DNA of 64,000 nt from Ceratobasidium sp. AG-K (taxonomy: Eukaryota; Basidiomycota; Agaricomycetes; Cantharellales; Ceratobasidiaceae). A program made the translations under genes and the position numbers. The DNA lies in the NCBI GenBank assembly GCA_037039685.1, contig JAWNGF010000001.1, positions 6,634,001 to 6,698,000 on the forward strand, read 5' to 3'. Shown piece by piece: positions 1-64,000 of this stretch. Numbering within the stretch: the first letter of the stretch is position 1; each line of letters opens with the position of its first letter. The notes under the pieces were generated by a model, which saw only the letters and a program-made list of their open reading frames with translations, did no database searches and was not told where the DNA came from.

Positions 1-2566
1 ACCTGCTGTTGAAAGTTGTTCCTCTGTCCGAAACTGTACTTTGTGGGAAGCCATGTAATCTCCAAACGTTTTTCAGGAAAAGGTCGGCTAGTTGATCTGC
101 AGTTGTTGATTCTTTGCAGGCTATGAAGTGTGCCATGCGGGAGAACCAATCTACTACCACTAGAATGCTGTCATTGCCTTGTGATTTTGGGAGTTTTACG
201 ATGAAATCGTATGCAATATCCTCCCATGGGCTGTTCGGGATTTCGAGTGCTTTCAGTGGTACTTGGTTTTTTGTTCCTTTTGCCCTTTGGCACTGCTCAC
301 AAGAGTCAACGTATTTGTTTACTGTTGCCTTAAGCCCCGGCCAGTAGTATTTTCTTGAGATTAACTCTAGCGTTCGGGCTTGACCCTGGTGTCCTGCCAT
401 TGGTGCATCGTGGTGTAATCTGAGGATTTTTAGCCTAGTGTCCTTGTCTTCTGGCACGTAGATTTTCCCATCTATCCAGAGCAGGTCTTCCTCAAAGTTG
501 TAGTTCCTAATTCCTTGTTGCACAGATTTGGGTAAGGTCTCCTTGTCTTTGCACAATTCTATGATCTTCCTGATGCTCTCGTCTTCGGATTGTGCTTCCC
601 TAATGTCCGCAATGATGTCTGACTTGACTTCTCCGGCGAATCCCCTGAACTGTTCCTCCTTGATCATGATTTGCTCTGCTGTTGGTATTTTGCTATGATC
701 CGCTCTTCTGGACAGTAAGTCTGGCTTTGTTGACATGTTCCCCGGATGGTAAACTATTTCAAAGTTGTAGGAAGCCAGGATTTGATGCCATAGAGCGTGA
801 CGTCGGTTAAATGTAGTTGCCTTCTTCCAGTATTGCAGGTTACGGTGATCGGTGTAGATTGTTATTGGTTCTCTTGTTCCTTCTAAATGTAATCGCCAGT
901 GTTTTAGTGATTCCACAATAGCCATCAATTCCTTGTCATGAACATCGTAGTTCATTTGTGCAGCATTAAAGGATTTTGATAGGAAAGCGATGGGATGTAA
1001 GTAACCGTCGTCTTGTCTTTGAGAGAGTATTGATCCCATAGCAATGCCGCTTGCGTCGGTTTCCAATATGTAAGGTTTTGTTGGGTCTGGATGTCGCAGT
1101 AGTGGTTCCTTGCATATTTCCTTCTTCAGGTTATCGAAAGCCTCCTGTTGTTCTGCTTCCCATTTCCATTTCTGGTCCTTCCTTGTTAGAACGGTTAAGG
1201 GTTTCGCCAGGCCGCTAAAGTTTGGTACGAATCACCTGTAAAAGTTTGCAAATCCTAGGAAGGCTTGGACCTGTTTGACTGTCCTTGGCTCCTTCCATTC
1301 CTTGATTGCTTTGACCTTTTCCTCTTGCATTGATATTCCTTCCTCGCTGATATTTATTCCTGTGTAGACAAGTTTTTTGACGAAAAATTCGCATTTTGGG
1401 AGTTTTGCAAAGAGGTTGTTGTCCAACAGGATTTTGAGTACCTTTCGAACATCCTCCACATGTTGGCTTTGGTCTTTGGAGAAAATTAATATGTCGTCGA
1501 TGTAAACAATGACACAGATGTCAATCAGGTCGTGGAAAATATGATTCATATATTGTTGGAATGTTGCCGGCGCATTTTTCAATCCGAAGGGCATGACGAT
1601 ATATTCGAACAGGCCTTCCTTGGTTCGGAATGCTGTTTTCCATTTGTCTCCTTCTTTAACTTGGATGTTGTTGAACCCCATACGCAAGTCTATTTTACAA
1701 AAGATTTTTGCGTCCTTGATCTTGTCAAGGAGATCTTCCATTAGTGGCATAGGGAAGCAGTCGTCTTTTGTTATTTTGTTGATCGGGCCGAAGTGTTGAA
1801 CCAACCTGAGCTCTGGAGGTTTTTCTGGGTCCTTTGGGTCTTGTCCCTTTGTGACAAAGAAGGTTGCTGCGGCTACTGGTGACTTGCTTGGTCGGATTTT
1901 GCCTGCCGCTAGTTCCTCATCTAGGTACTTTCTGAGGGCTATGGATTCTGCGGGTGAGAGTGGGATTGGCCTAGCGGGTTTAGGAAGTTCTGCTCCTTCC
2001 ACTAGATCGATGCAACAGTCGTATGGGCGATGGTCCGGTATCCGTTTAAATTTTTCCTCGCTAAAGACTTCTGCATAATCTTTGAATTCTTCGGGTATGT
2101 CTTCGATTTCTGCGGCTTTTCCAAGGATGTTGTCTGGTCGCCAGGAAATTTCTTTTGATAGCCAATCAATTATTGGATTGGCTTCCTCTAGCCATTCTAA
2201 CCCCAGAATCAAGTGTGTATCTCCAGTAGGCATGGCAAAGAAGTTTTGCTTGAAGTTTTTCCCATGTAACTCGAATTCTAGATTTGCTTTGAATTGGATT
2301 TGATGTGACAGTTCCTTCCCTTGGATTCCAATACTTTTTCTAGGTGTTGGCAGTTCAATAAGAGCCACATTGTTTCTTCGTGCCCAAGTGATGTCAATGA
2401 AGTTCCTTGATGCTCCTGAGTCAATGAGAGTAGCGATGGGTTCCGTGATTCCAGTAATATTTGTGTAGACAATTGTTGATTCGCTGGTAGCTCTAAGGTA
2501 CATTGTTTCCATTACTGGTTCGTTGGTCTCTCCACACACAGTTAGAGGGAGACCTCGCCTTTTCCC
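1..2566 (-). pseudogene. Pol polyprotein (protease, RT, RNase H, integrase) of gypsy element, one in-frame stop, partial
   Basis: It begins in the -1 frame relative to Gag. The aspartic protease motif LIDSGAS appears first, followed by reverse transcriptase with the catalytic box VIVYIDDILIFS. TGA at 1232-1234 interrupts the conserved FANFYR-(Arg)-FVPNFS stretch at the RT end, again where CGA would give Arg. The same frame then stays open to the left edge. It encodes RNase H (ETDASG, YDVHDKELMA, TDHRNLQYW), the HHCC integrase zinc finger (LRLHHDAPMAGHQG and CEQCQRAKG) and the start of the integrase core (VSDRGTTF). The last catalytic Glu and the C-terminus lie outside the window. Confidence 0.9.
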
Positions 2567-4539
2567 AATTCGGATTGCTCTTCTATTTTTCCTTCCCTTC
2601 CTTTGAGGTTAGGTTCCTCCTTTTTCCATTCCTTCTCCGGGCATTTGGCAAGCATGTGTTTGTCTGATCCGCATTTCAGGCAATGTTTCGAGGAAATCCT
2701 AGCCTTGTAAACCTCGTCTGGAAGTCTTTTTGTAGAGCTAGAGGATGCTGTTACTGTTTTCTTCCCGGTCGTGTTCTTGATTGCTTGTAGTTTCTGATCA
2801 ATAGAGATTGCGATTGATATCCATTGGTCAAGGGATAATTCTCGTTCTGTCCCATCTTTGTTGATCAGGGTTAGTTCAAAACAAGCCAGTTTGGTTTTGA
2901 CTTCAAGCTTCAACCCTTCCTTGAATTGGTTGATCAGAGCTTCCTGTCCCCAGTTTACGTCTACCAGAAGGTATCGGAATTCCGAAGCATAGTTTGCTAC
3001 CGAGTTGGTCTGTTTGCATTTTCGGATGTCTGATTCGGCTTTAGCTTTTTTGTTAGGGTCGCTGAACTGTTCCATGAAGTGTGCTTTGAAACTCTCCCAT
3101 GAGGCAAGATTTTGGTTATTTCCTCCTTTGTTAAGCAATCGTAAGAGTACTTGTGCCCAGTGGGTGGCAGGTTTGTTCTTGGATTTGAAGTTTGCTAGGG
3201 CTTCGCGGATCCTTTCTTCGTCAGAAGTGTATTGATCGCCTAAACGTACGAAGTAACTCTCCATTTGCGTAATGAACATTTTGGCGCCTTCTCCCTTTTT
3301 TCCGTCGAAGGCTTCCGGACAAGTAACCTTAGGACGACGCGGTCCACTACCGATGTTTGGGTTCTTGATCAGTTGTTGGATTCTTAGTTCTAATTCATTG
3401 ATCCTGGTAGATTCTGCATCTGGATGTGGTGGAGAATTTGATTGCCTAGACGGGATCCCGTGCAGGGATGCTTCGTCCATTTCTTCTCGCATATTGTTGA
3501 TGGTTTCCTGCACTTCAGTAATTTTGGCAGAGAAGGAAGTTCCTTCCTGTCGTAAGGTTTCTAGTCCTTGTGTTACTGCCTTGTTCCATTCGAGTTGTCC
3601 TTGTCTGGTAGTGTTGAGTTCTTCGCGCACATTGTTCACGAGTCCTTGAGTGTTGGTAACCTCATTTCGAAGGTGGGTTACGTCTTGACCGACTAGAAAA
3701 GAATTATGTTCGCCATTTCTAGCCGCGTTCAGAATGTCCGTCAAGGTGCCTTGTAGCGTGTTGATGGAGTCATTAAAGATTTGCTGGTTGTTTGCCAGGA
3801 TTTGTGTGGCTTGTTCTAGGCCGCCAAGCCTTCAATCAATAGTGACTCTCATCCCGTCTATGACCCTAAGGACAGCGTTGTGTCTTCCTTCTAGAAGATC
3901 GTCCAGATCGTCTAGATTACTGATTACGGTCCTCCTGCTGGAGCTGGAACTTGAACTTGAGCTTCCTGGATCACCAGTGTTTTGTTGTACCGGAACTGAT
4001 TGTTCTAAGTAACCCTGTGGAACATATGGTGGTGCTAGAATGGCTGGTGTGACTGGCTGGGAAGCTATTGGAATTGGTCCTGCGTTGGTGATGGTTCCTC
4101 CAATTTGAGGGACTGTGGGAACATTGGGGATGTGTGGTGTAGGGGGAGGTCTAATGGGGGCAAGCGACACGCCCCCATGAGCTTTGGGTTGGGGAGAAAA
4201 GAATTGTCTCCTAGACCCTAGTGACCACAAGGGACGCGATGGCCCTGGACTTCCGGTCGAAATACGAATTACAGCTGGAGTGGGGTCATTTGTAAGATCT
4301 CCTGGTTCTCTATTCGTGATAGTGGGTTCTTCTTCTTGTACCGTTGTAATGTCGGCAATGCCAAAAGCTCCCGGCATTGATGTTTGACTTTGTGGACGTG
4401 ATCGGGCAGGTCCTCCCGCTTGAGTTTGTGCAATATCTTGCTCGTTTAGTGATCCAGTGGGCCTTGCGGCTCGACTGGGTCCTCTTCTTGTTGCTATAGT
4501 GGATGAGGGACGTGATCCTCCATCTTCTTGAATAGACAT
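2542..4539 (-). pseudogene. Gag polyprotein of gypsy element, one in-frame stop
   Basis: The frame starts at ATG 4539 and reads a Pro/Ser-rich N-terminal region of about 235 residues, then meets TGA at 3832-3834. It resumes in the same frame with a coiled-coil-like stretch, the capsid-type region and, near the end, a CCHC zinc knuckle (CLKCGSDKHMLAKC). The stop is followed by AGG and would be Arg if it were CGA, so a C-to-T change is the simplest explanation. Gag packages the element RNA into virus-like particles. The frame ends at TAA 2542-2544, just after the -1 slippery heptamer that should give access to Pol. Confidence 0.85.
2560..2566 (-). promoter_or_regulatory. Putative -1 ribosomal frameshift heptamer G_GGA_AAA at the Gag-Pol junction
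   Basis: Read on the minus strand in the Gag frame, the codons are ttG GGA AAA, an exact X_XXY_YYZ slippery heptamer. A slip to GGG AAA continues without a stop through the Gag terminator (2542-2544) straight into the protease/RT frame. The Pol frame has no good ATG nearby, as its first possible start codon is a GTG. Frame and position agree with a programmed -1 frameshift, though I have not modelled a downstream pseudoknot. Confidence 0.7.
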
Positions 4540-4910
4540 GTTTGTATGTTGTTAAGCTTGTTTTGTAATGTCGTAAGCTTCTTCTTGGTGGCTATGAGAC
4601 AAGCCGCAATGGAGAGTGGACGGCACTAAGACCTTAGTGACCTCTTGAACCGCAACACACTTAAGCGTCTGTAGGTTCTTGAGGGTAGGGGTGGTTCAAA
4701 GTGTCACTCAAAGGGGATGTTTGACGAGACAAAACAAGCTGGGGTTACCAGGCTTGTTGGTCCTCCATATATATTCACAAAGTGGCCGAGTCATACAAGG
4801 CGCAGCCACATGAGTCATACAAAAACAGCCAGTCAGGAGTGTCCATGTGAGTCATGCTGTATGAACAGACATGACTTGTACAAAGCACAGCCGCATTACA
4901 CAGTGTAACA
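4540..4910 (-). repeat. Probable LTR and leader of the gypsy element
   Basis: There is no long coding frame between the Gag ATG and about 4910. On the minus strand the segment opens with TGTTACAC at 4910, a typical LTR 5' terminus, and contains a TATA-like ATATATAT near 4768-4775. I could not fix the 3' LTR boundary or a primer-binding site, and the partner LTR is outside the window. Confidence 0.45.
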
Positions 4911-5029
4911 TATAACCACAAGAAGGTGGCAACGCGGCAGGAAAAACAAATCAAAAGGAAAAACAAAGAACAAACACAAGTACAGGCAATGAGAGAGGAT
5001 GAGACGTAGACAAGTCCGATGGCGAGAGC

Positions 5030-5689
5030 ATGGCTCACGACAGTACCCATGATCCTCGTAACCTACCTCCTAGCACCGAAACTATAGCTCGGAAACAGCA
5101 CATGTCAAACCGTGCCGGGCCCAGTAGCTCCTCTCAAGATACAGGCAGTGCTACCAGCAGCTGGGTCCGTTCACAGGCTTTGACTCAAGAAGCTCCCAAC
5201 ATTGAAGACCCTGATGCCTGGGACTCTGCAATCGCTCCTACCCCAAGCCTGGGAGAGCAGTTACATGTACTACGCTCCATCATCGGCAGTGATGACGGCG
5301 ACGACAAGGACGTGTACCAAGATCAGGGAAGGGCTGGTGAGGGAGAGAATGAAGACAATGGCGACGATGACGAGGACAACAGGGACAAGAACAAACATGA
5401 AGACAAGGATGGGAAAAAAGGTGAGTAGAATGAAGCGACGGGGTGCATTGTCCATGAGTATTGACCAGGATCAAGGTCAACAAACCACCCAGAAGCAAAG
5501 AAACCCGAACTTGAACCCCTCTAGTGATGCGGAGGAGAGCCAGAGTAGCGTTGGTGAGGGCCATTCCGGAATGCGGTCACGCTCCACAAAAGCCAATGAC
5601 GCTCGAAACCCGCCCGTCAATGCTCTCTCACAGCGCAGGGGGCAGAAGCAGAGCAAAGACGACGATGGCAAGAGCGGCGACAACAACAA

Positions 5690-5725
<36 letters not shown>

Positions 5726-5816
5726 TGATGATGATGATGATGATGATGGCAACGACGATAACGGTGGTGGGGATGGCAAGCAGGACAACGCCGTTGACCA
5801 CGACCATGACAGCTAG
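5030..5816 (+). CDS. Hypothetical acidic low-complexity protein
   Basis: The function is not recognised. Exon 1 runs from ATG 5030 to 5420. A 55-nt intron with a GTGAGT donor (5421-5475) restores the frame for exon 2, which ends at TAG 5814-5816. The product is about 240 residues, Ser-rich at first, then increasingly Asp/Glu/Lys-rich, with a tail of about 19 consecutive Asp encoded by a GAC/GAT microsatellite. No domain is visible. It lies between a retrotransposon and a Helitron-like border, so it may be cargo or a decayed gene rather than an active host gene. The splice model is inferred. Confidence 0.4.
5691..5748 (+). repeat. GAC/GAT trinucleotide microsatellite (poly-Asp)
   Basis: About eleven GAC units are followed directly by about eight GAT units. 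Both are Asp codons in the frame of the acidic gene, so length changes would only alter the tail length. Confidence 0.9.
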
Positions 5817-6170
5817 GGATCTGTAATCAGCGATATATACTTTTCTACCGGAAATATAGCTGCAATGCACATTTATTTCCCTAAAGTACCAGACCGTCAA
5901 TAAAAGCTAGCGTAAAGTCGGCGTTAGTTGAAAATAGTAGCGAGTGCAAGCAATTAGTGGGGTTGAGTAGGGCTTGGTACGCCCGTGCTAACTGAGCGAA
6001 GGATCGGTATCTGATTTCACTAAAATCTACTAAACCCACCAAACCTCTAAAACAACCGAGATTAGCAGCGTGCATCTAGAATCACGCGGCCAAGTCAAAC
6101 CTGTCTAAAAGTTACTTTTTCCGCACTAAAATCGCTGAAATAAGGGCGACCCTTTCTAACTGACTAACTG

Positions 6171-6209
6171 ACTAATTTCAGCGAAATTAGTGGGGATTTT
6201 TTTTGCTGA
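6171..6209 (+). mobile_element. Helitron-like 3' terminus (hairpin plus CTGA before T)
   Basis: A perfect hairpin with arms ACTAATTTC and GAAATTAGT and an AGC loop (6171-6191) is followed after 14 nt by CTGA (6206-6209) and then T. Helitrons end in a short hairpin about 10-12 nt before CTRR and insert between A and T. Similarity to the caspase paralogues begins immediately after this point (about 6210-6212), as expected if a rolling-circle element abuts the truncated gene. A second, imperfect copy of the arm lies at 6125-6140. The 5' TC end and a Rep/helicase gene were not found, so this is inference from end structure and position. Confidence 0.4.
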
Positions 6210-7647
6210 TGATCCCAATCACTTTTGACGGAACCAAATACATCCTCAAAGCAGGGGCCGCGCAGGGTATCACCCCTAACTCTCAGTTCGGCATATATAC
6301 AACCAATATCCTTGGCTCTGATAACCCCCAAATTGGAACTTGCCGTGTCGACATCGGGCCGGGCGAGCATTGGATATCGGCTTGCCGTCTGGGCAAGACG
6401 GATCGGGATCGGTTGGATCAGTTGCGCTTGGCAATAGAGTTGCCGGAGCCCGACGCCTCTCTGCTTCAACCACCCATGGCTCCCGGCATGCGACCTCCCG
6501 TTCCGCGCGCCACGATTGACTCTGTCGAAGCGGGCTCCCGCATCATTGCTTTTGCTCAACTGATTGAATCGCGGCCGACGCATACATTGGACATGTACTT
6601 TACCGACGCATTCAAGAACGCCTTCCAAGGCAACACGAATCAGTTTGTCGACGTGAAGCAGACCAAGTCGAAGGTTCAGATCAAGAGGGAGGTCCTCTCC
6701 GAGCATGAAGCGAACACCATGTTAGGCATCGACGCTCAAAGCGCTGAAGTCACGTTTACGCTTGCCAGTGAGGATCCTCCGGAGGAAGAGTCAATTCATC
6801 GACCTTGCGTCCTTCCTCACACAGTCCCCACCAATTCTGACCAAGTCAAGTCCGTGTTGTTCTCGATGCTACAATGGAGGTGGCACTCCCTGCGAACTCC
6901 ACCAGATGGAATCCGTCCGTTCTCCGGAAACCTTCAAGTCGAGTTGTACAAACTTGGACGGGGCGAGTACGATGGCGGTAACTTGGTGCCCGTTAGCGAT
7001 AGCTTGAACATAGGCGGGGAAGCGACGATTTTTGCCTCGCCAGGGGAGTTCTACGGTCTCAAGGTGGTTAATAACACCCCTCGCCCATTGTATGCGTATC
7101 CGTTTTATTTTAGCACCGCCAACCAGTCAATTCGTACGTCGCCTTTCATGCATTCATATAGGTACAATAACAACTAACGTCGCAATTAGGCCCACTGTTT
7201 CTTCGAGTACATGGCGGAGACGGAGTTGATGCACCAATGGATGAATATTCGGACATGGCGATGGGATGCGGCGAGGACGACCACCTTCCGATCTCGTTCC
7301 ACCCTACAAAAGCTGCCGAAATATCCGAAGGTGTTCTGGATGTCGGGATAGTGAGGTTTTTTATTACAACTTCACACGCAGATTTCGAGTCGGTCGCTCA
7401 GCCCTCGCCCTTTGCCGCACTTGGATGGGTTAAGCCTGGAGATGATGAGTTTGCAGACGGTTTGTCCTTTGAGCGAAACGAGCAGGCGAAGGCAACTCTG
7501 GGCGGGGAGAATGTGGGCGCCGACGTTGCGCCTCTACTCCCACAAGCCGGTAATTTGCTAGCGCGCGATAGCGATATGAACTGGAATCCACAGGTTGAGC
7601 AGTGGGATGTTGTGGACATGAAGATTGTTATCCGGCGTGATCATTAG
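6209..7647 (+). pseudogene. Caspase-like paralogue A: C-terminal part only, caspase half missing
   Basis: Only the equivalents of exons 5 and 6 of genes B and C remain: 6209-7133, a 56-nt intron, then 7190-7647 (TAG). The 460-residue frame is open and closely resembles the C-terminal half of gene C, including the QWRWHSLRTPP and YPFYFSTANQSI blocks and the final WDVVDMKIVIRR segment. The N-terminal p20/p10-like peptidase is absent. The first ATG (6209) straddles the junction with the Helitron-like terminus, so an expressed protein would have no protease. It could be a 5'-truncated pseudogene or a catalytically empty relative of its neighbours. Confidence 0.75.
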
Positions 7648-10095
7648 TCTTTCGTTCTATCCGTCGTTTCTTTGGTCTCGTTTTAGTGTATCGATTCATG
7701 TCTTCGGTTTTGGGTTTTGTTCATTTTCGTCAGTAACTTTGTCTCGTATGATAGTAGTTTAATATGTTTATGGATTTCTTTAGTCTAATGGTTCGGATGT
7801 GCTTCATTGTTGATTGGCTCAGAGCGCCACGCTATCGAGATTATAACGGGAATGGCCGCTTGAATAAAAAGACATAAAAATCAAGAGCGCCAGGCCGCTA
7901 AACTCGGGACAAGGCATATTTCAATTCCGTTGGATCATGTGTGCTCATGGGCGCACAAGCATTCGCACCTTGCTGTGCAGAGATACCAATGTCATCGCCA
8001 CCCCGTTGTCTATATTAGCTATCTAGTTCTGATCCATGGTCTAGTCCTCGAAAAAATCCCTCGGCCCGTTCTTGAATATTCCGTGAACAGCTGTGGCAAG
8101 CGACGCGCCGAATCGTCATGAGAACCGCCACTCGGTGGGTCCATGGTTGCTGGGGGGGTCGTGGGAGTCGATAGGGGGTGTCGAGAAAGGCCTGGGGATC
8201 GCCAGACTTGTAGATGTTGGCTTGCGCTGGACATGCCGGCACACGAAGTGTGGTGGTGGAAGCGAATACGATACGATATGGGGTGTACTCGTACAGGCGC
8301 GTGGCTTCGAACTATGCGCTGACCCTCTCTGCCAGACCACAGCGCTCACATCGCTGGGTCGGAAGCATGCAAGGTCGAGTCTCCGTAGCGGATTGCTTCC
8401 GCACAATCGCCCAGCGTTGTTCCCGGGCTTCTCAGCAGATCCAGTAGGCGTTCGCCGCTGTAGCGGACCTTTCCTTTAGGTGAGGGACCCCAAGGGCCGG
8501 TTCGGGCGACGAAAGTTACGCCCAAGAATGCGAATTTTGAGGCGTCGATTGCACGCGCCGAAGTGCTTAAATCCCGAACCGATCTTCTTCCAGCATGTAG
8601 CTCTGGAGGGGCAACGGAGGGGATTGATGGGGCGATTGCTAGCATTGATTTTCTATAGGATCCGCCACCCCTTCCAGCTAGACCCTTCGACACTTTAATT
8701 TATTCCTAAGTGCGAAACGAAGCAAATCAATAAATGCATCGAAATTCACGACTGGGACAAGACGTACTTACAAGCGTAGTGGTGAGTGCTTGGCTCCTCT
8801 GTAACTCTGACTATTCCGCTGAACCGCGGGGTGGCTGGCAGCCCGATGCCGACAGCAGGCCGCCGTATGGGCAGGAGCTTACGTTCCAGGCACCGCTAGC
8901 TATGCCATGGATAGTCCACATGACAGTAATATGGTGTTCGCTTGTTTTCGGATACCCATGGTTTTAGTCATAGCATCTTGTTCGTTATCCGGGCTACCTG
9001 AATTATCATCTCCCCGTTTGACAGCCAAGTCGTCCTAATAGCTGTGGTCCGTGTGGTTGAGTCATATACCTGACCCATAAGCAGTAATACATACTTATAA
9101 TTACTAGCCTACCCATGCATTGCATCGAAGCCCACTTCCATTTACACTTTAGTTTGAGGACTTGGAAATTATGCCCTCATAATTTTCCACGCACCCAATT
9201 CTCTGTTATAAATGTACAGGGGGGTGGTCAATATTTCGATAATCATAGATTTCAGGCGGTCTACTGAACGACGAGAGGTGAACGGGAATGTCGTGGGCCG
9301 CCGGGACGAGCGGCTTCTTCGGCTTACATGCAGACCCCACAGTTTCGCGCTAAGACTTTTAGTGATGGGCGTCAAACGTAAGTTAATATTTTCAGATCTC
9401 GATGACTCGGAGCGTTAGTTGCCTTATACGGGACAAAGGGTGCGCAGCTCGGATCCGTGTCGACAGCATGGAACATGCTACCCCCAGGAGGCAACAGTGG
9501 GGCAACATAGAAATGTGGTGGTACGTAGAACTTTCTTGCCGTGTCAAATGACTCACATTGGCAATCGCCTGTGGGGGTTTTGATGTCGCCGATGGCGACA
9601 GACACGAGAAATACACATCCGTCGTAAATATCTCCGTATAAGGCTTGGAGCGACACAGCCCATCGAACGCTGGGGGTGATCATTGCGTTACTTTGCCCAT
9701 CCTCGACGTGCACGTCACGTTACTTCCCCTTACAGCAATTGGATTCAACCGAACTCCATTCATTCCCCATGGTCAAGGCTGAACTGGGAATGGAAAACGA
9801 TGAACGGTGTGAGTTACCGTCGCCGGTGAGCACGGTCCGATCTGGATCGCTCAAAAGACGCAAGTCGCAGGTTGCCTGATTTTTTGACAGGTTGAGCATT
9901 CAATAGACTTTGCTGTGAAGCCAATAATTGATTGTTGAGGCGCTGGATCGGCGTTGTATCGGCGCCAAGTGGTTCGGAGAACTCTTGAGCGATTTCCGAG
10001 CCGAACAGGCCATAGCGGACTAGTATATTAGGTGCCACAAGTTGCTTGTAGGTCGGCATCAATCCCCCTTATAGCCTTTGTGATATTTCTCTCCC
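7648..10095. other. Intergenic region between caspase paralogues A and B
   Basis: No gene here is convincing. Open frames of 70-128 codons overlap on both strands in a GC-richer block (about 8100-8700), but they have no recognisable domain or splice logic. A short stretch near 9345-9400 (ACTTTTAGT, GGGCGTCAA, TATTTTC) recurs upstream of gene C near 15630-15665. The last 60 bases before the gene B ATG resemble those before gene C, so part of the 5' flank was duplicated with the gene. Confidence 0.5.
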
Positions 10096-12804
10096 ATGAA
10101 CCTATTACAATCGTCAATAGCTGGCTTGACAGAGCGCGCTCAGGATGTGTAAGTTTTCTCTTCGGCGTGGTATAGTAGCTTGGCTTACGATTCGTGATAC
10201 TAGATATCATCGTACGAGATACCCCCAGTACGTATCTAAACATTGTATCTTTCCATGAACGCGTACTCATCGTTTGCAGAAAGCCGATCCCGCAAATGCA
10301 TGCACTCATTATCGGCATTGACAAATATGCTTGCAACCGGATCTCTGACCTCTCAGGCGCAGTCTCGGACGCCGACCACATGGAACGATTCCTTCGTAAC
10401 GAGCTTGCGGTTCCTGAAGACCATATTACCGTCCTACGCAACCAAGAAGCGACTCGCGCGACGATTATCGCCGAATTTCACGCTCTCCAACTGAAGCGTT
10501 CGATCAGGCCCCTTGATCCTATTCTAATTTACTACGCTGGCCACGGGAGCGAGGTGGAGGCACCAGGTTCTTCCGTCTGCAAAGGGAGCACGCCCAAAAC
10601 CCAGTGCCTAGTTCCCCACGATGTCGGAACCTGGGACAAGGTTGAGATTTGTCCAATTCCTGATTATACCATTTCCACCCTTCTTTACGATTTAGCAGAA
10701 GAAAAGGGAAACAACATTGTGAGTGCTAATACATTGTAGTCTGAAATACCGCGGGACTGACCTATCCTATAAGACTGTGATACTTGATTGTTGTCATTCT
10801 GCCAGTGGTACTCGAGGCGTCGTGAGTGGATCTAGAAAGCCTTCTCCCTCGGCGTCTTCGGTGTCCTTGGCGTCCATGTGTCCACCTCCATCGACCGATG
10901 ATTCTGACTCCTCAGAGTTAAAGAACGCCCGATACACTGACCCGTCGATACTCCCCGGGCTCCAAATTCTACTTGACGATGAGATCCTGGTCAGATCGAG
11001 CCCAGAGCTACCCCAAGCTTCGATTCTACGCGAGGCGTTAGGATCTAGGAAACCATTCCAGCGTGGCATGCGCTCGCACATTTTGCTTGCGGCTTGTGGT
11101 CACTCCGAGAAGGCATTTGAGCGGTCCTCAGGCCGTGGTGGTTACTTTACCTCGCGCCTCCTGGCACAGTTTTGACGCAAAGGGGTTGACAAGTTGACAT
11201 ACAAAAACTGCATGACCAACTTTCCGAAACTCAAGACACCCCGGTGAGTCCTGTATTTAACCATTACACCGCCTCCAAAGACTGACAGTTGTCTTTCTCA
11301 TAGGAAACAGACACCAATCTGCGAGGGAGAGTACGTCAACAGGCTCTTCTTCAATGCTTCTGAACCAGGTTCCCATTATTCTTACATCCCAATCACGTTT
11401 GACGGGAAAAAATACACCCTCAAAGCAGGAGTCGCGCAGGGCATTACAACCAATTCGCGTTTCGGCATATACGAAACCAATATTACTGGTTCTGATAACC
11501 CACAGATTGGTACCTGCCGGGTCACCACTGAGCCGGGCGAACATTGGGTATCGCTTTGTAGACTTGGCGACACGGAGCGGGATTGGTTCAACAGGTTGCA
11601 CCAGCCAGCAGATATACCCAGACCCGATAACTCTCTACTTCAAGTTCCCACAACCGCGAGCGTCCGCCCTCCCATTTCGCGTGGCACTATTGACTCTATT
11701 GGTCCCGAACATTCTCATGTTGTCGCTTTTGCTCAACTAGTCGAATCCAAATCGACGCATACACTCGACGTCTTCTTCACCGACACATTTAGGAAGGGAG
11801 TCCAAGGCGACAAGAGTCAACCGTCTCTTGATCTGAAGCTTCCGCTTCACGTCGAGGAGTTTCCGTCTGAAGACGGAGCAAACGCCGTACTGGGTTTCGA
11901 CGCTCAAAGCACGAAAGTTACGTTTTCTCTCAGGCTCTCCAGCGAGGAGGAATCGAACCACCGATCATGCGTTCTTCCTCACACAGTACCCACCGATTCC
12001 AAGAAACTTGAAGCCGTGTTATTCTCCATGTTGCAGTGGAGGTGGCACTCCTTGCGAAATCCACCCAATGGGTCTCGTTCGATCTCCAAGCATCTTCAGG
12101 TTGAGTTACACAAACTTAAGAAAGATGACGGCGACGGCAGCTTACTGCCCGATGGTGAAAACCTGAACATAGGAGGCGAAGCGACTATTTTCCCCTCCTC
12201 GAAAGTGTTCTACGGGTTCAAGATTATCAATAGCAGCCCTCGCCCACTGTTCGTATACCCATTTTATTTCAGCACCGCCAACCAGTCAATAAGTATGTCA
12301 ATTTTTCGTGCGCTTATACCCGCTATTGTATACTAACAAAATACCTTAGGGCCGCTCTTCCTTCGAGTGCACGGGGGGGACGGAACTGATGCGCCGATGG
12401 ACCGACATTCAGATATGAAGATGGGATGCGGCGACGACGACCATCTACCGATCTCCTTCCAACCCACGAACACTACAGAGATATCCGAGGGCGTTCTCGA
12501 CATTGGGATAGTGAGGTTCTTCATCACGACCGAGCACGCGGATTTCGAGTCGGTCGCTCAGGCATCGCCGTTTGCTGCGCTTGGATGGGTTGGGCGTGGC
12601 GAGGACGAGTTTTCAGATGGGTTATGCTTTGCGCGCAAGGAGCACGCGATGGCAACCCTGGGGGGGGAGAATGTGAAAAATAGTGTAGACGCACTACCCC
12701 CGCAAGACAATGGTTTCATGGTGCACAACGACGGAACCAACTGGAATGCTCATCGGTGGGATGTAGTGGATATGAAGATTATCATCCGGCGCAATCCTCA
12801 GTAG
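10096..12804 (+). CDS. Caspase-like (C14) protein, paralogue B, with premature TGA
   Basis: Six exons fit: 10096-10148, 10204-10227 (24-nt micro-exon), 10280-10718, 10774-11243, 11304-12292 and 12350-12804. The caspase fold is recognised from HALIIGIDKY, the catalytic His in IYYAGHG and the catalytic Cys in DCCHSA, followed by a p10-like block (HILLAACGHSEKAFE). TGA at 11173-11175 stands where gene C has CGA (Arg), inside the p10-like region. Translation would stop near residue 305, leaving a nearly complete peptidase without its C-terminal module, while the downstream frame stays open. C14 peptidases of this type are Cys proteases linked to cell death in fungi. The substrate is unknown. Confidence 0.85.
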
Positions 12805-13580
12805 TCTTCCTACTTGCCATGTTTGGTATCATCTGACTGTAGTGGTTCACATCCTTGTCTGGGGTTTCGTTCATATTTATATTATACTTACTCTCTGCTA
12901 GCGTTGCCTTGTAGTGTTTCGAGTATCTGTTCTACGATAGGTTGGCTGTAACTTGTAATACATGGCATTACTAATCACATCATTATGCTGGACCGAGCCC
13001 CGGGTCGCGGCAGTCTACACCATCAGTCTAGGTCACGCAGTGGCACAAATCCTGCAAGCACATGCCGAGCAGGTGTCACGATGATGAAACCTTGCTCTCT
13101 CTGTCTCTCTATCCGTGTTGACTATGTAATTTGTACTTGCATTCATTACCATCCTTCTGGTTGGGCAATTGGACCAGTGCGTTTATGAAAATCAGGTCGC
13201 AAAACATGTATTTTTGGGAGGGTAAATGGAAACGCCGAGCACGTGCTTTTTACCCACGGTGACAGTGCCACCTGTTTCCAACTCGCTCTGTTGTTCAATT
13301 ACAACCCGAAACAGCAGGCACGACCCCACCTCTCATCGCTGGAATGGTATTCGTGAACCTCAAAGTGAGTGATTTGCTCTACGATATAAGGACGTAGTTG
13401 TGACTCCAGTAGCGTCCCAAATCGAAACCACCTAGCTTTTTCACTCAGTTTTCATCTCATGTGCGAAGCCTGAGGACATCATCGACAAACGGAACTTCTG
13501 TGCGAAATGCCATCCACGGGGTAATGTAGCCTGAGAATCGCGGGTTTTGTTTAATCAACCCAAACTACCACAGCTATATA
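12805..13580. other. Intergenic region after caspase B, containing direct-repeat copy R1
   Basis: No gene is visible. About 13195-13575 is a diverged copy of 15170-15545. Shared landmarks in order are GAGCACGTGC, TTTCCAACTCGCTCT, CGACC(C)CACCTCT, a TTTTTCACT/TTTTCACTTGG block and ACCACAGCT. The copy ends where the Tc1-like element begins. Confidence 0.55.
13195..13575 (+). repeat. Diverged direct repeat, copy R1
   Basis: It has about 380 nt of recognisable but gapped similarity to 15170-15545 in the same orientation, including a conserved CACGTG palindrome. It lies directly left of the Tc1-like element. It may be the flank of a lost caspase unit from the tandem duplications. Identity was judged by eye only. 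Confidence 0.55.
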
Positions 13581-15016
13581 CAGTTACCCACAAAAGGTTT
13601 TAAATGACACGTGTTTCAGCAGAGTTCATATTATAAGTCAGCAACGGATGATCGTAAAAATATAGAAATATATACAGTAGAAAGCCCGGCTTCCGTACTA
13701 TGGAACGCATATCTAAACAAACCAGTCACATAAAAAACAGTCAAGCCATGCAAGAAACAACATAGGGGTCTATATGACAGGTTTCATGACATCTCAAAAC
13801 CCAAACAAGTCAATACTTGATTGAACCACCCTTGTTCTTCAAGACCATTGCCATCCGTCTGGGCATACTCTCTACTAGTCTCTGACAATAGTCCGGCCCA
13901 ATTTCGTCCCATTGAGTCTGAACCCGGTCCCAGAGCTCATGGATGCTTTCAGGGGAGTGCTCGTAGGTACCCAGACGTCGCTTGAGCTCGGCCCATAGAT
14001 TTTCGATCGGGTTAAGATCCGGTGAGTTAGAGGGCCATCCCATAACCTCGATTCCTTCATCATCGAGCCATTTAAGGCAGACCTTGGCCTGGTGAGCAGG
14101 TGCATTATCATGCTGAAATACCATCTCGCCCGGCTCTAGCCCCAAAAGCTCCAGGCTTCGAGTCATCTCATCGCCCAGGATTTGCAGGTAGAGTTCCTTG
14201 TTCAGTGTCCTATCTAGCCTGCAGCCGTGGCCAGTCCCCGCGTACCCCATACAGCCCCAGAACATCAAGGAGCCGCCCCCAAAGTTCCCGGTCTCAATGA
14301 CCAACCGACCATCGAGCCGATCCTCATCCCAGACCCACACCCACCAAATTCCATCTGACCCAAGACGATTAACTTTGGTCTCATCTGACCAGAGCACTCG
14401 CATCCAGTCCACAATAGTCCAATGCTGGTGTGCCCGGGCAAAGGCAAGGCGCTGGCGCTTAACCTTGGCGCTAAGCTTCGGCTTCTTGACCTTCTTCAAG
14501 GCTCTTAAACCAGCGGCTTTGAGCGCACGGCGCACAGTTTCGGGGTGTACAGGAACCCCGCTAATATTATTGACGGTGTGTGTTGCTTGGACAGCCGAAA
14601 CGCAATTATGGTGGGTGATTAAGCGTACTGCGTGGCGCGCTGCAACAGCAGAAAGTTTGCGTGGACGCCCGCCAACCAATGTTTTGAGGTCAGGGCAATG
14701 TTTGGCACGTATGTTGGAGATGGTTCCATGAGAAACACCGGTGTCGCGGCCGATCTTGGCATAATTATCGCCTTTATCGAGCCCGGCAAGAACAGTAGCA
14801 AGTTTGGACTGAGAAATTGCCTTTGGCATAGCGAGATTAGCTGGGGAGTATGTGTATATGCTACAATAAGGAGCACAAAACACTCTCTTATATATGTAGA
14901 ACCTTTACAGGCTACCAAAATTCTGTGATCAAGAGAGGTGACGAAAACATGTTTTTGGGTGAAACACGCTACAAAACCATTTAAATGACCCCTTGTTGTT
15001 GTTTTGCCTGTAACTC
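13581..15016 (-). mobile_element. Tc1/mariner-type DNA transposon
   Basis: A 1.44-kb unit contains one transposase gene. The left end reads TA then CAGTTACCCACAAAAG (from 13581). The right end, read inward on the other strand, begins with a similar AGTTAC...AAAAC (from about 15015) and shares GGTTTT and CGTGTTTCA further in, giving short imperfect terminal inverted repeats. A TA dinucleotide flanks the left end (13579-13580), but the right flank is CG, so the target duplication has decayed or been deleted. Confidence 0.7.
13810..14829 (-). CDS. Tc1/mariner transposase (DD34E)
   Basis: The intronless 339-codon frame starts at ATG 14829 (MPKAISQSK). The frame is open further upstream but without an ATG. 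The N-terminus has paired helix-turn-helix-like DNA-binding features and a GRPRKLS linker. The DDE catalytic triad is complete: Asp in VLWSDETKVNRLG, Asp in FQHDNAPAH and Glu in SPDLNPIENLW, with 34 residues between the last two. Length and triad match fungal Tc1-like transposases of about 340 residues. The frame is uninterrupted, so the enzyme may be functional, which suggests a younger insertion than the neighbouring decayed elements. Confidence 0.93.
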   Translation of the reverse strand: MPKAISQSKLATVLAGLDKGDNYAKIGRDTGVSHGTISNIRAKHCPDLKTLVGGRPRKLSAVAARHAVRLITHHNCVSAVQATHTVNNISGVPVHPETVRRALKAAGLRALKKVKKPKLSAKVKRQRLAFARAHQHWTIVDWMRVLWSDETKVNRLGSDGIWWVWVWDEDRLDGRLVIETGNFGGGSLMFWGCMGYAGTGHGCRLDRTLNKELYLQILGDEMTRSLELLGLEPGEMVFQHDNAPAHQAKVCLKWLDDEGIEVMGWPSNSPDLNPIENLWAELKRRLGTYEHSPESIHELWDRVQTQWDEIGPDYCQRLVESMPRRMAMVLKNKGGSIKY

Positions 15017-15169
15017 CGCCGTTTCCGACTCGTTTCGTGTCGAAACTCATGCGTCCGATAGCTCAGATATCCCGCTTCCAACTGCGCATACACACTCCGC
15101 TCTAGGTGCCCTAGGGCCTGGTCGGTGGCTGAATTGTTGCAAATATATGCGCTATTTGACACGTTGTGT

Positions 15170-15545
15170 GGGGAACTGTATGTATCTTTGCAGGATAAAT
15201 AAAAACGCTGAGCACGTGCCCCTTACCTACGGTGGCGGTGCTCCCTATTTCCAACTCGCTCTACTGGTGAATTGCAGCCCTGGGAGTAAACCCGACCCAC
15301 CTCTTGTCGCAAATATTCGTAAAGCTCCGAGCCATCAATCCGCTCTACAATAATCAGCACGACCTCAGATCTCCAATAACTTCCCTGATCGAAGTTACGT
15401 GGCCTTTTCACTTGGCTGCTCTTCATTTCAAGTGTGTAGCACGGCATTGACAAATTTACCTTCCGTGTGAACTGTCACATCAGGGGGCAAAATGGTCTGA
15501 GACTCACGCGTTTCGAACACTCTACCAAATCACCACAGCTTGCAA
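15170..15545 (+). repeat. Diverged direct repeat, copy R2
   Basis: This is the partner of 13195-13575 in the same orientation on the other side of the Tc1-like element. It keeps the CACGTG palindrome, the TTTCCAACTCGCTCT block and the final ACCACAGCT. It lies about 850 bp upstream of caspase gene C. Confidence 0.55.
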
Positions 15546-16399
15546 TGATGATATCATACCCACTCGCTACTATTGATGGGATGTTCATCTTCCTCGGTTA
15601 ACTTGCATGTTCCTCGTGATCCGTCTACGTGCTAGGACTTTTAGTCACGGGCGTCAATATTTTCTTGTCAAGCCACGAGCATCTATTCGCATTGTCCTTA
15701 AAATAGATATGAGCTACCCCACACCAGACAAAGGACGATCGGAGGCGGAACCATGTCCACAACCTACTGGACAGACCGGACCTTCAAGTTGAGACAACAG
15801 GCAATGTAGTGAAGAGGACTCGACGTTGGATTTCGCGTTAAAGGGCCCCTACCAGTTGGTCTCTGCGTTGTATCCTGACTGCCTGCGACCGCTACTTTCC
15901 CGACGAGTTCGTTTCGTGAGTTTTCCATATCTGGCGTGGGAGCGTGCCACTCAATTAGCGCCGACAATCTATATTCCGGTATTTTGTGCTTCCAGAAGTA
16001 TATTGAGCATTAATACCTCACGGTGATCTCTGCACGCCGAACCTTGTCTAAGCTGTAGAGAATTCCGCGTGGGCGAGGCGGCATCGAATAGAGAAACTGG
16101 GACGAAGAAGGACGATAGCCTTGGCCGGAGATCAGGATCCGGAGCTTGTTCGCTCGAGGATTGATCTCCCAAGTTGCCTGATTCATCCACCGGCACAGCA
16201 TTCTCCGATCAAACTTGCGATATTGCCTAATTGACAGGTGAGGCGCAAGGCGGGCGTCAACATGTTGTTAGGAGCTCTTGGACTGCCGTCTATAGGACAG
16301 CATAGGCACAGATGTCAAGCATAAAAACGCCACGGATCTCCCGTAGATCACCTGTCAATCCCCCCCCCCCCTCGTATCTTTTTGAGATATTTGCTTCCT
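15546..16399. other. 5' flank of caspase gene C
   Basis: No gene is seen. The end resembles the gene B promoter: CAATC plus a C-run (13 C at 16358-16370, against 5 in gene B), then a GATATTT block 10-20 nt before the start codon. The C homopolymer may be a sequencing weak point. Nothing else is recognised. Confidence 0.45.
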
Positions 16400-19161
16400 A
16401 TGAAGGTACTACAAGTGTCGATAGCAGGCTTGACGGAGCGTGTTCAGGATGCGTATGTGGTTATTCATGCCATTCGTGTCGAGGCCGTAACTGATCTCAG
16501 TCTCGGTATTAATTCAATAGGTACCGCCGCAAGAGGTATCCTCAGTACGTACCTTCACCAATTATCTATTTTATGAGCACGAGCTTATTGTTTGCAGGAA
16601 ACCAATCCCAAAGATGCACGCGCTCATCATCGGTATCGACGATTATGCGAGCGATAATATCTCTAAGCTCTCTGGGGCTGTCTCGGACGCCGAGCTCATG
16701 AACCGATTCCTTTGCAAGGAGCTTTCAGTTCCTAGCGACCAGATCAAGTTCCTACGTGACCAAGAGGCTACGCGCGCAGCCATTATCTCTGGATTTACGG
16801 CTCTGCAACATAACCCCAAGATCAACCCGCTCGATCCTATTCTAATTTACTATGCGGGTCATGGGAGCGAAGTGGATACACCGAATGCTTATGTCCGCAA
16901 AGGGAACACGCCGAAAACACAGTGTCTTGTTCCCCACAACGTCGGGATGATGGACGAGGCTGGAGCTGAGATTTGTCCTATTCCGGATTACACACTCTCT
17001 ACGCTTCTTTACGATTTGGCGGAGGTAAAAGGTAACAATATTGTGAGTACTAAATGTCGTTGTCCGAAACGCTCCATGGCTAATCTATCGATAAGACTGT
17101 TATATTCGACTGCTGCCACTCGGCCAGTAGTACTCGAGGGGTTTTGAGTGGTTCTAGAACACCTTCTCCCTCCCTATCATCTACTTCGTTGTCATTCACC
17201 AGTCCACCTTCCTCTCCCATGAATTCCTCCGCGAACTCTCCTATTGATGCTGCATCGCTTGGCGGCAGTAGAGCGCGATACACCGACCCCTCCACGCTTC
17301 CTAGGCTCAATGCTCAACTTGACGACAAGATCCTCACCAGGTCGACCCTAGATCTGCCTCAACCTTCCATCCTACGCGAGGCGATAGGGTCTAGAAAGCC
17401 ATTCCAGCGTGGTATGCGTTCGCACGTTTTGCTCGCAGCTTGTAAGCATTCAGAGAAGGCCTTTGAGCGGCCCTCGGGCCGTGGCGGTTACTTTACTGCC
17501 CAACTCTTGGCACGCTTTCGACGCTATGGAGTTGACAAGATGACCTACAAGGGGTGCATGGATAACTTTCCTACACTCAATACACCGCGGTAGGTCTCCT
17601 CTCGCCACACTTATAGTCTCTTTCGGAAATTGACAACGTCCTTTCCTATAGCCAACAGAACCCAGTATGCGAGGGAGAATATGTCCACAGGCGTCTTTTC
17701 AACGTCTCCGAACCAGGGGCCCATTATTCTTTCATTCCTATCCTATTCGATGGTACCAGATACGTCCTCAAGGCGGGAGTCGCACAGGGCATCAGCCCCC
17801 ACTCTCAATTCGGTCTATACAAGAGTAACATTCTTGGTTCCGATAACCCACAAGTTGGAACCTGTCGCGTTGACATGGCGCCAGAGGAGTATTGGCAATC
17901 GGTTTGCCGGCTTGGCGACAATGAGCGAGGCTGGTTGGATCGTTTGCGCTTGGAAGCAGAATTGCCTGAGCCTGATAGCTCTCTACTTCAAGTGCCCGCG
18001 GCTCCAGGTATGCGCGCTCCCATGCCGCGTGGCACAATCGATTCAATCCTGCCCGGACCCCCTCGAGTTATCGCTTTTGCTCAACTGATCGAAGCCAGAC
18101 CGACGCATACACTCGACATCTTCTTCACCGACGCATTTCGGAAGGCATTCCAGGGCGATACGAGTCAGTTCGTTGACTTGAAGCAGGCCAAGTCGAAGGC
18201 TCAATTCAAGCGAGAGGTCCAGTCCGAAGATGAAGCGAACACCGTGCTGGGTCTGGACACTCGGAACGCCCAAGTAACGTTTACTCTTGCCAACGACGAG
18301 GAGGAGTCTGGTTATAGACCATGTACGCTCCCTCATAAGGTACCTGCCAGTCCAGGCGAAGTCAAGGCCTTATTATCCTCGATGCTGCAATGGAGGTGGC
18401 ACTCCTTGCGAACCCCGCCCGACGGTACTCGTCCGTTCGCCGAGAACCTTCAAGTCGAGCTGTACAAACTTGAAAAAGACGCGTATGATGGTAGCTTGGT
18501 TCCAATCGGTGAAAGCCTTAACGTGGACGGAGAAGCGACGATTATAGCCTCTCCTAAGGAATTCTATGGCCTGAAGGTTGTCAATAACACTCCTCGTCCA
18601 TTGTTCGCGTATCCATTTTATTTCAGCACTGCCAACCAGTCAATTCGTACGTCATAATTCGGGCATCTATACCTGCGTTGCGTGATTCTAACATCGCAAT
18701 CAGGTCCACTCTTTCTTCGAGTATATGGCGGAGATGGGGTTGATGCACCGATGGAAGAATATTCAGACATGTCGATGGGATGCGGCGAAGACGATCACCT
18801 GCCGTTCTCATTTCAACCGACGGGGGCTCCGGAGATATTCCAGGGCATCGTGGACATCGGGATTGTCAGGTTCTTCATCACGACCTTGCCCGCAGATTTT
18901 GAGTCTGTTGCTCAGCCCTCACCCTTTGCGGCACTTGGGTGGGTTAAGCCCGGGGAAGACGACTTCTCGGACGGATTGCGCTTCGCGCGAGAGGAGCAGG
19001 CGAGGGCGACTCTAGGCGGTGAGAACGTCGTTACTCCCACCACCCCTGTTACTCCATCAAGCAGCGGACTCCTAGCGCGTGACGACGAAATGAACTGGCA
19101 GCCACAGGTTCAGAAGTGGGATGTTGTGGAAATGAAGATTATCATTCAGCACAGCACTTAG
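16400..19161 (+). CDS. Caspase-like (C14) protein, paralogue C, intact
   Basis: Six exons (16400-16452, 16521-16544, 16598-17042, 17096-17589, 17652-18646, 18704-19161) give an uninterrupted 822-residue protein. The start and the 24-nt second exon are supported by exact structural agreement with gene B. The peptidase spans about residues 32-330: HALIIGIDDY, catalytic His about 114 in IYYAGHG, catalytic Cys about 181 in DCCHSAS, then a p10-like VLLAACKHSEKAFE block. Residues about 350-822 form a module of unknown function shared by all five genes (QWRWHSLRTPP, YPFYFSTANQSI, LGWVKPG, WDVVEMKIII). There is no signal peptide or membrane segment, so it is probably cytosolic. It is the best candidate for an active member. 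Confidence 0.9.
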
Positions 19162-19991
19162 CGAGTGTTCGTCATCTTGGTGCCTGATTCATACTTGATT
19201 ACACTTTCGTTCATATTCGTCTTTGGATTTTATTTTGTTTGGTAGCTGTATTATGCGCTTGCGAATCTCGATACTATACTATAATGGTGCATATATCATT
19301 TTTGCCGATACCCAGCAAGTTGCTGGGACTACACCCAAATTAGTCAATTCAAGATCAAGAGAAATGTAGAGAAAGTAAGGTCATCAAGCCGCTGCATTCG
19401 ATACAAGGCATATGTCCGCTCCGACGGACTGTGCTTGCTCATGAGCGCCCAAAATGTCGGTTTGAGCATATCGAGCAACCTTTTCACTCCCTACCAGAAC
19501 CCGCGAACTTGACGCTGGCAATGATCGGACGTAGTTCCGGACAGTCGGGTATCGAAGCTCCGAGACGCCACTTTGAAATCGACAGAAACGATTGATCGAC
19601 TATCATATATATAGACAATTTGCTTGATTCTATGATCACACCACACATGTGGCTATTTTGTTGGGACAAACGTGTTCTCAGTCATATTAGAAAGGCCGCG
19701 GAGCGTTCATTCTTGCTCCTATCCCCACGGTTCAGCGTCCCACTCACTACGGAACCCGTTGCCATTCCTTGATATACTTTGTACCCGTGATCAATATGGC
19801 GAGAAACTGGTCGAGCGCTGTACATAAATTGTAAACCTACCCTTTGTCATCTGGGTCCTTGAATCTGACTTCTAGATTACAGATGCGGTACAAGCGATTA
19901 TGCTCCCGCCGGTGATCTAGGTCTCGTCCCAAGTACTACAACGCCAAACACGAGGTAAGCGAATCATATAACGCAGCTCCCCTCTAACCCT
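19162..19991. other. Intergenic region between caspase C and D
   Basis: There is no clear gene. Short upstream exons of gene D probably lie here. A frame between an acceptor at about 19881 and a GTAAGC donor at 19955 would join in phase with 19992 onward, but I could not fix the start codon. Confidence 0.4.
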
Positions 19992-22740
19992 ATGTTTTGT
20001 AGTGAAATCAGGTCGCCGCTCCACGCACTTGTGATTGGTGTCGACGACTACAAGAGCGGTGATATCAAGAACTTGTCCGGGGCGGTTAACGATGCAAAAG
20101 CATTCTGGAGCTACCTTACTGAAGACTTATCGACCCCACAAGGTAACATCACAACTCTATTTAACGAGCAAGCAACCCGAGTCGGAATAATCTCAGCATT
20201 CCAAGCCGTTTGCAAAAATGAAGAAATCAAGCGGGACGATCCCATTGTCATTTACTACTCGGGCCATGGAGCGGAAATCAAGCCACCGCCAGATCGCTCG
20301 GTGAATGGACCGCTGGTACAGTGTATCATTCCACACGATGCCAGCACCCGATCCGAGGCAGTTGTTTGCCCAATTCCTGATTTTACTATTGGTGCGCTTC
20401 TGGGAGAGATAGCGGAAGCCAAGGGTGATAATATCGTAGGCATATTCTCTGATTATACGGTGGTATCGATTATGGAACTATTGAATTTAGACAGTAATTT
20501 TCGATTGTTGTCACTCGGCCGGTGGCTCTCGCGACGGAGAAGATGATGGTGCGCGTTTTATCGAAATGGAGAAGCTCCCCTCTTTTCCAGCGGCAGTGGA
20601 TGCTGAAATCGTTGACCGTGCGCCGTCCGATACGGAAACTTCCCCAAATCCCGCCGGATTTGCCAAGCAGGCGATGGGCTCCCATGTTCTCCTCGCGGCC
20701 TGCGCTCATGGCGAACGGGCATATGAAAACATGAAAACAAGGCGTGGCTACTTTACATCTGCTCTACTGGAACTTCTTCGTCGTGTAAAAGTTGACAACT
20801 TGACATACAAGGGCTGTATGCAGAGGTTGCCAGCGCTCGATACCAAAAAGTACGTTCGATTGGTTATCCTGTAGGGGTAATAACCTTAGTATCGCCTGTC
20901 ACTCTAGGGATCCTCAAAACCCTGTTTGTGAAGGCCATAACATTGGGCGATTATTCTTTAATGCTAAAGTTCCTGGCGCGGATAGCTCTTTTATACTTGT
21001 CAAGACCGCAGGATCGGAGCATATACTTCAAGCTGGTATCGCCGAAGGCGTTTCTCCTGGCTGTACTTTCGCTTTGTATGAGAATCATGTCCTGGGCGCG
21101 AACAACCCCGCCCTCGGTACCCTCGTAGCTCACAGTTGCGGCCCTTCCCATACCGTCTTACTCCCTCTTGATGGAGCCACCAACTTCGCTATTCCCACGT
21201 TGGCCTACGCACGACAAACTGGATACGGCAGTGAACAGGCCCTGGACGTGCATTTTACAGATGACTTTTTGAACTCGGTCAATTCTAGCCCCAAGTGGAA
21301 ATATCTCTTCTCTGGCGGACAAAATAACGTAACGATCCGTCCTGCTGATCAGGCCATAGCCCAGTTGACGGTGGGGATTAGCGAGGACAAGCAATACGCG
21401 ACGTTTACGCTTGCACAACAAGCAGCAATCAAGTATCAGTTTCAGTCTCTCACCCCACCAAAACCTATACCCGCTACGGCTGATTTCGTGTCCCCCGTGC
21501 TTCGCGCTACCGCACTTTGGAGTTGGCACTTGCGACGTACAAACGGCGAGCACCCGTTCCAGCCTGCCGTGAAAGTCGAGTTTTATAAGCTCAGGAATGT
21601 GAACCCCGACAAGAATACGTCTAAGGTCTTTGAGCCAGCGGGAGAGAACCTCAACATTGGAGGAGAAGCCCATATTGTGGTCAAGGATGGCGAATACTAC
21701 GGCTTCAAGATCATTAACAATACGACACGCGACTTGTACGCGTACCCGATCTACTTTTCGATTAGTGACCAATCCATTGGTCAGTCTCTACCTTGATACT
21801 ATATTGCATCGCTGATTGACGTGTGAATGCAGTACCAAAATATAACAATGTCTGCGGCAACGGTAAAGTCGACCCATCCCTACCTCATGATCACACACCC
21901 AACGATCCGACTCAACCTAAATGGAACTACGTGACCGTGGGTTACGGCTCGGGCGGCGTACCTCCTTTGAAGCATCTATTGGCGCCAAATCAGGACCTTG
22001 ACGTAGGAATATACAAAATCTTCTTGACTACCTCTCCCGCCGACTTTTCCTCGCTCGAGCTTCATAGTCCTCTTGAGTTGACGCGCGCTCTGGTTGTGAA
22101 CAAAGATGTCCAAGACTCGCTTGGAAGCGTGCCGATGTGGGATACAATATCCATGACCATCATTCAACATCGCCATGCGATTCCATGTGGGCAAGGTTCA
22201 GTGCAAACAGCGGAAGTAAACCCGGCAAGCCTCGGACCTAGACCCATTCTAAACTCCCAGTGCTTGCGTCCACTCAAGATCCAGGCTGATAGCGCAGCGG
22301 AGAAATCTCATATGTGGTTTGGGTCTGACGCCCTGACTGAAGAGATGATTTCCAGAGCGACTCATCTGCAACTTCGCACACGTTCGAAAGTTACTCCCCC
22401 CGCCAAGGGACCTGCGTCTATACTGGTAAGCGTTCATGCTGCAGCCAAAATGCCAGTCTGATACTCGCTCCAGTCCAAGACTGACTGTACTTGGTTTGAT
22501 CTTAACATCGTTGGTAGCAATGGTATTACCAAGTGCGATGAGCAAGACGAACCACTCACGTGGACAAGTCATACAAACGTGCCCGGCACGGAGCTTGGCT
22601 GGATCGAGGGCCTGGATTTTGATCGTACGCATGAGATTTGGGGGCGTTTGGAGGCTGGAGATACAATTCAAGTCATCGCTAAAGCTCAGTATCGGGGTTG
22701 GACTAACACCGCCGAGGAAGGGAGCCTTGTTATGTGGTAG
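19992..22740 (+). CDS. Caspase-like (C14) protein, paralogue D, with extra C-terminal module
   Basis: Exons: 5' end to 20435, 20491-20849, 20908-21779, 21833-22425 and 22474-22740 (TAG). The ATG at 19992 is in frame, but an upstream exon ending at 19954 is equally possible. The peptidase has HALVIGVDDY, His in IYYSGHG and Cys in DCCHSAGGS. The linker after the catalytic Cys is about 45 residues shorter than in B and C. The common C-terminal module follows in diverged form (NLNIGGEAHIV, YAYPIYFS). Unlike A-C and E it continues for about 180 residues, ending in a last exon with GDTIQVIAKAQYRGWTN. That resembles a beta-rich tail I associate with other basidiomycete proteins, but I cannot name the family. 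Confidence 0.82.
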
Positions 22741-23256
22741 ATGAGTCAATGTATGCGGCTGTGTTAAAGCGGTCTACGAACAAGGTCAAAATTAAGCTCG
22801 GAGTTTCCGCCACGGAGAATTTGAAATTACAAACGCAACAATCGTTTGGAGCTTGAGGTTGATACACATACATCAGCAAAAGTGGAGAACTGATTCAGTC
22901 CAAAACGATCCGAGATTAGTTGACCCATGGCAAAACCAACTAATAAGGGTCCTACTCAAGTGTGGCGTTGCTTCTATTAGCCTTTTTTGTCAGCCCCCGC
23001 TAAGCTTGGGCGGATTAGCACGCACTAGCCTGCCGCCTTTTTCTGATGTATAAACAGCGTGGGGGACCTCACAACAATAGATTTCACAGTATGATGTGAC
23101 AGAGAACTTTTTCCGATGTCAAGATTGTTGTGATAAGTTGGCAACTTCATACAAGCGGTAAGAATCAATAAAGACACTGACATTCCTATGTTGTCGGCAA
23201 TATCCAGGGGATGCAAGCAATCAAACTACAGAACGGAGAAATCCTCTGGTACTACG
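22741..23256. other. Intergenic region between convergent caspase genes D and E
   Basis: No gene is recognised. It holds the 3' flanks of two convergent genes. Confidence 0.5.
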
Positions 23257-25808
23257 TCATTGATGAGCTTTTATCACTACTTTCGTCTCGACTACATCCC
23301 AAAGCATTTGTGGCTGAATTTGTCTGTCGACTTCGTCCTCATCCATTACCATATGGGCCACCTTGGTTAAAGCTCTGGGCGTATGTGACGCGACGCTCTG
23401 CTTGACTCGGTTAAAAACCCCTAATGTAGCCGTCTGACCAAACGCGGGGAAACTAGGCTGATTCTTGGGCGAGGGAAGAATATTGATACCATAAGTGGTC
23501 TTCGTATTTTCGGACACCGACCGAGGTTTTCCAAGGTTCAAGAACGGCGAAGGTTGAGTTATAAAGTCGAATTCACTATGAGCCGTCGTCACAAAAACCC
23601 TGAAAACTCCAACGTCGACTTGGATGCCCTCCTCAAGTTGAAAAGTAAGAGCGCCAATGTCGTCGTTGCCATACCCGATAGTGAGAGACGAGCCACTCTC
23701 TAGAGTAGGATCTATGCTTTCGTTCCCGGTGACCTTCAAAAATAGAGGCCCTTGCATATAATATGTAACAAGCACACGAAATTATAATAGGTGTGACTCA
23801 CTTATGGACTGATTTATGGTACTAAAGTAGAAAGGGTACGCATATAGCTGATAGTTTGTCTGGTTTGTGATTTTGATGCCGTATTTGGTTGTGGAGGAGG
23901 ACGTTATCTCTGTACCCTCACTGCGAGTCAGATTACTACCAAGTGGCCAAAGCGTAACCTCAGTGGGACCGAGATCAGGCGCTTCGTGATCTTCAAGGAC
24001 ATGTAGCTCCAGTTGTAGCCCACCTACAATTTGGCGCCTCTCGGGGACTCGTGAAACGTGCCAGTTCCAAGTTTGCATTAACAAAAATGCTCTCTCGGCG
24101 CGTTCGGCATCTGGAGGGATGGCATTGGGCAGGACTCCCATGACGAATGCCCTTCCAGGCTCGGGGATCGCTTCCCAGGTCAGATCACCTGTTCGATAAT
24201 CGACACTTGGCGTAAATTGGTCCCGACTCAGTGAACCAAACTGGATTGGATCATCCGGTGACTGAAGGATCCGCCCTGACGCTTGATTCGGAGGAGTGAG
24301 CATATTCAAGTTGGAACCCGAAAAGCTAGAAGATTCAAGGAGCAGTGCATATGCGTGCACACTATGAAGAGCCGACAAGACACTGGATAGGTGAGAACCC
24401 ATTATGCAACGAGATCGAAAGGGGTTGCTAGTACAAGCATCGATCATGAAGGTCCCAAGCGGAGGATTGCTAGATCCAAGTAGGTTGTTTGCGTGTAAAG
24501 TCAGGATGGATTTTGGTGCAAATCCATGAGCGATACCAGCCGCGACGAAATAAGCATCCCCCTCCTTGATGACTGGAACAAATGAAGGGTTGACGATAGA
24601 TTCGTTGGCGTTGAAAAAGCAGCGATCAACAAACTCGCCCTCGCATACTGGACTTTGAGCTCTAGTAATGAAATTTTGTGAGTTGACTACACCATGGTGA
24701 AAAGTCTAGGAAATACCCTGGAGTACGAAATTTCGAGAGTTTCTCAACGCAGTTTCTGTATGTTAACGTCTCGAGTGCTGTGTTTCGGAGGACATGCAAA
24801 AGATTCGAAGTAAAGTATCCACGGTGGTGTGTTGGGCATTCGTAGGCTAGCTCCCGTTTCCCACAAGCAGCTAATAGTACATATGGGCGCATTCCGTCAT
24901 GAAAGGAGGTTTGCGGGATGCTATCTGGACGTAGTCTGGAATCAATAGTCGCATGGATATGGGGGTTGTGCCTCGCACCGGGCTGGATGGAAGTAGCTAA
25001 CAAAATGTGGGGATCTAGCTCAGTATGGAGCGTTGGAAATTTTTCAGATATTGAAACGTAGCGTGCCCGGGCTGTGATTTTGGGCACAAGAGCATCCGGA
25101 ACCGGCAGATGAGAAACTATGGCGTGAAGGCGGTTACGCAGGATAATGTGGGGTCGGTGCAAACTGGTTCCGACTCCTTTCGTGCCACCTGCCGAGTGAC
25201 AGCAATCAAATATCACTGTCTAGGAATAATATTATTGGATCGGGTTTACGAGTAAGTAGCTAGAAACTCACGATATTATTACCCTTTACCTCGGCTAAGT
25301 CGGACAATAAACTAGAGAGTGTGTATGCAGGAATTGGAGGAATTAACTGGCCCATATAATCTTTGCCTTTGACATCCTGGGAAAGGATACACTGAACCTT
25401 TGCTATCGTTTTGCCGTCCGGAGAATCCACCTCGGTTCCATGACCGGCATAGTAAATAAGAATAGGAGTAGACGGCTCGATGTTAGGGTTATTACGTAGT
25501 TCGAGCAATGCTTGGATAATCGCTGAACGAGTAGCTTCCTCGTCACGTAGATTGGTGATTTGAGATGTGGGTATAGCTAAATCCTTCGTCAAATAATCAC
25601 TCATTGAGTTTGCGTCTGCAACAGCCCCCGAGAGTTGTGTGATGTTGGCATATCGATCGATACCCACAATAAGGGCATGTAACCCTGAGTATAGTCTGAC
25701 AGGATTTGAGTCAGCGACGCGAAAATATTCAGTAGAGTAATATCAGATGAATCTCGTACCCGGAACTCGCAACTGCTTGGTCGTGTGTCCGGTCGCACCT
25801 TTCAGCAT
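23257..25808 (-). CDS. Caspase-like (C14) protein, paralogue E, inverted and intact
   Basis: Five exons on the minus strand (25760-25808, 25272-25684, 24717-25219, 23802-24661, 23257-23750) give 772 residues with no interruption. The short N-terminus (MLKGATGH) replaces the B/C leader. The catalytic His is in IYYAGHGTE and the catalytic Cys (about residue 161) in DCCHSAGGT, again as the sixth and seventh codons after an intron, the same intron position as in B, C and D. The p10-like block is YVLLAACGKRELAYE. The C-terminal module is recognisable (LYAYPFYFSTINQSI, GVFRVFVTT, WDVVETKVVIK) but the most diverged. It is convergent with gene D. Confidence 0.88.
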
Positions 25809-26071
25809 GTTAGACGAGGATAGGAGAGCATGAAAAGTGGGCTTACGAGTCCGAACAACACACATCTGAGTCTTGAGAATGCAGCGTGGCCCAGTCGTGA
25901 TTCATGGCTGATGGAGGTTGGGTTAGTATCACGGCCTGAACGCGAGGCCGTGATAGCATTGGGTTATTGCAAATTGGAACATACAAACAAGGTCATAATT
26001 CACATTGAGCGGTACGTACACATTCCAGCAGTCCGGGACTCGTACATAAAGGCAGAAAATACACATGTGAA
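25809..26071. other. Short intergenic region between caspase E and the purine permease
   Basis: It contains the promoter side of gene E and the 3' flank of the permease. No further gene is seen. Confidence 0.5.
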
Positions 26072-28803
26072 TTACTCTAGGGTCCCACGCTCTTCAACAG
26101 GTCGCTCCTTTTTCGTCTCGTCAATCGAGGGTGAGTCCCGGTCGTGCAGAGCTTCAGGGTCGGGGTGCTCAACGATGTTCGATTCTTGTTCTTGCTCTTG
26201 TGGAATAATCAGATTAAGAATCACGGCTACAACTCCTGCAATCAAGACTATCACAGGCTTGGTTAATGGACAGAAATAGGTAAAACGCATAGTAGACTTA
26301 CAAGGCGTGCTGAGTACAATTGTAATCGAATCGAAGAAGCCTTTGAGGCCCGAGTTGGCTTCGACACCATCAAACAAGTGGGCGTACCTAGATCGCTCAC
26401 ATAAGTTGCATGTAAATATAAATACGAATCTGGCGTACCATTCGGGAACTAGCAAATCACCCAGGCCAAACGACAAGGCCGCGGCCAGGATAAACCGATC
26501 CCGCCTTTGCCATTTGATGGTTGACAGGACACGGATGCCAGATACCATGACCGAGGCAAAAAGGAACGTCGTTACGCCGCCCAGCTAGATAACATAGTTA
26601 GGTATTGGTCCTAGGTGATAATATTTGTAGTGGGCTTACCACGGAGTTAGGAACTAATACACGCGGATGAGTTGCCATAATAAGATACCGTGGACAAGGT
26701 GTAACTCACTACTCAAGAAGACGCCGGAAATCTTTCCAAGGATACCGAAAAAGATCAAGAACCCGCAGCACCACCTTCCAGCGGTACGGTTCGCACAGCG
26801 AGTAATGGCAATCTGACAAAGCATTTAGGCCGAATCCCGACGAAGGAAACGACATTCTTACCACACCCTACAATTCGTTGTGAGTGATGATCCCTCGAAA
26901 TTGAAGACAGAATAATACGTACGTTATTCTGAGCAAAAATAGAGAGCGGGGTGACCGTGAACAATGCCGAGATGAACCCGCCAATTCCGTCTGCCAAAAC
27001 GCCGCCCTGAATACGGGTATCAAATACCTCTCCATCGACTTCGACGCGAGAGACCTCAGCACTGGCCGTGATATCCCCAATAGCTTCCATAGCGAGAGAG
27101 ACTAAAATCAAAGTTTTGTTAAATAGGTTTAGATAGAGCATGGTAGTTATACGTACCGTATACAGCCAGCATGGGGAGGATTGCGGGTGCGTATACACGG
27201 AGTTTAAACGTCTTGACCCTATTACGTTCATGAATATTATAAGGACACTGTATTCAGCCAAACTCACCAAATGAATGTGATAGCAGGCGCGCGATTGATG
27301 GCGCTCGCGTCCATGTATCTGTCCCAAACTCAGTCTCCTCCAAACATCAATAACTGGAGTTTAGACTCACCCGGCTGCACCGGCAACAATACACCCGACC
27401 AACAAGCCGACAATAATGCTCGCATTCTTCAAGAACGGAGATCCGAATAACTCCACGAGAACAATGGTGATGAACGACAGGAAGCCGAGACCAATGAACT
27501 CGGGAGAACCCCAAGGAAGCGGACGCCTATAGGAGTAATTTGAGCACACGAGCAAACATTTACGTGGATCAACGATAATGTTTTGATGAACAATGCGTGG
27601 GTTCGATCAATAATTGGCTCTCACTAGCGTAGATAAGGAACGCACTTGGCAAAGATAGTCGGGCATAACTGGAAGATCCCCGTCTCCGGGCGGAGGTGGC
27701 AGTCGTTGGAGCCTCCAGCCCAGTTGAGTACACCGGACTCGCCAATCCTGTCAAGCCATGAGTGTCCATTGTAAAACCGAGGTTCGAAGGCTTACAAAGA
27801 TGCGCCAATAAGAAGGATAACAGTTCCGGTCACGATGGGTGGGAAGATTTTCTTCAATTTCTTGGGTGGAACGAATGCCATGCCCATCTCAAGGAACGAA
27901 CAAACGAGAGAGGTACCTGTCTTTGGGTCAATTTGAGAGATGCGGAGCATCGGCTGGAGGCGTACCGAGTAACATGCCATATGCATCTGGACAAGGCCCT
28001 TTGGTTACCGTTCCGTCTGCGTTGGTTGTGCTGGGACAGGTGCCGTTCGCGTAGAGGCTATTGAAAATCTAAAGGCGCAAATCATTCAGCACTTGATTCG
28101 GATAATTGTGAACCTGTCGCTGACCGAAAATCCTGTGGAAAGAGTTGCGAAACTCGTCCCGACGACGGTAATCAATCCCGTTCCGAGATAATAATTGCGC
28201 CAAATGTGTAACCGGGACATTTGGACCAGTGATAGGATGCCACATCCTATCAGAGAAGCGCTAATCTATGGTGACGGATGAGTATGTGAAGCAGGAGTGA
28301 GGAAATTACGTACCATGTAGGCTTGTGTGCTTCCGTCCAAGTTGAGAGCCGAGGAGAAAATGATCGGAGGGGTGATGAGACCTGCCAGCATGGCGAGGGC
28401 ATGTTGGAACCTAAGAACCGTAGAAAGTAAGTCTTGCCGGTGGGAAGTGGTACAATGGAAACATACCCGCAGGTCATGGCCAATAGAATCGGCAAGTCGG
28501 CATCAAGAGCGTAGAACTGAGGTGCACGGGTTGCCTTGCGTTTTCCCCATGGTAATCCAGGAGAACAACTATAACTGGGTAAGGATTCTCTTCAATAACA
28601 AGATGTCGTATTCGACTCACAGCCAAGCTGAACCACACGTCAGAACTAAGCAGGCAATAAAGAATCGAGTCGTACTCACCAAAATCATAATCGCCCAACC
28701 AACCATCGCGTGTCGTGAACTTCTTTCCATACCGCTTCACGCTTCGAAAGCGATCAGTCGTGGGTGGAGCTACGGCTCCAGGTTGCTCGTTCACATAAGA
28801 CAT
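26072..28803 (-). CDS. Xanthine/uric acid (purine) permease, NAT/NCS2 family
   Basis: The product is a plasma-membrane proton symporter for oxidised purines, recognised along its whole length. Landmarks are DYDFAWLC and WGKRK at the N-terminus, GFQHALAMLAG (TM1 QH motif), LVCSFLEMG, LVELFGSPF, AMEAIGDITASAEVS, GGVLADG, and the NAT signature QNNGVIAITR followed by CANRTAGRWCC. It begins at ATG 28803 (MSYVNEQ) and ends at TAA 26072-26074. It is spread over about 14 exons, three of them tiny: 28621-28627 (7 nt, Ala-Trp-Leu), 26862-26867 (6 nt, Gly-Val of the NAT signature) and 26640-26653 (14 nt, Ile-Pro-Asn-Ser-Val). All join in frame and reproduce family motifs, which supports them strongly. 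The tail is acidic and cytosolic (QEQEQES). It is closest to the fungal UapA/UapC type. Confidence 0.93.
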
Positions 28804-29809
28804 GGCGAGTGGAGGCACCTAGTCGAGCAGATGATGCCTTCGTCGAGGAGTGATCGACGAGAGCGGGTTGCAACCTCGACTTGCGGCTTATAAGGACAGA
28901 AGCATCGTATCACATCGAAATAGAGCCGAGGGCCGAAGTGCAACTGTCAGACGCGAACCACAATCAAGCGAGCGTGCGATAAGGTGATTAGATAAGCGGA
29001 GATAGGACATTTGGATCGCGGGGATTGGAAGATACGGCTCAGGTACGAAGTGGAGTGTTCTCGACGTCTGTTTGTCGTGGAGGCCTATTTGATGTTATTG
29101 TGAGGGGTCGGACGATACGGCTCATGACATTGCGTCGAATAGCCATGCCGATATGGTAATATAGAAATCAGGGTTGAACGTTACTTAGGGCCATTGATGG
29201 AATGTATTCCGAAATCTGCCTATGGTACCATGACGCAGCACGGGATCGTTTATAGACTGAGGATATAGTAAACCGAAGTCAGTTGTTGGCTCGTCGCGGT
29301 GGTTGTTCATCCCACCCAATTCACCAAAGGACTCACGTGACCGCTTATCGGACTCTTGGCCGGACTTGGCTGGCAACGGCTTGCCTCCTAACCACGCGGC
29401 CGAAAAAGCCTGGGTTGTGCTGAGACGTCAACCGCTTTGATCCTCGGTACAAACTACAAGCTCGGTGTTTTGTTTGAAGCTCGGAGGCCGCGGAAAAACT
29501 GTTGGTCCGGCTCTATGCGTCGTCATAGTGCTAGCTCGGCCTGGGGTCTCTGGTCGCAATTTTTTCGCCAACTTGATCACCGAGACTGGGCAATCTTGAC
29601 TCTTTCTACTTCACTTATGAGGCTTACGTAGTCTAAATTATTCGTGCGAGCGCTGATTAAATTACTCGCCGGTGACTCTAGGAGCTGCTTGCGACTCATT
29701 GCTGAATCTCAGAGGATTCAAGCCCCATCACCCCGAGCTCAGGCATTACAACAAAAATATGTGCGACTACTAGTACATAGAACACAATCGTTCAAAACGT
29801 GATTCAGTC
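28804..29809. other. Intergenic region upstream of the purine permease
   Basis: No gene is recognised. It contains the permease promoter (about 28804-29150). Short frames on both strands have no domain or plausible splice partners. Confidence 0.45.
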
Positions 29810-30444
29810 TTATTGTCCTCGCCGGATTTTGTCATCCAAGTCTCTTGACAGGCCATCCATATCCAGACCGCTCTTCCACCAATCCCAAAGGAAGGCCGCC
29901 GTCTTGTTCTGCAGCATCTCCACATAATCCAGATATATAATTTGCCTGTACACTGGATGAAGCTGCGCCGACTTGCTCAGGCATGCCGCGAACGATTGGG
30001 AGAGGTCGCTCGCCAATACGCCCGTAAAGTATATTCCCTTGTTTGATGTTCCAAGTACGTCGTTTTCTATTATGATCAAAGGATGGAGTATACCGGATGG
30101 AGAGCGAACTCCCACGCCTGTTTGGGTGTCAGTTTGGATGAAATGAGAAAGGATGTAAAAGTAGCGCACCAATTACCAGTCCCTTTCCATCACTCCCTGG
30201 TAGCTGCCTACTGTCGTATGTCAGAAACACTACAGACTCCCAATGTTTATTCGACTTGCCGTCTGAAAAGTTTGAGAGCATGTGTATTCACTCTTTTCTC
30301 TCCGCTCTCGACAAACTGACAACACGCTTCAGCCGCAGCAGGACAACTTTCATACTGATCAACAAGCTCCCCACGGGTTGGTTTGTATTCAGAGGAGTCG
30401 GATCTGGAAGTTATGAATGAGACTGCGCAATGACAACGTAACAA
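29810..30444 (-). CDS. Hypothetical protein, gene model incomplete
   Basis: The function is not recognised. The last exon (29810 to about 30118, TAA at 29810-29812) encodes an even, non-repetitive sequence (HPLIIIENDVLGTSNKG, FLWDWWKSGLD). A 54-nt intron (GTGCGC...CAG) joins it to VVFLTYDSRQLPG upstream. Further up, EYKPTRGELVDQYESCP lies in another frame, and I could not find a normal intron to join it. The only GT-AG pair there is 31 nt, so there is either a frameshift or a missed exon. It has no signal peptide or clear membrane segment. Confidence 0.4.
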
Positions 30445-31713
30445 TCAGCCTATTATACCAGATAGTGAGATCCTCACAAACCTGTGTCGAGTGGTGGACT
30501 TGGGGGTGGACTATGTTGATGATACGAATACGCATGGCTGTAGAATGGCATCTTGGTGGCTTGAATAGAAAAAATACGAATAACTGAATCATTTCGCTGA
30601 CGTCAGTAGCAGTTCTCGTCTTGTTGCTCCCACACCTACCAACTGAACGCACTGAACGCAAGGTTCTGAACTCGCTCGTCGGGCTGGAGCTCTTTATACC
30701 CAAATCGAAGGCGCAAGGTAATCACGTACCCCACAAAAGAGTCGAAGAAGCCAAATTCTAATTGGCCTTTTCGCCGGAAGAACGCACGCTCGGTGACGGA
30801 TTTGGGCAATAAGTTTACGTTTTTCTCCAGCGGACATCAAACGGATCTTGTGATACTCTGAAGAGATGGTTCAATTCAGACGAACACGAGGCGATGTGCA
30901 GACATGTGCCGAGTAAGGCGGTAGTCAGGTGTCCCTTTTTGAAAATTTAAGGGCTGGGAGCTCGTTAGCATAGATTTGGTTGAAATAAAACCTGGACGTT
31001 ACGGGAGCAACATGGTGTCAGGCGCAAAATCAGCTTTGCATTTTGGCTTATATTCCACCATTCAGATTCTACCACTAGCCTCAACTATATACCTTCTTCG
31101 GGGGACCTCCGACTAGCGACCTAACATAAAGCCTTCCAGAGTAGTATTATCCCCAAGTAGGGCGAATATACCTATATTTCTGTCAGTTTGAACAGGCCGA
31201 TAATGAAATGGTAATACCGGTTAGGGGCCGACAGAGTTACATATCGGCATTTCAATTTCTTTTTGGTAGGATGGGCGACTATAGATAACTAGCCCTCATG
31301 GGATCCTCGGAGCGTGTCTCTGAGGTAGTCCATCAGCAGAAGGGCATAAATAAATACAATACAATTTAGTTCCGGATGGATAGTGGTCAAAATTGTATCT
31401 TGAGTTTGAGGTTGAGCGACTAGCTGTTTTCAGGACGAATTTACGACCCAAGTGATTGAGGGGTGGCAGGTTTATTTGAAGTGATTGTGGTCGAGCGACG
31501 ACTGTGTATCATATTTGTTCAGGCGTAAAGCGATTTCTATAACAACGGATGAGAAAAGACTGTTGCGGCATTTGTTCATCTATTCAACTGTTGGAACAAG
31601 ATTAAACGGATGGTCAGGTTGAGCGAGTAAAGGAAAACTGACCCAAACACAGATCTACTTAGTTGACCATTTTATCCAATACATTATACGCTACGTCGAG
31701 TTGGATGGTGACG
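30445..31713. other. Intergenic region, AT-rich, no gene recognised
   Basis: The right part (about 30720-31710) has no long frames. Near 30389-30703 a minus-strand frame may contain 5' exons of the preceding hypothetical gene, but it lacks a clear structure. Confidence 0.45.
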
Positions 31714-33166
<1,453 letters not shown>

Positions 33167-36100
33167 ATGTTTTCCCATCGCTTATGCATTTATCAGCGAG
33201 GATCACGGACAACTGGGGATGCTGACACGAGGCTGCCACAGGCGACAAACCACTATGTCCACGCGTTTCGCACAGTAAATGTAAGTCGAGAACGCTTCAG
33301 ATTGATAGAATGATCACAAAAATGAGTGCATGCGTTAGAATAAATATTATGACTGACATGCCAATATAATAGGGTGTAAGCCAGTTGGTTTATGCGTTAA
33401 AATCAATTAACTTATCCCGTAATTGGTTTGCGACCAAAGGGAGTGAGTAAAAGCTTCCTTATTCGGTAATCAAAGGCCTCTACTCACCATACCTATAGAG
33501 GGTGAGTGCCAAACTATGCACTCAAGCCATTTCCTAACCACTAAATCGATCGAACACACTCTCAGCTGGTAAGCACTTCAACATTTATCACGGAGTAGAA
33601 CAATAGGTGTTTAGGTACCACATGACATGAATGGTTATGAACGTAGATTGTGAGTATGATACCATCCATCTCGAATTTACAATCAACGATGTGGGAACTC
33701 TCCGCTGTAAAGTCGGTGCGATACAGATAATGTGCGCCGCGAATCGAACTAACCCAAAAGGCTCCTCGGCGTTTCCTACTATGATAGCTGGTGAGCATCA
33801 ATGTTCCTCTCGTGATTGATCTGACCTAACCTTGCTATATCGCTGGTTGCTAGCCGGTAAGACAGTCGGACTAATATTCTTGAATAGGCTCACTCTCATT
33901 TGATATAACCCCTTTCTCATAGGAAGTACGTAACTTTTTGGAGGAGTCTGAAAATAACTGACTTGAACGCATACATTGCTTACAGCGAGTAAGTAACATA
34001 TCCTCACACAATTCAACAGAAATCCATCCGTTTCCTCGCTGAATATCTTGTAGGATGTAAGTCTTGACTTGTCTAAGTTATGTTTATCTGACGGGTGCTA
34101 CTATCACATCACGCTAATAGGAGGTGAGTGTCTCTGAATATTTTCTCGCCAAGCACCGTCATATCGTCCCTGAGCCCATCTTCCATGTGACTTGAGGTGC
34201 CCAGCCAGCGCAATTCAGAGAATCTATATTCTGACTGACTATCATTTCATTACACTTTTCATTATAGATAGTAAGCCAATTGCAGTTTTCGTAAAGAGCG
34301 ATTCAATCATTGTACGGCGACGACTCGTGATTTTAGTTGTTCAAGGTAGGTAATCCACACCAAATCCAATAAGTTCAAGCCCGTCTACTAAATATTATGC
34401 TTATAGTTGGTAAGTAAATTGTCGGGCTTGTACCATTGCACTGAGGCGCGTTTGCGTGTCTGCTTGCTTATAGAGGGTGTGTTATATGTTGCGTTGACTC
34501 AGGTTTTGTTCTAATCGTATTCGGGTATAGGCCTCTAACATGAGTATACCGCCAGTCAACGCGGGGGTAAGCGATAGTCAACCCAAAAGTGCGGGATTGA
34601 TTGGGCCCAATACATCGAACCCAAATTCAACTCAAATCCGATCGAATAAACCCAAGCCAACTAGTACCACCCCAGCCAAGGTCGGATCTGCCAATTCGCC
34701 ATCTTCCGAGGTGAATCCACTCAAAATCAAGGCAAAACCGTCCAAGTCCAAGGCTTCGAATACATCCCATGGCGAACCAAAGGCTGTAATTCGCAGCGAT
34801 ACGGTGCGTTTACGCGCATATAGGTATTAATCTTGCAATTACTGAAGGAGTACAGGCATTTCTCGATATTATCCACCTGCTTGAGAAGAGTGGCTGCCCG
34901 GATCTTACGAGTCGGCTGGATCTCGGGAACTGCTCCGCATATCCTGTTTCCAACGGTGGTGCTGGAGATGTCTTTTCGGGAAAAATTGGATGATGGGACT
35001 AAAATAGCAATCAAGATTATACACGCATGCTCATCGGAAGGTCACCCCACTGGAAAATACCAGAAGGTGCGCGCGGCTCAGCTGGATAGGAAGCCACTAA
35101 TATTTCCTGCGTAGCGTGCGGCGAAAGAAATTCACGCATGGGCCAAGTGCAATCATCCCAACGTCGCGAAGCTCATGGGACTGGTGCAATTCAAGGACGG
35201 CCTAGCAATGGTTTCTAGATGGGCCAAGAATGGGAATCTCCTATCGTATCTCAAGCAAAACCCATCGGTGAACCGGTGTGCCTTGGTATGACCTCTTCAT
35301 ATGACATACGATCTTTTTATAATCCACCTGTGCGGTCTTGTGCCTCCGGTAGTGCACCTCTATCTGTGAAGGACTGGCGTACTTGCACCGAAACAATATT
35401 GTGAGTCAATCCCAGACACGCTTTGAAAGTGTCGCCGTTTAACGCCTGCGTAGGTTCATGGTGATCTCAAGGGGGTGTGTGCATATGTCCCAATGACACA
35501 GTTGCACAACTGTTGACCACTCGCCTAACTCCTAACTGCAGGCGAACGTCTTGATATCAAATGATGGAATTCCGATGCTTACTGACTTTGGGAATGCGAA
35601 CATGGCGGCTTCCACTCTTGTATTCACACAAACTGCCACCGCTGCGAGCTTTTCGTTCCGCTGGACCGTCCGTATCCTTTCACTTATTGAGATCTTTTGT
35701 TAATTAATAGTCCCAACAGGCGCCCGAGATATTTCGAGAAGGCAACAGACGTAGTACTGCCGGGGATGTATATGCGCTCGGAATGGTTGGTAGTTACCAT
35801 GCATGGATAATTCACGACGCTGATGTCCCTGCTACTACAGACTATACTGGTAGAGTCACCTTTTGGCCGTCGTGGTTCCTAGACTCAATGCAATGCCGAT
35901 AGGAAACACTCACCGGGAATGTTCCATATCCCGAGGTCAATGATATGACTATATTTTTCACGGTCATCGTCAAGCGCAAGCTACCCCAGCGGCCAGAGGA
36001 TCAGATTCCCTCGAGCAGCGTTTACGGAAATGTACTTTGGGCGCTACTTCTGAGCTGCTGGTCTTATAAATCACGCCTACGTCCAAGTGTATGGGATGTC

Positions 36101-36260
36101 AAAGACATTGTAAGTCACTTGAAATATTCGTGTGCAATGGTCTAGGATTACCTGCTGAAAACCGTGCTACTAGATGAAACAAATTACACCTGAGAAACTA
36201 CTCCCAGTTGAAGCTGATTCAGATAGCGATGACGAGACGTTGGGCATCAATCTGGGGTAA
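33167..36260 (+). CDS. TKL-type serine/threonine (or tyrosine) protein kinase with micro-exon ladder in its 5' part
   Basis: The kinase domain is clear: a Gly-rich-like GGAGDVFSG, catalytic Lys in IAIKII, SICEGLAYLHRNN, the catalytic loop VHGDLKGANVL (HGD for HRD), TDFGNAN, APEIF, DVYALGM and a terminal RPSVWDV. Larger exons are about 34531-34803, 34856 to about 35066, 35353-35400 and 35542 onward. A 9-nt exon (35841-35849) encodes Thr-Ile-Leu. TAA is at 36258-36260. The first candidate exon (33167-33280, ATG in frame, ends AAT before GTAAGT) connects to 34531 only through the ladder of 3-nt exons described separately. The N-terminal part is Ser/Pro/Lys-rich. All catalytic residues are present, so the enzyme is probably active. 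The true start is unproven. Confidence 0.82.
33281..34530 (+). other. Ladder of single-codon (3-nt) micro-exons separated by 54-144-nt introns
   Basis: Between the exon ending at 33280 and the one starting at 34531, acceptor AG, three bases and a strong donor recur in series. Micro-exons: GGT 33373-33375, GGA 33440-33442, AGG 33499-33501, CTG 33566-33568, ATT 33647-33649, TCG 33713-33715 (weaker), CTG 33788-33790, CCG 33854-33856, GAA 33923-33925, CGA 33986-33988, GAT 34054-34056, GAG 34121-34123, ATA 34268-34270, TTGTTCAAG 34338-34346 (9 nt), TTG 34407-34409 and AGG 34474-34476. Donors are GTAAG, GTGAG, GTACGT, GTAGGT, GTGTGT or GTGCGA. Most spacers are 54-78 nt. The lengths are all multiples of three, and the codons are in phase with the kinase frame. 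The long 34124-34267 spacer may hide one more step (AG/GT at 34196). Confidence 0.8.
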
Positions 36261-37331
36261 ATAAAAATTTGCGCCGAGTAGAGCTCGCAGAAAATCTCCT
36301 TGATGCCATTGTACTGAGATGTAACGCGTACCTTTCTTGTAGTTGATGTACAGTAGCTCAAAGTGCGTTGTATAACACATATCACATGAGAGCTTCTCGA
36401 TTTCTCTTTTTTGACCGTGCCTGAGTTACCTTTGTGTGGACAGTTTGTTTTCTTACTTTCTTTTCCGATCGTTGGGTCTCCGTTGACTCCGAGCGGTTTG
36501 ACCTTGTGTTCGTGTAGCTCGATAAAGATGTATTCAAAACAAAAAATTAAAATTAAAAATATCACGTGACATTTTGTCACGCCTCTTGTCAACCACTGTC
36601 GTTTGAGTGCCTCGATCCGCAAAGGTTCCCCCCACGAGGATCACGGTATTGTAGGATCGATATCTGGGTCAAGATTAACCTGTATTGAAACATTGCTTTG
36701 ACTAACGGATGCTTGCTACGGTCGCAATTGAATACTCTGCGAGCTACTCTCAGTCGAGTCGCCTTGGGTGCTGCCCCTATCGAGTAATTGAGCTATCTCT
36801 TGTTGACATCGGATCTTGCTCCGAAGCTACCAGAGTCGCCTCCTTTCGCCAGGTACGGAGGAAGAACTATTAACGCGTTCGATCGAACTTTCGCGATCAC
36901 GTGTATCATCGGCCGTTCACTCACGATCTCGACCTCGCGCCATCGATAGCTGGACCTCTGCCCTATCCATTGAAACCGATACGAATCACCCTGGAGAAGT
37001 CCGACACGATGCAGCGGGCTGGACTCGACGCATACTATGCGGTCACCCCGACATGACACCGACGTCATCTTGGCCGAGCTCAAATCCCATTCTCACGTAG
37101 GTCCAGTCGCGTTCTCACATTTTGTTTCTCACGTTGTAATTAAATTTATATTTCTGAAGGTGTCTCACGATAGTAATGTGCTCTGAGAGTACTGGGAGTT
37201 TATCTTGTTGTTGGTGGTGGTGCAGCGAGAACGCGGCATGGGCCCTGATCTGATTCCCACGCTGAGCGTTCCCACGAATCGAAGGCATTTATAGCCCCTG
37301 GCCCATAGTGCGCATAGAGACACCATCCACT
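36261..37331. other. Intergenic region between the TKL kinase and glycogen phosphorylase
   Basis: AATAAA follows the kinase stop at about 36259-36264. The minus-strand frame at 36170-36622 and the overlapping frames at 36793-37100 show no domain. A TCACGTGA palindrome near 36564 could be an E-box. The last 300 bp are probably the glycogen phosphorylase promoter. Confidence 0.45.
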
Positions 37332-40300
37332 ATGGCTCCCACCTCGCGACGCAACTCGGAATCTTTCCAGACCATCGATACCGCTGCTATCGGCAAGCCG
37401 CCTGAGAAGCAGGCGCGCAAGCACAAGCGATCGGCCACTGGTGCGCGCATATATGCTATATACATATATATGGTATTCATGTTTATATCTAGGATATATC
37501 CCCACCGCTGAGGGCGGCAAGGAGGTATGGCCGCGCGGCGACGAGAAGACTTGGAAGGCTGGTATTCGGGGTGTCGATTCGACTAGAGAGGAGATTACAA
37601 GCCACATCGTGAACCACGTCCAGACGACTATCGCTCGTCAGGCATACAACCTTGATGATGTACGTTACCCTGATCTACGAGTGATCTATGCTAATATCAA
37701 ATCGACTTTCAGCAAGGCGCGTACCAGGCTGTCGCGTATGCCGTCCGAGACGACCTCATCGTGAACGTGCGTGTTGTTTGACCAGATCAAGATCGAGATC
37801 TGAGCTGAGCTGACGCGTCCCACAGTGGAATGAAACCCAAATGAACTTTACCCGAAAGGGCCCGAAGCGCGCATATTACCTCTCCCTCGAATGGCTCATG
37901 GGACGTACACTTGATAACGCGTTGCTCAATTTGGGTCTCAAAGACAAGTACCGTGATGGCGTCAATAAGCTCGGATTCGTGAGTGCCGACCCCGCACCCT
38001 ACCCCACACCGAATCTGATCGCTCCTTTCCTCCCACGTGATGTGATTTACGATAGAACTTGGAAGATCTCTTCGAGCATGAACGCGACGCTGGTCTCGGA
38101 AATGGCGGTCTTGGCCGCCTCGCCGCTTGCTACGTCGATTCGTCCGCCTCTCAAGAGCTGCCCTTCTGGGGTTACGGCCTCCGTTACCACTATGGTATCT
38201 TCCAGCAGTTGATTGCCGCCGATGGATCCCAGCTCGAAGCGTAAGTTTTATTTCCGATGCACTTTACAAGCCTTCCCGTCTATCCATCATCTATCTTCAT
38301 CCGTTTATGGACTAACACTGCTTTTCTCAAAGTCCTGACCCATGGCTCAACCACGCCAATGCCTGGGAAATCCCCCGTTATGACGTGACCGTCGATGTTC
38401 GGTTCTATGGTCAGGCTGAGCGCATCGGAAACACTGGACGCGCAACTTGGAGCGGTGGACAGGAAGTCGTTGCTGTCGCGTATGACGTTCCGATTCCAGG
38501 ATATTCGACCAAGAACACCAACAGTACGTTACTCATTTTACGTAGATTCGTATTTGCGACCAATCATTGATCGTAGATCTGCGTCTTTGGGATGCTCGCG
38601 GAAAGTCTGGATTCGATCTTCAATCCTTCAACGCTGGCGACTACGAAAAGTCCGTCGAGTCGTCCAACTCTGCCGAGAACATTACTCGTGTCTTGTACCC
38701 GAACGATAATCACATGGTCGGAAAAGAGTTGCGCTTGAAGCAGCAATATTTCTGGTGTGGTATGTGAGATCCCGTTAGCCTGTCGGCGTATCTTTCTCAC
38801 ATTTTCTGTAGCTGCCTCGTTGTCCGATATCCTACGTCGTTTCAAAAACTTGGACAAGCCTATTAATGAATTCCCAGACTTTGTTGCAATCCAGCTTAAC
38901 GATGTGAGCACTTGCCTGCCTTGGTTGGGTTCACATTACTGAGATTAGGTTTAGACACATCCCACGCTTGCTATCCCTGAGTTGATGCGCATTCTCATTG
39001 ACGAGGAGGAGATTACATTTGAACAGGCATGGGACATCACGACCCGGACTTTTGGATATACCAACCATACCGTCCTGCCGGAAGCTCTCGAGGTACAGGA
39101 TTGTGTTCATCAGAGCGATATGTTATGCTGACTACTCCTTGGTAGAAATGGCCCGTTCCACTTTTGCAACACTTGCTCCCACGTCACATGCAGATCATCT
39201 TTGACCTTGTAAGCCCTTTCACTGACCCTTAAGATTTACAGACTTATATCCCCCTTTATAGAACTTCCGGTTCCTCAAGCAAGTCGAGAAGAAGTTCCCA
39301 GGAGACCGTGAGAAGATCGAGAGGTTGTCGCTGATCCAAGGTCGGTGTTTTCCCCACTTTATCCATATTAGGTTACAAATGCGAGTAAAACAGAGGGGTA
39401 CCCCCAGTATGTCCGCATGGCCAATCTGGCTGTCATCGGTTCGCGCAAGGTGAACGGTGTCGCCGAGCTCCACTCTGAACTCGTCCGCACTACAATTTTG
39501 AAGGACTTTGTCGACTTCTATGGCGCTGAAAAGGTGCGTTGGCTCTCACAGCCCCCGCTTACTAAACACTTATCTGGGACCCTTAGTTTGGCAACGTTAC
39601 CAATGGTATCACTCCTCGTCGCTGGCTGGACCAGTGTAATCCCGCACTAAGCAATCTCATTACTGAGACCCTCGGCGGCGACAAGTCTGCGTGGCTCAAA
39701 GATCTCTACAAGCTTAAGGGTCTGCTTAAGCATGCCGATGATCCAGCGTTCCAAGCCAAGTGGATGGCTGCCAAGCAGAAGAATAAGGAGCGTCTGGCTC
39801 ACTACGCACGCGAGACTTTGGGCGTAGAGGTCGACACCAAGAGCTTGTTCGATGTTCAGATTAAGGTATGTTCTGCTCGTGTTGTTATTGTACTAATTCT
39901 GATACGCCACGGCGAATAGCGTATCCATGAGTACAAGCGTCAAACCCTGAACATCTTTGGGGTGGTTTACCGGTACTTGAGGCTCAAGTCGATGACTCCC
40001 GAGGAGCGAAAGAAGCAGCAGGCTAGGACTAGCATCTTTGGTGGCAAGGCTGCTCCCGGATACTACATGGCCAAGCTCGTGAGTTAAAATCTTGGCCTTC
40101 GATTACCTGGTGTGCTCACTGTACGCTTAGACAATCCGTTTGATCGTCAATGTTGCCAAGGTCATCAACTCGGATCCAGACATGAAGGGATTGTTAACTG
40201 TTATCTTCTGCCCTGATTACTGTATGTCGCTTCTGGGGGTTGGAAGAGCAATCAGTTAACCTTGGACTCAGCCGTCTCGCTCGCCGAGATTTTGATCCCT

Positions 40301-41236
40301 GCCGCCGACATTTCTGAACATATTTCGACTGCGGGTACTGAGGCTGCTGGAACTTCCAACATGAAGTTCTGTAAGTGGGTTTGTTATATGTCCTTGTTAA
40401 GTAAGTAATATCTCCGTTGCTCATCAGGTTTGAACGGCGGTCTGCTCCTCGGAACCGTCGACGGCGCGAACATTGAAATCGCCGAGGAGGCTGGCGAGGA
40501 AAAGTAAGTCGATTTTTTGACCAGCGGTACCGGTTATTAACATTCGGTTCTAGTGGTACGTTGACAAAGTTTGAATTATAAAGGGGGTTTTATTTATTTT
40601 TATACTGATTCCTTCGCGCTTGTTTTTGTATCGCAGTGTAATTTAGCTTCTTCTTTGGTCACTTGACGCCCGCTGTTGAGGACCTCCGCTACCAGCACGC
40701 CTACCATCCCGTCCCCGTCGAGGAGAAGTCTCCTGCTTTGGCCTCGGTCTTGGACGAGATTTCGGCCGGTACGTTCCGTGTCTAATGTTTAGATTTTATA
40801 CTTACGTTTCGTAACCCCAGGTCGCTTCGGTGATGGCGAAGTCTACGAACCTCTCTTGAACACCATCCGCCAGAGCGACTACTACCTTATCACTGTAAGT
40901 TGTTATAATTCAGCTACGATCCTCGTAACTAATACGTACCACGCTTGTAGGAGGACTTTGATTCTTGTTAGTACTCGTTTACTTGTGAAATGGCGGTATA
41001 TGCTAACGGTTTTTTGTAGACATCGCCTGCCAGAATATCGTTGACGAGGCATTCAAGGACAAGGCTGCTTGGGCCAAGAAGTCGATCACGACTGTTGCCA
41101 AGGTATGACTTTTGCCTGATTCCCACTTGGGTGGTACTAATTCGGAGGTATATAGATGGGCAAGTTCAGCTCCGACCGTGCCATCTTGGACTATGCTGAG
41201 TCGTACTGGAACGTCGAGCCGGTCAAGTGCCCGTGA
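37332..41236 (+). CDS. GPH1: Glycogen phosphorylase (EC 2.4.1.1)
   Basis: The enzyme releases glucose-1-phosphate from cytosolic glycogen, using pyridoxal phosphate. The start is ATG 37332 ([11 protein letters not shown]) and TGA is at 41234-41236, with about 18 exons between. Family blocks in order are [88 protein letters not shown], and the PLP-lysine region [22 protein letters not shown] cut across residues EAAGTSNMK. The N-terminal Ser/Thr/Lys-rich leader (KHKRSATG) is where fungal enzymes are phosphorylated. One junction (about 40506-40647) does not resolve into ordinary exons while keeping the expected Asn-Val-Phe-Phe-Phe-Gly. Otherwise it is full length. Confidence 0.95.
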
Positions 41237-41844
41237 ACGAGCAATAAATGTTATGTGGGCCTGGGGAAAACAGAAAACAACGAGATTGTATACTAGTGTA
41301 TCCGCTGTCAAATGATGTGAATACAATAAACTGACGAATGATGTGAGATAATCGGGTGTATGCGCGACTCAACTCGATAATGCCAGTATGGGACCATCTG
41401 AAGACTAAATTCCCACCGCTAAGCCATGATGCCTTGGTAATTCTGCAGAGAGCGTGACTTAATAAAATTGCGCTCTTTGGGGCTCAGGCAGCATTGACAA
41501 AGCGAGTTGTCATTTATGCAATCCAAGAAAGATTGAGTAATTTAGCAAGATTTGTGCATTTTTAGGGTGCATTTATCGTAGAGTACCACCTCATGTGAGC
41601 GAATTGACGATCCCAGAGCTCGATGTGGACGAATGGCCATCATCTGTGTTTACCTATCATATAATCGGTTCCCGGATCCTCGTCACTATTCCATGAATCC
41701 CTTTCGTAGCCTGCGTAATATCTGTACGATAAGGCAAGCTCTGTATGCGCATTCCCAGCTGCTGCAGGCTCGTTCATGTTCTCTACAACGCATATGGATG
41801 GCAATCCATATTTGATACCGTAGCGAGATTATGGAGCTACTTGA

Positions 41845-41944
41845 NNNNNNNNNNNNNNNNNNNNNNNNNNNNNNNNNNNNNNNNNNNNNNNNNNNNNNNN
41901 NNNNNNNNNNNNNNNNNNNNNNNNNNNNNNNNNNNNNNNNNNNN
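41845..41944. other. Assembly gap of 100 N
   Basis: Exactly 100 undetermined bases, the usual placeholder for a scaffold gap of unknown size. The region 41237-42481 around it is otherwise intergenic. Confidence 0.99.
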
Positions 41945-42247
41945 TGAGTCTCTTGACGCCCGCACGCGAGTTGGCATTGGCGAATTATTCAGAAGTCTCC
42001 GGCCGGTCGAGCCAGATTTTGCGTTTGCCGACGCCGGCGACCGAGGCCGCGAGGCGTTTTTGGGAGCGGAGGTTGGCCATCTCTGGATGATGAGCTGGGT
42101 GGTGGATGCGCGGACCTGTGGATGGTCCGGGCGGATGCAGTTGGGGTGGCGCTGGTGCTGTATAGGAGCTTGGGCGCTTAGTTTCATAGAAGGGGATTGC
42201 ATTTGGGTAAATGCCTCAGCGGTGTCCAGTCGCGTATTGTGCGCCAT
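41945..42247 (-). CDS. Possible first exon of a gene running into the assembly gap
   Basis: A GC-rich minus-strand frame starts at ATG 42247 and stays open into the N run. The residues are Ala/Arg/Ser/Pro-rich with no recognised domain. It diverges from the HAL-type kinase. It could equally be a chance frame in GC-rich promoter DNA. Confidence 0.25.
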
Positions 42248-42481
42248 GGTCGCGGATCAGCCGTTGATGGTTCGGTGGCCGGGCAGGGCGTAGCAAGTCC
42301 TTTGTCGAGAGTAGTTACAATTACAAGACGGCATTATAGTATTACAAGTAGTGACAATTAGTCATTTAGTGGGACCGCCAAGTGCCCCTATTTTTGCGAA
42401 CCAATCGCCTGGATTGAAAATTGAGACCCCTCGCCCTGCGCGACGTCGACGGTGGGCACGTGCTTGGACACGACGACCACC

Positions 42482-44194
42482 ATGCCCACAGACGAACCGC
42501 TCGGAGAGGACGACAAACCGCACGACCGCGTTGCGCTCCCTGCTCCACAACCCACCGGCTGGACCACCCCCGCCAACCTGCACGCCCTGCGCACGTCCGA
42601 AGTAACCAACGGCGCCTACTCGCCGTCGGTGCTTGCCTCGGGCGCGTCGTCGCCAGTCCCCGAGAGCACCGCCACGCCCCGTGCTGCGCCTGTCCGCCGC
42701 TCGTCCAAGCTGACGGGGGCAGCGGCGTTCAAGCGGATGTTTGGCTCAGCCACACCCACCCCAGCAGCCACACCCCCCATGGCCGCACGGACCCCGTCGA
42801 CCGAGACGACGCAGGACAGTCTGCTGAGCAAGCACCCGCCGCCCACGCCTGATTCCGAGTCGGAGACATCCGAGCGCTTCCGGAGCAACCCGCCGAGTCG
42901 CGCTGCGTCGTTTTCGAGCGAGGTACGGCCGACGGTGCGCAGCCGTCCCCCGTCCGTCTCGGGCGACCACAAGTTCAACCTCAAGGACCTGCTCGCTTCG
43001 ACCCCCAAGCCAGCCCGCAAGTCGTCCACCGGGGGCAGCCGCAAATCAGACGCTGGGTCCGAACACGGTGGCACCAAGTCGGTTGCGTCGACTGCCAGTG
43101 GCGGCCAGCTCAAGCACTATGGCATCTGCGAGCGCGTGGCAATTGGCAAGGGCGCCACCTCGATCGTCAAGCTCGCACACAAGTGGGACCGCACCGAGGA
43201 AAAGCTCTACGCCGTCAAGGCACGCGCTCTGCTCTCTTGCCCGCTGCTCGCTAACCCCACCCCAGGAATTCCGCAAACGCCGCAAGAACGAGACCGAAAA
43301 GGAGTATGTCAAGAAGCTCACTGCCGAGTTTTGCATTTCCTCTGCCCTCCACCACATCAATGTCGTCGAGACGGTCGACCTGGTCAAGGACGAGAACCAG
43401 CACTGGTGCGAGGTCATGGAGTACTGTCCCGGCGGCGATCTCTATGCGGCCATCAAGCGCGGCGGCATGAGTCCCAGCGAGGTCGAGTGCTGCTTCAAGC
43501 AGGTTCTCCAGGGCGTCGAGTATCTCCATTCCCAGGGAGTTGCCCACCGCGACATCAAGCCAGAGAATCTCTTTTTTAACCAGCACGGCCATCTCAAGGT
43601 GCGTCTCACACAATCTCCTCTACTTGTACTGATCTGCGCAGATCGGAGACTATGGCGCATCGACCGTCTACCGCCTGCCCTGGGAAAAGAACATACACAT
43701 GTCCACCGGTCTGTGTGGCAGCGAACCCTATATTGCCCCCGAACAATTCACCCCTGGTCGTAAGTCCCCCACCTGGCACCTAACCTAGCTCACACCCCAC
43801 AGCCTACGACGCCCGCCTCGTCGACATTTGGGCCTGCGGAATTGTCTACTACTGCCTGCATTTCCAAGAACTCCCCTGGCGCGTCGCCCAACCCTCGGAC
43901 CCGCTCTTCCAAACCTACGCCACGGCCTGCACCAAACCCGCTCCCTCGGTCGGGTCCAACGCACCTCCAACTCAAGCTCCGCTCCCGGCGACGATCAGCA
44001 ACCTCTCCCCGCGCGCGTGTCGGCCTCTGCTTAGGCGCATGCTCGATCCGAACCCCAAGTTGAGGATACAGATCGAGGAGATTATGAAGGATGCGTGGTT
44101 GGCGACTGTTGAAGTGTGTACAGACTCGAGCAAGAAGCCTGGCCATGTGCATTCGTTTGCTCAGTCGAGGGCTGCCCAGGTCGTTGAGCGGTAG
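42482..44194 (+). CDS. HAL/NPR-type serine/threonine protein kinase
   Basis: ATG 42482 opens a disordered Pro/Ser/Thr-rich N-terminus of about 220 residues, followed by a kinase domain. Landmarks are GICERVAIGKGATS, catalytic Lys in YAVKEF, VMEYCPGGDLY, the catalytic loop VAHRDIKPENLFF, the metal-binding motif as DYG (IGDYGAST), CGSEPYIAPEQF and DIWACGIVYY. The order and the SEPYIAPE block resemble yeast Hal4/Hal5/Npr1-family kinases, which regulate ion and nutrient transporters. The first intron (43220-43265) begins with GC (AAG/GCACGC) and is the only way to read VKEFRKRRKN. Two later introns are GT-AG. TAG is at 44192-44194. Confidence 0.85.
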
Positions 44195-44558
44195 TCGACG
44201 CAGCTTGACTTGTTCAGAGTTGTTACCACCTGTTCAGTCGACAGCTCACTAGGTCCTCGATACCCACTGACTCTTTACGTACATGACTCTTGTCTTTGTT
44301 CTTTTGTGTAGTTTACTTAATTCATTGCTTTGATTGAATTTGCGCTTGGTTGTATGCGCCGAGCCTGTCACGTACAGTTCGTCACACGGGCACAACGGCA
44401 CAGGCTCCCGTTTACGTCCCAGCATCTATTGTCCAGTCGCACGTCACGACAATTCGTTACCCAACCGCACCTCACGTCAGTCGCCCAGTCTGCAGCATCA
44501 CGGCACAGGCGTCCAGTTGCACATCCAGCTATACGTCATCTCCGGGCGCCACTGGACG

Positions 44559-45216
44559 TCATGCCGCCGGGGTGCCGTTGGTGTTGCCGGGGTGGAGCGA
44601 CCCTCTCCTCGACGCGGCAGGCGCTGGAGTCGCGGAGCCTCGGCCGGGTCCAGGTGTTGTCGTGTCCTCGGCTGGTGGAGCAGGGTCTTCAGTGGGTGGG
44701 TCGGGTGCGAGTGTCGTTCCCGAGCGCCTGCAGCGATGAGGTTGGGGTTGAAGTGGCGGTGTGATTAGATTTGTGGAGACAAAGTGGTTGGACAAGTCAG
44801 AAAGACAATCCGATTGGACAAGGCGGAGACAGAACGCACCAAGTCCTCCAGTGCTCAAACTGGTAATGCTCCAACCTCATCCTCGTCAACGGATTCTTGA
44901 GCTCATTTCTAAACTGCTCATGCTGAAGCAGCTCGAGGAAATGCAAACAATGGGGATACCTACACCCTCATCAATACAATCCACAACGCAACAACAGGAC
45001 TTACACGATAAACCTCGCATACTCCCGTCCCCTCCAATACTGCAAGTACTCCAGATAGTTGATAAACGCCGGGTCTTCGAGTAGACCCTCGCTCGCGAGG
45101 TTTTCGAGGTAAAACGGGTTGGCGAGCGCTTGCACGAATTCGAGTTCGAGTTCGAATCGGGCACGGTTGGCCGTGCGCATGGGTGTGCTGTTGGGTTCTA
45201 TTTTATCCGTTTCCAT
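44559..45216 (-). CDS. MED31: Mediator of RNA polymerase II transcription subunit 31
   Basis: This is a subunit of the Mediator middle module in the nucleus. Exons: 45005-45216, 44840-44959 and 44559-44727. The conserved core is almost complete: [41 protein letters not shown] joined by splicing to [12 protein letters not shown], and [12 protein letters not shown]. The start is METDKIEPN. Unlike the usual compact protein, a third exon adds about 55 Pro/Thr/Ala-rich residues after the core. It is transcribed divergently from the Ssr4-like gene, and its 3' end is convergent with the HAL-type kinase. Confidence 0.93.
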
Positions 45217-45325
45217 TCTCGTCTTCAATACCTGGTTTTTATAATTCAACTCGGGTTTCGACCGTCGAGGAGGCGCGCAAAGGGACGCCCCGTTACGTAA
45301 CACGCGCATCCTGTAAACAACAACG
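45217..45325. promoter_or_regulatory. 109-bp divergent promoter shared by MED31 and the Ssr4-like gene
   Basis: The two start codons (45216 minus, 45326 plus) are separated by only 109 bp, so both core promoters and 5' leaders must overlap or sit back to back. There is no evident TATA box. A GTTACGTAAC palindrome near 45292-45301 could bind a bZIP-type factor. Confidence 0.6.
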
Positions 45326-46566
45326 ATGAACGCCCGACCGCCCGACTGTGTGCTCAAGTGCACACACCAATTTGGACCCAAGCCAAACCTCACATTCGAA
45401 GAGGCCGCCCAATTTTTGCACCAGCTATGCACAGGCCCCGGCGCGAACCTTACGTATAGCTGGCAGTTCATCGACCGGCCGGGTGGTGAGTGCTTGCTTG
45501 CTATTGCTGCGAGAGTGGGGATTGATTTTGTGTAGAGGGAGAAGTGCATGTGTATTTCCACATGTCGGCGCCGACGCCGTTGATTGATGGGTTGCAGTAC
45601 TTGGAGAGCGAGTCGTCGTATAGGCCTATGCCGGATTTGGAGGTACAGGAGTTGAGGTTTGGGTTTATTCCTGGTGAGTCTTTCACTCTTCTGCCCTAAT
45701 GTACTAACGCTCGTGTAGGGATCAATGGCGAAAAAGAGGCTAGTAGGGTACGAAAACGGTACCGCTTGTTACACGGCGGGCATCCAAACATCGTGCTCGT
45801 ACACTACTCGCGAGGACACGCAAAGCGTACGTTCCGCATGTGGTGTTGAACCTGACTAACGCAACGCAGCCGTTCCGCCCCAGATGAACATCCCCGTAAG
45901 GAATTACCCTCTGCCGACGATCAACGAGCCACCGATGTATGTCATGGGTGAAAAGAGCGGACAGAGGGCCATGCCACCAAACGCAGGTACGTATTCCGGC
46001 ATAGTGTGAGACAAAACTAACAGCATAGTAGCCCAACTGGCGAACCAGCAACAACAGCTCGACGCTTTGGCAGCGAGTCGGAGGCAGGCAGCGGGGTTAC
46101 AGCCCCAAGTGCGGAGACAGGACGAGGATAGCGACGGTGAGCTCTACGTTGGCGTCTTGTTCGCGTACTGAGAGAGGTGCAGAGGAGTCGAATCGCGTGT
46201 CGACGCGTGCGTTGGCTGTAACGCGTTTTAAGCGGAATCACGAACTCTTGGCTGAGATTTTCGCCGTGAATGCTGCGGGTGAGTGACGTTTGTGTTTGGT
46301 GGGCGTGTATTGACGTTGGTTCAGCCAATGCCAAGGGAGTGCCTTCTCCATACGAAAAGGTCGACCAAGCAGAGCTGGAGGCTAAACTGGCAAGTGTTTA
46401 TAGTTGTTGTCTAGCCGTTACTTACTGATGCTTTCTGCAGGCAAAAGCAAACGAGGAGCTGGCAGCGCTTCGGGAGCGGGCGAACCAGCAGGAGCACGAG
46501 ATGGAAGATATCATTGCGGAGGACGAAGGTACCCCTGCCAAAGAGGCTCCCAAAATCACTGCTTGA
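45326..46566 (+). CDS. Ssr4-like SWI/SNF-RSC chromatin remodelling complex subunit
   Basis: ATG 45326 ([17 protein letters not shown]) starts a multi-exon gene. The N-terminal half has the signature I associate with fungal Ssr4: [38 protein letters not shown] and a PPMYVMGE block. The C-terminal half is Gln/Ala-rich and then a coiled coil ([19 protein letters not shown]), ending at TGA 46564-46566. Ssr4 is a fungal-specific nuclear subunit of SWI/SNF and RSC. It shares a short divergent promoter with MED31 and lies 115 bp upstream of the Bzz1-like gene. The family assignment is from memory of motifs, so moderately sure. Confidence 0.6.
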
Positions 46567-46680
46567 GCTCTGTGCATTTCCTTCTTTCTTGTCTCTTCTA
46601 CTGTAATACATTTACGCTCCAAGAGGCGCGAGTGCTCAGGGTCCTGTTGAAATTAAGCTGCGAGCTTTGATCGAGCGTTA

Positions 46681-49600
46681 ATGACGACGACGATGAGTGA
46701 GAACCAGCTTTCGTACGGGAAAGAGCTCCCTGTAAGCCCTCGACCTCTGCAGTCAGCCTTGTCGACTGACCCGCGTAGGACCAAGTTCCGTCGCTGAACG
46801 CGACCCTTACCCATCAGATCAACTTGCTAATAGATGCACGCGAACTCGTCAAGGAAAGGGTTGCACTCGAGAGGGAATATGCCACAAAGCTTTCTGTACG
46901 GTTTAATCTTTGCCGCCGAGGTGTAGTTCTCATATTATCGCCAGGTTATTGCAAAGAAAGCGGAGGAGAGACGGGCTCGACACATGGCTCATGCCGTCCT
47001 CGGCGAAGAGTGTAGCAAGGCCTGGTCAGACGCCGACGTTAGGTCGAGGTGAGTATTCTTAACCAGCCCGGGAAACGCTCTACTCACCACCGTCATCTCG
47101 CAGCACTCTGGACAAGGCATTCACAGCCCTAATCAACTCGTACGAAAACACAGCCTCCGATCACGATTCGTTCGCAAGCGCACTGTCCGCAGACGTGGGG
47201 GACCGACTGAAGGTGCTCGAGCGATCTAAAGACGAGTCGAGAAAGAAGCAAATGGCGTTCTTTGCCAAGCTTGTTGGCGAGAGGGATAGGATTTATGGGG
47301 AGCGCCTGAAAGCAAAGCAAAAGGTGTGCTTGATTGGCCAACATTTGCACGATATTGATACCGGTCAAGTATGACGAAGAGTGTGATGCTGTCGAGACGT
47401 TTAGGCAGAAACAGGTAGGCCTTGATGTCGCGTTGTGCCTGCTGTAGATTAAAAATCTGCTTAGGATCGGGCTGCAGACGATAAACACGCAGACCGTGCA
47501 GCAAAGCAATATGATCAGCAAAAGGTGGAGATGCAGAACAGGAAAAAGTAGGTTGACTTTGTTGGTTTAGTACGTCATTACCTGACATTAGTCAAGTGCA
47601 TACTTGGCGCAAATTGCCGTTGCTAACAATACCAAAGATCGGTTTTACGACAAGGAGTTGCCTTTGCTGGAGGATGTGAGTTTTGTGATTCATTGAAACT
47701 AATATACGGCTAAATAACTACACTAGCAATTCCGTGAGTGGTAGAACTGGACCCGACCCTTGCCCGATTAATTCCAGTCCAGAGTCCCATCACGCGGACA
47801 CCATGCGACGCCTAACGAAGTTATTGCTTCATTCTCAGGCCCTACAAGAGGGTCATCTGGAGTCTGTTAGACGGTACATATTGCTACTCTAGATATGGCT
47901 AGCATTGATTCGGTCTAATGCCGCATTCAGCTCGGTCGCCAATACCCAGGCCGCACTAAACGCTGTCGACCCGCTACGGGATCAAATGCTCTATACCTCT
48001 TTTAACCGTCGACCCTTCAGCAAGCCTGAGGACTGGGTTTTTGAACCATGCGATAGATACTATGATACGGTGCGTGTGCTGGTATTCGTAGACTTGCACA
48101 GCTCTGAGATTTCTATCAATAAGCCCGAGGTAGTCACAGAGCCTGAACCCAAGATCCTACTTCAAAACAAACTTCAGCGTGCGAGAACAAAACTGGCAGA
48201 GTTGATTCCTCAGATTGAGGATAAATGTATGTTGCATTCATTTTATACTATTGACTCTTAGACAATGCTTGTAGCTCGAGATGTTGCGAGGTTGACCAAG
48301 ATTGTGGAGTCCTATAGTGCTAATCCTGCATTAGGAAACTACGACGAAGTTTGGGAAGTAAGCTGACTATTTTATTCCAATAAACACCATCGGAAACCTG
48401 ATAATATAACCCACCAGAACCTGCTCGAGGCAAGTCACCAGCTCACGGATTTGGCATTGGTCCGAGTCGGCTACGAGGCTGAAATGAAGGTGGTGTCGGA
48501 CGCACTACGGGGTAAGCAAGCTGTGATCACCAGTGGTCGCAGCGTTAACTCTATCGAATTGCAGGAGACGAGGGTGCTCAAAAGCCCCACGAATTCAAGA
48601 GTGCTTCATTCTCAATTCCTGCACCTTGCGGTTATTGCAAAGTGAGCGAAAAGGCTGAATATATGCGATACCCGTTCGTTAATCTCTTAGTCCAACATCT
48701 GGGGTCTTAGTAAACCTGGAAAAACATGCAAGAGCTGTGGCGTTTCGGTGCATATTCGATGTGAACTCAAGGTGAGTCAGTCGGCTATAGTCCTCGGCAC
48801 CGATTCTAATAAACGAACCAAGATGCCAGCAGAGTGTGGCATCGCTCCAAGTCTAAGCTCAAGCAACGCTTCCTCGTTGGCTCGAGGTATGCTATGTTAC
48901 TATGATAAAGACAGCGCATTCATGTTCTTCTTTTTAGCATCGTCCATAAATTCCGTGGCACCATCTATCGCTTCTGGCCAATCAGCCATCTCGCCCACAA
49001 TTGCGAGTTCAAGTCCACCCCGAACGAATGCGCTTAGTCGGCCAGTCCCCCCCGTATCAAACGCTGCTCCAGTCTCCAGACTACCTCCAGCTAACAGCGG
49101 ACCCACCCAAGCTAGGGTGCTTTATAGCTATGACGCGACGGGCGAATTCGAGGTTTCTATCGCTGGTGTGTACACATGCATGTCATCATTCAATAGCGTT
49201 CACGCGCTAAATCATTGGTAGAGGGTGGAACTGTTCAAATTGTTGAGTCTGATGACGGCTCTGGATGGGTCAAGGTCTCAAACGAACAAGGAGCCGAGGG
49301 ACTCGTCCCAGCAACCTATGTGGAGGTCATTCAAGTTAACCGTACCCCCACGAAGAAGAGGGCTCCGCCACCTCCCACCAGGAATGTACCTTCTGCTAAA
49401 CTCGGTAATTGGCTAGGATCAAGGATCAATGGACCTTTTTGTAATGTGATGATCTTTGTAGTCAAAGCGTTATACGCGTATGAAGCACAAGGACCAGACG
49501 AGTTGTCCCTGCAAGAAGGTGCGACGTACGAATTGACACCCGATGGAGAGAACTTTAGCGACGGATGGTGGGAGGGGATAGACTCGAAAGGAAAGAAGGT

Positions 49601-49747
49601 CAGTTCGTTTCGAATATCTTCGGTTCACAGCCTCACTTACACCATCCCATTATTGAACAGGGTATCTTCCCGAGTAACTACGTGAGTTCGCTGATTCTTT
49701 AGTGGATGATGTCTCAACTCAAATCTGTCAAGGTCGAGCGTATTTGA
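46681..49747 (+). CDS. BZZ1: Bzz1-like F-BAR, C1 and double-SH3 protein
   Basis: This is an endocytosis/actin-patch adaptor acting with the WASP/Arp2/3 system at the plasma membrane. The N-terminal F-BAR region is spread over many short exons (SYGKELPDQVPSL, ARELVKERVALEREYATKL, RERDRIYGERLKAKQK, YDEECDAVETFRQKQ). A C1 zinc-finger domain follows (HEFKSASFSIPAPCGYC, CKSCGVSVHIRCE). Then come two SH3 domains (ARVLYSYDATGEFE to GLVPATYVE, and VKALYAYEAQGPDELSL to GIFPSNYV). Splicing after SNY gives a stop at 49745-49747. Reading through that last intron would stop at 49700-49702, so the end is ambiguous by a few residues. It starts at ATG 46681. Confidence 0.88.
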
Positions 49748-49888
49748 CACCCCCACGCAATTTTTTACAAGACATACACTGGGCAGACACTGCCCAGCCG
49801 GATCTGCATATCAGAGGTATAAATGCTATAATAAAACAATATAAACGGACAAAGCGCGATCCAATATCCAAATAGACGTCATTTTCAG

Positions 49889-51319
49889 TTACCGAACGTT
49901 GTGTCCTGGCATCCCGTACATCCCCATCCCCATACCGCCCATACCGCCCGCGTGAGTAGGGCCGCTGGGACCCGAAGGACCGAAAGGCGTACTAACTGAA
50001 GGGCTGGGGTACAAGCCTATGTCACGTGTGAGAGGCTGCCCCAAGCTGCTTCGTGGGATAAAACGTACCAGGGGTGGGAAACGGTTGACCCATTCCCATC
50101 GAACTCATACCGTTCATTTGCATGCTCATGCCCGGAAGGGCCATGCTCATGTTGTGAGACACGGCGCTGTGGTGAACGTGTGCTGGTGTCGGAGCCGAAG
50201 GGGAAGATGCCAACGGGTTATAGTTAGGCCCGAGTCCGTAAAGTTGACCACTGACGGAGGGAGCCGGTGTTCATCAACCGATCGCATTAGAAACGTGATA
50301 GACGTACCTGTATTTTGATTCGTCGAATTGGTCTGGAAAGTAGTGTTCCTTCATTCTGAAGAACGTCATGGACGTGAGTAAAGCATCTGATCCGGCTTGT
50401 TGTAACGATCCAATCCTTTGTACCTAACGATGCGATCAGTCGAGATGTTGGAAGAAGCCGAGGTACTTACTCCAAGCTCGTCGGCTATTTCTTGCAATCC
50501 TCCTTTGGTGGCGCGGATGCTCCTGGTGATATACTAAATCCAGTTTAAAGCCGGACCACGTCTATGCAACGGCAAAAATTACCTTGATGTCCAAAATGTT
50601 CGGAAACCAGATGTGCACAAGCTCGAAAAAGTCTTCCTCGACAGGTGGAAGGGGAGCGTTGGTTAACAATCGAAGAAGATACCCGAAGTCGTATCCACTA
50701 CGAATTCTAGCATTAGAACGTGGGTATGTATTTGCTAATGCACTTGCCTGTGGAAGCTTATCCATTTTACATTCTCGAACAGTACCACTCCACTTGTAAT
50801 TAAGAGCTCAGCAAAGTCGTTCGGTTTGATGCCATATTGCGGATCTTCGTGTCGATTGAAATCTAGACCCCCTTTTTGTAAAGTCTCAATGGACTCTGCG
50901 GAGTACATATCATCACTAGGTAATGGCATATAAAACCCTCCACCTTTCGAGTTAATGCTAAACTGGGTACTTACTTGACGCTAAAGTGAAAGTTAAACTG
51001 CCATGTACAAATACCCTCTGGCATGTTTCCATCTGCATCTGACAGTGTAATTCCGATTTGAATAGTTTTAAGCAAGTCGACGTTGCATCGCATAGTTTGG
51101 TAGTGATAATCGGATGACGTTTTGAAAGTACCAATAGGACGCGCAACCACGCCTGGGAATTCGGTATCCTGTTCTGCCCTTTTCAGTACGCAATACATGT
51201 CCGACTAATATACGCACCATTGAAATATACGGATACTGATCCACCAACAAACGTATGTTATGCATCTCCTGATCGAGGTTTGGTGCCCAAACATCGCGTA
51301 TCCGAGGGACGTTCGACAT
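49889..51319 (-). CDS. CAF1: CCR4-NOT deadenylase subunit CAF1/Pop2
   Basis: This is a DEDD-family 3' exonuclease that shortens mRNA poly(A) tails in the CCR4-NOT complex. ATG 51319 ([15 protein letters not shown]) begins the conserved domain. Motifs: [13 protein letters not shown] (Exo I, Asp and Glu), SGYDFGYLL (Exo II Asp) and the Exo III block, which reads [11 protein letters not shown]. Most eukaryotic CAF1 proteins have HQAGSD, so the catalytic His is Gln here while the following Asp is kept. The C-terminal tail is long, Met/Gly/Pro-rich and low complexity ([10 protein letters not shown]), ending at TAA 49889-49891. At least seven introns. It is convergent with the Bzz1-like gene, 141 bp apart. 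Confidence 0.92.
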
Positions 51320-52341
51320 GACGAGTCAAGTGCCAAAAAATAAACAGACCGGGTACCGTATATATTCTTTAGCACCCTAAAGCATAGACCGTTTCGTCTC
51401 GAAAATTCGGGTACGGTTTCTACCCAGAGTGTTGGCCTAAAGACGAAGTTCCGGTCAAGCGCCGTCGCTAGCTGTGCCCGGGGTCGCGCGCTCGTTTCAG
51501 CGCCGACAGACCCCGGATCCGTTTATGGAACATTGAAATTGCTCTCCAATTCGATCACGTCCATCACTACCTCAGTCGCATAGTCAAGCACAATTCGATT
51601 CCCACGCCAAATGGCTGAATACTTGTTGACGAAGAGTATTGCTATCATGGACGAGTACCGGTAGATACTCCCCCTTTTGTCATTGTGATACGCGTCGCCT
51701 ATCGAACTGCCATGGATGATTCTGCCGATGGAAGTGAGCAACCAGAACAGCCCTTGTACCGACCTCGCATGAATGGCGCACTCGGTACTCTCTTCTCAAA
51801 TTTCGATGGTATACATATAGGTATATGACTTCCTTTTTGGAATATTGCCTTCGTATTTTGACGACGGATTGCCGCATCGCCTACTTGGTATAACACGCAG
51901 ACTTGTGTTCCTCGACAGGGCCGGCAGCTCTCACATTTTTTTCTGTCGTATTCCCTACAAGGAAGCTTCCTGGACCCACTGGAAACGCCTGCTTGACATT
52001 CCTCACCGGGTTCGGACTGCAACGAGAAACATATGTGTCGAAGTCTTCCGGCATTTCTTATGCCCGACGTTAGCTCGTCTACCAGCAGCTAGCACCCCTT
52101 CTAAAGCTCTCCAATTCTGGTTCGGGATGCATGTCGCAACCAATCAAGCTGTTCCGAAATCCCCGTCGCTTACCGCACGCGCCCATCCGACTCGTTCTCC
52201 GAGATTAGTTGAACATTCATTGTGGAATATCGCCGTATCTACTGCCGTGTTTCTGGGTATAAATGCTCGGAAGTCACGTCTGAGCCGCCAGCAGCTCGTA
52301 TACAACACCTTAGTTACTCTCGAAGTGGATCGGCCTTGAAC
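51320..52341. other. Intergenic region between CAF1 and the GH71 gene
   Basis: A plus-strand frame at 51845-52339 is open for 164 codons but has no domain, no codon signal I trust and overlaps open frames on the minus strand. I treat it as non-coding promoter DNA of two divergent genes. Confidence 0.5.
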
Positions 52342-53897
52342 ATGTTCAAGCTAGTAGCCATTATAACGTACAGCGCGCTCCTCGTCAGAAGAGCTGCGGC
52401 TGGAAGCGTCTTTGCCCACTTCATGGTGAGCATTGGGGACTAGCCCACCATTTACTCTTCACAAACCGCTTCTCAGGCACAAAATTCGTATTCATACGGT
52501 CAAGCAGACTGGCTCAACGACATAAACACCGCTTCTAACACTGGAATTAATGGCTTCGGTACGGCATACTACAACCCTTTTGCAGTACTGAACTTAACAT
52601 ATTTTGTGACGACAGCCCTTAACCTAGCAGGTTTCGAGTGGGAACCCGACCGAATCTCCAAGGCATATGCAGCCGCCGAGTCCAAACCTGGTGCCACTTT
52701 TTCGTTCTTCTACTCGTTCGACATGGGCTACACTTGGGACGTAGCTAAGATGACCAGCCAAATCACTGCCCATGCCGCTTCACCCCGGACATATCGTTGG
52801 CAGAATAAGGTTCTGGTTTCAACCTTTGGTGGCTCGGACCGTGGAGACGCGTTCTGGAACCAACTCAAGACATCTTGCGCAAACGCGGGTGTACCGATCG
52901 TATTTGCTCCCGCATTCACAGACTATCGGGACCCAGCCGGTGCGAGTGGATTGATCAGCAAGTTCTCGAGTATAGATGGATTCTTTAATTGGTGGGCTTG
53001 GTGAGTGGTACGCATACATTGGGTTTGCGTGCAGAACAATAATCCATACGGTAGGCCAGAGAACAATGGTCAGCTTTTGACTACTGCGAGCGATTTGGTG
53101 TTCAAGTCCGCCATCAAGAACAGTCGTACTGGGCCATACATTATGTGTGAGTTCTTACGTGTACGACGCTTTCCAAAGCTAATAGATACCCCGTGGCAAG
53201 CTGTCTCCCCGTGGCAGTTTAAAGAAATGGGTGGAACCCAAAACTGGGTCCAGCTAAGCGACACACTCTTTGATTATAGGTGGAAACAAGCCATCAACGA
53301 CGTCAAGCCTGACATTGTCGAGATTGTGACCTGGAATGATTACGCCGAATCTCATTATATTGGCGACATCAACCCCAACGTTTACCTCGATTCGGCCGTG
53401 AGCCAATACGTGAACGGATTTGTCCATGCTCCATGGAGAATCGTAGCCCAGTTCTATCTACAGTGGTACAGAAACGGAGTCGCGCCTTTCGTCGGGGTAC
53501 GTGCGAATGCCTAACTCTATTTTATAGCATACTAATGTACGAATATATCTAGGCAGACCAGGTCGTATTCTGGTATAGATCTCACCCTAAGGGTGCCTCG
53601 TGCGCTCAAGGAGACATGCCTCGTAACTCTCAGTACCCTGCAGATGCTGTCTTTGCTCAGGTGTTCTTGACTGGTCCGGCAACAGTCACACTCGACATTG
53701 GCTCGAAACATTTTCAATGGAACGCCCCTGCGGGAACTTCCACAGGCTCTGTGTCATTCCCACCCGAGGACGGGCAGATCCCGTACATTCAGATTATTCG
53801 CAACGGAGTCAAGATCAGGGACGGGCATGGCTCGGTGAAGGTTACCAACGATTGTTCAATCTACAACTTCAACCCGTTTGTTGGCGTAATTGGATAG
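52342..53897 (+). CDS. Secreted alpha-1,3-glucanase (mutanase), glycoside hydrolase family 71
   Basis: ATG 52342 opens a signal peptide (MFKLVAIITYSALLVRRAAA) leading into the GH71 start VFAHFMAQNSYSYG. Further blocks are GFALNLAGFEWEPDR, FSFFYSFDMGY, WQNKVLVSTFGG, FFNWWAW, VEIVTWNDYAESHYIG and FVHAPWRI. The C-terminal part (DQVVFWYRSHPKGASC onward) is the usual beta-rich region. GH71 enzymes cut alpha-1,3-glucan of fungal cell walls, so the role is wall remodelling or mycoparasitic/septal lysis. About six introns. TAG is at 53895-53897. Confidence 0.92.
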
Positions 53898-54464
53898 ACT
53901 TTTGGTTGTTTGGTCGCAATAGTATCGTAACGAAGGCGTCGTGCGAATGCTATCAAATGTTCCCCGCTTGCGTCATGGATGAGCATCATGGTTTGACGTA
54001 ACTGCGAGGGCGTACTTCAATGATATTTCTTGGACTACTTCATGTACGTCAACGTTTGATTTTATCCGAGTCTTCAACGGCCCCACATCGAGCACAGGTT
54101 CAATCTACGACCCGAGTTATTTTGGGTCCCGGAGCGAATCGAGCGGTGGTCGTGTGGCCAGCGGGATAGGGGGGCGATAGGGGAGAGCCATTTCCGCTAC
54201 TTAACCAGGCTTCTCAGTTGGAAGATCTGGCTTTTTCTGGCCATCATGTCAGCCAACTCGCAAGTTTAACCGTATGCGCCAAACAGAGCCGCCTTCGAAC
54301 GCACGTGTGACTGGCAGGGTCGATGGTTAAAGCGCTTATCCCATCGAGGGAGATCTTATGTTAGCTACCAAATTCGTCATACAACAGCGGGTCGCCCCAC
54401 TGGGACAAGCAAATACACCGCACTCTTAAGTCGCCTCCGGAGGTGGGACCGGACCACAACCACG
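53898..54464. other. Intergenic region between GH71 and exopolyphosphatase
   Basis: No gene is seen. It carries the 3' flank of GH71 and the promoter of the exopolyphosphatase. Confidence 0.5.
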
Positions 54465-56311
54465 ATGATCCCCTTTGCCCTCCTCGCTGCGGCCTCCCTT
54501 TCACTCGCTGCGCCTCTAGATCAGGCCCCGCTCGTTGACAACAACAAAGTCCATGCCCTTCATGGCTCGCTGTCGTCCTGGGCTCGTAGCGCCAAAAAGG
54601 CATTCCTAAAGGACTTTTCGGCTTGTGCGCCCGCCATACATTCGAATACTACCGCTCAATCGGCAGCATGTGCTCGTGCCTCGGAGTGGTCCATCGTCAT
54701 GGGCAACGAGGCTGGCGATCTTGATTCGCTGACCAGTGCCATTGCGTGGTCCTTTTACCTTGCCCATGAAGGTATGGATGTGACTTCGGACGAACCCACA
54801 GGCTTCAAGAAGGGCAAAAAGGGCAAAAAGGGCAAACATGGTGACAAGAACGAGCGCCTCGTTGTCCCCCTACTTCAAACAGAGGAGGATGCAATTGATC
54901 TCAGGCCCGAGAATAAACTCGCACTGCGCGAGTACGGGAATATGAGACGCGGGCATGCTGATATCCTTAGTACGTAAACGCACTTTGCATCTATTCGCTT
55001 CACTAACTTGCGGCCACAAAGCTATCGACGAACTCCCGCTGAAACCTGCCGAGTTGTCCCCTCACTTGGAGGCCATCTATCTGGTGGACCATAACCGCAT
55101 CCGCTCTGATTGGGGAGAAGCAGGGGCCAAGATAGTTCGCGGTGTGCTGGATCACCACAATGATCTAGGTATGTCGTGTGTTCCCATAGTTACTATCTCA
55201 ATACTTACAAGTTGGCTCAAGGGTTATACCCCGATGCCAAGCCTCGGGTGATTGAGCCATCCGGTTCTTGCGCGAGCCTCGTCGTCCACGAAGTTCTGGA
55301 TTTGTGGGACAAAGATAGCGAGGACGAATCCTTCAAGGGAGAATGCGTCAATGTAAGTTTCGGATGTTGGTTAAATATTCTCAGCGTTTCTTACTTAGCT
55401 CCTCATCAGAAAAACTCTTTCAAGCGCCACCCCACTGATATTCCAACTGAACTTGCTGACCTTCTCCTGTCGGTGATTGCACTCGACACGGATGATTTTC
55501 ATCGAGGGAACGGACGTGACTTGCACGCATCAAAGGCCATCTGGCGTTGGAGCTCGTTTTGCGGGGGAGATGAGGATAGAGAGAATGTGATGGATCGGTA
55601 AGTTGGAATATTAATCATCGTGTCTTAGCTCTAACGATTATCTACCTAGACTCGATAAGGAACTCGGAGCTGCCAAGAAAGATCTCAAACATTTGAATGT
55701 TAGAGACCTTCTAAGGAGAGACTGGAAGGGAGATATGTGAGTGTCCTACAGAAGCCCTTCCATTTCCTTCAATTGATTTCACCCCCTTCCCAAGTATCCC
55801 GGCTCCGAACGCAAGTGCACCCGCCCTTCACCTTGGCATTGCATCTATACCAGTCTCCATGCGCTCCCAAATCGCTCGCGCAGGCAACCATACTCCTGCT
55901 GCCTGGTTTGAAGTTGAAAAGGCATGGACAAAGGAAATTCTCGCGGACGTTAGCCTCGCACTCACGAGTTATCGTGAGGGTGGGATTGGTGACGAGCCCG
56001 CTGTGGATGACGATGATGAAGACGATGAGCCCCAAAAAGGTGCCAAACACCGCGAGATAGCACTCGTCGTTCAGGACGGACGTCGCTTGACGCGTCACGA
56101 GGCCGACTCGCTCTTTGCCGCAATTAAAACTGGTATCGAAACCGCTCCAGAGCTCAATGTCACCTCATGGAAAGGCGGGGATCTTGGCGGTGAGCGTAGG
56201 ATGATTTGGGACCAATGGTTCGCCAAGGCAAGCAGGAAGGTTGTTCGACCTGTTGTAGAGCGTGCTGTAGAGGCATGGTATGGACAACCGATATTCAATA
56301 CCGAAGAGTAG
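54465..56311 (+). CDS. Exopolyphosphatase, DHH superfamily (PPX1-like), with signal peptide
   Basis: The enzyme removes terminal phosphate from inorganic polyphosphate. The DHH-family motifs are present: GNEAGDLDSLTSAIAW (motif I), VDHNR, VLDHHNDLG (the DHH motif) and EPSGSCASLV, then ALDTDDF and the C-terminal DHHA2-type region with TRHEADSLFAAIK. The start ATG 54465 is followed by an evident signal peptide (MIPFALLAAASLSLAAP), unusual because yeast Ppx1 is cytosolic. A Lys/Gly repeat (KKGKKGKKGKHGDK) and an acidic DDDDEDDE stretch interrupt the fold as insertions. About five introns; ends at TAG 56309-56311. Confidence 0.88.
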
Positions 56312-56827
56312 AGTGATTACCGGATTGTATGTGTTCCCTGGGCGTCGAGCCCATATTCTTGTCGATGTATCAGTGAGGACTTTCTGCTGTGCCAATTTAT
56401 TTAGTTGAGCTATCTTAGAATCGAAATTTTACTTGTGTCATACGCTTGCGTGCTACTCATGGAACTTTTTGCTTTTCGCAGCACGGCTAGTGTGACGTCA
56501 TATGTATTATTCTGTACACATCAGCGCCAAGCAATGGGTGATGGCTCGGCGTAACAGCAATAAGCAAATCAATGGTTGCCAAGCGGCCTCGAGAGTGGGA
56601 CCGGAAGATACGGGAGAAGCACGGAACGGATTGTTTCCGAGGGCCGCCCCATACCTAATATGGCGTTGGCCGACGACCGACACCGACACTAACCAGTGAC
56701 GATGACGTCTGGGTTGATGTGTATTTTCTTTGCATTTTCTCGCATTTTCTGTTGTCGTGCTCACGTCTGTATAAAGCCTGGTCGTTCTGGCTCATTGGTA
56801 TGCAAACCATTGATCAATCTGTCTCTG
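56312..56827. other. Intergenic region upstream of a hypothetical gene
   Basis: No domain-bearing frame is present. The frame holding the next gene stays open upstream of 56828 to about 56696, so its true start may lie here. Confidence 0.4.
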
Positions 56828-58444
56828 ATGTTGCATTCTGATGCGCCTGTCGATAGGAACGACTTGGTTGTAGATCAGCCACCCGAGAACCCCCCTGGTA
56901 CGTACCCAAAATTATCTCAAGCAGCTCCTGGCTAAGTTTGTGTAGTTTATCCTTACCAGAATCTACCCGAAGCCAACCCATACATCCAACACCCCCCAAA
57001 TGCATTTCCTGCTGTTCCAATTGCAAATTTCGCCCCTCATCCTGTCCAGCTTGCGCATCCTGGGGCCGGGATCATGCATTTTCAACCCCCTGCTCCCCCA
57101 GCGCCCGTTCTTGAATTGGGCGTGCAACTGGGTCTGGTTGAGAACGCAAAACCGCGCCCAAACACAGAGGTCCATCCGGGAGGTAAGTACCTTTTGATTC
57201 TGCTGTATTTTGTTGTGAATATAGGCTAAAATATTGCAGTTTACCGTATCCCAGTACACATCCATTGCTCCAACAATGACTTGTGCATATTCACGGTTGA
57301 TAGTGATATCAGCTGGGATGACTTTTACTCTCGATTGACTGCGCATTTCAATGAAGCTGATGCGCCAGACCTGGTCCTCAAGCATTCAAAAATGGCAGCT
57401 GGAGCTTGTTTTTGGGCCTCAAACTTTGTTGAATGGGGGACATTCATGCACATGGTCGTTGGGCATGCCCAGACTGCAATCAAGAAAGCAATCAAGATCC
57501 AAGTGATTGGACAGGTAGGCCGCATATATGCACAATTGTAACCATATTCTGACTATATATCATTAATATTAGAAGCCTGTGGCGATTGCAAGGGGCAATA
57601 CAAGCAAGAAGCGCACCCGCCTAGACAATATCCCTTCTGAATCCAAGCTTAACAAAGAATTGGGGCTTACACCCGAATCAGCACCAATTTTTTTGAAGAT
57701 CAAAACTTGTCTCACTTGCAAGTATCACTCGGGTTTTGGGAATAACATATATTGTATTATTTGCAAGCCAACCAACCATCCTGACCTTCATCAAGAAGTT
57801 AGCCTCAAGTTCATTGGGATTTGGGCCACTAAATGTGTAAGTGCCATTTTTAGCTTTCTTTGTGCAGGCTGCTTAGTATTTAGCTATCTGGCAATGCTAC
57901 AGAAGACCACCCGCCAAACTGCCTTCCACTCAACCCCTTGCCAAAGAAAAGAGGGAAAACTGGCAACAACCATGACGTCCATGTCACCATCCACCACGCC
58001 GTTGCATCAGCTGATTGCCCAATTGAAGCACTTCCACATGCGAGTGGAGTCTTGGGTCCAGGATTGGTTTCTTCTTCAAGCTCGACACAGGAGCAGACTC
58101 CATGCCCACCGGGAGCAGAATCCAAGGAGTATGTACTATGTCAAACCATGCCTGTCCTTACATCCTGACATGTTTCTAGTGACTGCGATTTTTTTATTGA
58201 ATTCCCTGAGATAGCCAAGGCACTTGCTGGGCTGCACACGACAAAACCTGCTCATGGATTCCTTGACCTTGTAGATGCATTTCATAGTGCAGGCTACAAA
58301 TATGTAGATGAATTGCAGGGAGTTACCCCTGCAGAGCTCAGCGCCAAAGTGGGGGCCAGAGAGCCAGTTGCATGCCAAGTTATTGCCTATGCAAACATGT
58401 TGGCTAATCAGGCTCGGGAGGAGTCCAAATATGTTTATCATTAA
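56828..58444 (+). CDS. Hypothetical protein with Cys-rich segment, possibly transposon-associated
   Basis: The function is not recognised. Exons 56828-56897, 56946-57182, 57240-57514, 57573-57836, about 57886 onward and a last exon to TAA 58442-58444 join in frame. The N-terminus is Pro-rich (PPAPPAPVLELG). A middle region (DSDISWDDFYSRL) precedes a Cys/His cluster (CLTCKYHSGFG, CIICKPTNH) that might bind zinc. A Ser/Gln-rich linker follows, then a helical C-terminal segment ending near VACQVIAYANML. Its stop codon lies 13 bp from the end of the convergent transposase gene, so the two may belong to one mobile unit. Confidence 0.55.
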
Positions 58445-58457
58445 TGTATCTACATTC

Positions 58458-59642
58458 TTAAACAATGTAGTTTGAGTGTTGGAACCAACCTGCTGCGTCC
58501 TCAGGGGTCACACTGTACACAGCCTCAAACAGGAAAGGCACTGGGTCCCCGCAGAGATCCTCGCCTTCCTCCATCCTTAGGTAGTCCCGATGGCGCCGAA
58601 TGTATGCTTTGATGGAGGAGAAAGCCTCCTTGATGGGATTGAAGTCAGGTGAGTATGCAGGCAAGAAGAGAATTCTCATTCCACTATTATCATTTGGTAA
58701 GAATTCAATGTACAAATCAAATATAACTAACTTACCGAGCCTCAACCATCTCGCAAAGTGCCTCAGACTTGTGTATACTGGCATTGTCCATTACAATTAC
58801 CGAGCGAGGGCCAGGAAACGGGTTCATTTCATGGAGTAAACCCGCAATAAAATCATTAAAAATATGGGAATTGACCGAGCCAGGGATGATATTACAGTGT
58901 ACAATTCCTTCAAGAGCAAGAGTGGGGAGTAGAGAATAGCTGTTTGTTGTTAGCATCTGCACTTACTTCAACCAAAGGCTCTTACCAAGTCCCTCTGACA
59001 AAAAAATCTCGTCGTCGAGCACAATCCCCGCTTGGTGCCCAAGCATACTCTTGACGCAAAACTCGACAATCATATGCACTCTCGTCTACGAAAACCAACT
59101 GACAGGCCTCGTAATATGTACCCACTATCCACTGGTACATATTTCGATCATGTTTGTCGCGCTCTCACGCCAGTCTTGTTACCTAGGTATAGTCCGTGTT
59201 AAGCGTGCAGTTGATTATTCAACCCAACTATATTTACCTTTTTACGTGTCCAACCTCGTCGTTTCAGGCTCCTACGGATTGTATCAGTGGATACGGATAA
59301 ACCGCACTCAACTTCCAATAGGTGCCACAGCTCATTGAGGTACAAGTCGGGTTGGCGTTCAATGCATGCTTCAAGGAACTAGTGAGTTTAGTTAGTACAA
59401 TGCAAGCTCGGAACGGCAGGGGAGCGACTTACAGCTACTGCAACCCCACTCAGACTGCGAGGCCGCCCGATAATGGGTGGGACGCGGACAACGTCCCCGG
59501 TTCGGTGCCAATTACACAGGATACGTTGCACAGTTCTCAGACTGAACCCAGTGAGCTCAGACAAGTGCTCGGGAGTCGCCCCGCGTTGGTTCATTTGCAC
59601 GACGAGCAGTTTCTGCTCTCTGCTAATGTAACGGCGGCCCAT
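58458..59642 (-). pseudogene. DDE_3 (IS630/Tc1-like) transposase with introns, decayed
   Basis: Five exons (59433-59642, 59238-59378, 58986-59182, 58736-58939, 58458-58683) give a 325-codon frame from ATG 59642. An HTH domain (LSELTGFSLRTVQRIL, GRPRSLSG) is followed by a second HTH (CGLSVSTDTIRRSLKRRG) and the DDE core: Asp in VFVDESAYD, Asp in [11 protein letters not shown] and the final block [16 protein letters not shown]. The usual catalytic Glu after NPI is Lys here, and TGA at 59165-59167 breaks VTRLA-(Arg)-ERDKHDRN. Both changes would inactivate it. Introns in a transposase suggest an old fungal lineage or a domestication attempt followed by decay. Confidence 0.85.
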
Positions 59643-60978
59643 ACTGACGGTAGCGGGGTGGTGGTGGTAGGTCAATCAAACATCGTATTTGCTTCCGAGC
59701 TGATCCGTGGCTAACCTCCCGCTGATCCGCAGTCAGAGTGGAGCCAGGGCGACGTCTATCGTTCTGCTTATTGCTGAAATAGAGATAGGGCCCAACATTA
59801 ATCTTAGTGGTGCGAGCACAAAACAAACTGCAGCCATACATGTGTACAAGAAACGTACGTCTACCACAGAAGGCTTCTACTGAATAGCATCAGCAATAAC
59901 AAAAAGGCGCAGAGTGGACGAGAGAGCCTCCCAACCCGAAATCAATCGGAATATCACCTATTTCTAACAGTCGCAACTGCAACTGAACCAAGGGCTAAGA
60001 CGATTAAGGTCAGGCAGTTGGAGCGAACCTGCACGCCAGGCACTTCGGTCTTAGTAGTGGGCACCGGTCAAACTTTGGTAGGGAAAACGGCTCCTATTAG
60101 AATCTTCGCTCTTGAGGTCTGCCTTAGTTCGTGCGCAGTACCAACTTCGCGAATTCGAACAGTTATGTGCATAAAGGTCCACGCACATCACACGACGAGG
60201 AATCTCTAGGACATTCGCACAAGCCTATTTTCCCTCGCCCTAGAAATCGCACAGCTTCCGGGCAGAACGATCCTCTGAAAACATGGAGTTGACGAGTCCC
60301 ATTTTGTGCTTGGTCCAAACCGTCGGCCAATATCCAGCAGCGTTCATGTGCAATTGTGAATGCCAACCGAAACTACGATATGCCATAGTACATCGTCAAC
60401 GACAACTTACACGCAGCTCGGCTGGAACAGTCGTACGTAAAGTGTTTAAGATAAAAGTGTTGACAGCACACTAGTATCCTCGTCTTATGTTGTCGTTTTG
60501 AGGGCATGCTGTCGCTGTGGGGCCCGGGGGCTGAAATGGCAATGTTGTTTCAGCATTGATTGCCGTTCGGTACCTCCATCATGGAATCCAGGAGTAGCTG
60601 GAGAGAGACCTCCTCCAAATTCCGATTCAACACGGAAATTTTTCTGAAAATTTTAGATCTAGAGCGCATATATACCGACCCTGCACTCCGCAGCCGACAC
60701 AAAAATAATCACGGGGGTCACGAACAAACAACGAGCAAATTGATCTACGAATTTGGCTGATTGAGTGGCCATTTCAAGAGCAGTCGTCACTTGGACGACT
60801 TATTCCTTAGTGATCGCAATACAATATACTCCGGTAGAAGCGGTGGTTAAATGAGGGGGAGCCGTTGCGAAGAACTACTTGGAAATATCAAACCTGGCCA
60901 GCTCTATTATTTAAACGCACTCCTGTCCGCAAGAACTCCTCATCCTTACAATTTTTTTTACGCTCGTCTATTTTCACG
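59643..60978. other. Intergenic region between the transposase and the DPBB protein gene
   Basis: No gene is recognised. Frames of 60-70 codons near 60018-60474 lack domains. About 60890-60978 is the promoter/leader of the next gene, with a TATTTAAA box at 60907-60914. Confidence 0.45.
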
Positions 60979-61618
60979 ATGGTCAAGTTTTTTGTCGCAC
61001 TGTCAACCTCGGCCTTGGCCCTATCTGCCCTTGGTGCTCCCGCACCGGCACCAGAAGTATTAGAAAATGGCAACACCAACGCAACCGTTAGCATGATTGA
61101 AAAACGGGTTACCCACGTTGGACAGGCAGGTTCCTTCGCTCATCGCACCCAGCGTATGTTAGAACTGATTTGTCTTGGTTGTAGGCAACATGGTTCCATG
61201 CGGGCTTGGGGAATTGTGGATACTGGGATAACGACGATGTCCCTATTGTCGCAGTTTCCACTGCTATGTATAAGGAAGGGGGAAACTGCAACCAGGTAGT
61301 TATCTTATCTGTGGCCATGCGAGAACGTTGACTAAGCTACTGCCAGTGGGTTGAAGTAATCAATACTGCCAACCAAAAGAAAGTGTATGCGAAAATGCGA
61401 GATAGCTGCCCGCCATGCGGCTATCACGATATTGGTAAGCTGGCGCCGTCCCCCATGAGCATCAACTGATTTGGATTCCAGATCTTTCACCCAAAGCCTT
61501 TAAAGCTCTTGCTCCCCTATCGCAAGGCGTTGCTTCTGTGTCGTGGCATGTGGGTCCTTCAGTAGAACTGCAAGTGCGATCGCAGCTAATAAGACTTACT
61601 CGAATCCGTAGTTCATGA
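60979..61618 (+). CDS. Secreted RlpA-like double-psi beta-barrel protein
   Basis: ATG 60979 opens a signal peptide (MVKFFVALSTSALALSALG). A short propeptide-like stretch ends in KR, a possible Kex2 site, and is followed by the barrel: TWFHAGLGNCGYWDNDD, VAVSTAMY, the second Cys cluster DSCPPCGYHDIDLSP and SWHVGPS. The pattern matches fungal small DPBB (barwin/expansin-like, RlpA-like) proteins, often induced on hosts or in fruiting. Catalysis is unproven in the family. The first intron (61126-61184) starts with GC (CAG/GCAGGT). The two others are GT-AG. The last exon stop is taken at 61616-61618. An extra intron could lengthen the tail. Confidence 0.8.
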
Positions 61619-62011
61619 ACCGTAACTTTTCTCCAGACCCAACATATTCAAAAGGCTGGGATTCAAGGAAGCCACCATGCTTCATTGATCTACGTAGACG
61701 AATACCCGGCTGGAGAGCTGTACGACGTGTGATGTTATTATACCATGTTGAGCCCCGGATGTAAGGGGGATGATATTCCCATAGACTAGAGTTGATTATG
61801 CCTCGATGAATGTGCCAGTGGTGTGACTATATGCGTGTTGTGTACACGACGAGGCGGTACTCTGTCACGGGTGCGGAATGTCCGATCAAAATGTCAATAA
61901 AGAAGACCGCTCGTGATCGCTCCCCAATTGCAATAAGCGCTCGCGCTACTGCTATCCAACCACGACCTTATATAAAACGAGCCACTGTGACGGCGTGAAC
62001 CCAACTACGAC
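61619..62011. other. Intergenic region upstream of prenylcysteine oxidase
   Basis: No gene is seen. A TATATAAAA element at 61970-61978 lies about 35 bp upstream of the next ATG and may be its TATA box. Confidence 0.45.
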
Positions 62012-63852
62012 ATGCGTACGACATTTAGAGCTGCAGCTGCAGTATGGATGGCAACAATTGGTGTCCAGGCGTCCTCCCAGCACGTCCTACACTCTGGCCA
62101 ACACCCAATGGCCCATACAAAGCCGGATGGTGAATTTAAAGTGGCTGTGATTGGTGCAGGTAAGGCCAAAATTACGCGTCCTTGTTCCTCAGAGGATAAG
62201 CTTGCCTGTTTGCAGGCGCTGCGGGTACTTCGGCCGCGTTTTGGCTGTCGCGTGCCAAGTCACGCCTACATGAGAATATTACTGTGACCGTTTATGAAAA
62301 GAATAATTATATTGGTGGTCGTAAGTCCGAGTTATTGTGTGTTATTTATTTATTTTGCTTGTTCTAACCTAGTGGCGCGCCTTTTAGGGAGTACGACCGT
62401 TTTCCCTTATGATGACGAGAATCTCGCGCCTGTTGAGCTAGGGGCCTCGGTCTATGTCGATGTCAACCGAAACCTAGTCCGCGCTGTAAAGGAATTCAAC
62501 CTTTCTATTGTTGATTATGGGGACGAAAACGACGAGACTGGTATTTGGGATGGTCAACAGTTCGTTCTCACTGTAAGTTCCACAAGCGCGCTTGGACATG
62601 TATATGACCAAGTCTATTTAGATGGGCTCGAAGGGATGGAGAATGGAGAAGTTGGTGGGAGACTGTCAAAATTCTGTGGCGATATGGGTATTCACCTGTC
62701 AAAGTTCGAGGCTTGTATGTCTCATAAGCTCAGTGATTGTTCTGTATACTAACGCGATGTAAACAGCGTCAAAGATCTTACCAACGGGATCCTCACCTTG
62801 TACCAGCCACACGCCCCTCACCCCTCTATCGCCAACTTATCTTCTTCCCTCAACTTCACAGCCCTCACTGCCACCACCACGGCCAAATATCTGGCCGAGA
62901 GAGGTGTTAATCCACTCTTCACACATGAACTCATCGATGCGGCCACACGTGTCAACTATGGCCAAAACGTAGATAATATCCACGCGCTTGAAGGCATGGT
63001 CAGCCTGGCCGCCAACGGTGCTCACAGCGTTGCAGGTGGCAACTGGCAGGTCTTCGAACGCTGGATTAAAGAGAGCCGCGCGCACGTACGTCTCGGAACT
63101 ACTGTGCAACGGTTGCGAAAGGACTCGAAAGGAAAGTGGCATCTCTCCGCCGATAATGGTTCAATCGAGGAGATCTACGACGCCATTATTCTTGGGGCAC
63201 CGTTCAAAGATACCAACATCAAACTCGAAGCCCCCGATCTCGATCTTGATAAGGCTTTCCCGACTGTCGCCTATGTGCACTTGCATGTTACTCTGCTCGC
63301 TACCACAACATCTAGTCCCCTGGGGTCTTATTTCTATCCAACCTCCCCGGATACTGGAGTCCCTCAAACGGTTTTAACTACTTCGTCTGGCGTTATCGAG
63401 CCTGAGTTCAACAGCCTCACATACCATGAACGGATTCAACGACCGGGCCAGCCACCTGAATATGTTGTGAAAATCTTTTCCAAGCGCCGAGTAGAGGACG
63501 ACTGGCTTGAGAGGATGTTTGGTGCAGGTAAGGTTGGGTGGATTCGTAGGAAAGAGTGGAAAGCGTATCCAGTGTTGCCTCCAACCAAAGTTTATCCCGA
63601 GGTTAAGCCCGTCGAGGGACTATATTACTTGAATGCATTTGAGCCGTAAGTTGAACACATAGGTTCTAACATGACGAAAACTAAGGCATGCTTACTAGAT
63701 TCATCTCGACTATGGAGACTGAGACGATTTCATCCCTCAACGCTGTTGATCTATTACTGCATGATCAGTTTGGACGCGGGGTCTGTGGACACAAAGAAGG
63801 GGATGAATACCAAGCCAAGTCGGATGATTTTGTTTGGGGCTGGGATTGTTAA
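62012..63852 (+). CDS. Prenylcysteine oxidase-like FAD protein
   Basis: The product is a flavin thioether oxidase that frees cysteine from farnesyl- or geranylgeranyl-cysteine during turnover of prenylated proteins, normally in the lysosomal/vacuolar or secretory pathway. ATG 62012 begins a signal peptide-like segment (MRTTFRAAAAVWMATIGVQA). The FAD-binding GxGxxG is split by the first intron (VAVIGAG / AAGTSAAFWL). Further blocks are NYIGGRSTTVFPYDD, VELGASVYVDVNRNLV, INDAATRVNYGQN-like IDAATRVNYGQNV, YDAIILGAPF, YYLNAFEP and, after the last intron, FISTMETETISS. TAA is at 63850-63852. Full length for the family. Confidence 0.92.
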
Positions 63853-64000
63853 AGTTGGGATCCTTACTCGAGACTAAGATAGGATATCGTGAATCCGTTT
63901 TTACTCTTGCTTTTCACGCTTTGAAACTTGAACTGTATAGTATCAATAGAAAGAACTATCAAGCACTGCTTTACCAAAAACCAAGAACATGGGAGCCAAA
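63853..64000. other. 3' flank of prenylcysteine oxidase
   Basis: AT-rich 3' region; the window ends here. Nothing else is seen. Confidence 0.5.

Follow-up and report, generated by a model that had tools for sequence, protein, structure and literature searches.

The kinase gene at the centre of this analysis appears to carry, at the N-terminus of its product, a ladder of translated exons each a single codon long, derived from coding minisatellites. We give this reading, which rests on DNA sequence, a probability of roughly 0.7. The gene lies in a window of 64,000 nt (the whole stretch of DNA analysed, C1:6634001-6698000; C1 and the like denote contigs) from a genome totalling 53.6 Mb in 17 contigs, and it encodes a TKL-like kinase, the label TKL being one that we presume. 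Ladders of 3-nt exons also precede twelve further kinase genes of this genome, giving 13 distinct ladder genes including that of the window, plus near-identical copies. In what we regard as the best reading, these ladders would be coding minisatellites in which the repeat is the intron and the payload is one residue.

The window ladder and its gene model

The features of the window gene are as follows; 3-nt and 9-nt exons are splice-site readings, with additional remarks where needed.

33162..33164, + strand, proposed start codon, a predicted ATG directly before donor GTATGT
33165..33241, + strand, proposed intron 1, 77 nt (GTATGT...CTGAC...ACAG)
33242..33280, + strand, proposed 39-nt exon ATNHYVHAFRTVN, open, phase 0 into the ladder
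33281..34530, + strand, ladder of fifteen 3-nt exons and one of 9 nt, set among 17 introns (54-92 nt, one 144)
33373..33375, + strand, 3-nt exon GGT (Gly)
33440..33442, + strand, 3-nt exon GGA (Gly), acceptor AAG
33499..33501, + strand, 3-nt exon AGG (Arg)
33566..33568, + strand, 3-nt exon CTG (Leu)
33647..33649, + strand, 3-nt exon ATT (Ile)
33713..33715, + strand, 3-nt exon TCG (Ser), acceptor AAG, weak donor GTGCGA, passed over by the chain finder
33788..33790, + strand, 3-nt exon CTG (Leu)
33854..33856, + strand, 3-nt exon CCG (Pro)
33923..33925, + strand, 3-nt exon GAA (Glu)
33986..33988, + strand, 3-nt exon CGA (Arg)
34054..34056, + strand, 3-nt exon GAT (Asp)
34121..34123, + strand, 3-nt exon GAG (Glu)
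34268..34270, + strand, 3-nt exon ATA (Ile)
34337..34345, + strand, 9-nt exon TTGTTCAAG (Leu-Phe-Lys)
34407..34409, + strand, 3-nt exon TTG (Leu)
34474..34476, + strand, 3-nt exon AGG (Arg), donor GTGTGT
34531..34803, + strand, long exon that opens the post-ladder part, read in frame as ASNMSIPP..., with ATG 34540 as an alternative start
34856..36260 (approximate, by eye), + strand, kinase-domain exons (Pfam PF00069, E 4.2e-32; PF07714, E 1.5e-29)

An earlier note on this DNA had counted about fifteen 3-nt exons and one 9-nt exon, and our count agrees: fifteen acceptor-NNN-donor steps lie between 33373 and 34476, with the 9-nt exon at 34337-34345. Read in order, the triplets form an open frame in phase with the exon at 34531, bearing out the claim of a phase-0, stop-free passage into the kinase frame. 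A strict pattern ([CT]AG, exon, strong donor), scanned over exon lengths of 0-30, returned 13 matches within the ladder at length 3, one at length 9 and zero at the 29 remaining lengths; outside the ladder, the length-3 pattern matched the window five times on the + strand and six times on the - strand. A chain finder using dynamic programming (exons of 1-12 nt permitted) scored the ladder at 57.3, against a maximum of 7.8 among 60 Markov shuffles, and chains of at least three were found in 1 of 32 tile/strand combinations (4-kb tiles), that is in the ladder alone, the other 31 being empty. A chance origin, already dismissed in the earlier note, is ruled out by the exon-length scan and the shuffle scores.

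The donors had been described as strong; the GTGCGA donor of the TCG exon is weak, and the GGA and TCG exons have AAG acceptors. The ladder introns, previously given as mostly 54-78 nt, span 54-92 nt plus one of 144 nt, and the accompanying branch points hold for part of the set: a branch-like YTRAY lies 12-50 nt from the 3' end in 11 of all 18 model introns, where shuffles give 6.6 (p 0.03), and is missing from the other 7. The spacers do look unlike one another in the window, where a tandem-repeat search of the ladder found none; this rules out an ordinary satellite there and leaves the window without the high-identity exon/intron units of a tandem array. Some paralogs, however, carry the design as a literal tandem repeat, and finding the same ladder elsewhere as a tandem array of near-identical introns changes its likely origin. 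Stwintrons, in which an internal intron splits a splice motif of the outer intron, do not describe the window ladder, where every model intron has its own donor and acceptor, 3 nt apart. A dimer covariance model matched pieces of the window ladder.

At the 5' end, the start ATG placed at 33167 by the earlier note sits inside donor GTATGT, and the ATG at 33162-33164 would be the better candidate by analogy with the paralogs (kinase loci read here bear labels of the form L0xx). An ATG directly followed by GT was seen by eye at the start of six of these (L052, L053, L056, L057, L039 and L054), readable in L052, L053 and L056 as a 4-nt exon AATG and then GT; the same search by eye in L055 revealed none. 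The frame of the joined model (ATG 33162-33164, 39-nt exon, ladder and 34531-34803) is open, and the frame of the 39-nt exon 33242..33280 is also open further upstream. Taken alone, the window, with 15 codons and zero stops, cannot settle whether the ladder is translated or untranslated.

Further downstream, the kinase part exceeds the Pfam cut-offs (PF07714, 103.5 bits, cut-off 23.1; PF00069, 112 bits, cut-off 31.7), and of the best 20 protein matches of the gene (identities 41-63 %), 16 come from Ceratobasidium or Rhizoctonia solani, which probably places the organism in or close to that fungal family. The ladder locus exists in three near-identical copies, the other two matching at 99.8 and 99.4 % identity across some 9 kb. 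The three ladders differ at three intron sites and at zero exon sites. A one-base length difference breaks the frame of the first kinase exon in the window copy, and this exon is open in the two other copies.

Ladders and tandem arrays in the kinase family

Among 30 kinase-match loci (several per gene), 21 had ladder-like sense-strand pairs of 3-nt exons, and nine had no ladder inside their 1.5-kb flank. Nine regions of 5-8 kb each (L039 and L048-L055), selected for a ladder, array match or close kinase noticed beforehand, yielded chains of 20-49 microexons. Ladders were present in three of 13 more upstream regions (L056, L057 and L066), L056 and L057 having had earlier matches in the genome-wide pattern search, among the matches listed; the chain scan found no ladder in the other ten. 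For loci scanned on both strands, the opposite strand gave no comparable chain. The few chain exons of 2, 4, 7, 10 or 11 nt are probably miscalls or phase changes. By sequence, the family displays the runs of tiny, symmetrical-phase exons that characterize micro-exon genes.

Genome-wide and on both strands, TAGNNNGTRAGT was counted 786 times versus 581 for TAGNNNNGTRAGT; reversed-pattern controls exceeded both counts (1132 and 1166), so we use only the 3-versus-4 contrast. The matches listed for TAGNNNGTRAGT, which reach 2.96 Mb on C1, cluster densely at 190-192k, 210-214k, 227-229k, 233-236k, 239-242k, 264-266k and 363-364k, and each of these clusters is a ladder-bearing kinase locus. An 828-nt contig holds an uninterrupted ORF of 220 aa that matches the L050 kinase with 97 % identity across 31 % of the query, suggesting that a kinase of the L050 type is transcribed; this match covers kinase sequence, the ladder lying outside it.

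At four loci, the ladder takes the form of a tandem array of high-identity exon/intron units, each an intron plus one codon, with units of 68 bp (L039 and L054) or 112 bp (L048 and L049). The array upstream of the C1:210k paralog (L039) has about 46 units, mostly 68 bp (a 65-bp intron plus a codon), and its predicted peptide, rich in Glu, Arg, Ala and Leu, looks coiled-coil-like. The second array of 68-bp units is located at C1:190-192k, and a DNA search with the 68-bp array as query (very common words skipped) matched only C1:190-192k and C1:210-213k.

Within these arrays the codon is the variable part. Mean pairwise differences at codon positions 1/2/3 versus the intron body were 0.54/0.68/0.48 versus 0.006 in L049, 0.71/0.54/0.49 versus 0.044 in L048, 0.64/0.68/0.32 versus 0.205 in L039 and 0.73/0.69/0.45 versus 0.125 in L054. 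Positions 1 and 2 exceeded every intron position in variability in all four arrays, and position 3 ranked first (tied) in L048, 4th in L049, 7th in L054 and 17th in L039. Part of the codon variation in L049 reflects two linked forms of the intron 3' end, and the arrays contain higher-order duplications, so their units are not independent.

Unit pairs whose introns differ at 0-1 sites tend to share their codon: 6/7 such pairs in L039 versus 94/703 pairs overall, 36/92 versus 44/231 in L049, 7/11 versus 22/91 in L048 and 1/2 versus 18/153 in L054. The codon thus moves with its unit, which speaks for tandem duplication of intron and codon together and against introns having been inserted between old codons. 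The latter would be expected of an invasion by mobile, introner-like introns, entering between the codons of a pre-existing exon that keep the old protein sequence. Elements of this kind are reported from fungi (PMC4457414, in the part cited), and such an invasion would account both for near-identical introns with unrelated codons and for similar ladder peptides among paralogs. Yet it requires exact 3-nt spacing tens of times over, in units where codon identity tracks intron identity, where higher-order duplications carry the codons along and where the 68-bp unit matched only two neighbouring arrays (in the search skipping very common words); we consider it distinctly unlikely.

Copies of single genes give a view of how such arrays change. 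L048 and L069 represent the same gene in two copies; their flanks are 99.67 % identical over 899 bases upstream and 99.79 % over 1931 bases downstream, yet their 112-bp arrays have 17 and 24 units, respectively, with different codon orders and with the codon CTT confined to one copy. Their global alignment differs at 5/124 exon sites and 35/3338 intron sites, with 704 gapped columns. The older ladders of two other copy pairs have stayed stable: 0/212 exon sites versus 68/4667 intron sites differ, a contrast that is not significant (p 0.12). For the more distant pair L048/L049, the old ladder differs at a nominally higher rate in its codons (7/33) than in its introns (87/755).

Likeness to the 68-bp unit extends beyond the arrays themselves. 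The introns of L052 (z 2.28 +- 0.49) and L055 (z 1.32 +- 0.32) appear to be decayed 68-bp units that can still be recognized. Window introns scored z 0.89 +- 0.31, against -0.16 for reversed introns and 0.15 for ordinary kinase introns, and did no better than ladders outside the 68-bp family (L048-L051 and L053, z 0.10 to 0.77). These values are suggestive, and the ladder of the window is probably an aged array that has decayed.

Are the triplets codons?

In-frame stops are depleted among the triplets. Across 375 three-nt exons from 13 loci, one stop was found versus 16.6 expected from column-preserving shuffles (p at most 2e-4), and the concatenated +1 and +2 frames of the same exons hold 20 and 27. 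By type (374 exons), the expectations were 3.8 TAA, 2.3 TGA and 10.3 TAG, with 0, 0 and 1 observed; the sole in-frame stop is a TAG codon in the L054 array. As array units are related and their counts not independent, the nine loci without a young array form the cleaner set, and these have 0 stops in 240 exons, with 18 and 17 in the other frames.

The ladder peptides of several paralogs also resemble one another. In comparisons of 12 such peptides (66 pairs), nine pairs gave p < 0.01 against residue shuffles, the top pairs being L053/L056 (z 8.0), L048/L049 and L048/L050 (z 5.8). Intron similarity was weakly above shuffles for L053/L056 (mean z 1.41) and at their level for L048/L050 (0.46), and the 22 codons compared across both pairs show 12 differences at position 1, 4 at position 2 and 10 at position 3. 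Stop depletion, together with peptide likeness between paralogs despite poorly alignable introns, leads us to read the ladder triplets as, very probably, translated codons. The single-codon, frame-neutral steps of the earlier note, which the window sequence backs, can be extended to the family through this stop test and paralog similarity.

The exon that follows the ladder bears on the same question. In L048, L049, L050 and L051, similar 12-codon exons follow the last microexon in phase 0 (by eye; FLRNNPTMTLSE, FLRRNPTMTLNE, FLEKNKSMEMSE and YQKKNPDITFSK, respectively), and L066 has FMHDKPNATLDK at the matching place, where the ladder likewise continues in phase 0. The post-ladder exon of L039 and L055 is a multiple of 3 nt long, stays open when read in the phase of the ladder and closes with VTSHL before the kinase; the phase of the kinase exon was likewise checked for L039 and is that of the ladder. 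Two loci behave differently: the post-ladder exon of L053 fits the kinase frame only out of the ladder phase, starting with its own ATG, and in L052 a strong acceptor after the ladder leads to the wrong phase in the model. The run-on in L039, L055 and L066 counts for the codon reading, and the out-of-phase L052 and L053 count against it.

For the window ladder itself, translation is supported indirectly, through the paralogs. Aligned in two modes with the ladder peptides of six other loci, its own peptide gave p 0.13 to 0.74, and its best p in the 12-peptide comparison was 0.18; a resemblance to L056 seen by eye found no support from shuffles. Local comparison of ladder peptides with 145 annotated or predicted relatives returned nothing convincing (best E 0.018 and 0.038), and a protein search with the L050 ladder region returned no candidate. 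Full-length queries matched kinase parts, among the matches listed (best 120 of 326 for one), and in Pfam ten ladder-derived peptides met no family above cut-off.

Another reading of these data is that the ladder is 5' untranslated, or never transcribed, and that the kinase starts at the ATG at 34540, the triplets being a splicing curiosity. This would suit the in-frame ATG nine bases into the post-ladder exon, the several relatives that start shortly upstream of the kinase domain, the window peptide without a detectable homologue, and L053 with its own ATG in the kinase frame and out of the ladder phase. It is hard to square with the exon-frame stop depletion across the 13 loci, with the fewer changes at codon position 2 in paralog pairs and with the phase-0 run-on in L039, L048-L051, L055 and L066, all of this being evidence from paralogs, and we judge it unlikely.

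The earlier note had also raised a ratchet, in which the triplets would be relay points for stepwise removal of one long intron. In recursive splice sites, acceptor and donor stand back to back, and the almost back-to-back sites of the ladder resemble them. We nevertheless disfavour this reading: it is precisely the exon frame that lacks stops, and paralogs resemble each other more in their codons than in their introns, residues being alike in some of them. Exon length, moreover, is fixed at 3 rather than 0 in the window ladder and is mostly 3 in the other ladders, and a total of 1.25 kb hardly requires a relay, which makes a ratchet scarcely credible.

A mainly regulatory ladder would be one in which every extra intron reduces the amount of productive mRNA, or in which combinatorial skipping varies the N-terminus. 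From the lengths, skipping a unit costs one residue, and retention breaks the frame because the 65- and 109-nt introns are not multiples of 3; such an asymmetry would fit. A regulatory role, though, leaves unexplained both the codon variation in excess of that of the introns and the similar residues of paralogs, and as the main explanation we find it highly improbable.

Proposed mechanism and comparison with known systems

Under the favoured reading of translated single-codon exons, array units would multiply by unequal exchange or slippage. Neither 68 nor 112 bp is a multiple of 3; all of a unit except three bases is spliced out, so the gain or loss of one unit changes the protein by exactly one residue and causes no frameshift. 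Codons would diversify faster than the introns around them, through selection on the N-terminal segment or a codon-biased process. With age, the introns would diverge until the AG-NNN-GT spacing alone remains, and the window ladder may be such an aged array. Splicing would probably remove one intron after another (intron definition), simultaneous binding of both sites of a 3-nt exon being hardly feasible. The most likely role would be that of a rapidly evolving segment of adjustable length, for binding or as a coiled coil, which determines the partner of the kinase. More tentatively, at somewhat less than even odds, the ladders may represent a new kind of coding repeat, with a spliceosomal intron as the satellite unit and a hypervariable codon as the payload, generating diversity in a kinase family by single-residue steps through unequal exchange plus diversifying selection or a codon-targeted process.

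Runs of up to about 46 one-codon exons would mark an extreme of exon fragmentation, test how the spliceosome handles exons too short for both splice sites, and make introns the backbone of a fast-evolving protein repeat. Aligners and gene finders readily overlook such tiny exons, and annotation of these fungi may therefore lack the N-termini. The same oversight is reported for plant microexons (PMC8831610).

The earlier note knew of no array of single-codon exons of this length, and no array of single-codon exons appeared among the matches listed in the open-licence literature, subscription journals being mostly outside that collection. The one-codon exon array would be categorically new as a design, on condition that RNA confirms it.

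Schistosome micro-exon genes form fast-evolving protein families with many small same-phase exons, and their exons, like those of the bicycle genes of aphids, are longer than one codon. Bicycle genes are likewise micro-exon families with many small same-phase exons and fast-evolving proteins (PMC9168663). The ladders share these traits with both groups, and the parts of their descriptions available to us contain no intron-plus-codon satellite.

The leucine-rich repeat (LRR) genes of Tetrahymena consist of tandem exon/intron units with 90-bp exons in one phase, for which unequal crossing over has been proposed; the youngest genes are pericentromeric and subtelomeric, and some are fused to other domains, including protein kinase (PMC6564038). 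As far as that account goes, the kinase arrays are alike in having tandem exon/intron units with one exact exon length and phase. They differ in that the 90-bp exon is itself the protein repeat, whereas in the kinase arrays the exon amounts to one codon and it is the intron that is conserved.

That spliceosomes can include exons of 3 nt or less is known from Drosophila homothorax, with a single tiny microexon of the 3 or 1 nt class (PMC7392893), from the fungal lipS gene, with two 3-nt exons (PMC5639578), and from 1-nt exons in plants (PMC8831610). Those cases, as described in the passages cited, involve one or two exons; the kinase ladders have runs of 15 to about 46.

Fungi are also the source of introner-like elements, which are near-identical spliceosomal introns in multiple copies (PMC4457414), and of stwintrons, which are very close or nested introns (PMC8469720, PMC9024468). 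Near-identical multicopy introns and close introns recur in the ladders. In the sections of those reports that we cite, however, the introns are dispersed or nested, whereas in the kinase family they form tandem units with a payload of one codon.

Codon-linked intron ends, a stop codon and reading frame in paralogous ladders

At L049 (C7:1071001-1076000), a paralogous kinase locus whose array consists of 112-bp tandem units, each an intron plus one codon, the final ~9 bases of the 109-nt intron occur as two main forms, and the form present is linked to the codon directly after it; the variable cassette is therefore ~12 nt, not 3. A TAG codon is present among the 18 regular units of the 68-bp array in a second paralogue, L054 (C1:189501-194500), for which a pseudogene, a skipped exon or readthrough may be considered as alternatives. 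At L053 (C1:238001-243000), the exon that follows the ladder of one-codon exons contains a frame beginning with ATG; this frame is compatible with the kinase but does not match the phase of the ladder.

Duplicated kinase loci and other features of the window

A segmental duplication spans window 31003-40000. Identity within the four other kinase locus pairs compared was 98.4-99.9%.

Duplicate copies of window 31003-40000 in the same assembly
C1:360501-369500, 99.8% identity
C6:3120501-3129500, 99.4% identity

Elsewhere, AT skew is strong (-0.28) at window 1-4000, differing from the remainder of the window, and perfect triplet runs, first of GAC and after that of GAT, occupy window 5691-5748.

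Probable transcript

Protein match P0129, from the public-sequence search, is a 220-aa uninterrupted ORF on a public contig of 828 nt. It shares 97% identity with the kinase of the paralogous locus L050, covering 31% of the query, and probably represents a transcript of the same or a very close organism.
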